A stretch of DNA of 64,000 nt from Chloroflexota bacterium. GTDB taxonomy: Bacteria > Chloroflexota > Anaerolineae > Anaerolineales > Villigracilaceae. A model generated the notes under the pieces. The model made no database searches and was not told where the DNA came from. It saw nothing but the letters and a program-made list of their open reading frames with translations. Positions 1 through 64,000 of this stretch are shown here, in pieces (within the stretch, counting starts at the first letter, position 1; each line of letters starts with the position of its first letter). The translations under genes were made by a program, and so were the position numbers. The stretch is taken from positions 124,001 to 188,000 of the forward strand of contig JACPVF010000005.1 in assembly GCA_016191845.1 (NCBI GenBank), in the 5' to 3' direction.

Positions 1-1711
<1,711 letters not shown>

Positions 1712-1793
1712 GGGCCACCTCCTTCAAAAATATCTGATACGAACGGAGGCTGGCGGCCTATCCGTTCGATGGCAGGGACCCGTGAGCGAGGGG

Positions 1794-2147
1794 CTAGTCG
1801 TTCACATGCGGAGTCCCGCCGCGCTCCTCATCTTGCGGGAGCGAATTGAGAAAACCTTCCAGTCGCTCACGGTCTGCCGCGGTGAGGTCCGCTTTCAGAG
1901 CATGGGCCAGTGCGCCTTTCAGGGCGCGCTCCCAGCATTCGCGGCGGTCGTGCAGGTATGCCCCGCGCCCGGCGAGCTTGCCGGTGGGGTCCACCATGAT
2001 CCCCTCGGGAGTCCGCACCAGGCGGATCATTTGCCGCTTGGCCAGGACTGTGCGGCAACCCACACAGGTGCGCTGGGGGATATGCTTGACACGCTGGACA
2101 GGTTTCTTAGGCACCTTGTTCACAAAATCCCGATTCCCCACCTCCAT
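1794..2147 (-). CDS. ylxR: YlxR family RNA-binding protein (DUF448)
   Basis: This 117-residue basic protein belongs to the YlxR/DUF448 family of small nucleic-acid-binding proteins almost always encoded between nusA and infB, as here. Family signatures are visible: RTCVGCR near residue 27 and GRGAYLH near residue 61. The gene starts 29 bases after the nusA stop and ends 82 bases before infB, so co-transcription is likely. The ATG at 2147 is the furthest upstream; a GTG about 13 codons in is a possible alternative, because the conserved part only begins at residue 20 or so. In other bacteria YlxR has been linked to RNase P and to transcription control; nothing here distinguishes those roles. 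Confidence 0.93.
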   Translation of the reverse strand: MEVGNRDFVNKVPKKPVQRVKHIPQRTCVGCRTVLAKRQMIRLVRTPEGIMVDPTGKLAGRGAYLHDRRECWERALKGALAHALKADLTAADRERLEGFLNSLPQDEERGGTPHVND

Positions 2148-2176
2148 GCGGAGGCAGGGAACCAGGGAAATTCACA

Positions 2177-4057
2177 CTATTCTTCCGACCAACCGTCGTC
2201 GCCGCGTTTGTGGCGCTTGCGGCCTACGACTTCTCCAAGCTCCTCGTCGAACTGAAGTTCGACGTTCTTGGTCTTCTTGCCCTTCTTGCCGCCCTTCTTT
2301 GCCGCGCTGTTCTCATCCTCGGGTGCTTCCGTACCGGAGAAGATCTCGGGCTTCATGCTGAAGAGATCGTCGAGCGAGACGCCGTCCTTGGCGAACTCGT
2401 CCTCGGGCTCCTCGGCGGGTTTGGTCTTGGAGGGCTTGGTTTCCTTCTTGACCTCGGCCGGCTTCTCGGCAGTGGGAGTCTCCTCCGCAACGGGCGCAGG
2501 GGCTTCGGCCGGGGCCGCTTCCACAGCGGGAGCTTCGGCCACAGGGGCAGGCTCGGGCTCGGGGAACTTGAGCGTCGCCATGACCTCTTCGATGTTCTGC
2601 ATGGCCTTGGGGCCCACGCCGGGCAGGCCCAGTACCTTATTCGAGTCGGTGTTGAAGGCCAGCAGCAGGTCGCCAACGGTCTCGAAACCCGCCTCGGTGA
2701 GGATGTTGAAGACGTGCTCCTTGAGGCCGGCCTGTTCGAGCGGCATCTGGAAGGCAGCGGTCGGGACGCTGGCGCGCGCGGCGGCGGTAGTCTCGTCCTC
2801 GACGCGGATGGCCTCTTCCTTCACCTGGCTGGTGCGACGTTCGATGCTGTCCACGAACTGACCCAGGGTGGTGTATTCCTCGGGAGTGACAGGACGATTC
2901 TCGGCCTTCTTGGCCAGGATCTCGCCCACCTGCGGGGCCACTTCAACCAGGGCCGGCAGCATGGCAGCCAGGGCGGGATCGCCGTTGAATTTGTTAAGGG
3001 CATCGCCCGCGGCCTCGGTCAGCGACTTGATGTCGATGCGCCAGCCGGTCAACTTGGCAGCCAGGCGGGCATTTTGCCCGTCGCGGCCAATGGCCAGACT
3101 GAGTTGGTCTTCCTGCACGACCACGGTGGCCGTGCGCGTGCCCTCGACTTCATTGAGGTACACGCCGGTTACGCGGGCCGGGCTGATGGCCTTGGAGATG
3201 TATACCACGGGATCCTGATCCCACTGGATAATGTCGATCTTCTCGTCGTGCAGTTCCTTGACGATGGCCTGGATGCGCACGCCCTTGATACCCACGCACG
3301 CGCCGACCGGGTCCACGCCCGCCTGGGTGGCCGAGACGGCCACTTTGGCGCGCGCACCGGGCTCGCGCGCGATGGCGCGGATTTCGACGATGCCGTGATA
3401 GATTTCAGGGACTTCGTTCTCGAGCAGGCGGCGCAGGAAATTGCGATGCGCGCGAGAGAGGATGATCTGCGGACCGCGCGAGCCGTCCTTGACCTCGAGC
3501 ACCACCGCGCGGACGCGGTCGTGCAGCTTCAGGCGCTCGCCGGGGATCTTCTGGTTGTTGGGCATCACGCCTTCAGCCTTCATGTCAAGGCCCACGGTGA
3601 TGCCCTGGTTGTTGACAGCCTGCACGACGCCCGAGACGATCTCGCCCATCTGGCGTTCGAAGTATTGCATCTGGTTGGAGCGTTCGGCTTCACGGATACG
3701 CTGCTGGATGACCTGGCGCGCCGTCTGGGCGGCCACGCGGCCGAAGTCATCGGGCGTGGTTTCCACGACGACCATGTCACCCAATTGGGCCTCGGGGTTC
3801 ACGCGGCGGGCGTCCGCCAGGGTCACCTCGGTCTTGAACTCCTGAACGTCCTCGACCACTTCTTTTTCAGCGTAGATCAGGACTTTGCCTGTTTCGGGAT
3901 CGACCTTGGCTTCCACATGTTGTGCCGTGGAGGCGTTAACTGCGCGGCGATAGGCCGAAATCATGGCGGATTCAATGGCCGCCAGGATCACGTCCTTGGA
4001 GAGTTGTTTTTCTTCCAGCACTTCGTTGAAGGCAAGGGAGAATTCGCTCTTGGTCAT
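2177..4057 (-). CDS. nusA: Transcription termination/antitermination factor NusA with extended acidic tail
   Basis: NusA binds RNA polymerase and modulates pausing, termination and antitermination. The order is canonical: NusA_N (about 1-130), S1 (about 135-200) and tandem KH domains (about 205-345; [17 protein letters not shown] is the KH2 signature). A helix-hairpin-helix-like segment follows ([18 protein letters not shown], about 500-520). The last 110 or so residues are unusual: an Ala/Pro/Glu-rich linker, then KKGGKKGKK and [14 protein letters not shown], giving 626 residues against about 345-500 for most NusA proteins. The chosen ATG (4057) begins [10 protein letters not shown], which aligns with the family start; an in-frame ATG at 4111 would add 18 unlikely residues. 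No rimP precedes it. A good sigma70-type promoter lies about 95 bases upstream. Confidence 0.95.
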
Positions 4058-4150
4058 GCTTTTTCTTGCTCCATACTCCATTATACAAGCAGAAAAGTGG
4101 GGGTTGCCCACTTCTCGGTGCTTCCAGTATCGGTTCGTCGTACAAACGGC

Positions 4151-4179
4151 ATTGTAGCACAGGTGAAAAAAACGTGCAA
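4151..4179 (-). promoter_or_regulatory. Sigma70-type promoter for nusA-ylxR-infB
   Basis: On the minus strand TTGCAC (4174-4179) and TACAAT (4151-4156) are separated by 17 bases. This gives a start about 88 bases upstream of the nusA ATG. A TTGACA lies further upstream but is 35 bases from the -10, too far to be its partner. Confidence 0.65.
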
Positions 4180-4207
4180 GAAAATTTAATCTGTCAAGGT
4201 GCTTTTG

Positions 4208-6193
4208 TCATTTTGTCAGGAACACGTGCACTTCGCCGGGGCCATGCACGCCGATGGTCAGGGTCATTTCGATGTCGCCGGTGCGCGAGGGGCCGGTGAT
4301 GACGACCGCGGAGCGCGACTCCCTCAATAAATGAATAGCATCCTCCAACGAAGGCAGGATGTTGGACTCGCGCAGCACGACCAGGTGGACCTCGGGCAGC
4401 AGCGACGCTTCGAGCGGATGCCCGTCCCCGTCCGCCACCAGCACGGACCCCGTGTCTGCCAGCCCGCGAAGGGCCTTCGTCACCCCCACGCGGATCGACG
4501 GGTCGGGTTGGTGCGCGACCGTGATACCCGCCACCGACAGCGCGGACTCATCCAGCGTGTTCGGCTCCAGGTGGATACGGTCCACGCCGCGGGCGCGCAG
4601 GAAGTCAATAATGGAAGCGGTCGCATCCTGAGTGGGGACGACGTGTCCGCCGACGGCTTGCAATTCTTCGGTAAACTGCTGAACGCAATCCTTGTCAACT
4701 GTAGAGACACGGAGTTCGCTGAGCGTTTCTTGTGGGGCTGTTTTTATCTCTGCTTTCTCTGTCGCCTGTCGTTTGAATCTCTCTCGAAACGGTTTGATTG
4801 CAAATTTGGGGAAGTCCTTGCTGTAGCCCCAGCCTGTGGCGGCGGGAAGATGCATCCATAGCGAGGCAGGGGAAACGAGATTCGTTCCCAGCGCGGCCAA
4901 CTTCTGCGAAGCGGTAAACAGGCGCGGGTCCTGTGCAGCGAGGCTGAAGGCATGCAATCCCGCCTTGAGCGGGGCTGTCAGCCCCTGGCCTTCTTTCTTC
5001 TCTTCTTCAGCCATCCCCGCTCGCACCCGTGTCAACAACTTTGGCAGGTCGATATCCACCGGACAGGCATCTTTGCACGCGCCGCATAAAGAGGAAGCCT
5101 GCGCCAGCGGGGCGTATTCGCTGCCAAACAATCCCGCCGAGATGACCGAGCCGATCGGCCCCGAGTAGACCGCGCCGTAGGCGTGCCCGCCCAACTCGCG
5201 GAAGACGGGACAGGCGTTGAGACACGAGCCGCAGCGGATGCAATACAGCGACTCACGCAGCGGCGAGGCGCGCAAACGCGAGCGGCCGTTGTCGAGGATG
5301 ACGATGTGACGCTGCTGTCCGCTGAGCGGCTGGTGGATCAGTTGCGTATACACGCTGAGCTTTTGTCCCGTGGCAGAGCGCGGCAGGAGCGTGAGCATCA
5401 GCGCCAGGTCGTCGAGGGTGGGGACGAGGCGCTCCATGCCCATCAGCGCGATGTGCATGCGCGGGAGGGTGGTGACCATGCGCCCGTTGCCTTCGTTGGT
5501 GACCAGACAGATGCCGCCCGTCTCGGCCACGCCGAAATTGACGCCGCTCAAGCCTATGTCGGCGGTGAGGAAGACTTCGCGCAGGACCTTGCGCGCGGTG
5601 TTGGTCAGGGTGGGGACGTCTTCGGTGTAGGGGATGCCGAGTTGCTCGTGAAAGAGTTTTCCCACGTCGCTGCGGCGTAGGTGCACGGCGGGCGTGATGA
5701 TGTGGCTGGGACGCTCTCCGCGTAATTGCACGATGTACTCGCCCAGGTCTGTCTCGACCACGCGGTGTCCCGCCGCTTCGAGGGCATGGTTGAGGTCGAG
5801 TTCCTCGGAGATCATCGATTTGGATTTTGCAATCAGATGGGACGCGGATGAACGCGGATGAACGCTGATTGTTTCTTGCTTTTCTTCGCCCCTTCGCGGT
5901 GAATCGTCGATGATCTTTAAAATGGTGGACACCGCTTCGGCTGCATCCTTTGCGCGGTGGACGGTGATGCCATTCCTTTGCGCATTTTGGATGAATTGAT
6001 CCAGATAAGAATCCAGATTCTCGATCACATCCGCGCGGATGGCGTGGGCGCGCTGACGACGCTCGCGCCAGTCGGGCAGCGACTCGAAGGCAGTGACCCG
6101 CGCTCCTACGCGGCGGCGGGCATTACCATCCAGGGCTTCTTGAAGATGTTCATCCGAAATGGCGTGGCGGATTCTTTGACGGAATGGATCCAT
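4208..6193 (-). CDS. LutB-LutC fusion: iron-sulfur/LUD-domain lactate-utilisation protein
   Basis: This protein joins two subunits of the LutABC (YkgEFG) L-lactate oxidation system in one 661-residue chain. Residues about 1-300 are a LUD domain (KSKSMISEELDLNHALEAAG and TDLGEYIVQL). Two 4Fe-4S motifs follow, CIRCGSCLNACPVF near 317 and CGACKDACPVD near 369. The last 165 residues are a second LUD domain of LutC type, with SRTGDIEMTLTIGVHGPGEV at the C-terminus. It lies downstream of lutA in the same direction, 112 bases apart, and no separate lutC is present. Residues about 96-121 look like an insertion before the conserved KSKSM block, and the DNA there is repetitive (5826-5905). A role in electron transfer from lactate, or a related 2-hydroxyacid, is inferred from the family. 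Confidence 0.85.
   Translation of the reverse strand: MDPFRQRIRHAISDEHLQEALDGNARRRVGARVTAFESLPDWRERRQRAHAIRADVIENLDSYLDQFIQNAQRNGITVHRAKDAAEAVSTILKIIDDSPRRGEEKQETISVHPRSSASHLIAKSKSMISEELDLNHALEAAGHRVVETDLGEYIVQLRGERPSHIITPAVHLRRSDVGKLFHEQLGIPYTEDVPTLTNTARKVLREVFLTADIGLSGVNFGVAETGGICLVTNEGNGRMVTTLPRMHIALMGMERLVPTLDDLALMLTLLPRSATGQKLSVYTQLIHQPLSGQQRHIVILDNGRSRLRASPLRESLYCIRCGSCLNACPVFRELGGHAYGAVYSGPIGSVISAGLFGSEYAPLAQASSLCGACKDACPVDIDLPKLLTRVRAGMAEEEKKEGQGLTAPLKAGLHAFSLAAQDPRLFTASQKLAALGTNLVSPASLWMHLPAATGWGYSKDFPKFAIKPFRERFKRQATEKAEIKTAPQETLSELRVSTVDKDCVQQFTEELQAVGGHVVPTQDATASIIDFLRARGVDRIHLEPNTLDESALSVAGITVAHQPDPSIRVGVTKALRGLADTGSVLVADGDGHPLEASLLPEVHLVVLRESNILPSLEDAIHLLRESRSAVVITGPSRTGDIEMTLTIGVHGPGEVHVFLTK
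5826..5905. repeat. Repeat-like insert inside the lutB-lutC fusion gene
   Basis: A 10-base unit (ACGCGGATGA) occurs twice in tandem at 5842-5861, followed by a third diverged copy. Next to it is a CTTCGC...CCTTCGCGGTG stretch resembling the intergenic repeat at 6229-6296. The segment is in frame and encodes about 25 residues (roughly 96-121) that sit between two conserved blocks of the LUD domain. Confidence 0.5.
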
Positions 6194-6228
6194 GACATGC
6201 CTGCTTGTATGGGTTGGGGGTGAAATTT

Positions 6229-6296
6229 ACCGCGAAGATCGCCAAGGCCGCGAAGGTTTAAAAGCTTTTCTTCGCGTTCTTGGCGTGCTTTGCGGT
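6229..6296. repeat. Imperfect palindromic repeat between lutA and lutBC
   Basis: Two arms of about 27 bases (starting ACCGCGAAG... and ending ...CTTTGCGGT) are complementary with about five mismatches, around a TTTAAAAGCTTTT centre. As RNA this would form a long hairpin between the lutA stop and the lutBC start, and could reduce downstream expression or stabilise the upstream transcript. Confidence 0.6.
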
Positions 6297-6305
6297 TCAA
6301 ATCGC

Positions 6306-7031
6306 TCAGATATTATTCAACAACTCTGCAATGTGCATCACACGCTGCGTCTTCTGCTGACGGTGCAGCCCGCCCGCGATGTGCATCAGACAGCCTGTGT
6401 CCGCGACGACCAGGGTGGGGGATTGGGTGCTTTCCAGGTTGCGGATCTTGCGTTTGAGGAATTCGGCCGAGAGTTCGGGATGCTCCACCGAGAAGATGCC
6501 GCCGAAGCCGCAGCAATCGTACTCCTCGGGCAGCGGGCGGACTTCCGCGCCGCGTACGTGGGCCAGCAGGGTTCGCGGCTGACGGTCCACGCCGACGCCG
6601 CGATGCAGGTGGCAGGTGGCATGGTATGTCAGCGGACCATCCCAGCGGGCGCCCACATCGGTCACGCCAAGTTTGTCCACCAGGTATTCGGTGAATTCAT
6701 AGGTGCGAGCCGCCAGCGCCTGGGCGCGTTCCAGCCAGTGCGGATCGTCAGCAAACAGCTCAGCGTAGTTGTGGCGGAGCATGTGCGCGCACGAGCCTGA
6801 AGGGATGACCACGTCGCCGTCCACGGCCTCGAAGGTGCGGATGGTATGCTGGGCGATGGGTTTGGCCTCCTCGCGCAGGCCCGCGTTGAAGTTGGGCTGG
6901 CCGCAGCAGGTCTGGTCACGGGGAAAGTCCACATCCACACCGAGGCGGCGGAACACGTCCACGACGGCTTCGCCCACGTGCGGGTAGAAGGAGTCGATCA
7001 GACAGGTGACGAAGAGTTGAACGGTGGGCAT
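6306..7031 (-). CDS. lutA: LutA-type cysteine-rich (CCG) protein of lactate utilisation
   Basis: This 241-residue protein carries two cysteine-rich CCG domains of the kind found in LutA/YkgE and in the HdrD and GlpC subunits. The first has CLIDSFYP and TCCGQPNFNAG (about residues 10-55) and the second has CHLHRGVG and DCCGFGGIF (about 150-195). In characterised systems LutA works with LutB and LutC in oxidation of L-lactate to pyruvate. Here it is the first gene of a two-gene unit with the LutB-LutC fusion. The ATG at 7031 is preceded by GGAGGC; an ATG 15 codons upstream lacks support. A TACAAT hexamer lies only six bases before the start, so the leader would be extremely short. Confidence 0.88.
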   Translation of the reverse strand: MPTVQLFVTCLIDSFYPHVGEAVVDVFRRLGVDVDFPRDQTCCGQPNFNAGLREEAKPIAQHTIRTFEAVDGDVVIPSGSCAHMLRHNYAELFADDPHWLERAQALAARTYEFTEYLVDKLGVTDVGARWDGPLTYHATCHLHRGVGVDRQPRTLLAHVRGAEVRPLPEEYDCCGFGGIFSVEHPELSAEFLKRKIRNLESTQSPTLVVADTGCLMHIAGGLHRQQKTQRVMHIAELLNNI

Positions 7032-7047
7032 GCCTCCATTGTACAGC

Positions 7048-7067
7048 GATTCTCGACGCCGAGAATC
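7048..7067. promoter_or_regulatory. Perfect inverted repeat between lutA and the kinase gene (candidate operator)
   Basis: GATTCTCG (7048-7055) and CGAGAATC (7060-7067) are perfect inverted arms around ACGC. The site lies directly upstream of the TACAAT hexamer of lutA, where a repressor or activator dimer could act. The identity of a binding protein is unknown. Confidence 0.5.
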
Positions 7068-7101
7068 ATCCCCCATCCGTTTCGGGCAGGTTAATGTCGC
7101 T

Positions 7102-7107
7102 TATAAT
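7102..7107 (+). promoter_or_regulatory. -10 hexamer for the kinase-FGE gene
   Basis: TATAAT at 7102-7107 lies about 50 bases before the ATG at 7157. I see no convincing -35 at 16-18 bases upstream. The hexamer overlaps an alternative upstream ATG (7094), which argues for starting the protein at 7157. Confidence 0.4.
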
Positions 7108-7156
7108 TGCGCCCGAGAGAGAAATTCGCCGGTTTGCAAGACGAAGGATATTTTCC

Positions 7157-9046
7157 ATGGCAGGACTTATCGGACATCAAGTTGGACGTTACCAAATCCT
7201 TGGACTGTTAGGCGAGGGTGGCATGGCCACCGTGTATAAGGCGCACGATCCGCGCCTCGAACGCGACGTGGCCATCAAAGTCATCCGTCGTGAGGCTTTT
7301 CCGCCGGAGGATCTGGACATGCTGCTCAAGCGTTTCGAGCGCGAGGCCAAGGCCCTGGGGAAACTATCGCACCCCAATATCGTGGGTGTGATCGACTATG
7401 GCGAGCATGACGGCTCTCCGTACCTGGTGATGGTGTATGTGCCAGGCGGCACGCTCAAGGACCGTCTCGGCCAGCCCATGCCCTGGCGCGAAGCCATCCG
7501 CACGGTGTTGCCGATCGCCCGTGCGCTGGAATATGTCCACGAGCGCGGCATCATCAACCGCGATGTCAAACCGTCCAACGTGCTGATGACCGAGGATGGT
7601 CAGCCCATGTTGAGCGACTTCGGCTTGGCGAAATTGTTCGAGAAGGACAAGGAGTCCACCAACATCACCAACTCGGGCACAGGCATCGGCACGCCCGACT
7701 ACATGGCCCCCGAACAGTGGACGGGGGAGCCCACCGCCCAGAGCGATCTGTACTCGCTGGGTGTGGTCTTATATGAAATGATTACGGGCCACCGCCCGTA
7801 TACTGCCGACACGCCTGCGGGCATCCTGCTCAAACAGGCCACCGAGGCCCTGCCCCTGCCCAAGACCTATATCCCCGACCTGCCGCAAAATGTGGAGTCG
7901 GTGCTGCTCAAGGCGCTGGCCAAAGACCCCGCCGACCGCTACCCCGATGTGCGCACCTTCACCCATGAGTTGGACAACTTGTCGGCGGGCCGCGCTGTGG
8001 ACGCCACCAACACCCGTCCCGAGGTATTGCGCCAGCAGATGACAGGCAAGATCGCCAAAGGAGATCTGCCCACCGTCCTCAAGTCGGCTCCCGCCAAAAA
8101 GGGATTCCCCGTCCTGTGGGTGGGACTCGCCGCCCTCGTGCTGGTCGGCGTGGCGGGGGGAGCGGCATTTCTCTTCAGTGGCGGATTCGGCCTGTTGACG
8201 GCGCCCAGCCCCACGTCCACACCTACACTGGAGGCGTCGATCCCGCCGACGGCGACCCTGCTTCCCCTCACCGATACACCCGTCGCCACCCTCCCGCCGA
8301 CGGAGACTCTCGTTCCCACCTTCACGCCGCTCCCTGAAGAGATCCGCGATGCGAAGAACGTGACCATGCGCTTCATCCCTGGCGGCACGTTCACCATGGG
8401 CAGTGACACAGGCGAGGCGGATTCGCGCCCTGCCAGTAAGGTTACCGTGGCGTCCTTCTACATCGATAAGTTCGAAGTCACGAACGAAATGTACGATGCC
8501 TGTGTGTTCGCGCGCGAATGCAGGCGCCCGCAGAACGCGGGTTCGGCCACGCGCACCTCCTATTATGGCAACCCCGTCTTTGCCAATTACCCGGTCATCT
8601 ACGTGGACTGGAAGATGGCCAAGACTTATTGCGAGTGGCGCGGTGCGCGCCTGCCTACCGAGGCCGAATGGGAATACGCGGCGCGCGGTACCGATGGCCG
8701 CGCCTATCCGTGGGGCGACAAAGTGGATTGCAGTTTTGCCAACGCCTCTGGCTGTGTGGGCGACACGGCTCCCGTGGACCAGTACCCGACGGGCCAGAGT
8801 CCGTTCGGGGTGTACGGCATGGCGGGCAATGTCTGGGAGTGGACCAGCTCGCTGTTCAAGTTCTATCCCTACGATGCCACCGATGGCCGCGAGGATTTGA
8901 CCAAGACCGGCCAGCGCATGGCGCGCGGCGGCTCGTGGCACGTCTTCGGCGGCAACGGGGAGAACGTCCGCACTGACATCCGCTTGAAGCTCGACCCCGC
9001 CTATTACGGTGCGTATGTCGGGTTCCGCTGTGCCCTGTCGCAGTAG
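7157..9046 (+). CDS. Membrane-anchored Ser/Thr protein kinase fused to an extracytoplasmic FGE-sulfatase domain
   Basis: Residues 1-270 or so are a PASTA-free Hanks-type kinase: glycine loop GEGGMATVYKAHDP, catalytic Lys41, DFG at 154-156 and APEQW. The catalytic-loop triad reads N134-R135-D136 where His-Arg-Asp is usual; the catalytic Asp is kept. A single membrane helix lies at about 316-338, followed by a Thr/Pro-rich linker. Residues 400-628 form a formylglycine-generating-enzyme/sulfatase-modifying-factor domain (MRFIPGGTFTMGS, YPWGD, GGSW, GFRCA) predicted outside the cell. These FGE-like domains in kinase fusions are usually ligand-binding or enzymatic modules of unknown substrate. The start at 7157 fits AAGGA at 7143-7147 and places the glycine loop as expected. 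A lipoprotein gene follows 9 bases later. Confidence 0.9.
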   Translation: MAGLIGHQVGRYQILGLLGEGGMATVYKAHDPRLERDVAIKVIRREAFPPEDLDMLLKRFEREAKALGKLSHPNIVGVIDYGEHDGSPYLVMVYVPGGTLKDRLGQPMPWREAIRTVLPIARALEYVHERGIINRDVKPSNVLMTEDGQPMLSDFGLAKLFEKDKESTNITNSGTGIGTPDYMAPEQWTGEPTAQSDLYSLGVVLYEMITGHRPYTADTPAGILLKQATEALPLPKTYIPDLPQNVESVLLKALAKDPADRYPDVRTFTHELDNLSAGRAVDATNTRPEVLRQQMTGKIAKGDLPTVLKSAPAKKGFPVLWVGLAALVLVGVAGGAAFLFSGGFGLLTAPSPTSTPTLEASIPPTATLLPLTDTPVATLPPTETLVPTFTPLPEEIRDAKNVTMRFIPGGTFTMGSDTGEADSRPASKVTVASFYIDKFEVTNEMYDACVFARECRRPQNAGSATRTSYYGNPVFANYPVIYVDWKMAKTYCEWRGARLPTEAEWEYAARGTDGRAYPWGDKVDCSFANASGCVGDTAPVDQYPTGQSPFGVYGMAGNVWEWTSSLFKFYPYDATDGREDLTKTGQRMARGGSWHVFGGNGENVRTDIRLKLDPAYYGAYVGFRCALSQ

Positions 9047-9055
9047 GAGGTTGCC

Positions 9056-10054
9056 ATGAGACCCACCATCTCCCGATCTGTGTTCGCGGCGCTTGCATTG
9101 CTGGTCGTTGCGGCATTGGCCTGCTCCCTGCCGGGCGTTGGGTCGCCTGCTGCGCCGACGGCGGCCCCATCTTTCACGGAAACGCCGACAGTCCTCGTCG
9201 CGCCGCCCACTCAGGCTGATACACCCACCGCTGCGGTCATCCCCACAGACACGCTGGTCCCGCCCACGCCGACCATCATGGTGGCTCACATGCTGACTCC
9301 CTCTGACATCGTCAAGGTGGGCAAGCTGATCTACGACGCAACCTCGGTGGATACCGCTGCCCAGAAACGCGCTCCGTATGGCGACAACTACAGGAACAAC
9401 CTTTTCGAGCGTCCTTTCCTTTTGGACATGACTTATGTTCCCGACCTGGACATCGTTTCTTATAACTTGAGCCGCGACGAGAAATTCTATTATGTCTCGA
9501 TCCAGTTGGTTGGTTCGAATCCCAACAACGAGATGGGCATCCAGTATGCCGTGGAACTGGACCTGGACGCCGATGGCTACGGTGACTATATCGTCATGGC
9601 GCACCCGCCCTATAATGTGGAATGGTCTTCCGATAACGTCGTCGTGGCGAAAGACACCGACCACGACACGGGCGGACTCTCCGCCGAGAATTCCGATGCA
9701 CCCCTGCCCGGCAACGGCTACGACACGATCATCTTCGATGGCGGCCTGGGCGACGATCCTGACCTGGCCTTCGTCCGTATCAATGCGGGCAAGCTGGCCA
9801 CCGTCCAATTCGCCTTCAAGATCTCGCTGGCCGAGAATCGCTTCATGTATGGCGTGCTGGCCGACGGCGGCCTCAAGGACATCACCAGTCTTGACTACGT
9901 CGACCGTTATACCGAATCAGAAGCAGGCTCACCGCAGACCGAAGAGAAGGATTTCTATCCGCTCAAGGCTCTCTTTGCCGTGGACAATGTCTGCCGCGAT
10001 GCTTATGGCTTTACAGGAACCTATGAAGAGCCGCAGCGCTGTCCGAAGAAGTGA
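9056..10054 (+). CDS. Secreted lipoprotein of unknown function
   Basis: The 332-residue product begins with a lipoprotein signal (hydrophobic stretch, then the ALAC lipobox with Cys23), followed by a Thr/Pro/Ala-rich tether to about residue 75. The mature part contains DLDADGYGDY, resembling a calcium-binding Asp-rich loop, and several Asp/Asn-rich turns (KDTDHDTGG). It starts 9 bases after the kinase-FGE gene with a clear AGGAGG, so it is probably co-expressed and may be displayed next to that receptor. I do not recognise a named family. A rho-independent terminator follows. Confidence 0.75.
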   Translation: MRPTISRSVFAALALLVVAALACSLPGVGSPAAPTAAPSFTETPTVLVAPPTQADTPTAAVIPTDTLVPPTPTIMVAHMLTPSDIVKVGKLIYDATSVDTAAQKRAPYGDNYRNNLFERPFLLDMTYVPDLDIVSYNLSRDEKFYYVSIQLVGSNPNNEMGIQYAVELDLDADGYGDYIVMAHPPYNVEWSSDNVVVAKDTDHDTGGLSAENSDAPLPGNGYDTIIFDGGLGDDPDLAFVRINAGKLATVQFAFKISLAENRFMYGVLADGGLKDITSLDYVDRYTESEAGSPQTEEKDFYPLKALFAVDNVCRDAYGFTGTYEEPQRCPKK

Positions 10055-10116
10055 TTAGGAAGCCTCGACGCAGACCATAAAAACTCTGCGACCTTTGAGT
10101 TCAAAAATCCTGTTAG

Positions 10117-10157
10117 AAACCGCCCTCATCCGAAAATGAGAGCGGTTTTTCGTTTTT
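10117..10157 (+). terminator. Rho-independent terminator after the kinase/lipoprotein unit
   Basis: AAACCGCCCTCAT pairs with ATGAGAGCGGTTT with one bulge, followed by TTTCGTTTTTG. Confidence 0.8.
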
Positions 10158-10200
10158 GTTAGTTGCCCAGACAAATTAAGAAAAACGGAGACTCGCGTGG

Positions 10201-10206
10201 TATGAT
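10201..10206 (+). promoter_or_regulatory. -10 hexamer placed for a leaderless glgP transcript
   Basis: TATGAT lies 8 bases before the ATG at 10215 and no Shine-Dalgarno sequence is present at normal spacing, so the transcript could begin at or next to the start codon. No good -35 is visible. Confidence 0.4.
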
Positions 10207-10214
10207 TGCCCGCC

Positions 10215-12377
10215 ATGAACGCATTTCATACCAAACTCCCGAATCATTTTGATCTTCCCCGTCGCATTGTCCGCCTGCGCGAGCTAGCCTACAACCTTTG
10301 GTGGACCTGGCAGCCTGACGCTCAGCGCCTCTTCAACCGCCTCGACAATGACCTGTGGGAACGCCTCTCGCACAATCCCATCCGCTTGCTCCGCGAGTTG
10401 GAACGTTCCAAACTGAACGATGCCGCACAGGACAAAGTCTACGTGGATTTATATGATCGCGTCTTCAAGACCTTCGACGAGTATCTTGTCCAGCAGAAGA
10501 CCTGGTCTGCGACGGCTCATCCCGACCTGAATTCCATCGCCTATTTCTCGATGGAATTCGGTTTACACGAGACCCTGCCCATCTACTCGGGCGGTCTGGG
10601 TGTGCTGGCGGGCGACCACCTGAAAGAAGCCTCCGACCTCGGCCTGCCGCTGGTTGGCGTGGGCTTCATGTACGCCCAGGGCTACTTCTCCCAGCGCATC
10701 ACCGAAGACGGCTGGCAGGAAGCGGTCAACAACCCGATGGACTTCAACCACCTGCCCGTCCTGCCGATCCTCGACGCGGACGGCAAGCCCGTCATTGTCT
10801 CGGTGCAGATGCCCGACCGCCTGATCGCCCTGCGCCTGTGGGAAGTCCGCGTGGGACGCATCCCGCTCATCCTGCTCGACTCCAACGCCGATGGCAACAG
10901 CCAGGAAGACCGTCTGTTGACCGCCCGCCTGTACTGGTCGGACCTCGACAAGCGTGTGATGCAGGAAGTGCTGCTCGGCGTGGGTGGCGTCCGCGCGCTG
11001 CGCGCGCTGGGATACACCCCCTCGGTCTGGCACATGAACGAGGGGCACGCCGCCTTCCTGACCCTGGAGCGGGCGCGCGAACTCGTCGCGGCGGGATCCA
11101 GCTTCGAAGAGGCCATCGAACAGACCCGTGGTCAGAACGTCTTCACCACGCACACTCCCGTCCCTGCGGGCAACGACGAATTCCCGCTCTGGTTGATGGA
11201 CAAGTACCTCGGTTCGCTCTGGCCCGAACTCGGCCTGAACCGCGAGCAATTCATCGACCTGGCGCGCCATCACATGCCGTGGGGCGAATCCTTCAGCATG
11301 GGCGTGCTGGCCCTGCGTTATTCCCAGGGACGCAACGCCGTTTCTGAGCTGCACGGACACGTCAGCCGCAAGATGTGGAACTTCCTGTGGCCCGAGGCCA
11401 AGGACGAGGATGACGTTCCGATCACCTACGTTACCAACGGCGTCCATACCGCCACCTGGATGTCCCGCCGCCTGCGTGTGTTGTTGAGCAAATATCTCGG
11501 CGAGGACTGGATGGAGCGCCTCGACGAGCCTGGCGTTTGGAGCAAGCTGAGCGACGTCCCCGCCGAGGAACTGTGGGCTGTGCGCATGCACCAGAAGCGC
11601 AAACTGGCCTTCTACCTGCGTGACCGTGTCCGCGACCGCTGGACGCATGGCGGATTCCACCCCGTGCAGGTGGTGGCCTCGGGTGTGCTGCTCAACCCCT
11701 ACGCGCTGACCATCGGCTTTGCGCGTCGTTTTGCCACGTACAAGCGCGCCAGCCTGATCCTCTCGGATGTGGAGCGCCTGTTCAAGTTGATTAACCAGCC
11801 GAACATGCCCGTGCAGATCATCTTTGCGGGCAAGGCCCATCCCGCCGACGACCCGGGCAAGCGCTTGATCCAGGATATTTATCGCGCCGTCAAGAAGGCC
11901 GAGAATGGCGGGCGCCTGGTCTTCCTCGAAGACTACGACATGAACGTGGCCCGCTACCTTGTCCAGGGCGTGGACGTTTGGCTGAACACTCCGCGCCGCC
12001 CGCTGGAAGCCTCGGGCACCTCGGGCATGAAGGCAGGCCTGAATGGCGTCCTCAACTTCTCCATCCTCGACGGCTGGTGGCGCGAAGCCTACAATGGGCG
12101 CAACGGATGGGCCATCGGCGAGGACCGCGAAGTGGAATCCAGCGAGGCCCAGGATCAGGCCGACGCCGAAAGTCTGTACAGCCTCCTCGAGAATGAGATC
12201 ATCCCGTTGTACTACGAGCGGGAGGTGGTCAACTGGCTGCCGCGCGAGTGGATCGAACGCGTCAAAGAGTCGCTGCGCACGGTCACGCCGCAGTTCAGCA
12301 CCCGCCGCATGGTCAAGGAATACGTCGAGCGCCTGTACGTCCCTGCGCTGCCGAAGTCTATCGGAAAGAAGAAGTAA
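10215..12377 (+). CDS. glgP: Alpha-glucan (glycogen/maltodextrin) phosphorylase, GT35
   Basis: This enzyme releases glucose-1-phosphate from alpha-1,4-glucans with pyridoxal phosphate as cofactor. The C-terminal PLP signature EASGTSGMKAGLNG is intact (the Lys binds PLP) and is followed by LDGWW. The N-terminus has LAYNLWWTW, typical of the DUF3417-containing branch. SMEFGLHETLPIYSGGLGVL and VTNGVH are further family blocks. At 720 residues it is a short-type bacterial phosphorylase. I start at the ATG (10215); a TTG three codons upstream overlaps the -10. It is monocistronic, with its own terminator, so it is a stand-alone storage-polysaccharide gene. Confidence 0.95.
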   Translation: MNAFHTKLPNHFDLPRRIVRLRELAYNLWWTWQPDAQRLFNRLDNDLWERLSHNPIRLLRELERSKLNDAAQDKVYVDLYDRVFKTFDEYLVQQKTWSATAHPDLNSIAYFSMEFGLHETLPIYSGGLGVLAGDHLKEASDLGLPLVGVGFMYAQGYFSQRITEDGWQEAVNNPMDFNHLPVLPILDADGKPVIVSVQMPDRLIALRLWEVRVGRIPLILLDSNADGNSQEDRLLTARLYWSDLDKRVMQEVLLGVGGVRALRALGYTPSVWHMNEGHAAFLTLERARELVAAGSSFEEAIEQTRGQNVFTTHTPVPAGNDEFPLWLMDKYLGSLWPELGLNREQFIDLARHHMPWGESFSMGVLALRYSQGRNAVSELHGHVSRKMWNFLWPEAKDEDDVPITYVTNGVHTATWMSRRLRVLLSKYLGEDWMERLDEPGVWSKLSDVPAEELWAVRMHQKRKLAFYLRDRVRDRWTHGGFHPVQVVASGVLLNPYALTIGFARRFATYKRASLILSDVERLFKLINQPNMPVQIIFAGKAHPADDPGKRLIQDIYRAVKKAENGGRLVFLEDYDMNVARYLVQGVDVWLNTPRRPLEASGTSGMKAGLNGVLNFSILDGWWREAYNGRNGWAIGEDREVESSEAQDQADAESLYSLLENEIIPLYYEREVVNWLPREWIERVKESLRTVTPQFSTRRMVKEYVERLYVPALPKSIGKKK

Positions 12378-12395
12378 ACCGTTTTGTTTTGACTT

Positions 12396-12446
12396 CATCC
12401 CGCGGGTCTTCCTGTCACAGGCCAGAACCGCGGGATGTTTGTTTAA
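12396..12446 (+). terminator. Terminator after glgP
   Basis: CATCCCGCGG pairs with CCGCGGGATG across a 22-base loop, followed by TTTGTTTAA. Confidence 0.75.
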
Positions 12447-12547
12447 ACAAAGTATCCTCCTGGTATTTTACAAATTTCAAATTAGAATGAAACTGTTACG
12501 CCGTTGAAGTGTGGCGGCATGCAGCGACATTAGAAAAGAGAGTAACC

Positions 12548-13078
12548 ATGTTCGAATTCCTTCTCACCCCCTCTGCCTGGATTGCCGCGGCCAGCATCTT
12601 TGGCCTGCGCGTGGTGGATATGTCTCTTGATACCCTGCGCCTGTTATTCGTGGTGCGTGGCCGCAAGGGAATCTCCTGGCTGTTGGGATTTTTCCAATCA
12701 GTGGTGTATATCATCGCCATCACCAACGTGCTCTCGCACCTCGACAATCCGCTGAACGTGCTCGGCTACGCGGCGGGCTTTGCCACAGGCAACGTGGTCG
12801 GCATGTGGATCGAGGAGCGTCTGGCCATCGGTCACATTCAATTGCAGATCGTCAGCCCGAGTCGTGGCGCGGCGCTGGCCCAGCATCTACGCGAGACGGG
12901 TTTCGCTGTGACCGAGATCCCCGCGCGCGGTAAGGATGGCATGGTCCACATCCTCAGTGTCAGTGTGCAGCGCAAGGATGTAGCCAAGGTGGAAGAGGTC
13001 ATTCACGCCACCGATGGCGAAGCCTTCGTCACTTCGGCGGATGTCCGCCCGTTGCACCGTGGATTCTGGCGCGCATAG
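12548..13078 (+). CDS. DUF2179/DUF5698 (UPF0316) family membrane protein
   Basis: The 176-residue protein has three membrane helices in the first 90 residues (around WIAAASIFGL, LLGFFQSVVYIIAI and VLGYAAGFATGNVVGMW), followed by a cytoplasmic DUF2179-type alpha/beta domain (HIQLQIVSP, GKDGMVHILSVSV). These match the UPF0316 family; the molecular function is unknown, although DUF2179 domains resemble small ligand-sensing domains. The ATG at 12548 was chosen over an upstream one because the family starts at MFEFL. A rhodanese gene follows after 7 bases, suggesting co-translation. Confidence 0.85.
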   Translation: MFEFLLTPSAWIAAASIFGLRVVDMSLDTLRLLFVVRGRKGISWLLGFFQSVVYIIAITNVLSHLDNPLNVLGYAAGFATGNVVGMWIEERLAIGHIQLQIVSPSRGAALAQHLRETGFAVTEIPARGKDGMVHILSVSVQRKDVAKVEEVIHATDGEAFVTSADVRPLHRGFWRA

Positions 13079-13085
13079 GAGTCTT

Positions 13086-13430
13086 ATGATCCCTGAAATT
13101 ACCGTGGAAGAGTTGTCTGAAAAAATGAAATCGCAGGAGAAGTTCGTCCTGCTGGATGTGCGCGAACCATTCGAGCTGGAGCAGGTCAGCCTCTCGGACC
13201 CGCGGCTGGAGGTCTTACCGATGAGCCGCCTGGCCCGCGAGGGAGTCAACGCCCTGTCGGATGCGGCGCTCAACCAGGAGGGTACGTTGTATGTGTTATG
13301 TCATCATGGCTCGCGCAGCGCCCAGGTCACGGGCTGGCTGGCCGCCCAGGGCTGGAAGAATGTTTTCAGCGTGCGCGGCGGCATCGACGCCTATGCTCAT
13401 AAGATCGATCGTTCAGTGGGATTCTATTAA
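13086..13430 (+). CDS. Single-domain rhodanese (sulfurtransferase-like) protein
   Basis: The 114-residue protein is a single rhodanese domain. The active-site loop is CHHGSRS, with the catalytic Cys carrying persulfide in active members, and LLDVREPFELE marks the N-terminal half. The start at 13086 has GGAG seven bases upstream; the frame upstream overlaps the preceding gene and is not coding. It is paired with the DUF2179 membrane protein. Similar small rhodaneses (GlpE/PspE size) act in sulfur transfer or cyanide detoxification; the substrate cannot be assigned here. Confidence 0.88.
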   Translation: MIPEITVEELSEKMKSQEKFVLLDVREPFELEQVSLSDPRLEVLPMSRLAREGVNALSDAALNQEGTLYVLCHHGSRSAQVTGWLAAQGWKNVFSVRGGIDAYAHKIDRSVGFY

Positions 13431-13473
13431 TTCGCGTTGAGCGCAGCAAAAACACAATGATGACTGCATCTCA

Positions 13474-13512
13474 TAATAAAAAGAAGGTTGAGGGTTTACT
13501 CCTCAACCTTCT
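13474..13512 (-). terminator. Terminator of the M29 aminopeptidase gene
   Basis: AGAAGGTTGAGG (13482-13493) pairs perfectly with CCTCAACCTTCT (13501-13512). Read on the minus strand it is followed by TTTTTATTAT. It lies between convergent genes, but only the minus side has a U tract. Confidence 0.85.
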
Positions 13513-13530
13513 GGCGTTTAAACCTGTAGT

Positions 13531-14658
13531 TTATTTATCGAACACGAACTGCCCGTTCTTGTAGAACAACTCGCCATCGACCAAAATTTCGGAGTCGGTG
13601 CGCATGTCGCAGATCATGTCCCAGTGGATCGAGGATTTGTTCTTCGAGCCCGTCTCGGGATAGCCCGCGCCGAACGCGATGTGGAACGAGCCGCCGATCT
13701 TCTCGTCGAACAGGATCTGACCCGTGAAGCGCTGGATGTCGAAGTTGGTGCCGATGGCGAACTCGCCCAGGTAACGGGACCCATCGTCGGCGTCGAGGGT
13801 CTTGAGCAGGTAATCCTGATTCTTGTCGGCCCGCGCCTTTTGCACGCGTCCCTTCGAGAAGGTGATTTCCGCGCCCTCCACGCTCACGCCGCCGTAGTTG
13901 GCGGGATATGTGAACTTGACCCAGCCGTCCACCGAATCCTCCACGGGACCGGTGTAGATCTCACCGTCGGGCATGTTGAAGGTGCCGTACGAGTTCATGA
14001 AGGTACGGCCCTTGACCGAGAGCGTCATGTCCACGTTGGGGCCGCGCAGGATGACCTGGCTCTTGCCCTTCATGTAATCGACAGCGGACTGCTGTTTTTC
14101 CTTCACACTCTGCCAGAAGGCAATGGGGTCATCTTCGTTGGTGTGCACCGCGCCGAAGATGAAATCCTCGTATTCCTGCAGGCTCATGTTGGCATCCTGG
14201 GCATAAGCCTCGGTGGGATACTGTGTGGTGACCCACTTGAAAACGCCCTCTGCGCCACGGCGGAACTGCGCCTCGGTGATGGCGCTCAGCGCCTTGCCGC
14301 GTTTGCCGCCCTTGACCGGGTCCAGGTTCGAGCTGCCGCGCGTGTTGGTGGCCGAGTGGATGCGGATGCGGCTCTCGAACTGGTCGTAGGCCAGCTTGTA
14401 GAAGGTCGGCACAAATTCCAGTTGCGCGTCACTCTTGGCGTAAGTGACGTACATGTCGTCCTGGCTGAACGGCATCATGCCGGGGAGGGCGATCATGGGG
14501 TGGGGGATGCCACCCTTTTCCAGGATTTGAATATACAACTCACGGATGAGCGGTTCGGCGGCGGTGGTCGCTTCGATCAACACGCGGTCGCCCGGGACGA
14601 TGCGGGCGGAGTGTTCCACCAGCACCTTGGCAAACTTTTGAACACGGATGTCGGCCAC
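13531..14658 (-). CDS. M29 family (thermophilic) aminopeptidase
   Basis: The 375-residue protein matches clan MQ, family M29 metallo-aminopeptidases (AmpS/AmpT), which use two metal ions to remove N-terminal residues from peptides. The C-terminal metal site GSKNKSSIHWDMICDM (His and Asp ligands) and the mid-protein GPNVDMTLSVKGR, FNMPDGEIYTGP and EDSVDGWVKFT blocks are all present. The start is a GTG at 14658 with AAGGAG nine bases upstream; the frame continues upstream for 87 codons but that part is antisense to the next gene and not credible. It is divergently transcribed from the Rieske gene. Confidence 0.92.
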   Translation of the reverse strand: MADIRVQKFAKVLVEHSARIVPGDRVLIEATTAAEPLIRELYIQILEKGGIPHPMIALPGMMPFSQDDMYVTYAKSDAQLEFVPTFYKLAYDQFESRIRIHSATNTRGSSNLDPVKGGKRGKALSAITEAQFRRGAEGVFKWVTTQYPTEAYAQDANMSLQEYEDFIFGAVHTNEDDPIAFWQSVKEKQQSAVDYMKGKSQVILRGPNVDMTLSVKGRTFMNSYGTFNMPDGEIYTGPVEDSVDGWVKFTYPANYGGVSVEGAEITFSKGRVQKARADKNQDYLLKTLDADDGSRYLGEFAIGTNFDIQRFTGQILFDEKIGGSFHIAFGAGYPETGSKNKSSIHWDMICDMRTDSEILVDGELFYKNGQFVFDK

Positions 14659-14728
14659 TGAAATTCTCCTTGTTGGGTGTGACGGTAAAATTATATCATC
14701 TTGACCAAGCCAATGAGGAGCTTTGACC

Positions 14729-15820
14729 ATGAACATTAATACTTTTTCCTTGGACCCCAACCTTGCCACCGCTTCGACGCCGCCCGCTGGCTGGTACACC
14801 GACCCCGCCATGCTGGAGCAGGAACGCCAGAAAGTGCTCCGCTCCACCTGGCAATATGCAGCCTCGCTCGACGTGCTACGCCTGCCTGGCAACTTTGCTG
14901 CCGTGGATGTGAACGGCATCCCCGTGGTGTTCGTGCGCGGATTGGATAACGAGGTGCGTGCCTTCTACAATGTCTGCCGTCACCGTGCGGGCGTGGTGGC
15001 ACATGGCTGTGGTAACCGCAAGTCGCTGCAATGTCAGTATCATGGCTGGCTGTACGGCCTGGACGGGAAGTTGAAGAACGCGCCCGAATTCGACGGTGTG
15101 GAGAATTTCAACAAGGATGACTTCGGCCTGGTGCCGATCCGCGTGGAGACCTGGGGCATGTTTGCCTTCGTCAACATGGACAACTCCGCGCCGCCGTTGA
15201 TGGAGGTGCTCGGCAGAATCCCCGAAGAGACCGCGGGCATGGACTTTGCCAGCCTGCGTAAGGTCGAGCGCCGCGACTATGTTGTCAACGCCAACTGGAA
15301 GGTCTACATCGATAACTACCTCGAAGGCTATCACATCCCCATTGCGCACCCCGGCCTGTTTAAGGAAGTGGACTACGAAAAATATCGCGTCGACACCTTC
15401 CGCTATTACTCTTCGCAGTACGCGCCCATCCGCCCTGTGCGCACAGAAGACGCGGCAGGCCGTCTCTTCACCGAGCTCAAAGGCGACGAGAAAGCCTTCT
15501 ATTATTGGATCTTCCCCAACTTCATGGTTAACATCTATCCTGGCAACGTGCAGATCAACATCATCGTGCCGCTCAGCCACGACAAAACCCTGACGGTCTT
15601 CGAGTGGTACTTCGCCGACCCTGGCACGCCCGAAGCCTGGAATACTTTACAGGACGGGATCGCCTTCAGCGACAATGTCCAGAAGGAAGATATCCAGATC
15701 TGCGAAGACGTCTGGCGCAACTTGCAGACAGGTGTCTATCGTCAGGGCCGTTACTCGGTCAAGCGTGAGAATGGCGTGCACCACTTCCACAGCCTGCTGC
15801 AGGAATTTTTGAATCGCTAA
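14729..15820 (+). CDS. Rieske-type aromatic-ring-hydroxylating oxygenase, alpha subunit
   Basis: The 363-residue protein has an N-terminal Rieske 2Fe-2S domain (CRHRAG about residue 86, then CQYHGWLYGLDG) and a C-terminal catalytic SRPBCC domain with the mononuclear iron triad in DNYLEGYHIPIAHPG. Such subunits hydroxylate or demethylate small molecules using a separate reductase. No reductase, ferredoxin or beta subunit is adjacent, so electron donors must be elsewhere. The overall layout resembles the carnitine/glycine-betaine monooxygenase type (CntA/GbcA) as much as ring dioxygenases, so the substrate is open. The ATG at 14729 has GAGGAG about eight bases upstream. Confidence 0.9.
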   Translation: MNINTFSLDPNLATASTPPAGWYTDPAMLEQERQKVLRSTWQYAASLDVLRLPGNFAAVDVNGIPVVFVRGLDNEVRAFYNVCRHRAGVVAHGCGNRKSLQCQYHGWLYGLDGKLKNAPEFDGVENFNKDDFGLVPIRVETWGMFAFVNMDNSAPPLMEVLGRIPEETAGMDFASLRKVERRDYVVNANWKVYIDNYLEGYHIPIAHPGLFKEVDYEKYRVDTFRYYSSQYAPIRPVRTEDAAGRLFTELKGDEKAFYYWIFPNFMVNIYPGNVQINIIVPLSHDKTLTVFEWYFADPGTPEAWNTLQDGIAFSDNVQKEDIQICEDVWRNLQTGVYRQGRYSVKRENGVHHFHSLLQEFLNR

Positions 15821-15840
15821 ACTTGCGCATAAACCAAGAT

Positions 15841-15880
15841 CAAACCGCCCCACATTGGGGCGGTTTGTCATTTATTTTTT
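15841..15880 (+). terminator. Terminator after the Rieske gene
   Basis: CAAACCGCCCC pairs perfectly with GGGGCGGTTTG (15841-15867), followed by TCATTTATTTTTTTG. Confidence 0.9.
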
Positions 15881-15955
15881 TGTAACTTATATCACGTGCT
15901 TTTTCATCAAAAATGGATATGATTAGTATGAATTGTTTTAGCTGTAAGGAGTACT

Positions 15956-17221
15956 ATGACCGTTTCCACCAAACCCACCACAGCCTGGGCGGAAGTCGAC
16001 GAGAGTGGACATCTGATCCTGCCGCCCGAGGTGGCACGCCAATTTGGCCTGCTGCCAGGCTCGAAGGTCCGCCTCGATGAGGGGCATAACTTTGTGCGCA
16101 TGCACCGCCCCATCACGCATCTTACCAAGGTCTACATCGAGCCGACAGTGGCCTGCAATCTTGACTGTATTACCTGTTTCCGTAACGCCTGGGACCAACC
16201 CATCGGCCGCATGAGCGAAGAGACCTTTGAATATATTTTGGAAGGGCTGAAAAGTTTATCCCCGATTCCCGATGTTTACTTTGGCGGAATCGGTGAACCG
16301 CTTTTCCATCCCAAAACCGTGGAGTGGATTCGACGCGTCAAAGAACTGGGCGTCAAGGTGGAACTCATCACCAACGGCACCATCCTGACCGAAAAGATCG
16401 CCCGTCAATTGATCGATGCGGGTCTGGATATTTTGTGGATTTCCCTGGATGGAGCTACTCCCGAGCATTATGAGGATGTGCGTCTCGGGGCGGAACTGCC
16501 CACCGTGCTAGCGAACATCCGCCGCCTGGCCGGGCTCCGTAAAAAAGGCCATTTTCCCGTCCCTGAGATCGGCGTGGCTTTTGTGGCCATGAAGCGCAAC
16601 ATCGACGACCTGCCGAAGATCATCAAACTGGGACACACCTTCGGCGCGCGTTATTATTCGGTGAGCAATGTCCAGCCTGCCACAGAAGAGATGCAAGCCG
16701 AGCGGCTCTACACGCGCACCATGCGCAATATCGCCTACATGCCTTCGCCTGTCCTGCCGAAGCTCAGCCTGCCCAAAATAGACTTCAATGAGGAAACCCA
16801 GGCTGCCTTGACCGAAGCCTTCAACAGCGGATGCAACGTCAGCTACGCAGGCAACAACTGGGGTGGTGCCAATGATGTGTGTAACTTCGTCGAGAGTGGC
16901 ACCATGTCCATCGCATGGACGGGCGATGTCAGTCCATGCTGGCCGCTGATGCACACCCACATGAACTACCTGCATGGCAAGCCACGCCTTTCCAAAAAAC
17001 ACGTCATTGGCAACGTGCGCGAAAGATCCTTGCAGGATATCTGGCTCGACCCCGAGTACCTGTCCTACCGCGAGCGCCTGCACAACTTCGTCTTTGCGCC
17101 TTGCACCTTCTGCGGTGGTTGTGACCTCTCTGAAGCCAACGAGGAAGATTGCCTGGGCAATGCCCTCCCCCCTGTCTGCGGTGGATGCCTGTGGGCGCAG
17201 GGCATCATCCAGTGTCCATAG
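15956..17221 (+). CDS. Radical SAM/SPASM protein, probable tungsten-cofactor oxidoreductase maturase with AbrB-like N-terminus
   Basis: Residues about 12-48 look like an AbrB/SpoVT swapped-hairpin unit (ESGHLILPPEVARQFGLLPG). A radical SAM core follows, with CNLDCITC (about 68-75) binding the 4Fe-4S cluster, GGIGEPLFH and a barrel to about residue 290. The C-terminal 130 residues hold a Cys-rich SPASM-like region (CPWP-type PCWPLM, then CTFCGGCD, ending CGGCLWAQGIIQCP). Two MoaD-like genes follow in the same direction, and an aldehyde:ferredoxin oxidoreductase converges just beyond. That neighbourhood fits the tungsten-cofactor oxidoreductase radical SAM maturase family. AAGGAG precedes the ATG. 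The maturation role is inferred from family and context. Confidence 0.85.
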   Translation: MTVSTKPTTAWAEVDESGHLILPPEVARQFGLLPGSKVRLDEGHNFVRMHRPITHLTKVYIEPTVACNLDCITCFRNAWDQPIGRMSEETFEYILEGLKSLSPIPDVYFGGIGEPLFHPKTVEWIRRVKELGVKVELITNGTILTEKIARQLIDAGLDILWISLDGATPEHYEDVRLGAELPTVLANIRRLAGLRKKGHFPVPEIGVAFVAMKRNIDDLPKIIKLGHTFGARYYSVSNVQPATEEMQAERLYTRTMRNIAYMPSPVLPKLSLPKIDFNEETQAALTEAFNSGCNVSYAGNNWGGANDVCNFVESGTMSIAWTGDVSPCWPLMHTHMNYLHGKPRLSKKHVIGNVRERSLQDIWLDPEYLSYRERLHNFVFAPCTFCGGCDLSEANEEDCLGNALPPVCGGCLWAQGIIQCP

Positions 17222-17271
17222 CCGTCTCGCACTGACATCGCATTTTTGATATACTCTCTTTTGGAGAGAGT

Positions 17272-17580
17272 ATGCAGATCCGTTTCTACGCCAACATGCG
17301 TGCGCTGGTGGGAAAGGAAGCAATCGATGTCGCTGACCTCGGTCGCGACATGACCTTGCGCGACCTCTTCACGGATTTGGTAATACGATTCCCTGAACTT
17401 CATCCCCAACTTTTCAACCTCGATAATAACCTGCGGCAGGATGTGCCGATTTTCGTGAACGGGCGCAATCCACGCCTTGATGGCGCGATGGAAGCTCCGC
17501 TTCAAGCAGGCGACGTGATTAGCCTATTCTCTCCGATCTCCAGCGGTAAAATGAACGTGGAAGTGATGCGTGATCAATAG
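17272..17580 (+). CDS. MoaD/ThiS-like ubiquitin-fold protein lacking a C-terminal Gly-Gly
   Basis: The 102-residue protein has the beta-grasp pattern of MoaD/ThiS (IRFYANMRALVGKEAIDV, PIFVNGRNPRLDG, LQAGDVISLFSPISSG). Functional sulfur carriers end in Gly-Gly; this one reads SPISSGKMNVEVMRDQ, with a single Gly in the expected place and a 10-residue extension. It may therefore be a structural paralogue, or may need trimming. GGAGAGAG precedes the ATG, and a TATACT hexamer lies 17 bases before it. The second MoaD-like gene, with a normal tail, follows 36 bases later. Confidence 0.85.
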   Translation: MQIRFYANMRALVGKEAIDVADLGRDMTLRDLFTDLVIRFPELHPQLFNLDNNLRQDVPIFVNGRNPRLDGAMEAPLQAGDVISLFSPISSGKMNVEVMRDQ

Positions 17581-17616
17581 ACCCTTTTAGGCCTCTACTT
17601 TACAGGAGAAAATCTT

Positions 17617-17895
17617 ATGAAGGTAAACTTCTTCGCGACGCTGCGCGACATTGCTGGTGGCAAGACGGTGGAAATCCCTGTCGATCACGGTATCACAGCC
17701 AAACAATTGCTGGATTCGATCATCGAGCGTTTCCCTCCGATGAAGAAGGAATTGTTGAACGCGGACGGTCGCATGTACGGTCACGTGCATTTCTTCATCA
17801 ACGGACGGGATGTCCAGTTTATGGACGACGAATTCCAAACGGTCATCCAGGCTGATGACGTGATCAACGTCTTCCCTGCTGTGGGCGGCGGATAA
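17617..17895 (+). CDS. MoaD-family sulfur carrier protein (C-terminal GGG)
   Basis: The 92-residue beta-grasp protein starts MKVNFFATLRDIAGGKTVEI and ends NVFPAVGGG, so the diglycine tail for adenylation and thiocarboxylation is intact. In its family this carries sulfur for the dithiolene of molybdo/tungsto-pterin. Placed after the radical SAM maturase and opposite the tungsten-type oxidoreductase, it is likely the dedicated carrier for that enzyme's pterin. AGGAG precedes the ATG with good spacing. Confidence 0.9.
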   Translation: MKVNFFATLRDIAGGKTVEIPVDHGITAKQLLDSIIERFPPMKKELLNADGRMYGHVHFFINGRDVQFMDDEFQTVIQADDVINVFPAVGGG

Positions 17896-17930
17896 CCAGT
17901 CCTCGCGTCGAGTGGCGCTCAGCAAAAAAG

Positions 17931-17965
17931 ACACGGACGGCCATTTGGCCGTCCGTGTTTGTCTT
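17931..17965. terminator. Bidirectional terminator between moaD and the AOR gene
   Basis: ACACGGACGGCC and GGCCGTCCGTGT form a perfect 12-bp stem (17931-17958). T-rich tracts flank both sides (TTGTCTT forward, CTTTTTTGC in reverse), serving the convergent genes. Confidence 0.9.
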
Positions 17966-17983
17966 GATGGTGGGGAGCGGAAA

Positions 17984-19810
17984 CTAGACGATCTCCAATT
18001 CCTTGAGCTTGGCCTCAGGCACCACGCCGTTGACCCAGCCGCGCTTCTCATAGTACTCGGCCAGCATATCGTCCAGTTCACAGACCTGACCCTTGCTGCC
18101 GCCATACGTGGAGGGTTCGGTGGTAAAGCGCTTGGGCAGGGTATCGCTGCCTTCGCGGAAACCGTTCAAGTTGTTGTAGTGGCGTTCCAGGTTATAGACG
18201 CGCTCGCCGACCTTGAGCAGGTGCCCAGGGTCAGACGGGATGCCCGTCATGGCTTCGTATTGGGCCGCGAACGAGTCCAGTGACTCGGCGAAGGTGGCGA
18301 ACTTGCAGACGTCCAGACAGTCGGTCACAGCATGGACGTTCTGGAAGATCATGTTCATCTCGCCCTTGCCCTTCCAGGCCAACGGGTCGGCCACAGTGGA
18401 CGGACCCAGCACGTTGCCGACCACTTCCGCCGCGGGGGTGTAGCCGCGCAGATGGCAGGCGCCGCGGTTGCTGGTGGCATAGCCGAGGCCCATGCCCTTG
18501 ATCCCGCGCGGATCGTAGGCGGGCACGCCCTGGCCCTTGCAGGTCATTGCCAGTTCGGGATGACCAAAGTACGCAGCAGCGGCGTTGGCGCCGTCGGCGA
18601 GGACGTTCCCGATGCCCCTGCGGTGGGCAATCAGTTCAGTTGTCGCGACCATCTTGGCGCCGTCGCCCCAGTCCAGTTTTTCATCGGCTTTGGCGTAGCC
18701 CTTTTCGCTGGCTTCCATCCAGATGGAGAGCGGGTGACCGATCTCGATCGCGTCGAAGCCGAAATCGTTGGCGCAGTCGATCATCTTGGCCACCACGCGG
18801 ATGTCGTCGTTGCCGCAGTTGGTGCCCACCGACCAGGCGGGTTCATACTCGACCGACTCCATGCGAAGACCGGCGTACGGGCCGTCCTTGATCTCGACTT
18901 CCTTCTTGCAGGCCACCGGGCAGGCATGACAGGTGGGATTGTCGACCAGGATGTTGTCGTTGACGTATTCGCCGCTGACCTTCTCGGCGTGTTCCCAACC
19001 GGTGAACTGGCTGTTCTTGGTGGGCAGGCCGCCGATGACGTTGGTCATGTTCATCAGCACATTCGTGCCGTAGACCGAAAGACCGCCCTTGCGCGGGGAG
19101 GTGACCACCCGCTCATCCATGATCTCGGCTAAAGCCTTGGTGTGTGCGGCTTTCCATTTTTCGCGATCCTGGGCCTTGACGATCTTCTTCTCGGCCTTGA
19201 TGACCACGGCCTTGAGGTTCTTCGAGCCGCCCACACAGCCCGTACCACCGCGGCCCGAGGCGCGGTCATTCTCGTTGACCCAACATGCAAATTTGACCAG
19301 GTTCTCGCCGGCGGGGCCGATGGTGATGACTGTCAAATCCTTCTCACCGTATTTTTCCTTGAAATGCTTGACGGTGTCATGGACGCCCTTGCCCCAAACT
19401 TCGGCAGCGTCGAGGATCTCGATCTGACCATCATGAATGTAGACATAGGAAGGCTTGGCGGCCTTGCCCTTGAAGATCAGACCGTCGAAACCCGCCCAGC
19501 GCAGGCGCGCCGCCGACCATCCACCGTGATGGCTATCGGTCACCGTGCCTGTCAACGGAGACTTGGTGACAATGGCCATGCGGCCGCTCATGTTGGCTTC
19601 AGAACCCGTCAGCGGTCCGTTCATGAAGCATAGAATGTTGTCGGGGGAGAGCGGGTCCACCTGCGGGCCGTTATCGAACACGAACTTGACACCCAGACCG
19701 CGACCGCCGATATACTTGCGGGCGTCCTCCTCTGGGATGGGCTTGTACTCGACCTGGCCCGCCGTCAGGTCTACCCAGGCCAAATTGTTTGCATATCCAC
19801 CGAGCGCCAT
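17984..19810 (-). CDS. Aldehyde:ferredoxin oxidoreductase family tungsten enzyme
   Basis: This 608-residue protein belongs to the AOR family, which oxidises aldehydes to acids with a tungsto-bispterin and one 4Fe-4S cluster, reducing ferredoxin. The N-terminal pterin-binding half is clear (IGGRGLGVKFVFDNG, GPLTGSEANMSGR, GRGGTGCVGGSKNLKAV). Cluster cysteines are in CHACPVACKKE (about residue 290) with the distal one in CLDVCKFATF near the C-terminus. The exact aldehyde is unknown. The second of two close ATGs (19810) sits six bases after AAAGGAG; the first overlaps the ribosome site. Transcribed alone, but converging on its presumed maturation genes. Confidence 0.93.
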   Translation of the reverse strand: MALGGYANNLAWVDLTAGQVEYKPIPEEDARKYIGGRGLGVKFVFDNGPQVDPLSPDNILCFMNGPLTGSEANMSGRMAIVTKSPLTGTVTDSHHGGWSAARLRWAGFDGLIFKGKAAKPSYVYIHDGQIEILDAAEVWGKGVHDTVKHFKEKYGEKDLTVITIGPAGENLVKFACWVNENDRASGRGGTGCVGGSKNLKAVVIKAEKKIVKAQDREKWKAAHTKALAEIMDERVVTSPRKGGLSVYGTNVLMNMTNVIGGLPTKNSQFTGWEHAEKVSGEYVNDNILVDNPTCHACPVACKKEVEIKDGPYAGLRMESVEYEPAWSVGTNCGNDDIRVVAKMIDCANDFGFDAIEIGHPLSIWMEASEKGYAKADEKLDWGDGAKMVATTELIAHRRGIGNVLADGANAAAAYFGHPELAMTCKGQGVPAYDPRGIKGMGLGYATSNRGACHLRGYTPAAEVVGNVLGPSTVADPLAWKGKGEMNMIFQNVHAVTDCLDVCKFATFAESLDSFAAQYEAMTGIPSDPGHLLKVGERVYNLERHYNNLNGFREGSDTLPKRFTTEPSTYGGSKGQVCELDDMLAEYYEKRGWVNGVVPEAKLKELEIV

Positions 19811-19874
19811 AGTCATCTCCTTTGGGGAACTTAAAAAAATGCGCCGATATTCCGCGGCGTTAACTCTCTAATTC

Positions 19875-19903
19875 AGAATAGCATTTGCAAAAATGTGAGT
19901 CAA
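19875..19903 (-). promoter_or_regulatory. Sigma70-type promoter of the AOR gene
   Basis: On the minus strand TTGACT (19898-19903) and TATTCT (19875-19880) are 17 bases apart. The leader of about 57 bases contains a small CGCCG/CGGCG hairpin. Confidence 0.65.
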
Positions 19904-20033
19904 TAATTAAGGAAAAACTTAACCGTGAAGAGGAGGATTGTCATGCTTGGGGTATTTTTCACAAGAGGAGTGACTCAAGACGATTTCGGGTATACTCTCT
20001 TCAACTCAATCCTAAAATAAAATTGTAGAGACG

Positions 20034-22181
20034 ATGAAACAGTTATTACAAAACATGAAAACCGGCGCGACCACCATCGCGGAAGTTCCTGTGCCCACCC
20101 CCCGCGCGGGGATGGCTCTCGTCAAAACGGCGACCAGCCTCGTCTCCGCGGGGACCGAGCGCATGGTCGTCGAGTTCGCGGAAAAAAATTATCTGGGCAA
20201 GGCGCGCTCGCGCCCTGACCTGGTCAAGCAAACGCTGGATAAGGCCAAGCGCGAGGGCATCCTGCCCACCGTGCAGGCTGTCTTCAACCGCCTCGACCAG
20301 CCGATGGCGCTGGGCTATTCCTCGGCGGGCACCATCATCGGGCTGGGCGCGAACATGCAGGGCTTCCAGGTTGGGCAGCGGGTGGCCTGTGCGGGCGGTG
20401 GATTTGCCGTCCATGCGGAATACAACGTCGTGCCGCGCAACCTGCTTGTGCCGTTGCCTGACTCGGTCGATTTCGAGTCGGCGGCCTTTGCCACCTTGGG
20501 CGCGATTGCCATGCATGGGTTCCGTCTGGCGCAGCCGCAGGTGGGGGAGCGGGTGGCTGTCATCGGGATGGGCTTGCTGGGATTGCTGGGAGCGCAGATC
20601 GCGGCGGCGGCGGGATGCCGCGTGATGGGCATCGACATCGACCCGCAGCGCATCGACCTGGCTCATTCGCTCGGACTGGAAGCTGTCACCCGCGAAGGGG
20701 CCGTGGATTCCGCTGTAGCCTTCACTGCCAACCGCGGCTTCGATGTGGTACTGATCTGTGCGGATACTTCCTCGAACGACCCCGTCGAACTGGCGGGAGT
20801 CATCGCCCGTGACCGCGCGCGCGTGGTGGCCGTCGGCGCGGTGGGACTCAACATCCCGCGCAAGGTCTATTACGAGAAGGAACTTTCCTTTATCAACTCG
20901 CGTTCGTATGGCCCTGGCCGCTACGACGCCTCCTACGAAGAAGAAGGCCGCGACTATCCGATTGGCTTTGTGCGCTGGACCGAAGGCCGCAACATCGAGT
21001 CGGTCGTCGAGCTGATGGCGGGTGACAAACTCAAGATCGGGCCGTTGATCTCGCACCGCTTTCCCATCGAACAGGCAGCCGAGGCGTATGAGGTCATCAC
21101 GGGCAAGAAGAAGGAACCGTTCCTCGGGGTGTTGCTGACGTATGCAAATACAGTTGGCAAGTTGGAAGGTTTGAAGGTTATCAGGTTCAACGTTTCAACT
21201 TCCAAACCTGCGACTTGCAAACTTGGTGTTCTGGGTGCTGGACTCTACGCCAATGCTACTCTCCTGCCCGCCATCAAGAATATCAAGGACATCGAACTGG
21301 TTGGTATCGCGTCCTCGGGCGGGCTACACGCGCAGCACTCGGGACAGAAGTTCGGCTTCAAATACGCCACCTCGTCGGACGAGGAAATTCTCAACGACCC
21401 GAACATCAACACCGTGACGATTCTCACACGCCATGACGCGCATGCTGATCTTGTGGTCAAGGCGTTGAACGCGGGCAAGCACGTCTTTGTCGAGAAGCCA
21501 CTGGCAGTGAACAAAGATCAGTTATCGGCCATCGTTGATCGGTTGCTGAGCGCTGAGCATGGGATGCTGCTCACCGGTTTCAACCGCCGTTTTGCGCCGC
21601 TGGCCCAATCGCTGGCCGCTTTCCTCTCCAATCGCAAAGAGCCTCTGCACGCGCATTACCGTGTCAACGCGGGTTACATCCCGCTCAACCACTGGACTCA
21701 CGATGAAGTCCTCGGCGGCGGACGCATCATCGGTGAGGGTTGTCACTTCGTGGACTTCCTGACCTTCCTGGTCGGGGCGGCACCTGTCCGCGTGAGCGCG
21801 GTTGCGTTGCCGAACGGCGGCAAATATCGCGAGGACAATGTCTCGATGACCTTCACCTTCCCCGACGGCTCCATCGGCGTGGTGGACTATCTCGCCAATG
21901 GCGACAAGTCCTTCCCCAAGGAGCGGGTCGAGGTCTTCTGCGGCGGGAGCATCGCCATTCTGGATGACTTCGTTTCGCTGGTTACGGTCAAAGACGGAAA
22001 GAAGAAAGAAGTAAGGCGGGCGCAGGATAAAGGCTGGAGGTCCGAGATGGAGGCCCTCGTGCAGGCTCTCCGTGTGGGCATCGTGCCGCCCATCCCGTAT
22101 GACCAACAGGTCGGTGTGACGAAGGCTACCTTCGCGGCGGTCGAGTCGATCCGAAGCGGGGCGCCGGTCGAGGTTGGTTAA
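20034..22181 (+). CDS. Bi-domain oxidoreductase: zinc-type alcohol dehydrogenase fused to Gfo/Idh/MocA dehydrogenase
   Basis: The 715-residue chain joins two NAD(P)-dependent dehydrogenases. Residues 1-365 are a medium-chain dehydrogenase (GYSSAGTIIGLG, Rossmann loop VIGMGLLGLLGAQIA, GIDID). Residues about 396-715 are a Gfo/Idh/MocA domain (LGVLGAGLYANATLLPAI, EKPLAVNKDQL, GFNRRFAP, EGCHFVDFL). Proteins of this architecture commonly sit in bacterial polysaccharide clusters with heparinase-like genes; here such a cluster lies 8 kb away. The linker (about 371-396) is encoded by a palindromic repeat. TATACT at 19999-20004 may be a -10 with a 30-base leader. Confidence 0.9.
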   Translation: MKQLLQNMKTGATTIAEVPVPTPRAGMALVKTATSLVSAGTERMVVEFAEKNYLGKARSRPDLVKQTLDKAKREGILPTVQAVFNRLDQPMALGYSSAGTIIGLGANMQGFQVGQRVACAGGGFAVHAEYNVVPRNLLVPLPDSVDFESAAFATLGAIAMHGFRLAQPQVGERVAVIGMGLLGLLGAQIAAAAGCRVMGIDIDPQRIDLAHSLGLEAVTREGAVDSAVAFTANRGFDVVLICADTSSNDPVELAGVIARDRARVVAVGAVGLNIPRKVYYEKELSFINSRSYGPGRYDASYEEEGRDYPIGFVRWTEGRNIESVVELMAGDKLKIGPLISHRFPIEQAAEAYEVITGKKKEPFLGVLLTYANTVGKLEGLKVIRFNVSTSKPATCKLGVLGAGLYANATLLPAIKNIKDIELVGIASSGGLHAQHSGQKFGFKYATSSDEEILNDPNINTVTILTRHDAHADLVVKALNAGKHVFVEKPLAVNKDQLSAIVDRLLSAEHGMLLTGFNRRFAPLAQSLAAFLSNRKEPLHAHYRVNAGYIPLNHWTHDEVLGGGRIIGEGCHFVDFLTFLVGAAPVRVSAVALPNGGKYREDNVSMTFTFPDGSIGVVDYLANGDKSFPKERVEVFCGGSIAILDDFVSLVTVKDGKKKEVRRAQDKGWRSEMEALVQALRVGIVPPIPYDQQVGVTKATFAAVESIRSGAPVEVG
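21157..21218. repeat. Imperfect palindromic element encoding the inter-domain linker of the bi-domain oxidoreductase
   Basis: Arms starting GCAAGT (21157) and ending ACTTGC (21218) are partly complementary over about 28 bases. The word AACGTTTCAAC and the word AGGTTTGAA recur in the intergenic palindrome at 25526-25573. The element is in frame, so the protein reads through it without a stop. Confidence 0.5.
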
Positions 22182-22186
22182 TTCGC

Positions 22187-22222
22187 GGGGTCGGGTGAGG
22201 CTGCAAGGTCCGCCCGACCCCG
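22187..22222 (+). terminator. Terminator after the bi-domain gene, overlapping the TIR-gene promoter
   Basis: GGGGTCGGG (22187-22195) pairs with CCCGACCCC (22213-22221), followed by GTTATAATTT. The TATAAT at 22224-22229 doubles as the probable -10 for the next gene. Confidence 0.65.
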
Positions 22223-22246
22223 TTATAATTTACAGGAGGAATTCTC

Positions 22247-22855
22247 ATGTCCGCTCATCGTCCGCTTCGCGTTTTTCTTTCCTGTTCCGAACATGACTTG
22301 AGCGTTGCGCGCGCCTATTACGAGAAGTTTCGCGCTGCAGGCTGGATCCAACCCTGGCTGGAAGAGGAGGATCTGCTGCCAGGACAGGACTCGCGCCTGG
22401 AGATCGAAAGGGCCGTGCGCAACGCGGACGCGGTGTTGGTCTTCCTCTCCAGCCGCTCGGTCTCGCAGGAGGGACAGAGCCAACGTCAGCTCAAACTGGC
22501 CCTGGATGTGGCCGACGAGAAGCCCGAAGGCACCGTCTTCGTCATCCCCATCCGCCTCGACAATTGCTCTCTGCCCCACCGCCTAGGAAGCTGGAAGCCC
22601 GTGGACGCCTTCCCCGCCGACCGACAAGGGCGTGCCTACGAGCGCGTCCTCGCCAGCCTGCGTCTGCGCGCCGACTCCGTGACGGGCCAGCCTCCCAGCA
22701 CGACGTCCTCCCCTGAACCCAAGTCCCAGCCCACGCCGCCTGCGGGGAACGTCAACATCACCATCCACGGCAATGTGACAGGCAACGTGGTGGTCGGGAA
22801 CGAGAATCAGGTCAACGGGACGAGGGATGAAAATAAGCCAAAGGGAAGCAAGTGA
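22247..22855 (+). CDS. TIR-domain protein with repetitive Asn/Val/Gly tail
   Basis: Residues about 7-130 are a TIR (Toll/interleukin-1 receptor) domain: LRVFLSCSEHD, WLEEEDLLPGQD, then SRLEIERAVRNADAVLVFLS, whose Glu lies where NADase TIRs carry the catalytic Glu. A Pro/Ser-rich linker (about 145-165) leads to a 25-residue beta-prone tail (NITIHGNVTGNVVVGNENQV) of the sort seen at the ends of some bacterial conflict-system proteins. Bacterial TIR domains often cleave NAD+ on sensing phage or act as signalling adaptors; whether this one is enzymatic is unproven. AGGAGG precedes the ATG, with TATAAT just upstream. No obvious partner (STAND ATPase, Argonaute, Thoeris gene) adjoins. Confidence 0.85.
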   Translation: MSAHRPLRVFLSCSEHDLSVARAYYEKFRAAGWIQPWLEEEDLLPGQDSRLEIERAVRNADAVLVFLSSRSVSQEGQSQRQLKLALDVADEKPEGTVFVIPIRLDNCSLPHRLGSWKPVDAFPADRQGRAYERVLASLRLRADSVTGQPPSTTSSPEPKSQPTPPAGNVNITIHGNVTGNVVVGNENQVNGTRDENKPKGSK

Positions 22856-22900
22856 TGTAAATTTGCATTGGGAACTTAATCGCTTTTCTAAAGGTGAAAC

Positions 22901-23764
22901 ATGACAGATTTTGATTCAGGTATCACAACCGATCCCTCCGTTCATTTTGGAAAGCCCGTTATCAGGGGGACTCGCGTTCTCGTGGAAGTCCTTGTCAGCC
23001 ACGTCGCTTCGGGGATAAGTGTCAAGGATGTGGCAAAGGAGTATGGCATCACGGAACAGGATGTTTATAATGCTCTCAATTACGCTGCCCAGTATCTGGC
23101 AAATGGCCCCACTTCCAATCCAGCGAAGATTTCTTCTCCAGTGCGTGTGCACAAGTATTATCCAAATAAATTTGGTTTGATCATGATTAGTTCGCTTGAA
23201 GAAATGGTAGATAGGCCTTCTTTCGAGCACATATTAAATTCGTCAGATTTAAGGGCTTATATAGATCCTCTGGCTCGCAATAAAATTGATAACCTAGAGA
23301 AAGGTTTTGATTTTGCCTACATTTCTGCGTTTTGTGCTGCCTTAGATGATGTCTATGGCACGCCTGGAAGCATTGACATGGCTCGTCAAATCGGTGCAGA
23401 TAGCTTCCTGTATGGGCTGCAAAATTTCGGTCTTTTGAGGAGTGTTAGTCAGATATACTACTCGTTCCTGCCTTATCAGACAAAGTTAAGAAAGAGCCTG
23501 GGCGCGGTCGCTAAAGTCTTGACTCAGCTAAGCGACCAAAAATGTGTCGTCACTGAAAATGAACATGAATTTTTATTTACGATCCACGAATGCCCGTATT
23601 GTGTAGGAAGAACGTCAAGCAGCCCGATCTGCTATGTGTTTGGTGGCTTTTTAAGCGAATTTGTACTGTGGGTAACAGGTGAGAAAAATACTGCCATTGA
23701 AGAACGTAAATGCAAGGCGATGGGAGACCTAACGTGCGAGTTTTCAATTAAGAAGCATGCCTAA
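22901..23764 (+). CDS. DUF433-V4R domain fusion protein
   Basis: The 287-residue protein starts with a DUF433 unit (DPSVHFGKPVIRGTRVLVEV and EYGITEQDVYNALNYAAQYL, about 11-66), a helical DNA-binding-like domain common in antitoxins. The C-terminal half, and most clearly residues 220-285, is a V4R/4VR small-molecule-binding domain (HECPYCVGRTSSSPICY, FGGFLSEFVLW, ERKCKAMGDLTCEF) with the Cys pattern of that family. A ligand-sensing regulator is the simplest reading, but no target is visible. Codon usage is clearly more AT-rich than the flanks, suggesting transfer. AAAGGTG precedes the ATG. Confidence 0.82.
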   Translation: MTDFDSGITTDPSVHFGKPVIRGTRVLVEVLVSHVASGISVKDVAKEYGITEQDVYNALNYAAQYLANGPTSNPAKISSPVRVHKYYPNKFGLIMISSLEEMVDRPSFEHILNSSDLRAYIDPLARNKIDNLEKGFDFAYISAFCAALDDVYGTPGSIDMARQIGADSFLYGLQNFGLLRSVSQIYYSFLPYQTKLRKSLGAVAKVLTQLSDQKCVVTENEHEFLFTIHECPYCVGRTSSSPICYVFGGFLSEFVLWVTGEKNTAIEERKCKAMGDLTCEFSIKKHA

Positions 23765-23790
23765 TGTTCGATCTATAAAGCGTACCGACA

Positions 23791-24567
23791 ATGAAGCATA
23801 ACCTGTCTCGAAAACGAACAATCATAATTGCCACGGCTTTATTATTGTTGTGCCTGGTTTTTGGGGTGATAAACACTGTCTTTACTCCATTTTCAGATTT
23901 TGTGTATAGAAGTCCGCACTTTGCAGAAGGCAGCAGCACAGGTAGCTATCACATCGACCCTCAGACCTTATTGACTTCCCTGACCAATGGCGAAACAGAT
24001 GCCTTCTTCCCTGCAACAACAACTTCCGATGCTCCAACGGAGCAGGATCCAATTTTATGGCAGCAATCTGACTATCTAATGATTGCGAATGCGGCGTTTG
24101 ACGTTCAATGGACAGATCGACATGATGGGTGGTATTTGTCTTTCGTGGTTTTTGAAGCCAATTGCCAGAATTTTTCAAAAGGATTTTACGACGCTACTTT
24201 TACCTACTACAAAGAAGTTTGGCATGGTATGGAATTGAGATATCTTGGACGCCAGATCGATATTTTGCCTCAATATCATAAAACCAACTGGAGTGGAGAC
24301 GCATACTATTATCCCCCGCTGTTTTATTTTGAGAAAAGCATTGATTTGAATAATCTGTCAATTGGGGCCAATCATGCCATCGATATGGCAGAGCAAAATG
24401 GCGGGAGTGCAGTCCGTTCGCAAGTGAAAAATCAGTGTTCGATTTGGGTTATTTTGAACGGTAGCGAAAAAAGAGGGTGGAATGTCATTTATGAAGGCGA
24501 GAAAGACATGCTGAGTGCTTTTGAAATATACATTGATCCATACACGGGCAAGATTTCTCAAAAATAA
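23791..24567 (+). CDS. Membrane-anchored protein of unknown function
   Basis: The 258-residue protein has a basic start and one hydrophobic helix (about 11-30, TIIIATALLLLCLVFGVI), consistent with an N-terminal anchor or uncleaved signal. The remainder is aromatic-rich and extracytoplasmic in appearance (QWTDRHDGWYLSFVVF, FYDATFTYYKEVWHGME, YYYPPLFYFE) and ends YIDPYTGKISQK, a PepSY-like phrase. I recognise no family. It lies 26 bases after the DUF433-V4R gene, with the same AT-rich composition and no clear ribosome site, and probably arrived together with it. Confidence 0.65.
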   Translation: MKHNLSRKRTIIIATALLLLCLVFGVINTVFTPFSDFVYRSPHFAEGSSTGSYHIDPQTLLTSLTNGETDAFFPATTTSDAPTEQDPILWQQSDYLMIANAAFDVQWTDRHDGWYLSFVVFEANCQNFSKGFYDATFTYYKEVWHGMELRYLGRQIDILPQYHKTNWSGDAYYYPPLFYFEKSIDLNNLSIGANHAIDMAEQNGGSAVRSQVKNQCSIWVILNGSEKRGWNVIYEGEKDMLSAFEIYIDPYTGKISQK

Positions 24568-24650
24568 ACCTCCCCAGATGCCTCTTGCCCGCTTTGGCTG
24601 GGGGAAGTAAACTCACATCACTTCCTACTTTCCACTTTTCAGGAGCCCTC

Positions 24651-25526
24651 ATGCACCTCAAAGGAATCTACGCCCCCATCGTCACCCCCTTCAACGCAGA
24701 CGAAAGCATCAACTACCCCGTCCTTGAAAAACTGATCGAATACCTGATTCAAAACAAGATCGCAGGGCTTGTCCCTGGCGGCACCACGGGCGAGGTCTAC
24801 GCCTTCAGCGAACAGGAGCGGCTGGATATTTTCAAATTCGTCAAAGAAAAAGTCAACGGGCGGGTGACGCTCATTGCAGGCACCAACAGCGGAGCCACCC
24901 GCGACGTGATCCGCTACTCGCAGATCGCCGAGCAGATGGGCTACGACGCGCTCATGGTCGCCGTCCCGCCGTATTCGCGCCCCAACCAACGCGAACTGCT
25001 CGCGCATTACGAAGCCGTTGCCAAAGCCGTCAAAATTCCCATCGTGCTCTACAACTTCCCCTGGCGTGCAGGCACTGAAGTCAGCTACGAAGTGATGGAT
25101 GGTCTGCTCCAATACGACCACGTCATCGGCATCAAAGAGGCCAGCGGCGACATGTCCCGCATCTACGAATTCCACCTCCGCTACGGCGACCGCTATCAAA
25201 TGATCTGCGGCTCCGACGACCAGGCGCTCGACTACTTCCTGTGGGGCACCACCGCATGGATCGGCGGCGCCGCCTCCTGCGCTCCGCTCGAACATCACAA
25301 CGTCCTCGAAGCCGCGCTCAACAACGACTTCGTGGCAGCCCGCAAACACATGGAGGTACTCCTCCCGCTCCTCCGCAACATGGAAAGCGGCGGCTACACC
25401 CAAAAGGTCAAACTCGGCTGCGAACTGCGCGGCATCAAAGTCGGCGCGCCTCGTCAACCGCTCCTGCCGTTAACTGAAGATGACCGCAAAGAATTCGAAC
25501 GCATCTTTAAGACGTTAGAAAGTTAA
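24651..25526 (+). CDS. DapA/DHDPS-family lyase, probable hydroxyproline-pathway deaminase
   Basis: The 291-residue TIM-barrel protein belongs to the dihydrodipicolinate synthase/N-acetylneuraminate lyase superfamily: GGTTGEVYAFS binds the carboxylate, the Schiff-base Lys is in GIKEASGDM and the Tyr in VLYNFPWRAG. Immediately downstream lies a two-Cys proline-racemase-family epimerase, and a D-amino-acid dehydrogenase lies 3 kb further on. This combination is that of bacterial 4-hydroxyproline catabolism, in which the DapA-family member is pyrroline-4-hydroxy-2-carboxylate deaminase. A true DapA is possible but less likely, since no other lysine genes are here. The start at 24651 has CAGGAG; an upstream ATG-frame extension is unsupported. 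Confidence 0.82.
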   Translation: MHLKGIYAPIVTPFNADESINYPVLEKLIEYLIQNKIAGLVPGGTTGEVYAFSEQERLDIFKFVKEKVNGRVTLIAGTNSGATRDVIRYSQIAEQMGYDALMVAVPPYSRPNQRELLAHYEAVAKAVKIPIVLYNFPWRAGTEVSYEVMDGLLQYDHVIGIKEASGDMSRIYEFHLRYGDRYQMICGSDDQALDYFLWGTTAWIGGAASCAPLEHHNVLEAALNNDFVAARKHMEVLLPLLRNMESGGYTQKVKLGCELRGIKVGAPRQPLLPLTEDDRKEFERIFKTLES

Positions 25527-25573
25527 AACGTTGGCAGGTTTGAACGTTCAAACTTTCCAACCTTCAAACGTTT
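25526..25573. repeat. Intergenic palindromic element related to the one at 21157-21218
   Basis: The centre TTTGAACGTTCAAA (25539-25552) is a perfect palindrome and the outer arms AAACGTT/AACGTTT pair imperfectly. It begins on the stop codon of the DapA-like gene and ends 14 bases before the epimerase ATG. Confidence 0.55.
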
Positions 25574-25586
25574 CAACGATTAACCT

Positions 25587-26549
25587 ATGAAAAAAATCCC
25601 CTATCTGGACTCCCACACCGGCGGCGAACCCACGCGATTAATCACCTCGCTTCCTTTCGACCTTGGAACTGGTTCCGTTGCTGACAAATTATCCACGCTG
25701 AAAGCGCATCACGACGACTTGCGCCGCACCGTCCTGCTCGAACCGCGCGGCTCGGATGTGCTCGTCGGCGCGTACCTCGTCCCGCCCGCCGACCCGACCT
25801 GTCAATTCGGAGTCATCTACTTCAACAACGTCGGCTACCTCGGCATGTGCGGACATGGCACCATCGGCCTGATCGCGTCACTGGCTTACATGGGCAAGGT
25901 CACGCCGGGCGTGATTCGGGTGGAGACCCCGGTTGGGGTGGTCGAAGCAACTCTGCACAAGAATGAAGCGGGTAAATATCCAAATAAGGTTTCGGTGCAA
26001 AATATCCCCGCCTACCGCCACCTGACGCACATTCCTGTCACCATCGATGGCAAAACCGTCCACGGCGACGTGGCATGGGGCGGCAACTGGTTCTTCCTCG
26101 TCCACGACCACGGCATGGACGTGAACATGGGCAACCTCGAAGCGCTGACCGATTTCTCGTGGCGTGTCCGCGAGCAACTGACCGCCAACGGCATCACCGG
26201 CGCGAACGGCGCGGAGATCGACCATGTGGAGTTGTTCGCCCCCGCTTCGACTGCGCTCAGCGCGGAGCCTGTCGCAGATAGCAAAAGTTTTGTCCTCTGC
26301 CCGGGCAAAGCCTACGACCGCTCTCCCTGCGGCACAGGCACAAGTGCAAAACTCGCTTGTCTCTATGGCGATGGCAAATTGCAAGTAGGACAAATCTGGA
26401 AACAACAAAGCGTCGTCGGCAGTATCTTCGAGGGCAGTATCCAGATTCAGGATAACCGAATCATCCCCACCATCACGGGGGAAGCGTGGGTCATGTCTGA
26501 AGGGACGATCCTGGTGGATGAACGCGATCCGTTTGGCAAAGGAATATAA
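25587..26549 (+). CDS. Proline racemase family protein, probable 4-hydroxyproline 2-epimerase
   Basis: The 320-residue protein shows both halves of the proline racemase active site: MCGHGTIGL (Cys near residue 88) and DRSPCGTGTSAKLA (second Cys near 250). Two catalytic cysteines fit a racemase or 4-hydroxyproline 2-epimerase; the Thr-containing variant would be a trans-3-hydroxyproline dehydratase. Other family blocks are DSHTGGEPTRLI at the start and GDVAWGGNWFFLV. With the preceding DapA-like lyase and the later D-amino-acid oxidoreductase it gives trans-4-hydroxyproline to cis-4-hydroxy-D-proline and onward. No strong ribosome site is seen; a repeat fills the 60-base gap. Confidence 0.87.
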   Translation: MKKIPYLDSHTGGEPTRLITSLPFDLGTGSVADKLSTLKAHHDDLRRTVLLEPRGSDVLVGAYLVPPADPTCQFGVIYFNNVGYLGMCGHGTIGLIASLAYMGKVTPGVIRVETPVGVVEATLHKNEAGKYPNKVSVQNIPAYRHLTHIPVTIDGKTVHGDVAWGGNWFFLVHDHGMDVNMGNLEALTDFSWRVREQLTANGITGANGAEIDHVELFAPASTALSAEPVADSKSFVLCPGKAYDRSPCGTGTSAKLACLYGDGKLQVGQIWKQQSVVGSIFEGSIQIQDNRIIPTITGEAWVMSEGTILVDERDPFGKGI

Positions 26550-26589
26550 CAAAGAGACATTCACCTTAAAGTGACTGTCTCTTTGTTAT
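26546..26589. terminator. Bidirectional hairpin between convergent genes
   Basis: Two 19-base arms (26546-26564 and 26571-26589) are complementary at 18 positions around CTTAAA. They separate the epimerase from the convergent hydrolase gene. U-rich flanks are weak. Confidence 0.7.
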
Positions 26590-26592
26590 AGG

Positions 26593-27366
26593 CTAAATCG
26601 CCCTGCTTGCGATCCATTCCATGCAGTAGTCTGCGACCTCTTCCCAATTCTTTTGTCCCAGTAAAAAGTGATTGCGTCCTTCAAATTCTTTGAAATCAGT
26701 CACAGAAGATCTGGATTTATATCTTTTGAGGTTGGTTTTATTTAATGCGGGAGGAATGACATTGTCATTTCCACCGGAGATGAACAATAGCGGTGCGTGT
26801 TCCTTGTTGAAATCCACTTTGCCAACAGAGGTTAGGGACTGGCGTGGAATGGCGCGCGATTCAGGTATAACATACTTTTCAAAAGCGGCACGCTGTTCAT
26901 TTAACGGCATGCCATTGACAAAAACATATTGAAAGCGTTCAAACGTCATAATGACCGGCGAATTTGGATTCGCAAACGGAGTAACATGCCCCCAGTTGGC
27001 TTTAAGGAAGGAAAACTTTGTTGTGAAGACACCTGCCGGGGGAGCAGATTCAACTGCAATCGAAGCAGAAGCGAGACCGCGGTTTTGTAATATCTGAGCG
27101 ATGAGCCCGCCCATTGAGTGACCGATCAGAATGGGCTTCTCGTCCAGGTTGCGGATAATATTAGTCATGTGGTCTAAGATGGCAGAAAGATTGAGCTTAC
27201 TTAATTGGGGGTCAGGGGTTTGTAAGTCTTTTACAGTTTTATCCCTGCCCGGCCATGCGGGTGCCAACGTGCGGTACCCCTTTGCTTGAAATCGCTCTGT
27301 CCATTGTTCCCAGCAAAGCGGAGTCATATACATTCCATGAATAAAGACAACAGTTTTTGTGCTCAT
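26593..27366 (-). CDS. Alpha/beta-hydrolase
   Basis: The 257-residue protein is a typical alpha/beta-hydrolase: oxyanion segment FIHGMYMTPLCW, nucleophile elbow GHSMGG (Ser about 84), acid in SGGNDNVIPP and His in GRNHFLLG. There is no signal peptide, so it is cytoplasmic. The substrate is unknown; esterases, lactonases and haloperoxidase-like hydrolases share these marks. It lies downstream of the MmyB-like regulator in the same direction with a 71-base gap, and GGAGAAA precedes its ATG. Slightly lower GC than the neighbours is noticeable. Confidence 0.85.
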   Translation of the reverse strand: MSTKTVVFIHGMYMTPLCWEQWTERFQAKGYRTLAPAWPGRDKTVKDLQTPDPQLSKLNLSAILDHMTNIIRNLDEKPILIGHSMGGLIAQILQNRGLASASIAVESAPPAGVFTTKFSFLKANWGHVTPFANPNSPVIMTFERFQYVFVNGMPLNEQRAAFEKYVIPESRAIPRQSLTSVGKVDFNKEHAPLLFISGGNDNVIPPALNKTNLKRYKSRSSVTDFKEFEGRNHFLLGQKNWEEVADYCMEWIASRAI

Positions 27367-27437
27367 AAGTTTCTCCTTTTTTTGATTGCAAGTTTACGGT
27401 CTGTGGGGGAAATCTCATAGGACAAAATGTCCTGCGG

Positions 27438-28376
27438 CTACGGGAACGGTACACCAATCTTTTTGAATACCCCCTGGCTTTCGTAATCAGCGGGCAGGAA
27501 GGCGACGATCTGCGGGAATTGAAATTGGAAATATCCGACGGAGATCAACAACGGGCGGATCCACGCGCGCTGAGGACTGGTCTGCTGAAACGAGACAATA
27601 GTATCCACTCTGACAGCGGGTTGTTGGCCCTGTACGCTTGCATCGGTTTCAAAATCCAGGTTTGCGTTGACAGTCTTCCAATGTTTTTCAAACTCGGGCA
27701 ATTGCATTAGTTGGGAGACGATGTCTTGATACCATGATTCAAATTGATACAAAGTGTTCGCAGATTTAAAACCATAAATGGTTTGGCGCGCCATACGAGT
27801 CCATGAACCGCGGTTTTGAATGAGACGCGGATACAGCGGCAATTGCGGGTCGAACAATAGATTCAAAATATTCATCTGCTCTGGTGCAATGGATGTCAGT
27901 TGCTCAGGCGTGACCCCGTACAGTCGAATCAAATGATCATTGAAGTAGTGGATGTGCCAGTCTCGGTTGATAATCATGGCGGGCATGGCAAGGTTTTGCG
28001 CCACTGAAATCGCGACCTGCAAAACAGCATCCAGCGAATCACCGCTCAAGTAGGATGTGATTGGAGCAAGTTCGGCGGCCACCAACAAGCGGTTACGCTC
28101 GTCCAAATTGCAATTCAAATAATCTGCGATCTCCATCACCGTCTCGCGGCGCGGCGGACGGGTGATGCGTCCATTGCGCATTTGTTTGTAACTGCTGTAA
28201 ACGCGGTACTCCAACTCCGTGCGTGTCCACGAGCGAAGCCCCCAATCATCCTCGCGCCATGATACAGCAGAACGATTTGACCCAACGGCTTCACGTCGGC
28301 GCTGTGCCAATAACTCCTCGACAACTCCGACAAAATCACGACATGCAGGATGGACGACATCTGGAATAGTGGTCAT
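27438..28376 (-). CDS. MmyB-like transcriptional regulator (HTH plus PAS-like ligand domain)
   Basis: The 312-residue protein has a helix-turn-helix-like N-terminus (about residues 50-105, EYRVYSSYKQMRNGRITRPP and IADYLNCNLDERNRLL), followed by an MmyB-type ligand-binding domain with PAS-like character (AMIINRDWHIHYFNDHLIRLYG). In MmyB-family regulators this domain binds a hydrophobic ligand. It is divergent from the D-amino-acid dehydrogenase gene and may control it, or the hydrolase behind it; both are inferences. TATACT (28385-28390) lies only eight bases before the ATG, with no ribosome site, so the mRNA may be leaderless. Confidence 0.8.
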   Translation of the reverse strand: MTTIPDVVHPACRDFVGVVEELLAQRRREAVGSNRSAVSWREDDWGLRSWTRTELEYRVYSSYKQMRNGRITRPPRRETVMEIADYLNCNLDERNRLLVAAELAPITSYLSGDSLDAVLQVAISVAQNLAMPAMIINRDWHIHYFNDHLIRLYGVTPEQLTSIAPEQMNILNLLFDPQLPLYPRLIQNRGSWTRMARQTIYGFKSANTLYQFESWYQDIVSQLMQLPEFEKHWKTVNANLDFETDASVQGQQPAVRVDTIVSFQQTSPQRAWIRPLLISVGYFQFQFPQIVAFLPADYESQGVFKKIGVPFP

Positions 28377-28384
28377 GGTTGAAA

Positions 28385-28390
28385 AGTATA
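28385..28390 (-). promoter_or_regulatory. -10 hexamer for a leaderless regulator mRNA
   Basis: TATACT on the minus strand ends eight bases before the start codon of the MmyB-like gene. No clear -35 is present. Confidence 0.4.
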
Positions 28391-28521
28391 CCCTTCACGG
28401 GCATTCTATGGCATATCCGTTTCCCCCGCTGAACCACTGTATAATTTCGGAAGCAGCTCATTTAGATGGCAAACCATACTGACTTTTGACTCTTCCTCAT
28501 CAAAGGCTTTGCGGAGACTCC

Positions 28522-29772
28522 ATGAATTCAAAACATGACGTGCTTATCATCGGCGGCGGTTCGATCGGGTTGAACTGTGCCTACTACCTTCTCAAAGCGG
28601 GGCGGAGAGTCACCATCGTGGACGCAAAAGAGATCGGCAAGGGCAGCTCCTCGGGCAACGCGGGGCACATCGTGCCGAGTCACATCATTCCGTTGGCTGC
28701 ACCTGGGATCGTGCCCACCGCCCTCAAGTGGATGCTCGACCCGCAGAACACGCCCTTCGGTATGAAGATCAGCCTGGAGCCGAGTTACATTTCCTGGCTG
28801 CTGCAATTCGTCTTTGCGTGCACCGACGCCAACGTGCAGCGCGGCATCCCGCCGCTGAATAGTCTCGGCCAGTTGAGCGCGCGCAACTTCGCGCAGATGA
28901 TCGCCGAGGAGCATTTCGATTGCCACTATCGCGAGAAGGGATTGCTCTTCCTCTACAAATCTGCCGAAGCCTTTGCGGGCGGACGTCACGAAGCCGAGGA
29001 GATGAGCAAGCACGGCATCCCCACCGATGTGCTGGACCAGGCTGCTGTCCATGTGCGCGAACCGATGGCGCGCGCCGACGTGGTGGGCGGGGTCCATTTC
29101 ACAGGCGATTCCTTCCTGGACCCCGCGCGCTTTCTGCAACTGCTGAGGGAGCGCGTCCTCGCACTGGGCGCGGAGTTGCACGAGCATACGCCCGTCACAG
29201 GCTTCGATGTGGCCGATGGAAAAATCCGCGCGGTGAAGACCAGCGCGGGCGACTTTGAAGCAGACGAGGTCATCCTGGCGGCGGGTGCCTGGAGCGCAGG
29301 CGTGGCGCGCGACCTGCGTCTGAACATTCCCGTCCAGCCTGCGCGTGGATTCAGCCTGACCCTATCCGCAACGACGCAGATGCCTGCTCAGGCGCTGCTG
29401 TTGGGCGAGCGCCGCGTGGCCGTCACGCCGATGGGCGGCCTGCTGCGTTTCACGGGCCGACTCGAAGTCGGCCAGTTCGGCACTCAGCCCGAGCTACGCT
29501 GGATCCGTCAGATCGAGGCGGCGGTGCGTGAGTACATCCAGCTCGACGATAAACTTGATATCAAGGAGACCTGGGCGGGGTTACGCCCCACCACGCCTGA
29601 CGGGATGCCGATCATCGGCCGCTCGTCGCGTTATCAGAACCTGCTCCTTGCCACGGGCCACGCCATGCTGGGACTGTCGCTCGGGCCGGGCACGGGCCAG
29701 GTCGTGGCGGATCTGCTCACAGGGCGGAAGCCCGCTTTTGACCTGAATCCGCTCAGGGTGGAGCGGTTTTAA
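28522..29772 (+). CDS. FAD-dependent D-amino-acid dehydrogenase family protein (probable D-hydroxyproline dehydrogenase)
   Basis: The 416-residue DadA-like flavoprotein starts with the Rossmann motif VLIIGGGSIGLNCAYYL, has the DadA phrase SSSGNAGHIVPSH, and closes with WAGLRPTTPDGMPIIGRS and GHAMLGLSLGPGTGQVVADL. The family oxidises D-amino acids, sarcosine or D-hydroxyproline to imino acids. With the epimerase and DapA-like lyase at 24651-26549 it most likely oxidises cis-4-hydroxy-D-proline to the pyrroline. The electron acceptor is unknown. The ATG at 28522 has GGAG nine bases upstream and aligns with the family N-terminus; an upstream start would add 12 unlikely residues. Confidence 0.85.
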   Translation: MNSKHDVLIIGGGSIGLNCAYYLLKAGRRVTIVDAKEIGKGSSSGNAGHIVPSHIIPLAAPGIVPTALKWMLDPQNTPFGMKISLEPSYISWLLQFVFACTDANVQRGIPPLNSLGQLSARNFAQMIAEEHFDCHYREKGLLFLYKSAEAFAGGRHEAEEMSKHGIPTDVLDQAAVHVREPMARADVVGGVHFTGDSFLDPARFLQLLRERVLALGAELHEHTPVTGFDVADGKIRAVKTSAGDFEADEVILAAGAWSAGVARDLRLNIPVQPARGFSLTLSATTQMPAQALLLGERRVAVTPMGGLLRFTGRLEVGQFGTQPELRWIRQIEAAVREYIQLDDKLDIKETWAGLRPTTPDGMPIIGRSSRYQNLLLATGHAMLGLSLGPGTGQVVADLLTGRKPAFDLNPLRVERF

Positions 29773-29789
29773 ATCCAAAACTGCACTGT

Positions 29790-29842
29790 AAAAAATGGGA
29801 AGCTGGGCTGTATAATCGCCTCCAGCACTGCTTCCCATTTTT
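29790..29842 (+). terminator. Terminator after the DadA-like gene containing a nested -10
   Basis: AAAAATGGGAAGC (from 29791) pairs with GCTTCCCATTTTT (29830-29842) across a 26-base loop. The loop contains TATAAT (29811-29816), a plausible -10 for the Nudix operon that follows, so the hairpin would both end one transcript and insulate the next. Confidence 0.7.
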
Positions 29843-29858
29843 GATTCAGTGGAGAATT

Positions 29859-30395
29859 ATGACCATCATCCCGTGGAAGATCCTTGAATCGCAATATTTT
29901 CGCCCGCGCTTTCGCACCGACAAGGTCGAGTTGCCGAACGGAAAGGTCTTCGAGCCGACCATTTTTGAGTTCCGCTCGTGGGCCAATGTCATGGCGTTGA
30001 CACATGATAACGAGGTGGTACTCGTGCGCCAGTATCGTCACGGCGTGCAAGAGGTGCTGTACGAATTCCCTGGTGGGGTGGTGGAAGATGGCGAGCAGCC
30101 CATGGATGGCGTGCGGCGCGAACTGCTCGAAGAGACGGGCTACACCGCCGCCAAATTCATTCAGGTCGGCAAGCTGTATCCCAATCCCGCCATTCAGACC
30201 AATAGTCTGCATTTCTTCCTCGCGCTGGATGCCGAGAAGACGGGCATTCAACATCTCGACGAGGCCGAGGACATCGAAGTCCATCTCGTGCCGCTGGAGG
30301 AACTCATTGCCATGTCGCGGCGCGGAGAGTTCCTGCACGCGCTGCAAGTGGCGGGGCTGTATCAGGCCTTGCTCCATCTAGACCGCATCCACTGA
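29859..30395 (+). CDS. Nudix hydrolase, ADP-ribose pyrophosphatase type
   Basis: The 178-residue protein carries a complete Nudix box (G-x5-E-x7-REL-x-EETGY: GGVVEDGE, then RRELLEETGY), binding the metal for pyrophosphate hydrolysis. VLVRQYRHGVQEVLYEFPGG just before it is typical of ADP-ribose/GDP-mannose pyrophosphatases. The stop codon overlaps the ATG of the heparinase-like gene by one base (TGATG), so translation is coupled. In this cluster a nucleotide-sugar substrate is a reasonable guess. GGAG precedes the ATG at 29859. Confidence 0.88.
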   Translation: MTIIPWKILESQYFRPRFRTDKVELPNGKVFEPTIFEFRSWANVMALTHDNEVVLVRQYRHGVQEVLYEFPGGVVEDGEQPMDGVRRELLEETGYTAAKFIQVGKLYPNPAIQTNSLHFFLALDAEKTGIQHLDEAEDIEVHLVPLEELIAMSRRGEFLHALQVAGLYQALLHLDRIH

Positions 30396-32371
30396 TGGCT
30401 TCGCGAATCTCCGTTGCCCTGAAATACTTGCGTCAGTTCGGCCCGCGTCCGCTGGCCTTGCTGGCGTTGTATAAGTTTGGGCTATGGACGGGACATTATC
30501 GGCGCGTTACACCGATGCTGGATGCCCGGTCCCCGAATCTCCAATTATCCACTATCGATTTTCTCTTTCCTCTTCCAGCCCGCGATCAACTCGCCGCCAC
30601 CCTCGGCTCTGACGGCCAGTCCGCGCTCCTCGCCGAAGCAGATGAGATCGTCGCGGGAAAATTCCGCAGGTTCGGCGACGAGCTGGCTGAGATCGATCTC
30701 ACTCTCCCTCAGCCACTTCATCACTGGACAACCTACGAGTCCAACCACGAACTACTTTCTACTTTCCACTTTTTACACAACGACATCAAATTTCTCTGGG
30801 AACCCGCCCGCTTTGGCTGGGCGTTTGTCCTGGGGCGCGCGTATCATCTCACGCAAGATGCAAAATATGCCGAGGCCTTCTGGAAATATTTTGGGACCTT
30901 TACTACATCCAGCCCCGCCAACCTCGGCCCGCACTGGATGAACGGACAGGAGGTGGCCGTCCGCTTGATGGCGTTGATCTGGGCAGCGCAGGTCTTTGAT
31001 ACGCAGGATGAAAAACGCAAAGCGAGTCTTGCCACGTCGATTGTGCGGCACGCAGCGCGCATCCCGCCCACACTGGTCTACGCCCAGTCGCAGAATAACA
31101 ATCACCTTGTCACCGAAGCGGCGGCGCTATACGTGGCAGGCCGAACATTAAAGAATCGCCAGTGGCGTGACCTCGGCTGGAAGTGGCTCAACTGGGCCTT
31201 TCAGAGTCAGATCAGCGGCTACGGCGAATACATCCAGCATTCCACCAATTATCAGCGCGTAATGCTGCAGGCTGCGCTGTTGGCCGAAGCGGTTCGGGAT
31301 GAGGATTGGCCGAGTGCCACAAAGCAGGCGCTTGGTCGCACGACGCATTTCCTGTTCTCGATGCTGGATTCCGCTTCGGGGCGGGTACCGAATCTGGGGT
31401 CCAATGACGGGGCCTTGATCCTGCCCCTCAGCCTGGCTCCGTTTAACGATTTCCGCCCCACGGTGCAGGCCGCCGCGCGCGCCTTCCTCAAGACGCAGAT
31501 GCCTCCAGGCGTGTGGGATGAGATGTCGCTCTGGCTGGGACTTGCGCCCGCGCAAAAGACCTACACCCCCGAGCATTACATGACCGACAACCTGCGTGGA
31601 CCCAACTCGTGGGCTTATCTGCGCGCCTCTCGCTTTGCCTCGCGCCTCTCGCACATGGACCAGTTGCACCTCGACCTGTGGTGGCGCGGGCTGAACATCG
31701 CGCAGGATGCGGGCACGTACCTGTACAACGCGCCTGCTCCGTGGGACAACGCGCTGGTCACCACGCGGGTACACAACACCGTGACAGTCGATGGCCGTGA
31801 CCAGATGACGCGCGCGGGCCGCTTCATGGTGCTCGATTGGGCTAATGCGTATTTAAAAAATGAGATCGCTTCAGACGAGAACGTGCTGGGGCGCGCGAAG
31901 GCCGCCTTCAAAGGGTATCGCGATGTGAAGCATGAACGCACCGTGAGCGTCTTCCGCGATGAGCGCTGGACCGTGTTCGACCAATTCAGTCCCATGCCTG
32001 GACGCTCAGCGTTGCACACCTATCGCATCCAGTGGCTGTTGCCCGATTGGAAATGGGAGGTCGCTGCGATCCCTGAGGGTGTGGAGGGTATTGGCTATGA
32101 CCTGCGCCTTCTCTCCCCGCATGGCTGGCTGACCGTACGCCTGTGGGCGAATGATTTCTTCGCTGCCACACACGATGATAAATTCTCGGCGGGATTGGTG
32201 CGTACGGGCGAACGACTGTGGGGCAACGCGGACGTTTCCGTGGTGGACGGTTGGGTGTCCACGACCTACGGAAAAAAGGAACCCGCTTTGTCATTTTCCA
32301 TGACGGGTGCTTCGCGGAACATTGCGGGCTTTTTGACCGAATTTATATTCCCACGGGAGGGAGAAACATGA
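30395..32371 (+). CDS. Heparinase II/III-like polysaccharide lyase family protein
   Basis: The 658-residue protein has the alpha/alpha-toroid N-terminal half of heparinase II/III proteins (NDIKFLWEPARFGWAF, YAEAFWKYF, SQNNNHLVTEAAALYVAGR, SGYGEYIQHSTNYQRV) and a C-terminal beta-sandwich (HLDLWWRGLNIAQDAGTYLY, RVHNTVTVDG). No signal peptide is evident, and homologues in glycan operons are often cytoplasmic or of unclear localisation. It is translationally coupled to Nudix genes on both sides. Residues near 120 are encoded by DNA (30761-30775) identical over 15 bases to the leader at 24625-24639. A lyase or glycan-modifying role is inferred. Confidence 0.85.
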   Translation: MASRISVALKYLRQFGPRPLALLALYKFGLWTGHYRRVTPMLDARSPNLQLSTIDFLFPLPARDQLAATLGSDGQSALLAEADEIVAGKFRRFGDELAEIDLTLPQPLHHWTTYESNHELLSTFHFLHNDIKFLWEPARFGWAFVLGRAYHLTQDAKYAEAFWKYFGTFTTSSPANLGPHWMNGQEVAVRLMALIWAAQVFDTQDEKRKASLATSIVRHAARIPPTLVYAQSQNNNHLVTEAAALYVAGRTLKNRQWRDLGWKWLNWAFQSQISGYGEYIQHSTNYQRVMLQAALLAEAVRDEDWPSATKQALGRTTHFLFSMLDSASGRVPNLGSNDGALILPLSLAPFNDFRPTVQAAARAFLKTQMPPGVWDEMSLWLGLAPAQKTYTPEHYMTDNLRGPNSWAYLRASRFASRLSHMDQLHLDLWWRGLNIAQDAGTYLYNAPAPWDNALVTTRVHNTVTVDGRDQMTRAGRFMVLDWANAYLKNEIASDENVLGRAKAAFKGYRDVKHERTVSVFRDERWTVFDQFSPMPGRSALHTYRIQWLLPDWKWEVAAIPEGVEGIGYDLRLLSPHGWLTVRLWANDFFAATHDDKFSAGLVRTGERLWGNADVSVVDGWVSTTYGKKEPALSFSMTGASRNIAGFLTEFIFPREGET

Positions 32372-32814
32372 GAATCCGTGCTGTAGCCATCTTGATCGAA
32401 GACGACAAGGTCGCCGTGATCGAACGTCATCGCCTGGGACGGCATTATTTCACCTTCCCAGGCGGCGGCGTGGATCAGGGTGAAACAGTCGAACAGGCCG
32501 TTATCCGCGAAGTGGAGGAAGAACTTGGTCTGCGCGTAGGCATTGACCGCAAGGTAGCTGAGATCTGGTTTCGCGGCAATCGCCAGGAATATTTTTTGGT
32601 TCACAAAATCGACGGCGAGTTTGGCACAGGTACAGGCGAAGAGTACACCCGCTCCGCCCTGGACGATCCGAACGTTGGCACGTATCTGCCAATGTGGATG
32701 CCGATCTCCGAAACGTTCAACCAGCCGCTGGTGCCCACTGAGATGGTGATACTGCTGGTCAAATCCCACCCCGATGCCTGGCCCGAGAAGCCAGTTATAA
32801 TCTTCGAACAATAG
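32368..32814 (+). CDS. Nudix hydrolase (second, MutT-like)
   Basis: The 148-residue protein begins MRIRAVAILIEDDKVAVIER and has a full Nudix box (GGGVDQGETVEQAVIREVEEELGL). It starts inside the last codons of the heparinase-like gene (ATGA overlap at 32368-32371) with GGAGGG upstream, so it belongs to the same operon. It is unlike the first Nudix protein in sequence and length and is closer to the short MutT/ADP-ribose-like group; the substrate is unknown. Confidence 0.87.
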   Translation: MRIRAVAILIEDDKVAVIERHRLGRHYFTFPGGGVDQGETVEQAVIREVEEELGLRVGIDRKVAEIWFRGNRQEYFLVHKIDGEFGTGTGEEYTRSALDDPNVGTYLPMWMPISETFNQPLVPTEMVILLVKSHPDAWPEKPVIIFEQ

Positions 32815-32824
32815 AAATAAAATG

Positions 32825-32952
32825 ATGTCATTGCAAGGGCGATGTCCTTTTGTCCGAAGCAATCTCCCAATTACGTGAGATTGCTCACCTGTATTGCACC
32901 GAACGCAGTGTAGTGCAGGTGTCATCGGCCCATGGCCTCCTCGCAATGACAT
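32825..32952. mobile_element. Non-coding palindromic element (MITE/REP-like) with terminal inverted repeats
   Basis: The 128-base element begins ATGTCATTGCAAGG and ends CCTCGCAATGACAT, inverted copies differing at one base. Internally CGAAGCAATCTCCC and GTGAGATTGCTCACC form a second complementary pair. The GTCATTGC...GCAATGAC frame with CGAAGCAATCTC is a pattern widely scattered through bacterial intergenic DNA. It lies between the second Nudix gene and the glycosyltransferase and has no ORF. Confidence 0.7.
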
Positions 32953-32960
32953 GAGTTAAT

Positions 32961-34226
32961 ATGCATATCCTCATCGTTCATCAAGCTTTCGCTTCCATCA
33001 ACGAACCAGGCGGTACGCGCCACCACGAGTTGGCGCAGGTTCTTACCGCGCGCGGTCACCGCGTGACGGTCATTGCGTCGCCTGTCAGTTATCTCACGGG
33101 GACCTCTCTCCATCTCCCTCCATTTTCGGAGAAAATTGAGGGAGAGAAAGAGGGGAGGGCTCTTACGATCTTGCGTGCCGCCGTGTACGACGCCCATCAC
33201 AAATCCTTCCTCCACCGCGTGCTGGCGTTCCTCTCGTTCATGGTTTCCTCGTTCTGGATCGGGCTGGGTGTCAAGAACGTGGATGTGGTGTGGGGCACGT
33301 CGCCGCCGATCTTTCAGGGAGTCACGGCCTGGATTCTGGCGCGACTCAAAGGTGCGAAGTTCCTGTTCGAGGTCCGCGACCTGTGGCCGCGTTTTGCCAT
33401 CGCCGTGGGCGTGCTGCGCAACTATTGGTTGATCCGTGCCTCAGAGTGGTTGGAACGTACGCTCTATCGCTCCGCCGATCGGGTGATGGTCAACAGCCCT
33501 GCATATGTGAGCTATGTGCAAGGTGTCGCCCTGAGTGGAGGCTGGAAGCCGAAGTCGAAGGGCTGGAACGTGGAGTTGATCCCCAACGGCGCGGACCCGT
33601 CGATGTTCGATCCCGCTGACGATGGCGCAGCCTTCCGCCAGGCACATCACCTCGCTGAGAAGTTTGTGGTCATGTATGCGGGCGCGCACGGCATGTCGAA
33701 CGATCTGGAAGTCGTGCTGGAAGCTGCGCGCCAACTGGCGGAAGATACGTCCGAGGTCGAGATTGTGCTGGTGGGCGACGGCAAGGAGAAGTCCGTGCTG
33801 ATGGCGCGCGCCGCGGCGATGAGCCTGCCCAACGTGACCTTCCTGCCGTCGGTGCCGAAGACGGGCATGGCTGAGGCGCTGGCGGCTGCCGACGCCTGCC
33901 TCGCCATCCTTAAACCGCTTGACGAATACAAGTGGACCTACCCGAACAAGGTCTTCGACTACATGGCGGCGGGACGCCCCGTGGCGCTCGCCATCGACGG
34001 CGTGATTCGCGAGGTGGTCGAAGCCGCGGACTGCGGCCTGTTTGCCACGCCCGGGAATCCGTCTGCGCTGGCGGAGGTTATCCGTCAACTTGCGCAGGAC
34101 CGTGACCACAGCCGTGCCATGGGTCTGCGTGGACGCGCCTACCTCGAAGCGCATTTCAACCGCGAGACGATGGCCGAGAATCTGTTGAAGATGCTGGAAG
34201 CCATGACCGCTGAAAGGAAATCCTGA
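32961..34226 (+). CDS. Family 4-type glycosyltransferase (GT-B)
   Basis: The 421-residue protein is a GT-B glycosyltransferase of the WcaI/WbuB-like group: the N-terminal domain starts MHILIVHQAFASINEPGGTRHHELAQ and the C-terminal domain has the GT1/GT4 signature (MYAGAHGMSNDLEVVLEAA, LVGDGKEK, YPNKVFDYMAAGRPV). It probably transfers a sugar to a lipid-linked intermediate of a surface polysaccharide. The stop overlaps the start of the acetyltransferase gene. Residues about 47-65 (around LHLPPFSEKIEGEKEG) are encoded by a palindromic DNA segment. No ribosome site is visible at the ATG, which follows a MITE-like element by eight bases. Confidence 0.9.
   Translation: MHILIVHQAFASINEPGGTRHHELAQVLTARGHRVTVIASPVSYLTGTSLHLPPFSEKIEGEKEGRALTILRAAVYDAHHKSFLHRVLAFLSFMVSSFWIGLGVKNVDVVWGTSPPIFQGVTAWILARLKGAKFLFEVRDLWPRFAIAVGVLRNYWLIRASEWLERTLYRSADRVMVNSPAYVSYVQGVALSGGWKPKSKGWNVELIPNGADPSMFDPADDGAAFRQAHHLAEKFVVMYAGAHGMSNDLEVVLEAARQLAEDTSEVEIVLVGDGKEKSVLMARAAAMSLPNVTFLPSVPKTGMAEALAAADACLAILKPLDEYKWTYPNKVFDYMAAGRPVALAIDGVIREVVEAADCGLFATPGNPSALAEVIRQLAQDRDHSRAMGLRGRAYLEAHFNRETMAENLLKMLEAMTAERKS
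33103..33155. repeat. Palindromic DNA segment inside the glycosyltransferase gene
   Basis: A 25-base arm (33103-33127) and a 25-base arm (33131-33155) are complementary at about 20 positions around GGA, centred on CCATTTTC/GAAAATTG. It is in frame and encodes a charged loop of about 17 residues. Confidence 0.5.
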
Positions 34227-34888
34227 TGGACAAGATCGTCATCGTTGGTGCCTCGGGCCACGGCAAGGTGGTGGCCGATGTGGTCGAGCGCGATGGAAAA
34301 TTCGCCATCCTCGGTTGGATCGACTCGTATAAGCCTGCAGGCGGAGAGTTCTTCGGCTATCCCGTGTTGGGCGCCGAAGATGCCCTGTTCGACTTATGGC
34401 AGCGACGCGAGATCGTCGGTGGCCTGATCGCCATCGGCGACAATTGGTCACGGGGCCGCATGGTAGAAAAGATCCACTCTCTCGCGGCCGACTTCGTCTT
34501 CGTCACGGCGGTGCATCCCTCGGCGCAGATCGCGCGCGGGGTAAGCATCGGCGTGGGGACGGTCCTCATGGCGGGCGTGGTCGTCAACAGCGACAGCCGC
34601 ATCGGGGCGCATTGCATCCTCAACACCCGCGCCTCGCTCGACCACGATTGTGTCATGGACGATTGCTCCAGCCTTGCGCCTGGGGTCACCACGGGCGGCA
34701 CGGTGACCATCGGCGCGTACAGCGCGGTCTCGCTGGGTGTGAACATCCTGCACGGCAAGACTGTCGGTGCGCATACCGTGGTCGGTGCGGGGGCGTTGGT
34801 GCGCGAGGATCTTCCCGACCATTGTGTGGCCTACGGCGTCCCCGCCCGCGTCATTCGCCGACGGGCAGAAGGGGAGAAGTACTTGTAA
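34226..34888 (+). CDS. NeuD/PglD-type sugar O/N-acyltransferase
   Basis: The 220-residue protein has an N-terminal Rossmann-like PglD_N domain (KIVIVGASGHGKVVADVVE) and a C-terminal left-handed beta-helix of hexapeptide repeats (VHPSAQIARGVSIGVGTVLM, IGAHCILNTRASLDHDCVM; His of the DHD triad is the likely base). It matches acetyl-CoA-dependent sialic acid/bacillosamine-type acetyltransferases. It is coupled to the glycosyltransferase by a one-base stop/start overlap, so it probably acetylates an amino sugar for the same glycan. Confidence 0.9.
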   Translation: MDKIVIVGASGHGKVVADVVERDGKFAILGWIDSYKPAGGEFFGYPVLGAEDALFDLWQRREIVGGLIAIGDNWSRGRMVEKIHSLAADFVFVTAVHPSAQIARGVSIGVGTVLMAGVVVNSDSRIGAHCILNTRASLDHDCVMDDCSSLAPGVTTGGTVTIGAYSAVSLGVNILHGKTVGAHTVVGAGALVREDLPDHCVAYGVPARVIRRRAEGEKYL

Positions 34889-34983
34889 GAATCGCGAATG
34901 GGGGAACCAAATCCTATCTGGCTTCGTCCTCGGGACAAACACAGCCCCACGCCGAAAATCCCTGGCTGTGAAGAGGAGAAGTC

Positions 34984-35964
34984 ATGAAACGTTCCTTGCC
35001 CCTGTTTCTTTCCGTTGTGACCGTTGCCCTGCTCTTGCTCAGCGCCTGCGGGTCCCGTGACTCTTATGTCTCGCTGGCACCCGCAGCGACGGAGGCCCCC
35101 ATGATGGAGGAGCCTATGATGGAGGCGGCCGCCGCCACCCTGGCCCCGGCCATGGAAAAAACCGACTACAGTATGGTAGCCATGCCGACTATTTCCATCT
35201 CCCCCGATGGCCAGGCGGATGTCAGCGCCGCCAATTCGGCCAATCCCAGTCTGGGCCGCATGATCATCAAGAACGCGGACATGCGCCTGCAGGTCGAAGA
35301 CACCGATGTGGCTATCGACCGCACCACACAGATGGTCGGCGACCTGGGCGGGTACATCATCAGCTCGCGCTCGTGGTACCAGGCCTACGACAAGTACAAC
35401 CTCAAGTACGCCACCCTGACCATCGGCCTGCCCGTGGACCAGTTCGAGCGTGCGCTCAACCGCCTGCGTGGACTCTCGGTCCAGGTGCTCGACGAGACCG
35501 CCTCGGGCGAGGATGTTACCGACCAGTACGTGGACCTGCAATCGCAGATCACCAACCTCGAGGCCACCCGCGACCGCATCAAGTCCTTCCTCGACGAAGC
35601 CAAGACCGTGGATGAGGCCCTGCGCGTCAACCAGCAGCTCTCCGAGATCGAGGGCCAGATCGAGCAGATCAAGGGGCAGATGAACTACCTGAAGGACCGC
35701 TCCGCCTACTCGACCATCACCGTCAACTTCGAGCCGGTCCTGCCCGAGATCGTCTCCACACCCACGCCGACCCCCACGCCACAAGTCTGGGATCCGGGCA
35801 AGACCTTCGGCAAGGCCTCCAAAAGCCTGACCACCGCCTATCAGGGCATCACCGACTTCCTGATCTGGGTCTTTGTGGTCGTCGTGCCCATCGTCCTCCC
35901 GCCCCTCCTGATCCTCTGGGGCCTGTTGAAATGGTTCACCCGCAAGCCCGCCCAGCCCAAATAG
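34984..35964 (+). CDS. DUF4349 lipoprotein with coiled coil and C-terminal membrane helix
   Basis: The 326-residue protein has a lipoprotein signal (LLLSAC, Cys22), a Met/Ala/Pro-rich low-complexity tether with repeated MMEEPMMEAA (about 38-55), and a DUF4349 domain (about 88-255, MIIKNADMRLQVEDTDVA and ETASGEDVTDQYVDLQSQI). Within it residues 178-230 form a coiled coil (EIEGQIEQIKGQMNYL). A Thr/Pro tract and a membrane helix (about 288-318) close the chain, so both ends may be membrane-bound. The function of DUF4349 is unknown. It begins 95 bases after the glycan cluster behind GGAG, with a CACAGCC/GGCTGTG hairpin (34940-34970) before the ribosome site. Confidence 0.87.
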   Translation: MKRSLPLFLSVVTVALLLLSACGSRDSYVSLAPAATEAPMMEEPMMEAAAATLAPAMEKTDYSMVAMPTISISPDGQADVSAANSANPSLGRMIIKNADMRLQVEDTDVAIDRTTQMVGDLGGYIISSRSWYQAYDKYNLKYATLTIGLPVDQFERALNRLRGLSVQVLDETASGEDVTDQYVDLQSQITNLEATRDRIKSFLDEAKTVDEALRVNQQLSEIEGQIEQIKGQMNYLKDRSAYSTITVNFEPVLPEIVSTPTPTPTPQVWDPGKTFGKASKSLTTAYQGITDFLIWVFVVVVPIVLPPLLILWGLLKWFTRKPAQPK

Positions 35965-35972
35965 CCGAAATC

Positions 35973-36004
35973 AAAACCGCCCCTGTTGAGACAGGGGCGG
36001 TTTT
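35973..36004. terminator. Bidirectional terminator between DUF4349 and SLH protein genes
   Basis: AAAACCGCCCCTGT and ACAGGGGCGGTTTT form a perfect 14-bp stem with a TGAG loop. T-rich sequence lies in both directions. Confidence 0.92.
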
Positions 36005-36015
36005 ATGTTGCTGGA

Positions 36016-39000
36016 TTACGGCAGGTTGAAAGTTCTGACGAGGAAGACGGCCATCTGGGCACGGTTGACGACTGTGGTGGGACAATAGATCCCACTCCCG
36101 CATCCACCCGTGATACCCTCTGCCGCAAGCTGCTCGATCCAGGCGGCAGCCCAATAATCGGTCGGGACATCGGTGAACACACCTGTCGGGGCGGGTGGGG
36201 CGTAGGCGGAACCATGTTCCGCGCGGAGGAGGAAGACGGCCATCTGGTCGCGGGTGACGGGCAGGTCGGGGCAGTAATTCCCGTTTCCGCATCCGCCGGT
36301 AATGCCTTCGACGGCCAGTTGTTCGATCCAGGGGCCAGCCCAGTAATCTAGAGGAACGTCACCAAATACAGTTCCCGTGGCAGCAGGTGGGGTGTAGGTG
36401 GAGCCATGTTCCCCGCGCAGGAGGAAGACGGCCATCTGCGCGCGGGTAACGCTAGCCTCGGGACAATACATCATTGGGGAGGCAGAACATCCGCCGGTGA
36501 TGCCTGCGTTGTAGAGACGCTCAATGAAATTCCAAGCCCAATAGGATATTGGCACATCAATAAAGGTAGCTGGCGAATATTCAAAGGCACCGATATCACA
36601 GTGCGCACCCTGCGGGCGAGTCACACCGCGCTGATCCGTGGATGGACAGTCAAGGTCATTGCCCGCGTCAATGGCTGAAGAGCCTGCCAGGAGTGGAATG
36701 GTGGGAGTAAATCCGCCATAATCACCCAAAACACCCAACTTGGGGTCTGTAGTAATAATGTTCGTGCAGGTAAGCTGCTCAGAACAACCGCCTTCCAGAA
36801 CGGTATTGCTGATGGTCGACATATAACTCATGATCTGTGGCCCGCCATTGGGAGCAGTGTTACCCCAAAAGATGGTGTTATCAATACGAGTAGAAGTTAC
36901 AAGTGTGTTGAATATTCCACCGCCTCGGTCCGTTGCCGAATTACCAGTGAATGTAGAATTGATAATGGTAGGACTGCTTGCTTCATCATATTCTCCACCC
37001 CCTGACAGTGCCGAATTTCCACTGAAGGTTACATTTTTTAGCACAGGGTTGCTGTCATCATTTCGCATTCCGCCGCCATAAAAGGCGCTATTTCTATCGA
37101 ATGTTACATTGGTTAATATAGGTGCACTTTGTGCATTGTGCATTCCGCCACCGAGCCCAGCCCACTCAATTGAAGTATTCTCAATAAAAGTAACATCGGT
37201 CAAGATTGGATTACTGTTTTGATAATTTCCCATTCCTCCTCCAATACCTGCCGAATTTTGGCTAAAGACGACTTTGGTAAGACTTGGACTACTATCGTAC
37301 ATGTTGCGCATCCCGCCACCCATATAAGAAGAGTTTTTAACGAATTGGACATTCGTGAGAATCGGGCTACTGGTATGGTTGAACATTCCGCCTCCCACAC
37401 CGCCCCAATTATTTATAAACGTAACATTCTTCAATTCTGGTTGACTCTCAAAGTCATAGACACCGCCCCCAGTAGATGTGGCGGTGTTGCTGCTGAATAT
37501 TACATTTTGAATTACTGGATCGCTTTGGATGTTATAAAACCCGCCACCTTGACCATTGTCCGCAGTGGTTCCATTTGCATTTCCTGCTGTGACCGTGAAT
37601 CCGTCCAGAAGCGCCCCGCTTGCACCTGTGACCACGTGATAGGAATTATCGGCGCGTGTGGGTTCGTCAGGTAGGATGATGTCATTGTCATTTCCAAGTA
37701 AATCCCCACTGAGAGTGGAGGCATTGAGCGTGAAGTTGCGCTCCTCACGGGTGGATTCTGTCCCCGCGAATCCCCCATAAACGGTCACTCCGCTCTTGAG
37801 TTGGAAGGTGGCGGCACGGTCAGTGCCCGAAGTCGGCTTATATGTTCCAGTCCGGACCCAGATCTCCTGCCCAGAAACGGCATTGGTCAACGCGTATTGG
37901 AGGTCGCAAGCCTCGGCCCAACTGGAACAGGCTCCGCTGTCCAGGCCGCCTGGTGCTGCATGCAGCACATTGGAGATTTGCAATTCGTATGCTCCAATGT
38001 CACAGGCTGGGTTAGAGCGCGATAATCCGCGTTGATCGGTTGCAGGACAATTATTGCTGGTGGCATCGATGGCCGAAGAACCGGCCTGAATGGGTATTGT
38101 TTGGGTATACCCGCCATGATCTCCGAGCGTGCCAAACAGAGGATCGTCAGTGATGATGTTCGAGCACATACTGTAGATCGAACATTCCCCCTGAATTACG
38201 CTATCGTTGATCGTGACAATGCCCGTGTCATAGACTTGCAATCCGCTTAGGTCTGTGTTTCCCCAAAGAATCGTATTGCGAATTGTTACATAGCCGACAT
38301 TGTAAACGCTGCCACCGTTATTTTCGGCTATATTCCCGGTAAAGGTGATGTTTGTCAGGGTTGAGGCATCAGAAGATGCGTTTGCATACCCGCCGCCGTT
38401 TTGGGCTGAGTTACCTGTAAAGGTTGCATTGGTCAGAGATGCATATCCGAACATGGATTGCATCATGCCCCCTCCATTTCCATAATCGACCGTCGAGTTG
38501 TTGAAGAAGGTGATGTTGTTCATCATCAGCCCATCCGACTCGTTGTAAAGTCCTCCGCCCATATTTGCAACGTTGCCGATAAAAACAACATCTGTCAAGG
38601 TAGAATTTCCTTCACCGACGAACATGCCTCCGCCATTGGTTGCCGAATTGTTATCGAAGGTTACCTTGGTCAGCATTGGATTGCTGTAGATGCTATAAAT
38701 TCCACCGCCGGCGGCGGCATTATTTTCACGAAAGGTGACATCTGTCAAAATTGAGTCGCTATTCAAATTGAACATTCCACCTCCGCCCCAAGGTGTGGTG
38801 TTTCGGAGAAATAGGATGTTTGCTAGTGTGGAATTGCTGTTATAGCCCAAGAAGCCGCCACCACTACCATTAGGAAATGTACTGTCGTTGGCATTCCCCG
38901 CTGTGACGGTGAATCCATCCAGGATTGCTCCACTCGCGCCGGTGACCACATGATAGGAATTATCAGCGCGGGTGGGTTCATCTGGCAGAATGGTGTCGTT

Positions 39001-39381
39001 ATCGTTTCCAAGCAAATCGCCGCTCAGAGTAGTGACATTGAGCGTGAAGTCACGTTCCCCACGGGTGGATTCTGTCCCCGCAAATCCACCGTAGACAGCC
39101 ACTCCGCTCTTGAGTTGGAAGGTGGCGGCCCGGTCGGTGTCCGTTGTGGGCTTGTAGACTCCAGCCTGGACCCAAATCTCATCCCCACCGACGGCGTTCG
39201 TCAACGCGGTTTGCAGGGAACAGGCGTTGGCCCAGTCAGAACAATCTCCGCTCCCATCGGGGGCGACGTGTAGAATCCCTGCCGCGTGCGCGGGGACAGT
39301 TCCCATCGGTCCAACGGATAGGACCATAATCAAGAACGCGCTTAAGATGCGCATTACAAAAGCAGTGTTTTTAGTCGACAT
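36016..39381 (-). CDS. Secreted parallel beta-helix protein with two duplicated halves and three SLH domains
   Basis: The 1121-residue protein has a Sec signal peptide ending near AHAAG (about 33). Two homologous modules follow (from about 35 and about 472), each starting with a HVAPDGSGDC- or HAAPGGLDSGAC-type repeat and YGGFAGTES, then many Gly-Gly/Asn-rich beta-helix rungs (GGGMFN, NNSATNGGGM). The last 185 residues are three SLH domains (FIDVPISYWAWNFIERL, FGDVPLDYWAGPWIEQL, FTDVPTDYWAAAWIEQL, each with TRAQMAVFL-type ends), anchoring it to cell-wall polymers. A surface adhesin or glycan-binding role is a guess. AGGAGG precedes the ATG at 39381; a TATAAT lies at 39463-39468 (minus strand). 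Confidence 0.9.
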   Translation of the reverse strand: MSTKNTAFVMRILSAFLIMVLSVGPMGTVPAHAAGILHVAPDGSGDCSDWANACSLQTALTNAVGGDEIWVQAGVYKPTTDTDRAATFQLKSGVAVYGGFAGTESTRGERDFTLNVTTLSGDLLGNDNDTILPDEPTRADNSYHVVTGASGAILDGFTVTAGNANDSTFPNGSGGGFLGYNSNSTLANILFLRNTTPWGGGGMFNLNSDSILTDVTFRENNAAAGGGIYSIYSNPMLTKVTFDNNSATNGGGMFVGEGNSTLTDVVFIGNVANMGGGLYNESDGLMMNNITFFNNSTVDYGNGGGMMQSMFGYASLTNATFTGNSAQNGGGYANASSDASTLTNITFTGNIAENNGGSVYNVGYVTIRNTILWGNTDLSGLQVYDTGIVTINDSVIQGECSIYSMCSNIITDDPLFGTLGDHGGYTQTIPIQAGSSAIDATSNNCPATDQRGLSRSNPACDIGAYELQISNVLHAAPGGLDSGACSSWAEACDLQYALTNAVSGQEIWVRTGTYKPTSGTDRAATFQLKSGVTVYGGFAGTESTREERNFTLNASTLSGDLLGNDNDIILPDEPTRADNSYHVVTGASGALLDGFTVTAGNANGTTADNGQGGGFYNIQSDPVIQNVIFSSNTATSTGGGVYDFESQPELKNVTFINNWGGVGGGMFNHTSSPILTNVQFVKNSSYMGGGMRNMYDSSPSLTKVVFSQNSAGIGGGMGNYQNSNPILTDVTFIENTSIEWAGLGGGMHNAQSAPILTNVTFDRNSAFYGGGMRNDDSNPVLKNVTFSGNSALSGGGEYDEASSPTIINSTFTGNSATDRGGGIFNTLVTSTRIDNTIFWGNTAPNGGPQIMSYMSTISNTVLEGGCSEQLTCTNIITTDPKLGVLGDYGGFTPTIPLLAGSSAIDAGNDLDCPSTDQRGVTRPQGAHCDIGAFEYSPATFIDVPISYWAWNFIERLYNAGITGGCSASPMMYCPEASVTRAQMAVFLLRGEHGSTYTPPAATGTVFGDVPLDYWAGPWIEQLAVEGITGGCGNGNYCPDLPVTRDQMAVFLLRAEHGSAYAPPAPTGVFTDVPTDYWAAAWIEQLAAEGITGGCGSGIYCPTTVVNRAQMAVFLVRTFNLP
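37577..37970. repeat. Direct repeat, copy 1, within the SLH beta-helix gene
   Basis: This block matches 38891-39284 at a constant offset of 1314 bases with high identity, for example the shared CCACTCCGCTCTTGAGTTGG. It encodes the first beta-helix turns of the second module. Confidence 0.8.
38891..39284. repeat. Direct repeat, copy 2, within the SLH beta-helix gene
   Basis: This is the partner of 37577-37970, encoding the corresponding part of the first module. The two copies differ mostly at third positions, pointing to an older duplication or to gene conversion. Confidence 0.8.
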
Positions 39382-39462
39382 GGATGACCTCCTGGTAAGA
39401 GCCGATTTTTGCAGTCTGTTGGGCAAGATATATCCTTATCAAGCCCGCCTGTCATAATTTTC

Positions 39463-39468
39463 ATTATA
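39463..39468 (-). promoter_or_regulatory. -10 hexamer for the SLH beta-helix gene
   Basis: TATAAT on the minus strand, about 82 bases before the ATG at 39381. The -35 region is not recognisable. Confidence 0.4.
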
Positions 39469-39590
39469 ACCCTGGTTGGGCGGTATCCCTTTTTCTCTCA
39501 TTTTGATAAGTTTACGGTCTTGCAAGGCAAAAACTAACGGAATATACTGGATGGACGTCTCCATTTGGAAAAGAGTTCCAACGTATGAAC

Positions 39591-39620
39591 AAAAAATGCC
39601 CTCATCCGAGGGCATTTTTT
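39591..39620 (-). terminator. Terminator after cbiO
   Basis: AAAAAATGCCCTC and GAGGGCATTTTTT form a symmetric stem with an ATCC loop, 19 bases past the cbiO stop. The rest of 39382-39638 holds only the SLH-gene leader and promoter. Confidence 0.85.
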
Positions 39621-39638
39621 GATTGAAATTACAAGGAT

Positions 39639-40394
39639 CTACGCCCTCTCCAACCCGTGCGCTTCCAATAACCTTTCATCTTCCAAAATTTCCATCGTCA
39701 GCCCGTCGGCCACGACCTGGCCCTCGTCCATGACCACGGTGCGTGGAAACAACTCGCGGACCAGGGCCATGTCGTGCGTGGAGACGAGCATGGTGATGGG
39801 CAGGTCGCGCAGCAGGTTGATGAGCGTGCGGCGGGCGCGGGGGTCGAGTCCCGCCGAGGGTTCGTCGAGGACCAGGATCTTCGGGTTCATCGAGAGCACG
39901 GTGGCAATGGCGATGCGTTTCTTTTCGCCCACGCTCAGATGATGCGAGAGCCGGTCACGATAAGCGGACATGCGCACGGCCTCCAGCGCCGAGTCCACCC
40001 GTGCGCGGACCTCGTCCTCGGGCAGGCCCATGTGCAGCGGACCGAAGGCCACATCCTCGAAGACGGTGGGGGAGAAGAGTTGGTCGTCGGGGTTCTGGAA
40101 CACGAGCCCGACCATGGCGCGGATGACCGGCAGACGGTCCGGGCTGAGGCGCAGGCCGCCCACCTCGATCTCGCCACCTCCCCCCAAAATCCCATTCAGG
40201 TGCAGCATCAGCGTGCTCTTGCCCGCTCCGTTCGGCCCAACCAGTGCCACCTTGTCGCCCGCGCATAACTTCAGCGAGACGCCGCGCAGTGCGGTGTGGC
40301 CGTCGGGATAATTGAAATGCAGGTCTGTTACGCTCAGCACGTCGCCTTCGCATTCAGGAAATTCGTAGTGTTTGACAGGGTGAGTCACAGGCAT
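39639..40394 (-). CDS. cbiO: Energy-coupling-factor ABC ATPase for cobalt/nickel uptake
   Basis: The 251-residue ATPase has Walker A GPNGAGKST, Q-loop FQNPDDQLFSPTV (typical of CbiO/EcfA), signature LSVGEKKRIAIA, Walker B ILVLDEPSAGLDP and switch His in STHDMAL. It powers the CbiM-CbiQ importer encoded just upstream. The ATG at 40394 shares one base with the cbiQ stop; the reading frame continues open upstream inside cbiQ but that is not coding for this protein. As in simple Cbi systems, one ATPase gene is present and presumably homodimerises. Confidence 0.93.
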   Translation of the reverse strand: MPVTHPVKHYEFPECEGDVLSVTDLHFNYPDGHTALRGVSLKLCAGDKVALVGPNGAGKSTLMLHLNGILGGGGEIEVGGLRLSPDRLPVIRAMVGLVFQNPDDQLFSPTVFEDVAFGPLHMGLPEDEVRARVDSALEAVRMSAYRDRLSHHLSVGEKKRIAIATVLSMNPKILVLDEPSAGLDPRARRTLINLLRDLPITMLVSTHDMALVRELFPRTVVMDEGQVVADGLTMEILEDERLLEAHGLERA

Positions 40395-41185
40395 TAGAAC
40401 CGTCCGACTAGTTGGATAAGGAGGAGAAGAATGGCGGCGGCCGCACCGTAGGTCCAATCGCGTGGGCGCAGGATGTGCGGATTGAGCGTGCGCAGGTGGC
40501 CGTCGTAGCCGCGCGCCAGCATGGCGTTGTAGATGCGGTCGCTGCGTTCGTAACTGCGCAGGAAGAGCTGCCCTGCCATGTTGCCGGTCACGCGCGCCCG
40601 CCAAAAGATATTTCGCCCGGACCGTCGGCCTGGTTCCGCTGCCGAGCGCGAATCGCGCGCCCGCAGCAGGCGGAGGACCTCGTCGGTCAGCACGAACAGG
40701 TAGCGGTACAGAAACGAAACAATGGTGGTGAGGATGCCCGGCACGCGCAGATGCTCGAAGGCGTGGATCATGTCTGGGAAGCGCGTGGTGGCCACCAGCA
40801 GGATGGCCGCCTGCACCGAGATCCACGAGCGCAGCAGGATGCTGGCGAACTTGACCAGCCCGAAGTCGGTGGGGATCAATGTGAGCGGACCCAGCGTCCA
40901 TGTGGCGAGCGGATGCCCGAGCGGAGAGAAGATGGCCGAGAGGGCCGCCAGCGCAAAGGGCAGGGCCACGAACGAGCGGCGGAAGGTGAAGTCCGCGCCC
41001 AGGCGCGAGAACGCGTTAAGCCCCAACAGGAGCAGCCAGGAGAGTCCGAACGCGGCCCAGGCGCCGTCGGGCAGCAGGGCGTTCGAGAGGATGAACAGTA
41101 CCGTCACCACCACCTTGACGCGCGGGTCGAGGCGGTGCAGTGGACTCTCTGCTTCGTGAAATCGGTCAAAGACTTCAGCATGCAT
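40394..41185 (-). CDS. cbiQ: Cobalt/nickel ECF transporter transmembrane subunit
   Basis: The 263-residue protein has at least four membrane helices (about 26-60, 74-90, 105-130 and 240-260). The cytoplasmic coupling motif of EcfT proteins is present, with Ala-Arg-Gly in IYNAMLARGYDG; a related LLRARDSRS occurs earlier. It links the S-component CbiM to the ATPase. A stem-loop terminator separates it from cbiM, so it may have its own promoter in the 60-base region upstream, where no strong hexamers or ribosome site are visible. Confidence 0.9.
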   Translation of the reverse strand: MHAEVFDRFHEAESPLHRLDPRVKVVVTVLFILSNALLPDGAWAAFGLSWLLLLGLNAFSRLGADFTFRRSFVALPFALAALSAIFSPLGHPLATWTLGPLTLIPTDFGLVKFASILLRSWISVQAAILLVATTRFPDMIHAFEHLRVPGILTTIVSFLYRYLFVLTDEVLRLLRARDSRSAAEPGRRSGRNIFWRARVTGNMAGQLFLRSYERSDRIYNAMLARGYDGHLRTLNPHILRPRDWTYGAAAAILLLLIQLVGRF

Positions 41186-41245
41186 AATGATGAATTAATA
41201 CCATGAAAACCATAGAATATCCCAATGGATAAGAAGGGTGCTCCT

Positions 41246-41278
41246 AAAAACAAGGGCAGGACATGTGTCCTGCCCGTT
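41246..41278 (-). terminator. Intra-operon terminator between cbiM and cbiQ
   Basis: GGGCAGGACA and TGTCCTGCCC (41254-41275) form a perfect 10-bp stem followed, on the minus strand, by TTGTTTTTAGG. It would set cbiQ-cbiO expression below cbiM unless read through. Confidence 0.8.
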
Positions 41279-41296
41279 TATCAAGACGATATAAAT

Positions 41297-42235
41297 CTAG
41301 CTGACCTTACGACGCAGTGCGCTGCCGAGCACGATCATCAGGCCGAGCAGCACCAGCGCGCCGACCGCTCCCGCCACGATGGTCGAGAGGGCCGTCTGCC
41401 CGAGGAAGGGGATGGTGTAATCAGGCAGGAGCTTGTACGGTGCAGCCTGTCCCAGATGCAGGAAGCCCATATCTTTAGCCACGCGCTCCAGGCCGTCTGG
41501 TGAGGCGGAAGCCAGCGGCGAGAGCAGAACGGCTGCCAGAGAGGCGATTACGCCGACCACCACCCAGCCGCGTCCACCCTTCTCGGCCACGGCTTTCGAG
41601 TCGAGCAGGTCGGGACGGGTTTGCAGGATGAAGGCCAGCGCCGCCACCGTGACGACCGCTTCACCCAGGCCGATCAGCACGTGCACGCCCAACATGGCGG
41701 GCACCACGATCTGCAATTGCGAGGTGCCGCTCAGCCATAACTGGAATGAGACCAGCAGCGCAGCCGTGACCGTGGACAGCCAGGCGGCGATTCCCGCCAT
41801 AGCCAAACGGACGGTCTTGTTCTGGTTGAGGGCGCCGCGATACAAACCATATCCGATCACGGCCGTCAGGATGCCCATGTTGAAGATGTTGGCGCCCATC
41901 ACCAGCAGGCCGCCGTCTTGGAAGAGCAATCCCTGCAGGGCGATGACCGCAGTCATCACGAGGATGCCCGCCCAGGGTCCCAGCACGATGGCGGCCAGCG
42001 CGCCGCCCAGGAAGTGACCAGAGGTGCCGCCCGCCACGGGGAAATTGAGCATCTGCGCCGCGAAGATGAAGGCCGCCATGATGCCCATCAGCGGGACCTG
42101 CTTCTCGCCCAGGGTCTTGTTGGTCTTTGTGATGGCAATGCCGACAGTGAGCGCGGTAATGCCCCAGAAGATAATGGACATGACCAGGCTGAGGAAGCCG
42201 TCGGGAATGTGCATGGGTGCGGGGGAATACAACAT
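41297..42235 (-). CDS. cbiM: CbiM S-component fused to a PDGLE (CbiN-like) segment
   Basis: The 312-residue integral membrane protein contains the metal-binding N-terminal sequence MHIPDGFLS and later GGTSGHFLGGALAA (His ligand loop), as in CbiM/NikM substrate-binding subunits. The C-terminal 80 residues (ASPDGLERVAKDMGF, PDYTIPFLG, two more helices) are a PDGLE domain, replacing a separate CbiN. By the ribosome site (AAAGGAG, 7-base spacing) translation starts at 42235, giving MLYSPAP in front of MHIPDG. In studied homologues that Met-His forms the mature N-terminus, so either the extension is removed or the true start is the ATG at 42214. Confidence 0.9.
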   Translation of the reverse strand: MLYSPAPMHIPDGFLSLVMSIIFWGITALTVGIAITKTNKTLGEKQVPLMGIMAAFIFAAQMLNFPVAGGTSGHFLGGALAAIVLGPWAGILVMTAVIALQGLLFQDGGLLVMGANIFNMGILTAVIGYGLYRGALNQNKTVRLAMAGIAAWLSTVTAALLVSFQLWLSGTSQLQIVVPAMLGVHVLIGLGEAVVTVAALAFILQTRPDLLDSKAVAEKGGRGWVVVGVIASLAAVLLSPLASASPDGLERVAKDMGFLHLGQAAPYKLLPDYTIPFLGQTALSTIVAGAVGALVLLGLMIVLGSALRRKVS

Positions 42236-42251
42236 TTTCAATCTCCTTTTT

Positions 42252-42671
42252 CTATGATTGACATGCAGGACACAAGCCAAATAACGTGACGTGGCTGGAA
42301 TCCAGCCTGTAGCCTGTGGTGACCTCGAGTTGGTGATACAGCGTTTCCAGCGGGGCGTGCTCAATCTCCGTGGATGCTCCACAGTGACGACAGATCAAAT
42401 GGTGATGTTGGGCCTCAGCCAGTTCATAGACCATTTTCCCATTGCCCACGTGCGCAGCCAGGACGAATCCGCTGGTTGCCAGGAACTCCAGCGTACGGTA
42501 GATGGTGGGTTCCGTCAGCCCGGGCAGGTCAATACGGGCCTGCTCGAACACCTGAGAGGGGGTCAGATGCCCACCTGCGTGCCGCAAGACGTGCAAGATC
42601 ACCATGCGTTGGGGGGTGGCGCGGAATCCTCTTGCGCGGAGTTGGGGAGCGAATTCATTCACACAGCTCAT
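42252..42671 (-). CDS. Fur-family metalloregulator
   Basis: The 139-residue protein is a Fur/Zur/Nur-type repressor: winged helix FRATPQRMVILHVLRHAGGH and TEPTIYRTLEFLATSGFV, metal site region AEAQHHHLICRHCGAS, and a second Cys pair CPACQS at the end. It begins the unit that also encodes CbiM (16-base gap), CbiQ and CbiO, so cobalt or nickel (Nur-like) control is likely; zinc is the alternative. I start at 42671 (MSCVNEFAPQL); the reading frame extends 26 codons upstream through the promoter. A perfect palindrome overlaps its promoter. Confidence 0.9.
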   Translation of the reverse strand: MSCVNEFAPQLRARGFRATPQRMVILHVLRHAGGHLTPSQVFEQARIDLPGLTEPTIYRTLEFLATSGFVLAAHVGNGKMVYELAEAQHHHLICRHCGASTEIEHAPLETLYHQLEVTTGYRLDSSHVTLFGLCPACQS

Positions 42672-42687
42672 TGTGCAAAAAATCCTT

Positions 42688-42731
42688 ATTGCAAGTTTTT
42701 GCAATTGTATCTTGTTTCCTGTTATGCACAA
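42688..42731 (-). promoter_or_regulatory. Promoter and palindromic operator of the Fur-type regulator/CbiMQO unit
   Basis: On the minus strand TTGTGC (42726-42731) and TACAAT (42704-42709) are 16 bases apart. ATTGCAA-N4-TTGCAAT, a perfect 7-4-7 inverted repeat at 42688-42705, covers the expected transcription start. That position fits repression by the encoded regulator. Confidence 0.65.
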
Positions 42732-42769
42732 GGGCCGCATTTTTACCAATCTCCCCTGCCAAAACGTAT

Positions 42770-42801
42770 CAAAAAGCCCCGCAGGGAAAATCCATGCGGG
42801 G
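42770..42801 (-). terminator. Terminator after the lipoprotein gene
   Basis: CCCCGCA and TGCGGGG pair on the minus strand, followed by CTTTTTGATAC. Confidence 0.8.
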
Positions 42802-42823
42802 TATAAGTGAAGTCAGAACGAAA

Positions 42824-43558
42824 TTACGGTTCCCAGCGGAAGGGCATCAGCGCGAAGAGGTATGGCCTGCCGCTGACGTACTCGAAGCCGAGCACCCAGG
42901 TCAGCCAATCCAGGTTGCCGTTGGCCTGCGTCCCGCCGTAATAAACCGAGTAATAATTCCCCGTATACGGCCAGGCGGCCTGATAGGTGGTGCCGCCGAC
43001 CTGGAGTTGGTCACAGGTCAACGTGTAGGGAGCGTTGAAGAGCTTTTGCAAATCAGGCGCGACCACTTCGTGGAATGCGCCCGTGGTAGGCAGGCCGCTG
43101 CCGGGCGCGTCACCCCAGTTCACCTGGAAGGTGGAGTCGAACAGGAATTGGGCATGGGTCTGGTCGTAGACCACCATCCGTCCATCGCGATAATAACGGA
43201 CCTCCATGCCGCGCAGCGGGCTGACGAGCGCCGCCAGCAGTGGACCGTTCGAAGTCTGCAGGGCGGTCTTGAAACTGTCGATAGCGGCGGTCACCTGCGG
43301 GTCCGCGCAGAAAGTGGCCGGGGGGACGGGCGTCCCACCAACGGCGCCACCCGCGGTGGGGACGGTGGCGAGCACGAAGACGCCGGTCGGTGTGAATGTC
43401 CCGAACATGGCCGGGGTGACGGTTTGGATCGGAACCGCGGTCTGGGTGGGAAAGATAAGGGGGATGGAGGTGGGGGTGGGCTTGGCTCCGCCTGGGAGCG
43501 AACAGCCTGCCAGCAGGATCAGGGTCAGCAGGCCTATGGCGATCGATCTGGTTTTCAT
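42824..43558 (-). CDS. Lipoprotein of unknown function
   Basis: The 244-residue protein has a lipoprotein signal (LILLAGC, Cys19) and a Thr/Pro/Val-rich tether to about residue 85. The remaining 160 residues form a compact secreted domain (ATFCADPQVTAAIDSFKTAL, VRYYRDGRMVVYDQ, FHEVVAPDLQKLF, ending FEYVSGRPYLFALMPFRWEP). The Pro/Thr tether is like those of other lipoproteins here. No family is recognised. GAGGAG precedes the ATG; the gene is monocistronic and divergent from the T-box/trpB unit. Confidence 0.75.
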   Translation of the reverse strand: MKTRSIAIGLLTLILLAGCSLPGGAKPTPTSIPLIFPTQTAVPIQTVTPAMFGTFTPTGVFVLATVPTAGGAVGGTPVPPATFCADPQVTAAIDSFKTALQTSNGPLLAALVSPLRGMEVRYYRDGRMVVYDQTHAQFLFDSTFQVNWGDAPGSGLPTTGAFHEVVAPDLQKLFNAPYTLTCDQLQVGGTTYQAAWPYTGNYYSVYYGGTQANGNLDWLTWVLGFEYVSGRPYLFALMPFRWEP

Positions 43559-43579
43559 GGCAAAATCTCCTCGCGACTA

Positions 43580-43607
43580 TTGACAATTCCTTTGGTTGGC
43601 ATATAAT
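43580..43607 (+). promoter_or_regulatory. Strong sigma70-type promoter of the T-box/trpB unit
   Basis: TTGACA (43580-43585) and TATAAT (43602-43607) are 16 bases apart, both perfect consensus hexamers, with a start expected near 43614. Confidence 0.85.
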
Positions 43608-43840
43608 CGGCCAAAATCAGAAAGCGAAGACGAGGACGAGTACGCGTCACACGACGGTTCTGGTAGAGAAAGCATCTACCACCTAGAGAGCAGGCGGAAC
43701 GTGGTGAAAGACCTGCCCGAGACGATGAAGCCGAATGGACCTCCGAGCTGCAAGGCGAAAGCCCATGGCGAGTAACCGATGACGGATTGCCCCCGTTACA
43801 GGGCTAGAGTATAAGCCTTTTCGGCCGTACTCGAAAAGAG

Positions 43841-43888
43841 TGAAGCTGGTATCCCGTTGCATCATAACGGGATTTTTTTATAGCTTCA
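43841..43888 (+). other. Second terminator-like hairpin inside the T-box leader (Stem III position)
   Basis: Outer TGAAGCT/AGCTTCA and inner ATCCCGTT/AACGGGAT stems enclose GCATCAT, and seven Ts (43873-43879) follow the inner stem. It stands where Stem III of a T-box is expected but on its own resembles an intrinsic terminator. Confidence 0.6.
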
Positions 43889-43910
43889 TTTGGGTGGCAC
43901 CACGGATGCA

Positions 43911-43950
43911 ACAGCGTTCGTCCCATATTGGGATGAACGCTGTTTTTGTT
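43911..43950 (+). terminator. Regulated terminator of the Trp T-box
   Basis: ACAGCGTTCGTCCCA and TGGGATGAACGCTGT form a 15-bp stem with one mismatch and a TAT loop, followed by TTTTTGTTT. The left arm overlaps the strand needed by the antiterminator (TGGG pairing with CCCA). Confidence 0.9.
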
Positions 43951-43970
43951 TGGACCAAAAAGGAGAAGAG

Positions 43971-44117
43971 ATGAACACGAACCTGATCCCCGAACCCGAG
44001 ACCACGCCCTTGCAGGAACGTATAAGCGAGGTCGTCGAAGACAACTCCCGCCCTGCGGAACAGATCCTCAAAGAGCAGAGCGAGGGGGAAAACCGCCCTG
44101 CTGTCTTCGTGCCATAA
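43971..44117 (+). CDS. Small ORF (48 aa) between the T-box and trpB
   Basis: An ATG with AAAGGAGAAGAG just upstream opens a 48-codon frame whose product is acidic and Glu/Pro/Asn-rich (MNTNLIPEPETTPLQERISE, ending ENRPAVFVP). It contains no Trp, so it is not a Trp-codon leader peptide. It ends 33 bases before trpB and would be expressed only when the T-box is open. No family is recognised. It could be a true small protein or a device coupling translation to trpB. Confidence 0.6.
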   Translation: MNTNLIPEPETTPLQERISEVVEDNSRPAEQILKEQSEGENRPAVFVP

Positions 44118-44150
44118 CTGCAACCATCCATCCTATCGAAGGAGTTCACC

Positions 44151-45524
44151 ATGTCTGACCAAACCCGCTTCCTCTTGAACGAGACCGACCTGCCGAAGTT
44201 CTGGTACAACGTTCAGGCCGACAGCCCCGTGCCGCCGACCCCCGTCCTGCACCCGGGCACCCTGGAGCCCGTCACCCCCGACTTCCTCTCCGTGCTGTTC
44301 CCGATGGAACTGATCATGCAGGAAATCGCCACGGATCGCTACATCCCGATCCCCGAGGAGGTGCGCGAGATCTACAAGCTGTATCGTCCCACCCCGCTGA
44401 TCCGTGCCCGCCGCCTGGAGCAGGCGCTCGGTACGCCCGCGCACATCTACTACAAGTACGAAGGTGCTTCGCCTTCGGGCAGTCACAAATCGAACACGGC
44501 CATTCCGCAGGCCTTCTTCAACAAGGCGGCCGGGACCAAGGCCCTGACCACGGAGACCGGAGCGGGGCAGTGGGGCTCGGCGCTCTCGATGGCCTGTCAG
44601 ATGTTCGGCCTCGACCTGGAAGTGTACATGGTTAAGGTCTCATACAACCAGAAGCCATATCGCCGCATCCTGATGGAGACCTTCGGCGCGCAGGTCTTTG
44701 CCAGCCCCACCGACCGCACTAACTACGGCCGCTCGGTGCTGGCGTCCGATCCGCAAAGCCCGGGCTCGTTGGGCATCGCCATCTCGGAGGCGGTGGAAGT
44801 GGCGGCCGCTTCGGACGGCGCGAAGAAGTACAGCCTCGGCTCGGTGCTGAATCACGTCCTGATGCACCAGACCGTCATCGGCGAGGAAGCCCTCAAACAA
44901 ATGGACCTGGCGGATGAGTATCCCGACGTGGTCTTCGGTTGCGTGGGCGGCGGCTCGAACTTTGCAGGCATCGCCTTCCCCTTCCTGCGCGAGAATCTGA
45001 AGAACGGAAAACGTACGCGCCTGGTGGCTGTCGAGCCGACCGCGACTCCTTCGCTCACCAAGGGTACCTACACCTTCGATTACGGTGACACGGCCAGGAT
45101 GGCACCTGTGGTCAAGATGCATACCCTCGGCCATGACTTCGTGCCGCCATCTATCCACGCAGGCGGACTGCGCTATCACGGCATGGCGCCGATGGTCAGT
45201 GCCCTGGTGGACGCAAACCTGATCGATGCGGTGGCCGTCCCGCAGAATGCGACCTTCGAGGCAGCGATCCAATTCGCGCGCGCCGAGGGCATCGTGCCTG
45301 CGCCCGAATCCTCGCACGCCATCCGCGCCGCGATCGACGAGGCGCTGGACGCCAAAGCCAAAGGCGAGAAGCGCGTCATCCTGTTCAATCTATCGGGTCA
45401 TGGCAATTTCGACATGACCGCCTATGAGACCTACCTGCATGGCAAATTGGAAGATTACGAGTATCCCGCCGAGGCTGTGGCCGAGGCGATGGCGAGACTG
45501 CCCAAAATATCAGTCCCTGCGTAA
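44151..45524 (+). CDS. trpB2: Tryptophan synthase beta chain, TrpB2 type
   Basis: The 457-residue PLP enzyme belongs to the TrpB2 subgroup, longer than TrpB1 (about 400) and usually encoded without trpA. It condenses indole with serine to tryptophan. PLP Lys is in GASPSGSHKSNTA and the phosphate-binding loop is CVGGGSNFAG; TETGAGQWGSALS and GGLRYHGMAP are family blocks. No trpA is adjacent, so it may act as an indole-salvage enzyme. The tryptophan T-box directly upstream links expression to tRNA-Trp charging and supports the assignment. AAGGAG precedes the ATG. Confidence 0.95.
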   Translation: MSDQTRFLLNETDLPKFWYNVQADSPVPPTPVLHPGTLEPVTPDFLSVLFPMELIMQEIATDRYIPIPEEVREIYKLYRPTPLIRARRLEQALGTPAHIYYKYEGASPSGSHKSNTAIPQAFFNKAAGTKALTTETGAGQWGSALSMACQMFGLDLEVYMVKVSYNQKPYRRILMETFGAQVFASPTDRTNYGRSVLASDPQSPGSLGIAISEAVEVAAASDGAKKYSLGSVLNHVLMHQTVIGEEALKQMDLADEYPDVVFGCVGGGSNFAGIAFPFLRENLKNGKRTRLVAVEPTATPSLTKGTYTFDYGDTARMAPVVKMHTLGHDFVPPSIHAGGLRYHGMAPMVSALVDANLIDAVAVPQNATFEAAIQFARAEGIVPAPESSHAIRAAIDEALDAKAKGEKRVILFNLSGHGNFDMTAYETYLHGKLEDYEYPAEAVAEAMARLPKISVPA

Positions 45525-45536
45525 TCGGAACTGATA

Positions 45537-45575
45537 AAAAAACGCCCGACTCATGCGAGTCGGGCGTTTGCTTTT
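45537..45575. terminator. Bidirectional terminator between trpB2 and FIST gene
   Basis: AAACGCCCGACTC pairs with GAGTCGGGCGTTT (45540-45569), with A-rich sequence before and T-rich after. Confidence 0.88.
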
Positions 45576-45582
45576 GCTTGGA

Positions 45583-46728
45583 TTACTCTTCACCGAAGAG
45601 GACCACCACAATATGCTGGTTGAGGAAATTGGGCGTCTCTTTGCCTTGGACGATTTGTCCGAGGGTGTATCCACCTGCCACCGGCACAGACGGGCCGAGC
45701 AGGTCCTGCACGGCGGCAACCTCCGCACCTGGGTTGGCCTTGAGCAGCATCTGCCAGGCAATATCCACCAGCACGAGGGCAAAGGCAGGTTTGGCGCTGC
45801 CCAGTCCGCTCAAGGCTTGCTGGGTGGCTTGCTGGGCAGCCTTCTCACAATCGGTGCGGGTGCCGACCAACACATAGGCGTCGATACCATCGCGGACGCT
45901 GCCGTTCATGCGGAAACTGCCGTCGGCCTCCACGCGGATGGGCGCGCGCAGCATCATCGTGTCGCCCTGTTCCACACCAAGCGGATACAGGCGAGCCAGG
46001 TGGCTGAGGGGTGGGAAGGCCCATTCGCGGGCGGGGAAGCCAAACAAGCTTGCGTAGGTCTCCGAGGCAGGACGTCCGTCCAGGGTGCGCAGCCAGAAAC
46101 CGCGCGAACGCGTGACGCGGAACTGGCTGCCGACGGGATTCCAGCCGTGGGCGAAACCGACGCCCATGCGCAGGTTGCCGCGCAGCAGGGCGGCTGTCAG
46201 CGCGCCCGAGCCGGTCTGCACGCCCGACATTTGATAGGTGCTGCCTGTGTGCAGGTCTCCGCTGGAGAGGGCGCCCGCCAGCGTCAGGTTGTTGAGAAGT
46301 CCGCCGCACAATTGTTCCGCGTCACCGTTGAAGCCGTCCGCGAAGAAGAGCAGGGACTGGGGATCGCTGCGGGCGTTGACCAGATTCATTAAACGGGTGG
46401 CAGTTTCGCGTCCAGATTGGGCGTAACCGGGCAGCCAGTGAGCCTCGGCCTGGAAGTCGCCACTGAGCAGGGCCACCACCACCGAGTGCGGATGCAGCCC
46501 ATCGGAGGTGAGTCCCGCCGGGGCGCTGAATCCGATCAGCGGTGCGTCGCCCAACAGGCTGGAGACTCCGCTGGCAACTTCGCGCGGCTGATATTGATGC
46601 GACGAGATGACCAGCGCGAGGCTGGGTGAAGCCGCACCCAATTTGTTGAGCGCGTGATGAGCGGCCTGCAATCCCGCTTCGCGGCCGTCGAGGGCCTGGG
46701 CATGTCCAACAGAGGCAAGCAGGGTCAT
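45583..46728 (-). CDS. FIST-domain signalling protein
   Basis: The 381-residue protein has FIST_N (about 30-220, LIGFSAPAGLTSDGLHPHSV, LCGGLLNNLTLAGALSSGD) and FIST_C (about 225-365, GIDAYVLVGTRTDCEKAA, PVAGGYTLGQI) domains, a sensory module thought to bind small ligands such as amino acids. It starts 6 bases downstream of the big histidine kinase gene, so the two are co-translated and the FIST protein may feed ligand status to that kinase. No membrane segment is present, so it acts in the cytoplasm. Confidence 0.88.
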   Translation of the reverse strand: MTLLASVGHAQALDGREAGLQAAHHALNKLGAASPSLALVISSHQYQPREVASGVSSLLGDAPLIGFSAPAGLTSDGLHPHSVVVALLSGDFQAEAHWLPGYAQSGRETATRLMNLVNARSDPQSLLFFADGFNGDAEQLCGGLLNNLTLAGALSSGDLHTGSTYQMSGVQTGSGALTAALLRGNLRMGVGFAHGWNPVGSQFRVTRSRGFWLRTLDGRPASETYASLFGFPAREWAFPPLSHLARLYPLGVEQGDTMMLRAPIRVEADGSFRMNGSVRDGIDAYVLVGTRTDCEKAAQQATQQALSGLGSAKPAFALVLVDIAWQMLLKANPGAEVAAVQDLLGPSVPVAGGYTLGQIVQGKETPNFLNQHIVVVLFGEE

Positions 46729-46734
46729 GTCGGT

Positions 46735-49700
46735 TTATCCTTCGGCCACCGGGATGGTGAAGTGGAAGGTGGTGCCTTTGCGGTATTCGCTCTCGAACCA
46801 GATGCGGCCGCCTTGCATTTCCACCAGGCTCTTGGTGATGTTCAAGCCCAGGCCGGTGCCGGGCGCTTCGCGCGCCTTCGAGTCTTCGGAGCGGAAGAAT
46901 TTCTGGAAGATCTTGACCTGGTCCTCGGCGCTGATGCCGATACCGTTGTCCTTGACCCACAGGTGCACCACGCGACCTGCGCCTTCGCGGTCCCACAGAT
47001 TGACCGTGTCCTCGGCGCCGACCCGGATGGTGCCACCCTCGGGGGTGTACTTGTGTGCATTGCTGACCAGGTTGGTGAGCACCTGTCCCACACGGGTGCG
47101 GTCGGCCCACACCTGCGGAAGTTTGCCGGGCAGTTCCACGGCGACAGTCTGCTTCTTGTCTTCGAGCTGACGTTTGGTAGAACGCAATACCTCGTCCACC
47201 AGGTCGGATACTTCCATGGCTTTGAAGTCGAGGCGCAGGCGACCGGCTTCGATCTTGGAGTTGTCGTTCAGGTCCGAGACCAGGGTGGACATGCGCTCGA
47301 CGTTCGAGCGGATGGTGTTGAGGAAGTTGCTCTGCATCTCATTGATGCCGCCTACTGCACCGCTGGCCAGCAGTTCGGTGTAGCCTTTGATGGAGGTCAT
47401 TGGGTTCTTCAACTCGTGCGCCACGAACGAAACGAATTCGCTCTTGGCCAGGTTGGCGCGCTGCACCTCGCCGTACAGTTGTGCGTTCGAGATGGCAATG
47501 GCAGCATGGTCGCTCAAGCGGTTGAGGAAGGCCAGATCCACCTGCGAGTCGCTGGTGCTTTCGAGCAGGATCAGGCCGATGACCTGCGCTTCACGGCGGA
47601 TGGGGATGACCATCTGGATGTGCGCCCCGGTCAAGAGTCCGCTGCCGGAGCCGCCGCCCGCCGCCAATGCCAAACGCTGCGGCTGACCCGACTCCAAAGC
47701 GTTGCGGAAGACAGGTAGTTGTAGATGTGTGACCTGTTCAGTGATGGTCGCGGAGCGTTCGTCATAGCCCTGCTCGGCCATGATGCTCAGGTTGTTATCT
47801 TCCAACATGCCGATCAAACCCGCTTCAGCATGGGACTGACGCAAGGCCCAATCGAGCGTGATGCGCATGGCGCGGTCGATTTCGAGGCTGGCGTTCAGTT
47901 CGCGGTCGATACGCTGCATGACCTGCAACTCTTCCACGCGGTTGGCCAGTTCCAGGTCGGTCAGGGTATAGAGGCGGGCGTTCTCGAGCGCCACCGCTGC
48001 CTGGCCTGCGAAGGCCGTCAGCAGGTCCTGGTCGCCTTCCGCGAAGGGCATGCCGTCGCGGCGGTTGACGACTTCCACCACGCCGATGACGCGTCCCTTG
48101 GCCTGCAAGGGCACGGCCAGGATCGAGCGGGTGACGAAGCCTGTCTGCTGGTCGGTGGCGCTGAAGCGCGTGGGTGAACTCTGGGCCTCATTCTCGATGA
48201 CGGGCATGCGCGTCTGCACGGCGCGGCCGACGATGCCGCTGCCCGAGGGCAGGCGCTGCCCGACGAGGTTGGCTGCCACAGGTCCCACCGTGACCTTGAA
48301 GACTAGGTCGCCCGTCTGCTCGTCCACGAGGAAGAGGCTGCCTGCTTCACCGTTCAGAATGGTGACCGCGCTTTCGAGCATGCTCTGGAGCAGGGGCTCG
48401 AGGTCCAGCGTCCCGGATAACTGACGGGCAATATCGTTCAACGTGGAGAGTTGATGCGCGCGCTGTTGGGTCTCGGAAAGCAGGCGGGCCTTGACGATGG
48501 CGCCTGCGGTCTGGTCAGCAATGGCTTGTAGGAGTTGCGACTGGCTCTGGGTGTAGGTGACACCCGTATCGCGGTTACCGATGCTCAGCACGCCGATGGT
48601 CTCGGCGGCGGCGTTGAGCGGCACACCGATCCAGGCGTAGACGCCGTCGAAGGACGGGGTCACGTTACGGGTCTGGCATTCACGGATGTAATCCTGGGTG
48701 AGGATCGGGCGTCCCTTGCGGACGATCTCGGGGGCCAGACCATTGTTGGGGGGTAGGGGCAGGTTCTCACGTTCGGGCAAACGATCGCCATCCTCCACGC
48801 AGAAGCCGTAATAGTAGAAGTCGTTTTCTTTGTTATAGAGTGTGATGTGGAAGTGCGTCAGCGGGATGATCTGTGCAGTCTGCGCGTTGATGAGCTCCAG
48901 CACATCGTCGAAGGTAAGCGTGACGTTGACACCCTGTGAGACACGTACCAGCGCGTCGGTCTCGAGGATGCGCCGCTCGAGATCTGCCACTGTTTGGACG
49001 CGCTCGATTCCCACTGAGGCCTGGTCGCTGAGATTCTCCAGGAAGGTCAAGTCCTGCGGAGTGTATGGCTGGCCCGAACGGCGGGGTCCCAGCGCCAGCC
49101 AGCCTGCTGGAAGTTCACCTTTGCCGGGCAGAGCCAGGAACAGGCGTGCACCGAGCAGGTCCAGGCGCGGCTTCTCGGGCTCGAGCGTAGGCGGAAGGGT
49201 AACACCGTCCAGGTAGAGGGGCAGATGTTCCTGTGCAAAGTAACGCGCCAGCGGACTGGCCGACCCGAAGCGCACATCGCTGGTGGGGCGACCGTCCTCG
49301 CCCGGCAGGGCCGTAAACTGATCATTGACCTTGTCGTACACGTATAGGTGGATGCGGTCTGGGGCGAGGGAGGAGTTGACCTGTTCGCGCAGGATCTCTC
49401 CGATCTTGTTGAGGTCCAACGCGGTGGTCATCTCGTGGCTGAAGTTCGAGAGGCGCTCGGCATACACACGCTGGCCGCGGAAGAAGGTGGCATCCACCAG
49501 CGTTTGCAGGCGGTTGCGAACCGGCTCCAGCAGGATGACCACGGCAAAGACGAAGATGCCTACCCAGACATTATTGGCAGGGAGGGAGGTGAAGGTCAGG
49601 AAGATCAGACTCATCCCGCTGGCGATCAACCCGTAGCCGAGCAGGACGATCAGCGCCAGAGCGCCGTAAATCAATCCGCTGCGTACCCAGGCATCCGTTC

Positions 49701-50727
49701 GCAGGAAGCGGAAGCGCAGGATGGTGTAACCGATGGACGCAGGGAAGAGCACAATGGGTAGGAAAAGGAGGGGGGTGAATTCGAACAAATGGAACGGGGA
49801 GGTGGCCAGCCAGAACGTAAGCGGCCCCAGCCCAACCAGGGTCCCGAGCAGGATGGCCTGTGCTTGTGCCCGCACCACGGGGGAGGGGGCGGTAAGTCGT
49901 TGGAGCACATTCATGCTGAGGAAGAGCAACACTGCTGCGGCTACGAATAGATAAATGTAGCGCCAGGGCAGAATGTAGGCCATGGGATGTTCGAAATCGA
50001 AGAGGGTGATGTAGGCGTTGATCGTCAGCCCGATGGCGATGTAGAGGCCGACCCAACGCAGATAGGGACGCCCGACCACAATGCGCGTCTCCTGGGGGAA
50101 GGACAGGGCCAGGTCAACCAGCGCGCCACCCGCCATGGCCGCTGCCAGGGTCCACAGGTGGGAGAGGATATGTGTGGTGTACAGGTCAAAGAACGATACT
50201 GTGACCATCGCCAACGACGAGGCGAACAGGGCAAAGGAACGGCCCGCCTGTTCAGTGCGGCGCAGGCCGAAGATCCATAGACTGATGAGCAGGAAGATGA
50301 ATCCGATCACCAGGGGGATGACGAAGAATCGGATCGTGTCTACAGTGGGGAAGTTGTGCAGGGTCGCGTCCAGCGTGACAACGCTTCCGTCCGCTTTGCG
50401 GATGGTGACGGGTACCGTCTCGCCTGCATAATTGGTGGACAGGAGCTGCATGATCTCCTGTGTCGAGTGCACGGGCGTGCCCTTGACCTCCAGGATCTGA
50501 TCCCCAAACCTGATGCCCTGGTCGTACAAACTCCACTCCTCGGACGGGCCGCTCGGCGTAGTGTCGTTGACGATCAAAGTATGCTCGGTCAGCACGCCAA
50601 GGAAGGGGGTACTAATCCACGGGACGGCGAGAAAAATAGCGGCCAGAAATGCCGCCACAGCCAATGTTTGATAGGCAAACACGGCTACCTGAAGGGTGCG
50701 ATTGAGGAGCGAATCTGTCCGCTGCAT
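46735..50727 (-). CDS. Multi-domain membrane sensor histidine kinase (PDZ, multi-helix, four GAF, HisKA, HATPase)
   Basis: The 1330-residue kinase begins with a membrane helix (about 14-36), an extracytoplasmic PDZ-like domain (about 60-118, QGIRFGDQILEVKGTPVHST) and a bundle of about eight helices (130-400). A chain of GAF domains (about 430-1080; I count four, for example SVGIERVQTVADLERRI before the second) precedes HisKA (FVAHELKNPMTSIKGY, His about 1103) and the ATPase (NLVSNAHKYTPEGG, DNGIGISAED, GTGLGLNITKSLVEMQGG). No response regulator is adjacent; only the FIST gene follows. The cues bound by the GAF domains are unknown. Confidence 0.9.
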   Translation of the reverse strand: MQRTDSLLNRTLQVAVFAYQTLAVAAFLAAIFLAVPWISTPFLGVLTEHTLIVNDTTPSGPSEEWSLYDQGIRFGDQILEVKGTPVHSTQEIMQLLSTNYAGETVPVTIRKADGSVVTLDATLHNFPTVDTIRFFVIPLVIGFIFLLISLWIFGLRRTEQAGRSFALFASSLAMVTVSFFDLYTTHILSHLWTLAAAMAGGALVDLALSFPQETRIVVGRPYLRWVGLYIAIGLTINAYITLFDFEHPMAYILPWRYIYLFVAAAVLLFLSMNVLQRLTAPSPVVRAQAQAILLGTLVGLGPLTFWLATSPFHLFEFTPLLFLPIVLFPASIGYTILRFRFLRTDAWVRSGLIYGALALIVLLGYGLIASGMSLIFLTFTSLPANNVWVGIFVFAVVILLEPVRNRLQTLVDATFFRGQRVYAERLSNFSHEMTTALDLNKIGEILREQVNSSLAPDRIHLYVYDKVNDQFTALPGEDGRPTSDVRFGSASPLARYFAQEHLPLYLDGVTLPPTLEPEKPRLDLLGARLFLALPGKGELPAGWLALGPRRSGQPYTPQDLTFLENLSDQASVGIERVQTVADLERRILETDALVRVSQGVNVTLTFDDVLELINAQTAQIIPLTHFHITLYNKENDFYYYGFCVEDGDRLPERENLPLPPNNGLAPEIVRKGRPILTQDYIRECQTRNVTPSFDGVYAWIGVPLNAAAETIGVLSIGNRDTGVTYTQSQSQLLQAIADQTAGAIVKARLLSETQQRAHQLSTLNDIARQLSGTLDLEPLLQSMLESAVTILNGEAGSLFLVDEQTGDLVFKVTVGPVAANLVGQRLPSGSGIVGRAVQTRMPVIENEAQSSPTRFSATDQQTGFVTRSILAVPLQAKGRVIGVVEVVNRRDGMPFAEGDQDLLTAFAGQAAVALENARLYTLTDLELANRVEELQVMQRIDRELNASLEIDRAMRITLDWALRQSHAEAGLIGMLEDNNLSIMAEQGYDERSATITEQVTHLQLPVFRNALESGQPQRLALAAGGGSGSGLLTGAHIQMVIPIRREAQVIGLILLESTSDSQVDLAFLNRLSDHAAIAISNAQLYGEVQRANLAKSEFVSFVAHELKNPMTSIKGYTELLASGAVGGINEMQSNFLNTIRSNVERMSTLVSDLNDNSKIEAGRLRLDFKAMEVSDLVDEVLRSTKRQLEDKKQTVAVELPGKLPQVWADRTRVGQVLTNLVSNAHKYTPEGGTIRVGAEDTVNLWDREGAGRVVHLWVKDNGIGISAEDQVKIFQKFFRSEDSKAREAPGTGLGLNITKSLVEMQGGRIWFESEYRKGTTFHFTIPVAEG

Positions 50728-50822
50728 GTCGTTTTTTTGTGTTGGTAGGATGGACCTTTCAAGGAATTTTACACTACTCCCACCCCCCGGAACTATGCTA
50801 CTTTCATAACAAAGAAGAAAGG

Positions 50823-50858
50823 CAAAAAAACAGGGCGGACTTGTGAGGTCCGCCCTGT
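50823..50858 (-). terminator. Terminator after gyrB
   Basis: ACAGGGCGGAC pairs with GTCCGCCCTGT (50830-50858) and on the minus strand runs into TTTTTTTGCC. Confidence 0.88.
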
Positions 50859-50867
50859 GGCTTGAAG

Positions 50868-53812
<2,945 letters not shown>

Positions 53813-53905
53813 AATAACCGTTTGATTCTACCATACCGCTGTGTTTGTCCGCAAATCTGTTCTAACCAGCGGCCCGTCCGAGGATTGCGGTAAAATGACT
53901 CCAGA

Positions 53906-54721
53906 ATGCAAGAGTCTTCCCGTACCCTGCCAGAAGCCAGCCGCATCGGCGTGTTGACCGCGTCCGTTCTGCTGGCCTTTTCGCTCACACGTATCCTGCC
54001 TGCCCCCGAATTTACCATGAGCCTGCAATTGCCCGGTTTTTATTTCGGTATTCCGCTGACTTTTGGCCTGGGAATGACCGTCCTGGCGGCTGGGCTGACT
54101 GCCACGGGCATGGACTGGTTGCTGCGTTCGCATCCCGGCTTGCTGGGGACTTCCACGCTGGAACATTGGTTGCTGCCCACCCTGACCACGCTGGTGGTGG
54201 GTTCCACACTGAATCTGATACCCGCTTTGAGTGTCTGGTGGTTTGGGTTTGGCGTCAGTGCTCTGCTGTTGCTGTTGGTCTTTGTGGCTGAATACGTTGT
54301 GGTTGAGATATCTGCGTCGCAGTATCCAATCGCGCGCGCAGGGTTGACGGCCTTGGCTTATGCCCTGTTCTTCATATTGGCGATCTTTCTGCGCCTGGCA
54401 GGTGCACGCCTGATCGTGATGGCGCCTGTGCTCTTCCTCAGCGCAGGGTTGATCGCCCTGCGTATCCTGCATCTCGATGGCACCGACCGTTGGGATTTCC
54501 CCTGGGCGGCGGGCATTGGGCTGGTCTGTGCGCAGATTGGCGCAGGACTGCACTATTGGCCGATTCACCCCATTCAATTGGGGTTGATCCTGACCGGCGC
54601 ACTGTATGCGCTTACCACCCTGTCTGTCAACGTGACGGATGGGATTCCCCTGCGGCGCGCTTCGCTCGGCCCGGGCATCATCCTGGCCGTGACGTGGACT
54701 GTCTCTGTCTTCTTGAGGTAA
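53906..54721 (+). CDS. Polytopic membrane protein (possibly DUF5656 family)
   Basis: The 271-residue protein has seven or eight predicted helices from residue 15 on (VLTASVLLAFSL, IPLTFGLGMTVLAAGL, VWWFGFGVSALLLLLVFV, ALAYALFFILAIFLRL, LIVMAPVLFLSAGLIAL and more) and short loops. It resembles the DUF5656 membrane family in size and layout; no function is known. TAAAAT at 53891-53896 lies nine bases before the ATG with no ribosome site, suggesting a leaderless mRNA. plsY lies downstream after 107 bases. Confidence 0.68.
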   Translation: MQESSRTLPEASRIGVLTASVLLAFSLTRILPAPEFTMSLQLPGFYFGIPLTFGLGMTVLAAGLTATGMDWLLRSHPGLLGTSTLEHWLLPTLTTLVVGSTLNLIPALSVWWFGFGVSALLLLLVFVAEYVVVEISASQYPIARAGLTALAYALFFILAIFLRLAGARLIVMAPVLFLSAGLIALRILHLDGTDRWDFPWAAGIGLVCAQIGAGLHYWPIHPIQLGLILTGALYALTTLSVNVTDGIPLRRASLGPGIILAVTWTVSVFLR

Positions 54722-54828
54722 TTCCTGCTGCGGATTGGTTCGAGAGGTCGCTTCAACGAGCAACCATCCCGCACAACGCGTGTTTCTTTTTATTGACCAT
54801 TGGAGAGAACAAAAGGAGAGTTTAAGAA

Positions 54829-55536
54829 ATGCAGATCCTGCTTGCAGTTGCAGTCACAGCCCTGGCGTACGTGATCGGTTCGATTCCCTTCGGGCTGTTG
54901 ATCGTCAAGTTGAAGACAGGCAAGGATATCCGCAACGTGGAAAGCGGCCGCACCGGCGGGACGAACGCCATGCGCGCCGCTGGTTTTTGGGCGGGGCTGT
55001 TGACCGCGTTAATGGATATCCTCAAGGGCGCGGTGGGAGTGTGGATCGCACGTGCGGTCTTCCCTGAGAGCGACCTGTTGCACGTGATTGCCCCTGTCGC
55101 TGCCATTCTCGGACATAACTATTCGATCTTCCTGATCGAGCGCGATGCGAGTGGGCGCTTTGTGCGTCTACGCGGAGGGGCGGGCGGCGCACCCTCGGTG
55201 GGCGGCGCGATGGGCTTGTGGACGCCTGCCTTCCTGATTATTGTGCCATTGGGTGCGGTGGTGTTTTTCACGCTCGGCTATGCCTCGGTGACCACGATGA
55301 GCGTGGCCTTGTTCGCGATCATATTATTTGCCATCCGCGCCGCGCTGGGACTCAGCCCGTGGATTTATGTGCTGTACGGTGTCATCGCCGAGTTGCTGCT
55401 CATCTGGGCGTTGCGTCCGAACATCCAGAAACTTTTTGCGGGGAACGAGCGCGTGGTGGGCGTCAGTTTGCATGGACGCTTGAAGGCCAAAAAAGAAAAA
55501 GAGACCGCCGCCGAAGCGGTCAGCGAAATGGAATAA
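54829..55536 (+). CDS. plsY: Glycerol-3-phosphate acyltransferase PlsY (acyl-phosphate type)
   Basis: The 235-residue membrane enzyme transfers an acyl group from acyl-phosphate to glycerol-3-phosphate, the first step of phospholipid synthesis. Family motifs are visible: GSIPFG (18-23), a variant of the Ser-Gly-Asn loop reading SGRTGGTNAMRAAGF, MDILKG in place of LD-x-x-KG, GHNYSIFL and the Gly-rich GGAGGAP. Five helices fit the fold. The basic tail (RLKAKKEKETAAEAVSEME) is longer than usual. AAAAGGAG precedes the ATG. A terminator follows directly. Confidence 0.85.
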   Translation: MQILLAVAVTALAYVIGSIPFGLLIVKLKTGKDIRNVESGRTGGTNAMRAAGFWAGLLTALMDILKGAVGVWIARAVFPESDLLHVIAPVAAILGHNYSIFLIERDASGRFVRLRGGAGGAPSVGGAMGLWTPAFLIIVPLGAVVFFTLGYASVTTMSVALFAIILFAIRAALGLSPWIYVLYGVIAELLLIWALRPNIQKLFAGNERVVGVSLHGRLKAKKEKETAAEAVSEME

Positions 55537-55542
55537 CCCAAA

Positions 55543-55580
55543 AGCAAGTCCCCGCCATATGGCGGGGACTTGCTCTATTC
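55543..55580. terminator. Bidirectional terminator between plsY and the MBL-fold gene
   Basis: AGCAAGTCCCCGCC and GGCGGGGACTTGCT (55543-55574) form a perfect 14-bp stem with an ATAT loop; TTTTGGG follows on the minus strand. Confidence 0.85.
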
Positions 55581-56417
55581 TTCGTCCTCTTCATCCTGCA
55601 TTTGAGAGACTAATACCTTCAGATTGCGCTCGTGCAGGGTTTGAGCCAGACCGCCGAGGTATACGCGACTCTTACCGCATTCCTCGATGCGGACCGTCTC
55701 AAGGAACTCCTCGGGCGCTCGCCGACGAGCGGCGGTCTTGGCGGCCTTGCGGATGGCGGCCAGGTAGTTCAGGTTCTCCTTTACGGCTGCATCGATCTCG
55801 CCGCGCAGGATAATGTCGCCGTGACCTTGGATGATATTCTCCAGGCCCATGCGGCCGATCTTCTTGATGGCGGCCACGTTCTCATCGAGGTTCCCATCCA
55901 CCACGTAGGGCAGGGGCATGAAGGCGTCGCCCGCAAAGAGCACGCGATCCTCTTCCACCAGCACGCTGATGCCGTCCTCACTATGCCCCGTGGCAGGCGA
56001 AAGGATCAGGTTCTTCTTGCCCACGCGCAGGGTGAACTCACCCGAGGCAAAGGTGATGTGCGGCAGGACGATCTTCACCTGACGCAACAGGGGATTCTGG
56101 CGGCGGGCCGCCTCCAACGATGGCTTGCCGCGCGTTTCGAGCAGTTCGCGGCAGCGCGAATGCGCAATGACGGTCGCGCCGGGGAAGAAACAATTGCCCC
56201 AGGCGTGGTCCGCATGATGGTGGGTGTTGATCACATATCGGACGGGAACGCCCAATTCGTGCTCGATGAACTCCCGCATCCCCACCGTTTCTTCGGGCAG
56301 GGCCAGTGTGTCGATGACCACCGCCCACTGCGGCCCCGCCACCACTCCCGCCGTCACTTGCGCATAGACTTCACTCTGAAACCAAAACACATTTTCCGAA
56401 ACTCGTTCTCGGTGCAT
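55575..56417 (-). CDS. Metallo-beta-lactamase fold hydrolase
   Basis: The 280-residue protein shows the di-metal site of the MBL superfamily: THHHADH (about 65-71), a further His in SPATGHSEDG, the bridging Asp in LFAGDAFMPLPY and GHGDIILRG near the C-terminus. A family such as glyoxalase II-like, flavodiiron-type or cyclase/dehydrase MBL enzymes cannot be told apart from sequence alone. No signal peptide is seen. The last residues are acidic (QMQDEEDEE). Monocistronic and divergent from the receiver/roadblock gene. Confidence 0.88.
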   Translation of the reverse strand: MHRERVSENVFWFQSEVYAQVTAGVVAGPQWAVVIDTLALPEETVGMREFIEHELGVPVRYVINTHHHADHAWGNCFFPGATVIAHSRCRELLETRGKPSLEAARRQNPLLRQVKIVLPHITFASGEFTLRVGKKNLILSPATGHSEDGISVLVEEDRVLFAGDAFMPLPYVVDGNLDENVAAIKKIGRMGLENIIQGHGDIILRGEIDAAVKENLNYLAAIRKAAKTAARRRAPEEFLETVRIEECGKSRVYLGGLAQTLHERNLKVLVSQMQDEEDEE

Positions 56418-56578
56418 ACGATATCCCTGAAAGAAATTTTTCTATTGATAGCACAGGTGAAGGTTAAAAGTCAAGTTGTATGGACAAATTTGCTCTGGCG
56501 CCGACTTTCAGGCGGGATTTACCTCGATTTATTCTTATTCCCTTCCATATGTGTTTCCTTGCATTTCGGACCTCTGGC

Positions 56579-56607
56579 TTGCCTCTCCCCTTTGACCGTG
56601 ATACACT
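56579..56607 (+). promoter_or_regulatory. Promoter of the receiver-roadblock-TnpA fusion gene
   Basis: TTGCCT (56579-56584) and TACACT (56602-56607) are 17 bases apart. The start codon at 56615 is only seven bases after the -10, so the transcript is probably leaderless. Confidence 0.55.
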
Positions 56608-56614
56608 TTGTAGG

Positions 56615-58243
56615 ATGAATGGCGATTTGCTTGTCGTTACCCCTGTCCCCGCAATCGCGGACGCCATCCGCCAAAACCTGCAGGAGACGGGACCCTATCG
56701 GATTCACATCGTCAACAACAAGGCGGCGGCGGTTGTCAAAGCCGATGAATTTGCCATCGAGCTGGCCATCCTCGACCTCGACCTGGGGGAAACCTGGGTA
56801 TTGGAAATTGGCCAATCGCTGCGGACCATCACCCCGCGCATCAAGATCATCGTCCTCTGTCAGGAGCAGATCCCGCCTTCCCTTGAAGCCATTCGCCCAT
56901 GGACCTTGCTGCGTAAACCATTCTATGTCAAGGATTTACTCCATACTTTAAAGAATACCGCTGGAGAATCTGTGGACACGAACACCTCCACCATCCCGTG
57001 GCTGCAAGACGTTTCGGTTGCGGCCCAACACCTTACCCGCCTCACGCTCGAGAGTTCCGCGCAGGCCGCCCTCATTACCCGTAAGAATGACCTATGGGCC
57101 TATGCGGGCGGACTCTCGCAGAGTGCGGGCAAGGAAGTGGCCCAGACCGTCACCCGCAACTGGGATGGACAGAAGGGCAGCGACCTGCTGCGCTTCATCC
57201 GCCTGGAAAGCACGCGCGCCGAGCACATGCTCTACGCCACCCGCCTTGCCCCCGACGTGGTGCTGGCCCTGGTCTTTGACGCGGAGACTCCCTTCAGTAC
57301 CATCCGCTCCCAGGCCAATCAGCTGATTAACACCATCGGTGTCGAAAAAGGCGACAGCCGCCCCGTCCCTTCGCATCCTGCGGCTAAGGCTGCCCTGGCT
57401 GCCGAAGCGACTCAGGAGGAGGCGGAAGAAGAAGACGGCCTGGCTGTCCCGCCAATCGCCGACATCCTCAAGAGCGTGCCGCTCCCCAACCCACCCAAGT
57501 CGCTCAAAGCGGATCCCAACCTGCCTCCCACACCCGTAGATTATCCCTACTCAACCACCGCCGAGACCCGCCAGTCGACATCGCTTTCCAATGTCGGCCT
57601 GTTCAGCCGCGAGTCCTCGCCGGCTGTCCCATTGGATGGCTTGGTGATGAACAACATGTCTCTCGATGAGACCATGCCCTCGCAGGCCACGCTCAGCGAA
57701 CTGGATGTCACCGCGCCTTCCAAACCCAAGGCGCGGCCTGAGACGCCCATTGCGCGCCCAAGGCCTGGCGAGCTGGCTGAGACCCGTCCCAGCCCGACGA
57801 CCGAGGCTGCTCGTCGCATCACGATGGAACCCATCACCGCGGGCCTGTATCACCTGACGTACGCCTGCCTGCTCGTGCCGCGCTTTTCATCCCATTACCT
57901 GACCGGTGATTTGGCTGACCGTCTCGCAGAGTGGCTCCCTGCCATTTGTGTGGCCTTTGGCTGGCGGCTGGAGTATCAGGCTGTGCGGCCCGAGTATCTG
58001 CAATGGGTGGTGAACGTCCAGCCCAACACCTCGCCTGGTTACCTGATGCGTGTCATGCGCCAGCAGACCTCCGAGAAGATCTTCGGTGATTTCCCGCGCC
58101 TTAAAAAGGAAAATCCCTCGGGTGATTTCTGGGCTCCGGGCTACCTTATTATGGGCGGCACCCAGCCGCACCCGCCGCAACTGGTGCGCGATTACATCAA
58201 ACAGACGCGCGAACGCCAGGGCATTTCCACTCCGCGAAAATAG
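56615..58243 (+). CDS. Receiver-like/roadblock-like protein with a degenerate IS200-type (Y1) transposase domain
   Basis: The 542-residue protein has three parts. Residues 1-110 are receiver-like (LLVVTPVPAIADAIRQNL, LAILDLDLGETWVLEI, LLRKPFYVKDLL). Residues about 125-240 resemble a roadblock/LC7 domain (SAQAALITRKNDLWAYAGGL, LALVFDAETPF). A Pro/Ser/Thr-rich disordered stretch runs to about 400. Residues 407-536 align with IS200/IS605 TnpA: YHLTYACLLVPRF, PEYLQWVVNV where PDHVHLLV is expected, SPGYLMRVMRQQTSEKIFGD, DFWAPGYLIMGG and VRDYIKQT. The HUH His pair is replaced (Tyr461, Gln463) while the Tyr (527) remains 64 residues later, against 61 in IS608 TnpA. I start at 56615, not further upstream, because a promoter sits there. 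Confidence 0.78.
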   Translation: MNGDLLVVTPVPAIADAIRQNLQETGPYRIHIVNNKAAAVVKADEFAIELAILDLDLGETWVLEIGQSLRTITPRIKIIVLCQEQIPPSLEAIRPWTLLRKPFYVKDLLHTLKNTAGESVDTNTSTIPWLQDVSVAAQHLTRLTLESSAQAALITRKNDLWAYAGGLSQSAGKEVAQTVTRNWDGQKGSDLLRFIRLESTRAEHMLYATRLAPDVVLALVFDAETPFSTIRSQANQLINTIGVEKGDSRPVPSHPAAKAALAAEATQEEAEEEDGLAVPPIADILKSVPLPNPPKSLKADPNLPPTPVDYPYSTTAETRQSTSLSNVGLFSRESSPAVPLDGLVMNNMSLDETMPSQATLSELDVTAPSKPKARPETPIARPRPGELAETRPSPTTEAARRITMEPITAGLYHLTYACLLVPRFSSHYLTGDLADRLAEWLPAICVAFGWRLEYQAVRPEYLQWVVNVQPNTSPGYLMRVMRQQTSEKIFGDFPRLKKENPSGDFWAPGYLIMGGTQPHPPQLVRDYIKQTRERQGISTPRK

Positions 58244-58260
58244 GCCGTCGGCCTCTCTGG

Positions 58261-58300
58261 AGCGCAGAGACCGCTAGAAGCGCTCTGCGCTTTTATTTTA
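58261..58300 (+). terminator. Terminator after the fusion gene
   Basis: AGCGCAGAG (58261-58269) pairs with CTCTGCGCT (58283-58291), followed by TTTATTTTATT. Confidence 0.85.
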
Positions 58301-58318
58301 TTGGACCCACTCAAACCT

Positions 58319-61120
58319 ATGCCTCCCACACTCTATCTGATCGACGGCCACGCGCTGGCCTACCGCATGTACTTTGCCCTGACCGCTGGCGGATCGAGCC
58401 AGCGCTGGCAGACCTCCAAAGGTGAACCGACCGCGGGTATCTACGGCTTTGCGCGCGAATTGCTGCGCATCCTCGAACAGGAAAAACCCGATTACCTGGC
58501 GGTGGCCTTCGACACTGGCAAAACCTTCCGCGACGAGATCTTCCCCGAGTACAAAGGCACGCGCGCCAAGATGCCCGATGACCTGCGTCCGCAGATCGAG
58601 CGCATCCGCGAGATGGTGGATGCCTTCAACATTCCGCGTCTCGAAATGGAAGGTTACGAAGCGGATGACGTGCTCGGCTCGGTGGCGAAGATCGCCGCCG
58701 AACAGGGATTGGGCATCAAGATCATCACGGGCGACCGCGACCTGTTGCAACTGGTCAACGAGCGTACCGTGGTCTACCTGGCGGGCGATGACAAGAATTA
58801 CATCACAACCGAGGATGTGCTCAAGAGCAAGTTCGCGGTCCGCCCCGACCAGGTGGTGGACTACAAGGCGTTGGTTGGTGACACCTCCGACAATATCCCC
58901 GGCGTGCCGGGCATCGGCGAGAAGACCGCCAACAACCTGCTGGCAAAGTTCGACACGCTCGACAATATCTACGCCCACCTCGACGAAGTGGAAAACCGTT
59001 GGCGGACCAAGCTGGAAGCGGGCAAGGACTCAGCGTACATGAGCCGCGACCTGGCGACCATCCGCACCGACCTGCCGATTAAACTGGATTTGGAACAGGC
59101 CCATGCCGAACACTACGATCCAGCGGTGATCTCAGCCTTCTTTGAGCAGCTCGAATTCCGCACGTTGATCAAGACGCTCGACCGCCTTTCAGGGAAGGAA
59201 GCGCCCGCCCAAGGGACGTCCACGCCCGTGGCCTATAAAAAAGACCAGCAGATTTCGATGTTTGCGAATGAGCCGCAGGCGGTGTATGCCGCGCCGACGG
59301 CCAGCCGAATCGAGGTGCGGATCATCGACAACGCGGAAAGCCTGTCGGCGCTGGCGGCGGAATTGGCCAAGGCGGAAGTCATCGCCTTCGACACGGAGAC
59401 CACTTCCACGTCTGAGATGGAGGCGGAGATCGTCGGCATTTCACTGGCGATCCACGCGGGGCAGGGCATCTACATCCCTGTTGGACATGTCGCCGGTCCG
59501 AACCTGCCGCTGGCGGATGTGATCGAGGCGCTGCGCGGCCCGATGACGAATCCGAAGATCGGCAAGGTGGCGCACAACGCCAAGTATGATTACATCGTGC
59601 TGGCGCGGCACGGCCTGGCTGTGACGCCCATCACCTTCGACACGATGATCGCGGAATTCGTCGTCGACCCGTCCTCGCGGCACCTGGGATTGAAGAATCT
59701 GTCCGAGGTGCGCCTGGGCGAGGAGATGACTCATATCGAGGCGCTGATCGGCACGGGCAAGAAGCAGATCAGCATGGCCGAGGTGCCCGTGGAGGCCGCC
59801 GCCGCATACGCCGCCGCTGACGCCGAAACGACCCTGCGCCTGATGCCAATCCTGCAAAAGGAACTGGCCCGCGTGGACGGCTTGAAAATCATGGACGAGA
59901 TCGAGATGCCGCTGATCTCGGTGCTGGCCGAGATGGAGATGAGCGGCGTGCTGCTCGACCTGCCCTTCTTCGCCGGGATGGCGACCGAATTGCAGGGACG
60001 CATGGCTGGGATCGAGAAGCGCGTCTTCGAGCTGGTCGGCAAACCCTTCAATATCAATTCGACCCAGCAGCTCTCGGACGTGCTGTTCGTGCATCTGGGG
60101 TTGCTGCCGCCCGATCGTGGGCGGAAAACCGCCAGCGGAAAATACTCCACCTCGGCGGACGTGCTCGAGGCCCTGCGCGGAAAACATCCCGTGGTGGACC
60201 TGGTGCTGGAACATCGCGAGCTTTCGAAGTTGAAGTCCACCTACGTGGACGCGCTGCCCGCCGCCGTCGACTCGAAGACGGGCCGCGTACACACCTCCTA
60301 CAGCCAGACGGGCGCGGTGACGGGGCGGCTTTCTTCGTCGAACCCAAACCTGCAGAACATCCCGATCCGCACCGAGGAAGGCCGTCGTGTGCGCAATGGT
60401 TTCATCGCAGCCAAGGGCAACGTGCTGCTCTCAGTGGATTACTCGCAGATCGAGTTGCGCATCGTGGCGCATATGGCGGGCGACGAAAGCATGCTGGCCG
60501 CCTTCCGCGCAGGACAGGACATTCACGCCACGACCGCCGCCGCCGTGCACGGCATCCCGCTCGAGCAGGTCACCAAGGACATGCGCCGCCACGCCAAGGC
60601 CATCAACTTCGGCCTGATCTATGGCATGTCGGCCTTCGGCCTGACCCGTTCCACCGACCTGACCCTGGCCGAGGCCGAGGACTTCGTCAAGGCGTACTTC
60701 CGCCAGTTCCCCGGTGTGAAGAAATATCTGGACGGAATCCGCGACCTGGCGGCAAAGCAGGGCTACGTCGAGACCCTGCTCGGGCGGCGGCGTTACTTCC
60801 CCGCCTTGCAGGGCAGCCTCAACGTCCAGTTAAAGAATCGCGAAGAGCGCGAGGCCATCAACGCCCCCATCCAGGGCACGGCGGCGGACATTATGAAGAT
60901 CGCCATGCTGAAGATTCCCGACGCGCTGGCGAAGGCCAAACTCCGCGGACGGATGCTCCTGCAGGTGCACGATGAGCTCGTGCTGGAATGCCCCAAAGAG
61001 GAGATCGAGCAGACCGCCCGTGTGGTGCAGGAGACCATGTCTTCGGCGTACCCGCTCAGCATCCCGCTCTCGACCGAGGCGCGCTATGGCGCCCGCTGGG
61101 GTGAGATGACGGTACTGTAA
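58319..61120 (+). CDS. polA: DNA polymerase I with 5'-nuclease and intact proofreading domain
   Basis: The 933-residue protein has the full Pol I layout. The 5'-nuclease domain (1-300: LYLIDGHALAYRMYF, GYEADDVLGSVA, GDRDLLQL, GDTSDNIPGVPGIGEKTA) is followed by a DEDD 3'-5' exonuclease (about 340-520) whose acidic residues appear intact (FDTETTS, HNAKYDYIV, AAADAETTLRL). The polymerase domain has DYSQIELRIVAHMAGD (motif A), AKAINFGLIYGMSAFG (motif B) and QVHDELVLE (motif C). It replaces RNA primers and fills gaps. The ATG at 58319 fits the family start; a TTG six codons upstream is discounted. Confidence 0.96.
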   Translation: MPPTLYLIDGHALAYRMYFALTAGGSSQRWQTSKGEPTAGIYGFARELLRILEQEKPDYLAVAFDTGKTFRDEIFPEYKGTRAKMPDDLRPQIERIREMVDAFNIPRLEMEGYEADDVLGSVAKIAAEQGLGIKIITGDRDLLQLVNERTVVYLAGDDKNYITTEDVLKSKFAVRPDQVVDYKALVGDTSDNIPGVPGIGEKTANNLLAKFDTLDNIYAHLDEVENRWRTKLEAGKDSAYMSRDLATIRTDLPIKLDLEQAHAEHYDPAVISAFFEQLEFRTLIKTLDRLSGKEAPAQGTSTPVAYKKDQQISMFANEPQAVYAAPTASRIEVRIIDNAESLSALAAELAKAEVIAFDTETTSTSEMEAEIVGISLAIHAGQGIYIPVGHVAGPNLPLADVIEALRGPMTNPKIGKVAHNAKYDYIVLARHGLAVTPITFDTMIAEFVVDPSSRHLGLKNLSEVRLGEEMTHIEALIGTGKKQISMAEVPVEAAAAYAAADAETTLRLMPILQKELARVDGLKIMDEIEMPLISVLAEMEMSGVLLDLPFFAGMATELQGRMAGIEKRVFELVGKPFNINSTQQLSDVLFVHLGLLPPDRGRKTASGKYSTSADVLEALRGKHPVVDLVLEHRELSKLKSTYVDALPAAVDSKTGRVHTSYSQTGAVTGRLSSSNPNLQNIPIRTEEGRRVRNGFIAAKGNVLLSVDYSQIELRIVAHMAGDESMLAAFRAGQDIHATTAAAVHGIPLEQVTKDMRRHAKAINFGLIYGMSAFGLTRSTDLTLAEAEDFVKAYFRQFPGVKKYLDGIRDLAAKQGYVETLLGRRRYFPALQGSLNVQLKNREEREAINAPIQGTAADIMKIAMLKIPDALAKAKLRGRMLLQVHDELVLECPKEEIEQTARVVQETMSSAYPLSIPLSTEARYGARWGEMTVL

Positions 61121-61126
61121 GTCGAA

Positions 61127-61155
61127 TTGGCAATTCGAGATACTAAAGATAAAAT
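61127..61155 (+). promoter_or_regulatory. Promoter of the TPR gene
   Basis: TTGGCA (61127-61132) and TAAAAT (61150-61155) are 17 bases apart, starting 7 bases after the polA stop, with a leader of about 40 bases. Confidence 0.6.
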
Positions 61156-61201
61156 ATCCCTGTCGTATTTGCACCCTTTGAAGAAACGGTAGACAAACGG
61201 T

Positions 61202-63517
61202 ATGCCTGGACGAGAAGACGTTTTTCAGAAAGCCATGAATGAGGGCCACTCGGCCGCCTGGGACCAGGAGTGGGACAAGGCCATTAGCTCCTACCGCAAG
61301 GCGTTGGAGGAATTCCCCGACCAGCCCAAGGCGCTCAACAGCCTGGGGCTGGCACTCTATCAGGTGGGGCAGTTCGAAGAGGCGCTGCAGACATATCAAT
61401 ACGTTGCCAGGCTCTCGCCCAACGACCCCGTTCCGTTCGAGAAGGTGGCCCAACTCTCCGAGCGCCTCGGCGACCTGCGGATGGCCGTCGAGGCGGCCAT
61501 GCGTGCCGCCGACCTGTTCCTCAGTCAGCGCGACGTGGACAAGGCCCTCGAAAACTGGGTGCGTGTCACCACGCTCAATCCTGAGCAGGCCGCCGCGCAT
61601 TCGCGCCTGGCGCTCGTCCACGAAAAATTGGGTCATACCCAGCAGGCCGTCACTGAATACCTGGCCATTGCCAGCATCTTTCAACGCGCGGGCAATGCCG
61701 AGAAGACGCAGGAGATGGTGGATAAGGCCCTGCAACTAATGCCCGCCAACCCCGAGGCGCGCCAGGCGCAGACCCTGCTCAAGACGGGACAGTTGCTCCC
61801 CAAGCCGGTGCGGACCAAGGGCGGCACGGGACCCATCCGCATGGCACAGGTCAAGCAGTTGCAGAAACCCAAACAGGCGGAATCAGGCCTGGACCCGATC
61901 GCGGAGGCGCGCCAAAAGGCGTTGTCTCAGCTGGCAGAGATCCTCTTCGAATACTCGGACGAGAGTCCCGCCGCCTCGCAGGAGCGCCGCGGACTGGCTG
62001 CCATCATGCGCGGCACGGGGCAGCTTTCGATGCAGAGCGCCGAGCAGACCAAGGTGGTGTTGCATCTTGGCCAGGCCATCGACGCCCTTTCCCGCAACCA
62101 GGACGCGCAAGCCGCCGAAGAGTTGGACCGCGCCCTCGAAGCAGGATTCAGCCATCCGTCGTTGTACTTCGTGCTGGGCCTGTTACGCTCCAGGGGCGAC
62201 CGTCTCGAAAGTGCCCAGCGCCATCTTCAGCACGCCGTCAAACATAATGATTACAACCTGGCGGCCCGCCTATTGCAGGGACAGATTTTCAGCCGCAAAG
62301 GTCAGACCAAGGAAGCTTCACTCGAATATCTGGAGGCGCTGCGCCTGGCCGATGCGATGGTGGTCCCTGCCGACCAGGCCGACGAGGTCCGCCAGTTATA
62401 CGAGCCGCTGATCGAGACCCAGCAGAACCAGACCGACGAGGAAGCCTGCCGCCGTTTGTGTGATAACGTCAACGGGCTGTTGGCCCGCTCCGACTGGCGC
62501 GACCAGTTGCACAAGTCGCGCGAGCAGATGCCCAAGCAGGAGGGCGGTCTCATGCCCATCGCCGAGGTGTTGATGCAGGCCCAGTCGAGCCAGGTGCTTG
62601 AGTCGATCAACCGCGTGCATCAAATGGCCCGCATGGGATTCCTGCGGCCCGCCATGGCCGAGGCATTCGACGCCGTCCAGCACGCGCCGACCTATCTGCC
62701 GCTCCACACCCTGATCGGTGATTTGTTGATCCAGGAGGGACGTCCGCAGGATGCCATCGTCAAGTTCAGCGTGGTGGCACATGCCTACGGCGTGCGCGGC
62801 GAGGTGGCCCAGGCCACCAAACTGCTGCGACGCGTCATCCAGCTCGCGCCGATGGACCTCTCCGCCCGAACGCGTCTCATCGACCAACTCGTGGCGCGCG
62901 GCATGGTGGACGACGCCATCAACGAATATCTCGAACTGGCCGACATCCACTATCGTTTGGCCGAACTGGACCTGGCCCGCAAGACCTACACCACCGCCCT
63001 GCGCGTGGTCCAGCAGTCGAACGCCGACCGCGCCTGGAATGTTCACATCCTGCAGCGCATGGCCGACATCGACATGCAGCGCCTGAACTGGAAACAGGCC
63101 CTGCGCGTCTTCGAACAGATCCGCACTCTGCGCCCCGATGACGCCAACATCCGCAAGAACCTGGTGGATCTCAACCTGCGCATGGGCCAGGATCAGCAGG
63201 CCATGACCGAGTTGGAAGGCTACATCACCTACCTCGAAAGCAAACACCAGACCGAGCCCATGCTCAAATTCCTCGAGGAGTTGGTGGCGGAGCACGACGA
63301 CCAGCCCTTGCTGCGACGCGCCTGGGCCGAGCAACTCCACCGCGCGGGCCGCACCGACGAGGCCGTCGCGCAACTGGACCTTCTCGGTGAGACCTTCCTC
63401 GGCGTGGGCAAGAAGCGCGAAGCCATGGAAGTCATCCAGAAGATCATTCTGATGAACCCCGCCAATGTGGAAGACTACCGCGCGCTGCTGGAACAGGTCA
63501 GACAGGGAAACGCATAA
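61202..63517 (+). CDS. Large tetratricopeptide-repeat protein
   Basis: The 771-residue protein is almost all TPR-like helix pairs: AISSYRKALEEFPDQPKALN and GLALYQVGQFEEALQTYQYV at the start, LDRALEAGFSHPSLYFVLG in the middle, DAINEYLELADIHYRLAELD and LRVFEQIRTLRPDDANI near the end. A basic linker (about 195-230, TKGGTGPIRMAQVKQ) separates N- and C-terminal repeat blocks. No signal peptide is present, so it is probably a cytoplasmic scaffold; partners are unknown. It follows polA but has its own promoter. Composition matches the genome. Confidence 0.85.
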   Translation: MPGREDVFQKAMNEGHSAAWDQEWDKAISSYRKALEEFPDQPKALNSLGLALYQVGQFEEALQTYQYVARLSPNDPVPFEKVAQLSERLGDLRMAVEAAMRAADLFLSQRDVDKALENWVRVTTLNPEQAAAHSRLALVHEKLGHTQQAVTEYLAIASIFQRAGNAEKTQEMVDKALQLMPANPEARQAQTLLKTGQLLPKPVRTKGGTGPIRMAQVKQLQKPKQAESGLDPIAEARQKALSQLAEILFEYSDESPAASQERRGLAAIMRGTGQLSMQSAEQTKVVLHLGQAIDALSRNQDAQAAEELDRALEAGFSHPSLYFVLGLLRSRGDRLESAQRHLQHAVKHNDYNLAARLLQGQIFSRKGQTKEASLEYLEALRLADAMVVPADQADEVRQLYEPLIETQQNQTDEEACRRLCDNVNGLLARSDWRDQLHKSREQMPKQEGGLMPIAEVLMQAQSSQVLESINRVHQMARMGFLRPAMAEAFDAVQHAPTYLPLHTLIGDLLIQEGRPQDAIVKFSVVAHAYGVRGEVAQATKLLRRVIQLAPMDLSARTRLIDQLVARGMVDDAINEYLELADIHYRLAELDLARKTYTTALRVVQQSNADRAWNVHILQRMADIDMQRLNWKQALRVFEQIRTLRPDDANIRKNLVDLNLRMGQDQQAMTELEGYITYLESKHQTEPMLKFLEELVAEHDDQPLLRRAWAEQLHRAGRTDEAVAQLDLLGETFLGVGKKREAMEVIQKIILMNPANVEDYRALLEQVRQGNA

Positions 63518-63522
63518 ATTAC

Positions 63523-63551
63523 AAAAAGTCCCCGTTCAACGGGGACTTTTT
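63523..63551. terminator. Bidirectional terminator between the TPR gene and the last ORF
   Basis: AAAAAGTCCCCGTT and AACGGGGACTTTTT form a nearly perfect symmetric stem, with T tracts in both directions. Confidence 0.9.
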
Positions 63552-63570
63552 CATTATTGACCCTGTCGCA

Positions 63571-64000
63571 TTATTTTTCTAAAGGAATATCTGCATAAAC
63601 AATAATCTCATCTTCTTTTCCCTGTTTGACTACTGTTCCTCTAATGACCACTCTCAAAAGTACTTTGCTTCCTTCATTTTCTTTTAAGTCGGGGTTGAAA
63701 AAAATCATTTTGTCACTTGAGATGTCATTATTGGATGTAGGCTCAAGTATGATTTGATTTGTGTCAGAATAAATAGCAGTATTTTTTATGGGTATCCATG
63801 TTTCGTTCTGTTTAATAAACAACAATATTGAGTAGTCGGGCTCAAAAATAATGTTATCGCTAGACAAGTTGCGAATGTCTAAGATTACAGGATCTGTAAC
63901 CTTAAAAGTGTTCCACCCTAAGGGCGCTATGATCCTTACTGCCTCACTATTTTTTTGATCAGGCATCGCTATTACAGTACCATTTGGGAGTTGTGCCACT
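63571..64000 (-). CDS. AT-rich protein of unknown function, N-terminus outside the window
   Basis: The minus-strand frame stays open to the window end, so the true start is probably outside; a GTG at 63999 would give 142 residues starting MAQLPNGTVIAM. The visible part is all-beta in appearance (IIAPLGWNTFKVTDPVILDI, IIFEPDYSILLFI, KVLLRVVIRGTVVKQ), like an extracytoplasmic domain following an unseen signal or anchor. Its AT-rich composition stands out from the upstream genes, as with 22901-24567. No family is recognised. Confidence 0.6.
   Translation of the reverse strand, partial: VAQLPNGTVIAMPDQKNSEAVRIIAPLGWNTFKVTDPVILDIRNLSSDNIIFEPDYSILLFIKQNETWIPIKNTAIYSDTNQIILEPTSNNDISSDKMIFFNPDLKENEGSKVLLRVVIRGTVVKQGKEDEIIVYADIPLEK

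Follow-up and report, generated by a model that had tools for sequence, protein, structure and literature searches.

A TnpA domain with altered metal-ligand positions in a receiver-roadblock protein of Anaerolineae

The window, by which we mean the whole stretch of 64,000 nucleotides that was analysed, encodes a protein in which a receiver region, a roadblock region and a linker are followed by a genuine IS200/IS605 TnpA domain (residues 405-536). This domain is the most constrained segment of the protein and is under purifying selection. On balance we favour the view that it represents an ancient domestication, in which the dead TnpA fold would act as a non-catalytic dimerisation or docking module of a receiver-roadblock adaptor. 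The features of the gene and its surroundings are collected in Table 1.

Table 1. Positions in the window of the gene, its parts, the associated signals and the neighbouring genes.
Feature	Position	Strand	Basis and remarks
Metallo-beta-lactamase-fold hydrolase, divergent, upstream	55575..56417	-	Pfam PF00753
Receiver-roadblock-linker-pseudoTnpA gene	56615..58243	+	Reading frame, 542 aa, stop included in coordinates
Receiver (CheY-like) domain	56615..56962	+	Residues 1-116; Pfam 24.6 bits, VIA Z 17.8 to 4h60, alignment
Roadblock/MglB-like domain	56996..57349	+	Residues 128-245; Foldseek 6h5b
Linker	57350..57799	+	Residues 246-395; rich in Pro, Ser, Ala, Glu; short conserved motifs
Pseudo-TnpA (IS200/IS605 Y1 transposase fold)	57827..58222	+	Residues 405-536; PF01797, AlphaFold pLDDT 84, VIA Z 16.4/16.2
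Y461-L462-Q463 in place of the HUH motif	57995..58003	+	62/62 sequences; alignment to 2ec2
Y527, catalytic tyrosine position (Y127 of IS608)	58193..58195	+	62/62 close set; Phe in 22/32 diverse members
Weak terminator-like hairpin in the gap between gene and polA	58275..58295	+	9 pairs, 4 G-C; near chance level
polA, DNA polymerase I	58301..61120	+	Pfam; frame start TTG 58301, ATG 58319 likelier by eye
TPR-repeat protein, downstream of polA	61202..63517	+	Pfam; present in 46/65 close loci

The reading frame, coordinates and residue numbers given in an earlier reading made from the letters of the DNA (here called the sequence-only reading) proved correct on re-checking. A single scan of genome contigs yielded 65 loci, 61 of which were long enough to be aligned with the query (62 sequences); the frame-broken L058 and the partial L062, L064 and L065 were left out of this alignment. 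We take the 65 close loci to come from Chloroflexota or from taxa belonging to Chloroflexota, one of them being a Herpetosiphon of another class. The start methionine of the query faces a methionine in 60 of the 62 sequences, so that a longer frame from the in-frame ATG at 56480 is unlikely. The equivalent of residues 250-394 varies between 110 and 166 residues across the 62 sequences, and the composition of the linker suggests that in the query protein it is disordered.

The C-terminal domain was identified both by sequence profiles and by its predicted fold. The Pfam family PF01797 (Y1_Tnp) matches residues 412-530 with an E-value of 1e-11 and 45.5 bits (cut-off 23), the NCBIfam model transpos_IS200 reaches 52.6 bits, slightly below its cut-off of 55, and the sequences of six solved TnpAs match the query with E-values of 3.3e-8 to 2.5e-6. 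AlphaFold models of residues 396-542 and of residues 1-246 were built separately from the 62 aligned sequences. For the former the best of five models had a pLDDT of 84.2 and the other four 50.7-63.5; for the latter the pLDDT was 83.3. Comparison of the C-terminal model with known structures by VIA placed TnpA structures at the top (Z 14.1-16.4), including 2ec2 (Z 16.4, 2.5 A over 110 residues) and 2fyx (Z 16.2, 2.8 A over 126 residues), followed by a REP-associated transposase at Z 8.4 and the remaining structures at 7.7 or less. The TnpA pattern that the sequence-only reading had seen in the last 130 or so residues is therefore upheld by both profile and structure, the latter being a check that it had named beforehand. 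Ferredoxin-like folds are common, and unrelated ones reach Z 6-8 in the same list of structures, which might suggest that the likeness to TnpA is convergent and that the domain is an unrelated ferredoxin-like one. We find this scarcely credible in view of the E-values for PF01797 and for the best-matching TnpA chain (3.3e-8), and of the distance in Z between the TnpA structures and the rest of the list. Of nine other members of the family, seven also score above the threshold of PF01797 (L156 66.4 bits, L098 48.8, L102 43.5, L164 38.9, L173 31.3, L176 28.9 and L168 26.0; L103 with 18.4 and L169 with 17.1 fall below it), and the Trp of the LWxxGY-type motif is invariant in a 17-row alignment.

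The two regions in front of this domain, which had likewise been described as receiver-like and roadblock-like, were also confirmed, the former by its fold and the latter by a structural match to MglB. The receiver region falls below the Pfam cut-off of 30.2 bits, but its model matches 4h60 over 115 residues at 1.9 A. D54 and K101, which we take to be the phospho-acceptor aspartate and the active-site lysine of a receiver, are invariant (62/62). The acidic, Mg-binding pair of receivers is absent, its place being taken by T9-P10, with T9 conserved in 60 of the 62; certain distant members, L156 and L157 among them, carry one or more acids at these positions. The roadblock profile PF03259 gave nothing at E <= 10 on the corresponding region of the query, for which reason the domain is termed roadblock-like; of the profile searches that had been proposed, that with PF01797 was thus positive and that with PF03259 negative. 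As the receiver filled the VIA list of the N-terminal model, the roadblock call rests on Foldseek, by which the region matches MglB (6h5b) with an E-value of 1.7e-6, a probability of 1.00 and a TM-score of 0.67 by target. In two genomes of the query's own family (f1; f1, f2, f8 and so on are family labels in the class survey), G055 and G120, the receiver match is absent and the roadblock and TnpA parts are kept, so that these two parts look like the core of the protein.

In the TnpA of IS608 the metal ligands are H64, H66, D61 and Q131, Tyr127 acts in trans and the dimer has a swapped last helix (PMC5934647, available part). In the alignment of the query with 2ec2 the HUH histidines lie opposite Y461 and Q463, and the positions of H64, H66, D61 and Q131 of IS608 correspond to Y461, Q463, R458 and T531, D61 and Q131 having been placed by offset; some TnpAs, 2ec2 for one, have not conserved D61. 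A glutamine ligand four residues past the tyrosine is described as a rule for TnpAs in the portions available of PMC5934647 and PMC6006769. With regard to the active TnpA set, the HUH pair and this glutamine are both absent from the query and the catalytic tyrosine is present. Since all four metal-ligand positions have changed, metal-dependent chemistry, cleavage included, should be lost. None of the 62 close sequences deviates at Y461, Q463, W464, R458 or Y527, and the T531 column holds Thr in 57, Ile in four and Val in one. This is in agreement with the earlier claims that the HUH histidines are replaced, with loss of nicking to be expected, and that Tyr527 is at the right distance, where it faces Y127 of IS608; a survey of homologues for Y527 and for the lost HUH pair, named beforehand as a check, found both to be uniform in the close set. 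That the former active site does not vary was also considered as proof of a new pocket; this argument was dropped, as in the close set 51 of the 147 columns of the TnpA part show no variation.

Across a more diverse set of 32 TnpA domains (the query included; L165, L172, L239 and the short paralogues L098-L100 not included) none has both histidines together with the tyrosine. The tyrosine column holds Phe in 22, Tyr in six and Leu or Met in four; both HUH histidines are kept in a single domain, L340, and one of them in ten others; and the Tyr+4 column is Gln in six domains, each with Phe at the tyrosine position, although in the most diverged rows these columns are alignment-dependent. The scatter of residues across the class looks as if an active ancestor had lost its catalytic residues one by one. 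L340 (f8, genome G550; frame 2501-3769, minus strand) is a fused member beside polA that keeps HVH and has Leu at the tyrosine position; its HVH is possibly a relic of the active ancestor. These data also bear on whether the domain retains some Y527-based chemistry, with another metal site or with none. The invariance of Y527, Y461, Q463 and R458 in the close set and the HVH of L340 could be cited for such chemistry. We nevertheless hold it to be very improbable, because the close set is changed at all four metal-ligand positions, 26 of the 32 diverse members have Phe, Leu or Met instead of the tyrosine, L340 itself has Leu, and one of the three short paralogues (L100) has Phe.

The constraint on the separate segments was estimated from 41 homologue pairs of 80-97% identity, of which 39-41 were usable per segment. 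The median dN/dS was lowest in the TnpA domain (0.026), followed by the roadblock (0.034), the receiver (0.091) and the linker (0.143), and mean column identity was 87% in the TnpA part compared with 68% in residues 1-246. The name that the profile gives to the domain, a transposase, could point to a recent insertion-sequence fusion or a remnant of one in the query genome. This is refuted by the homologues, to the extent that we give it practically no weight: the full-length fusion is found at 61 other loci, polA lies downstream of the gene in 59 of 65, the genome holds one copy of this type of domain, and its dN/dS is low. The sole other PF01797 match in the query genome (C14:437179-437520, minus strand; L101:4961-5557, minus strand) encodes 198 residues in which an HYH motif is intact and CRYIHGNP is present; from these motifs we presume the protein to be of the REP-associated (RAYT-like) type. 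The sequence-only reading had argued against a recent insertion partly on the ground that the gene has its own promoter and terminator. The conclusion is borne out by homologues and synteny; this ground is not, as the gene itself contains the single sigma-70-like site of 56300-58450 and the hairpin before polA was found in a search that returned four terminator-like sites with 1.9 expected by chance. It is the synteny that supplies the argument which the promoter and terminator fail to give.

With regard to this synteny, in three of the six close loci without polA (L035, L039 and L064) the sequence stops inside the gene or no more than 0.5 kb from it, and L047 has 1.4 kb; no polA match was found downstream in L037 (3 kb) or L065 (6 kb). 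As measured with a rough pattern at 57 of the 62 loci, gene and polA are separated by 20-551 bases at 55 loci and by 1.1-1.3 kb at the other two. The upstream hydrolase is less well conserved than polA: only 25 of the 65 close loci gave a match, and this to the overlapping opposite frame. Between gyrB and plsY the window holds a DUF5656 protein (53906-54721, plus strand) and a membrane-protein look-alike without a Pfam match at E <= 1e-4 (52826-53812, minus strand).

Outside f1 the frames of the gene and polA are 4-128 bases apart in f2 (L102, L103), f12 (L164-L168, L331-L335, L345) and f119 (L173, L341); the contig of a further f12 member, L336, is without polA. In f8, polA adjoins L340; its distance is 0.4 kb for L338 and 1.6 kb for L337, and it was not seen near L169, L170 or L339. 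The f129 member (L330) has polA at 2.9 kb, one gene away. The members of f108, f117, f126 and f127 that were analysed are located elsewhere and the polA neighbourhood is absent. The link to polA is therefore strong in some families and absent in others. The fused member L156 (genome G327) does not have polA as its neighbour; judged by eye, the genes around it are presumably those of a Tad/type II secretion system (CpaF, TadB, TadC) and ComF. Roadblock proteins lacking the TnpA domain are also found directly before polA, namely L157 of f3 (receiver and roadblock), a roadblock-only gene in three f8 genomes and a receiver-roadblock gene in f10, and for this reason the link to polA may belong to the roadblock part. 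When polA was taken as the starting point (the analysis covered 90 of the 117 class genomes with a polA match, the known positives G343 and G369 being left out), a roadblock gene was found upstream in 12 of the 90 class loci, two of the 12 being weak partial matches (L222, L256), and in none of 20 loci outside the class; seven of the 90 and one of the 20 have less than 800 bases upstream. A TnpA domain is present in six of the 12 (five from f1, one from f12).

The distribution of the protein was surveyed with a profile built from 17 diverse TnpA domains, which gave some match in 178 of 396 class genomes, ordinary transposases included. Among the matches listed, frames of at least 370 residues occur in all 25 of the f1 genomes. 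Counted by eye they occur in at least 80 genomes of at least ten families, seven of the rows holding a stop inside the matched stretch, with at least two of ten f2 genomes, at least 23 in f12, 20 in f8, four in f117 and two in f119, and at least one each in f108, f126, f127 and f129. Receiver, roadblock and TnpA matches are found together in 27 of 30 fused members outside f1, some of the receiver scores being weak (down to 12 bits); of the other three, L338 is without a receiver match, L172 has the receiver in a separate frame and the sequence of L239 ends before it. In G541 (L171, L172) the fused gene is present twice with nearly repeated flanks, one copy having the receiver and the rest in separate frames. 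In 301 genomes of the phylum outside the class the roadblock profile gave only three weak matches, and the three TnpA matches with the longest frames (G228, G251, G032) are of the ordinary TnpA type without a roadblock or receiver match. The 31 pattern matches in viral contigs included no relatives.

Stand-alone pseudo-TnpA frames of 144-231 residues, without a receiver or roadblock match, were also observed (L342, L343 and L344 of G645, and L098-L100). Such paralogues occur in f1, being present in three of 18 genomes (L098-L100) and in G645, which has four of them besides its fused gene, two of these being adjacent. L098-L100 all have Tyr at the H64 position and Gln at that of H66, and two of them keep the tyrosine; Phe is found at the tyrosine position in three of the seven stand-alone paralogues. 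A role as hetero-dimer partners or decoys would suit these proteins. In a tree confined to Chloroflexota, 22 TnpA domains of the family separate from eight TnpAs with a split support of 100/99, which fits one origin within the sampled tree. In a tree of the roadblock domain the TnpA-containing proteins do not form one clade (three changes) and the long branches are unsafe, so that the order of gain and loss of TnpA is not derivable from that tree.

The proposal that we favour is that an IS200/IS605 TnpA was captured long ago, once in the sampled tree, by a receiver-roadblock protein of the Anaerolineae and was kept as a pseudo-enzyme. The receiver would serve as a degenerate input; the roadblock domain would dimerise and may bind an MglA-like GTPase; and the TnpA fold would provide a second, non-catalytic surface for dimerisation or docking at the end of the flexible linker. 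The whole protein would then be an adaptor whose role is connected with DNA polymerase I. A docking module is suggested by the swapped-helix dimer of IS608 TnpA taken together with the Tyr-to-Phe pattern, which fits a packing role, and with the acidic cores described below. A putative partner is available in the query genome: the small GTPase encoded at C3:110883-111353 (L180:1441-1980, minus strand), which matches PF00025, the Arf profile, with 30.1 bits, can be read as MglA-like. The genome also has two other roadblock genes. The GTPase gene lies about 13 kb before the window, beside genes for proteins of 268 and 206 residues, and what appears by eye to be a look-alike of the 206-residue neighbour adjoins a stand-alone roadblock gene in L177.

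The surface charge of the domain provides a means of weighing docking against the binding of nucleic acid. The pI of the core, computed on the equivalent of residues 412-530, is 6.3-9.4 in the 62 close sequences with a mean of 8.2 (mildly basic). It is 4.1-7.0 in all 18 domains of f12, f117, f119, f126, f127 and f129, 4.8-8.6 in six domains of f8, 5.8 and 6.7 in f2, and 7.0 in f108; in ordinary TnpAs it is 9.2-10.5 in seven of eight and 7.0 in the eighth. Slices that include some of the acidic linker gave 4.4-5.7 for f12, f119, f126 and f127, the core-only values being milder (4.1-7.0 in f12). As acidic TnpA domains of the same architecture occur in many families, the binding of hairpins becomes less likely as a shared function, and the function that is shared should need no basic surface. 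The sequence-only reading had proposed recruitment into a signalling protein for the binding of DNA or RNA hairpins or for dimerisation. The recruitment stands, in that a TnpA fold is present in a receiver-roadblock protein; hairpin binding is weakened by the acidic domains of these six families and is a less probable reading in f1.

The main rival to docking, in f1, is accordingly that the pseudo-TnpA still binds structured single-stranded DNA or RNA, such as hairpins of the lagging-strand template or of messages, without cutting it, and that the receiver and roadblock report this state. This would be consistent with the mildly basic f1 cores and with the presence of R423 and R482 in 62/62 sequences and of K488 in 58/62 (Arg in the other four), at positions that are mostly Lys or Arg in the TnpAs compared, as well as with the neighbouring DNA polymerase I and with the action of TnpA relatives on structured single-stranded DNA (PMC6006769, in the part available). 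However, the homologues of f12 and f119 are acidic despite having kept the polA neighbourhood, and the KYRR-type motif of ordinary TnpAs reads RFSS in the query family. We therefore regard nucleic-acid binding as a serious but distinctly less probable reading for f1; in f8, where the core pI extends to both sides of neutrality, it is possible. A more speculative suggestion, which we put forward tentatively and hold to be rather unlikely, is that a non-catalytic TnpA output domain, recruited once and long ago and kept beside polA by many families of the class, may sense or scaffold replication-linked single-stranded DNA or complexes of DNA polymerase I and report through a roadblock/GTPase switch.

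Domesticated transposases are well known in eukaryotes. For prokaryotes, TnpA-REP (RAYT) has been called the first domesticated transposase (PMC8266576, available part), and it resembles the present protein in being a Y1 transposase kept by its host. HuH and Y are both retained in TnpA-REP proteins, several subclasses of which accompany REP repeats (PMC6006769, in the text available), whereas in the query family the catalytic set is gone and receiver and roadblock domains are present. With the TnpAs of IS200/IS605 elements (IS608, ISDra2; PF01797) the query shares the fold, the length of the core, the order of the motifs and, in f1, the place of the tyrosine; it differs in the changed HUH and other metal-ligand positions, in its fusion to signalling domains and in being a fixed chromosomal gene with a single copy of the domain type in the genome. 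Fusions of Response_reg and Robl_LC7 were already known (PMC4316618, available part) and have the same order of a receiver followed by an MglB-like roadblock; the query adds the linker and the pseudo-TnpA, and a transposase domain is unmentioned in the available part of PMC4316618. The MglA-MglB-RomR system of Myxococcus xanthus likewise combines roadblock and receiver proteins with a small GTPase, in polarity and motility (PMC6785124, available part). There the proteins are separate and the role is in motility; the query is one chain, often encoded beside polA, and its link to a GTPase is putative.

No description of a receiver-roadblock-TnpA protein was found in the full-text literature searched, a scope outside which most subscription journals lie, and within it PMC4316618 was the sole paper to contain two of the three names Response_reg, Y1_Tnp and Robl_LC7, Y1_Tnp being the one that was absent. 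As far as the available text of PMC6006769 describes it, the survey of the superfamily kept sequences with HuH and Y for its core analysis, set others aside as probably non-functional and dropped unexpectedly long (fused) proteins; by these filters families like the present one would have been removed. The findings point to a protein that is undescribed in the literature searched and whose gene is associated with that of DNA polymerase I in several families. In all 25 of the f1 genomes sampled a signalling protein has an enzyme-dead TnpA as its best conserved part, and the query family offers a clear test case for the use of the TnpA fold without catalysis.
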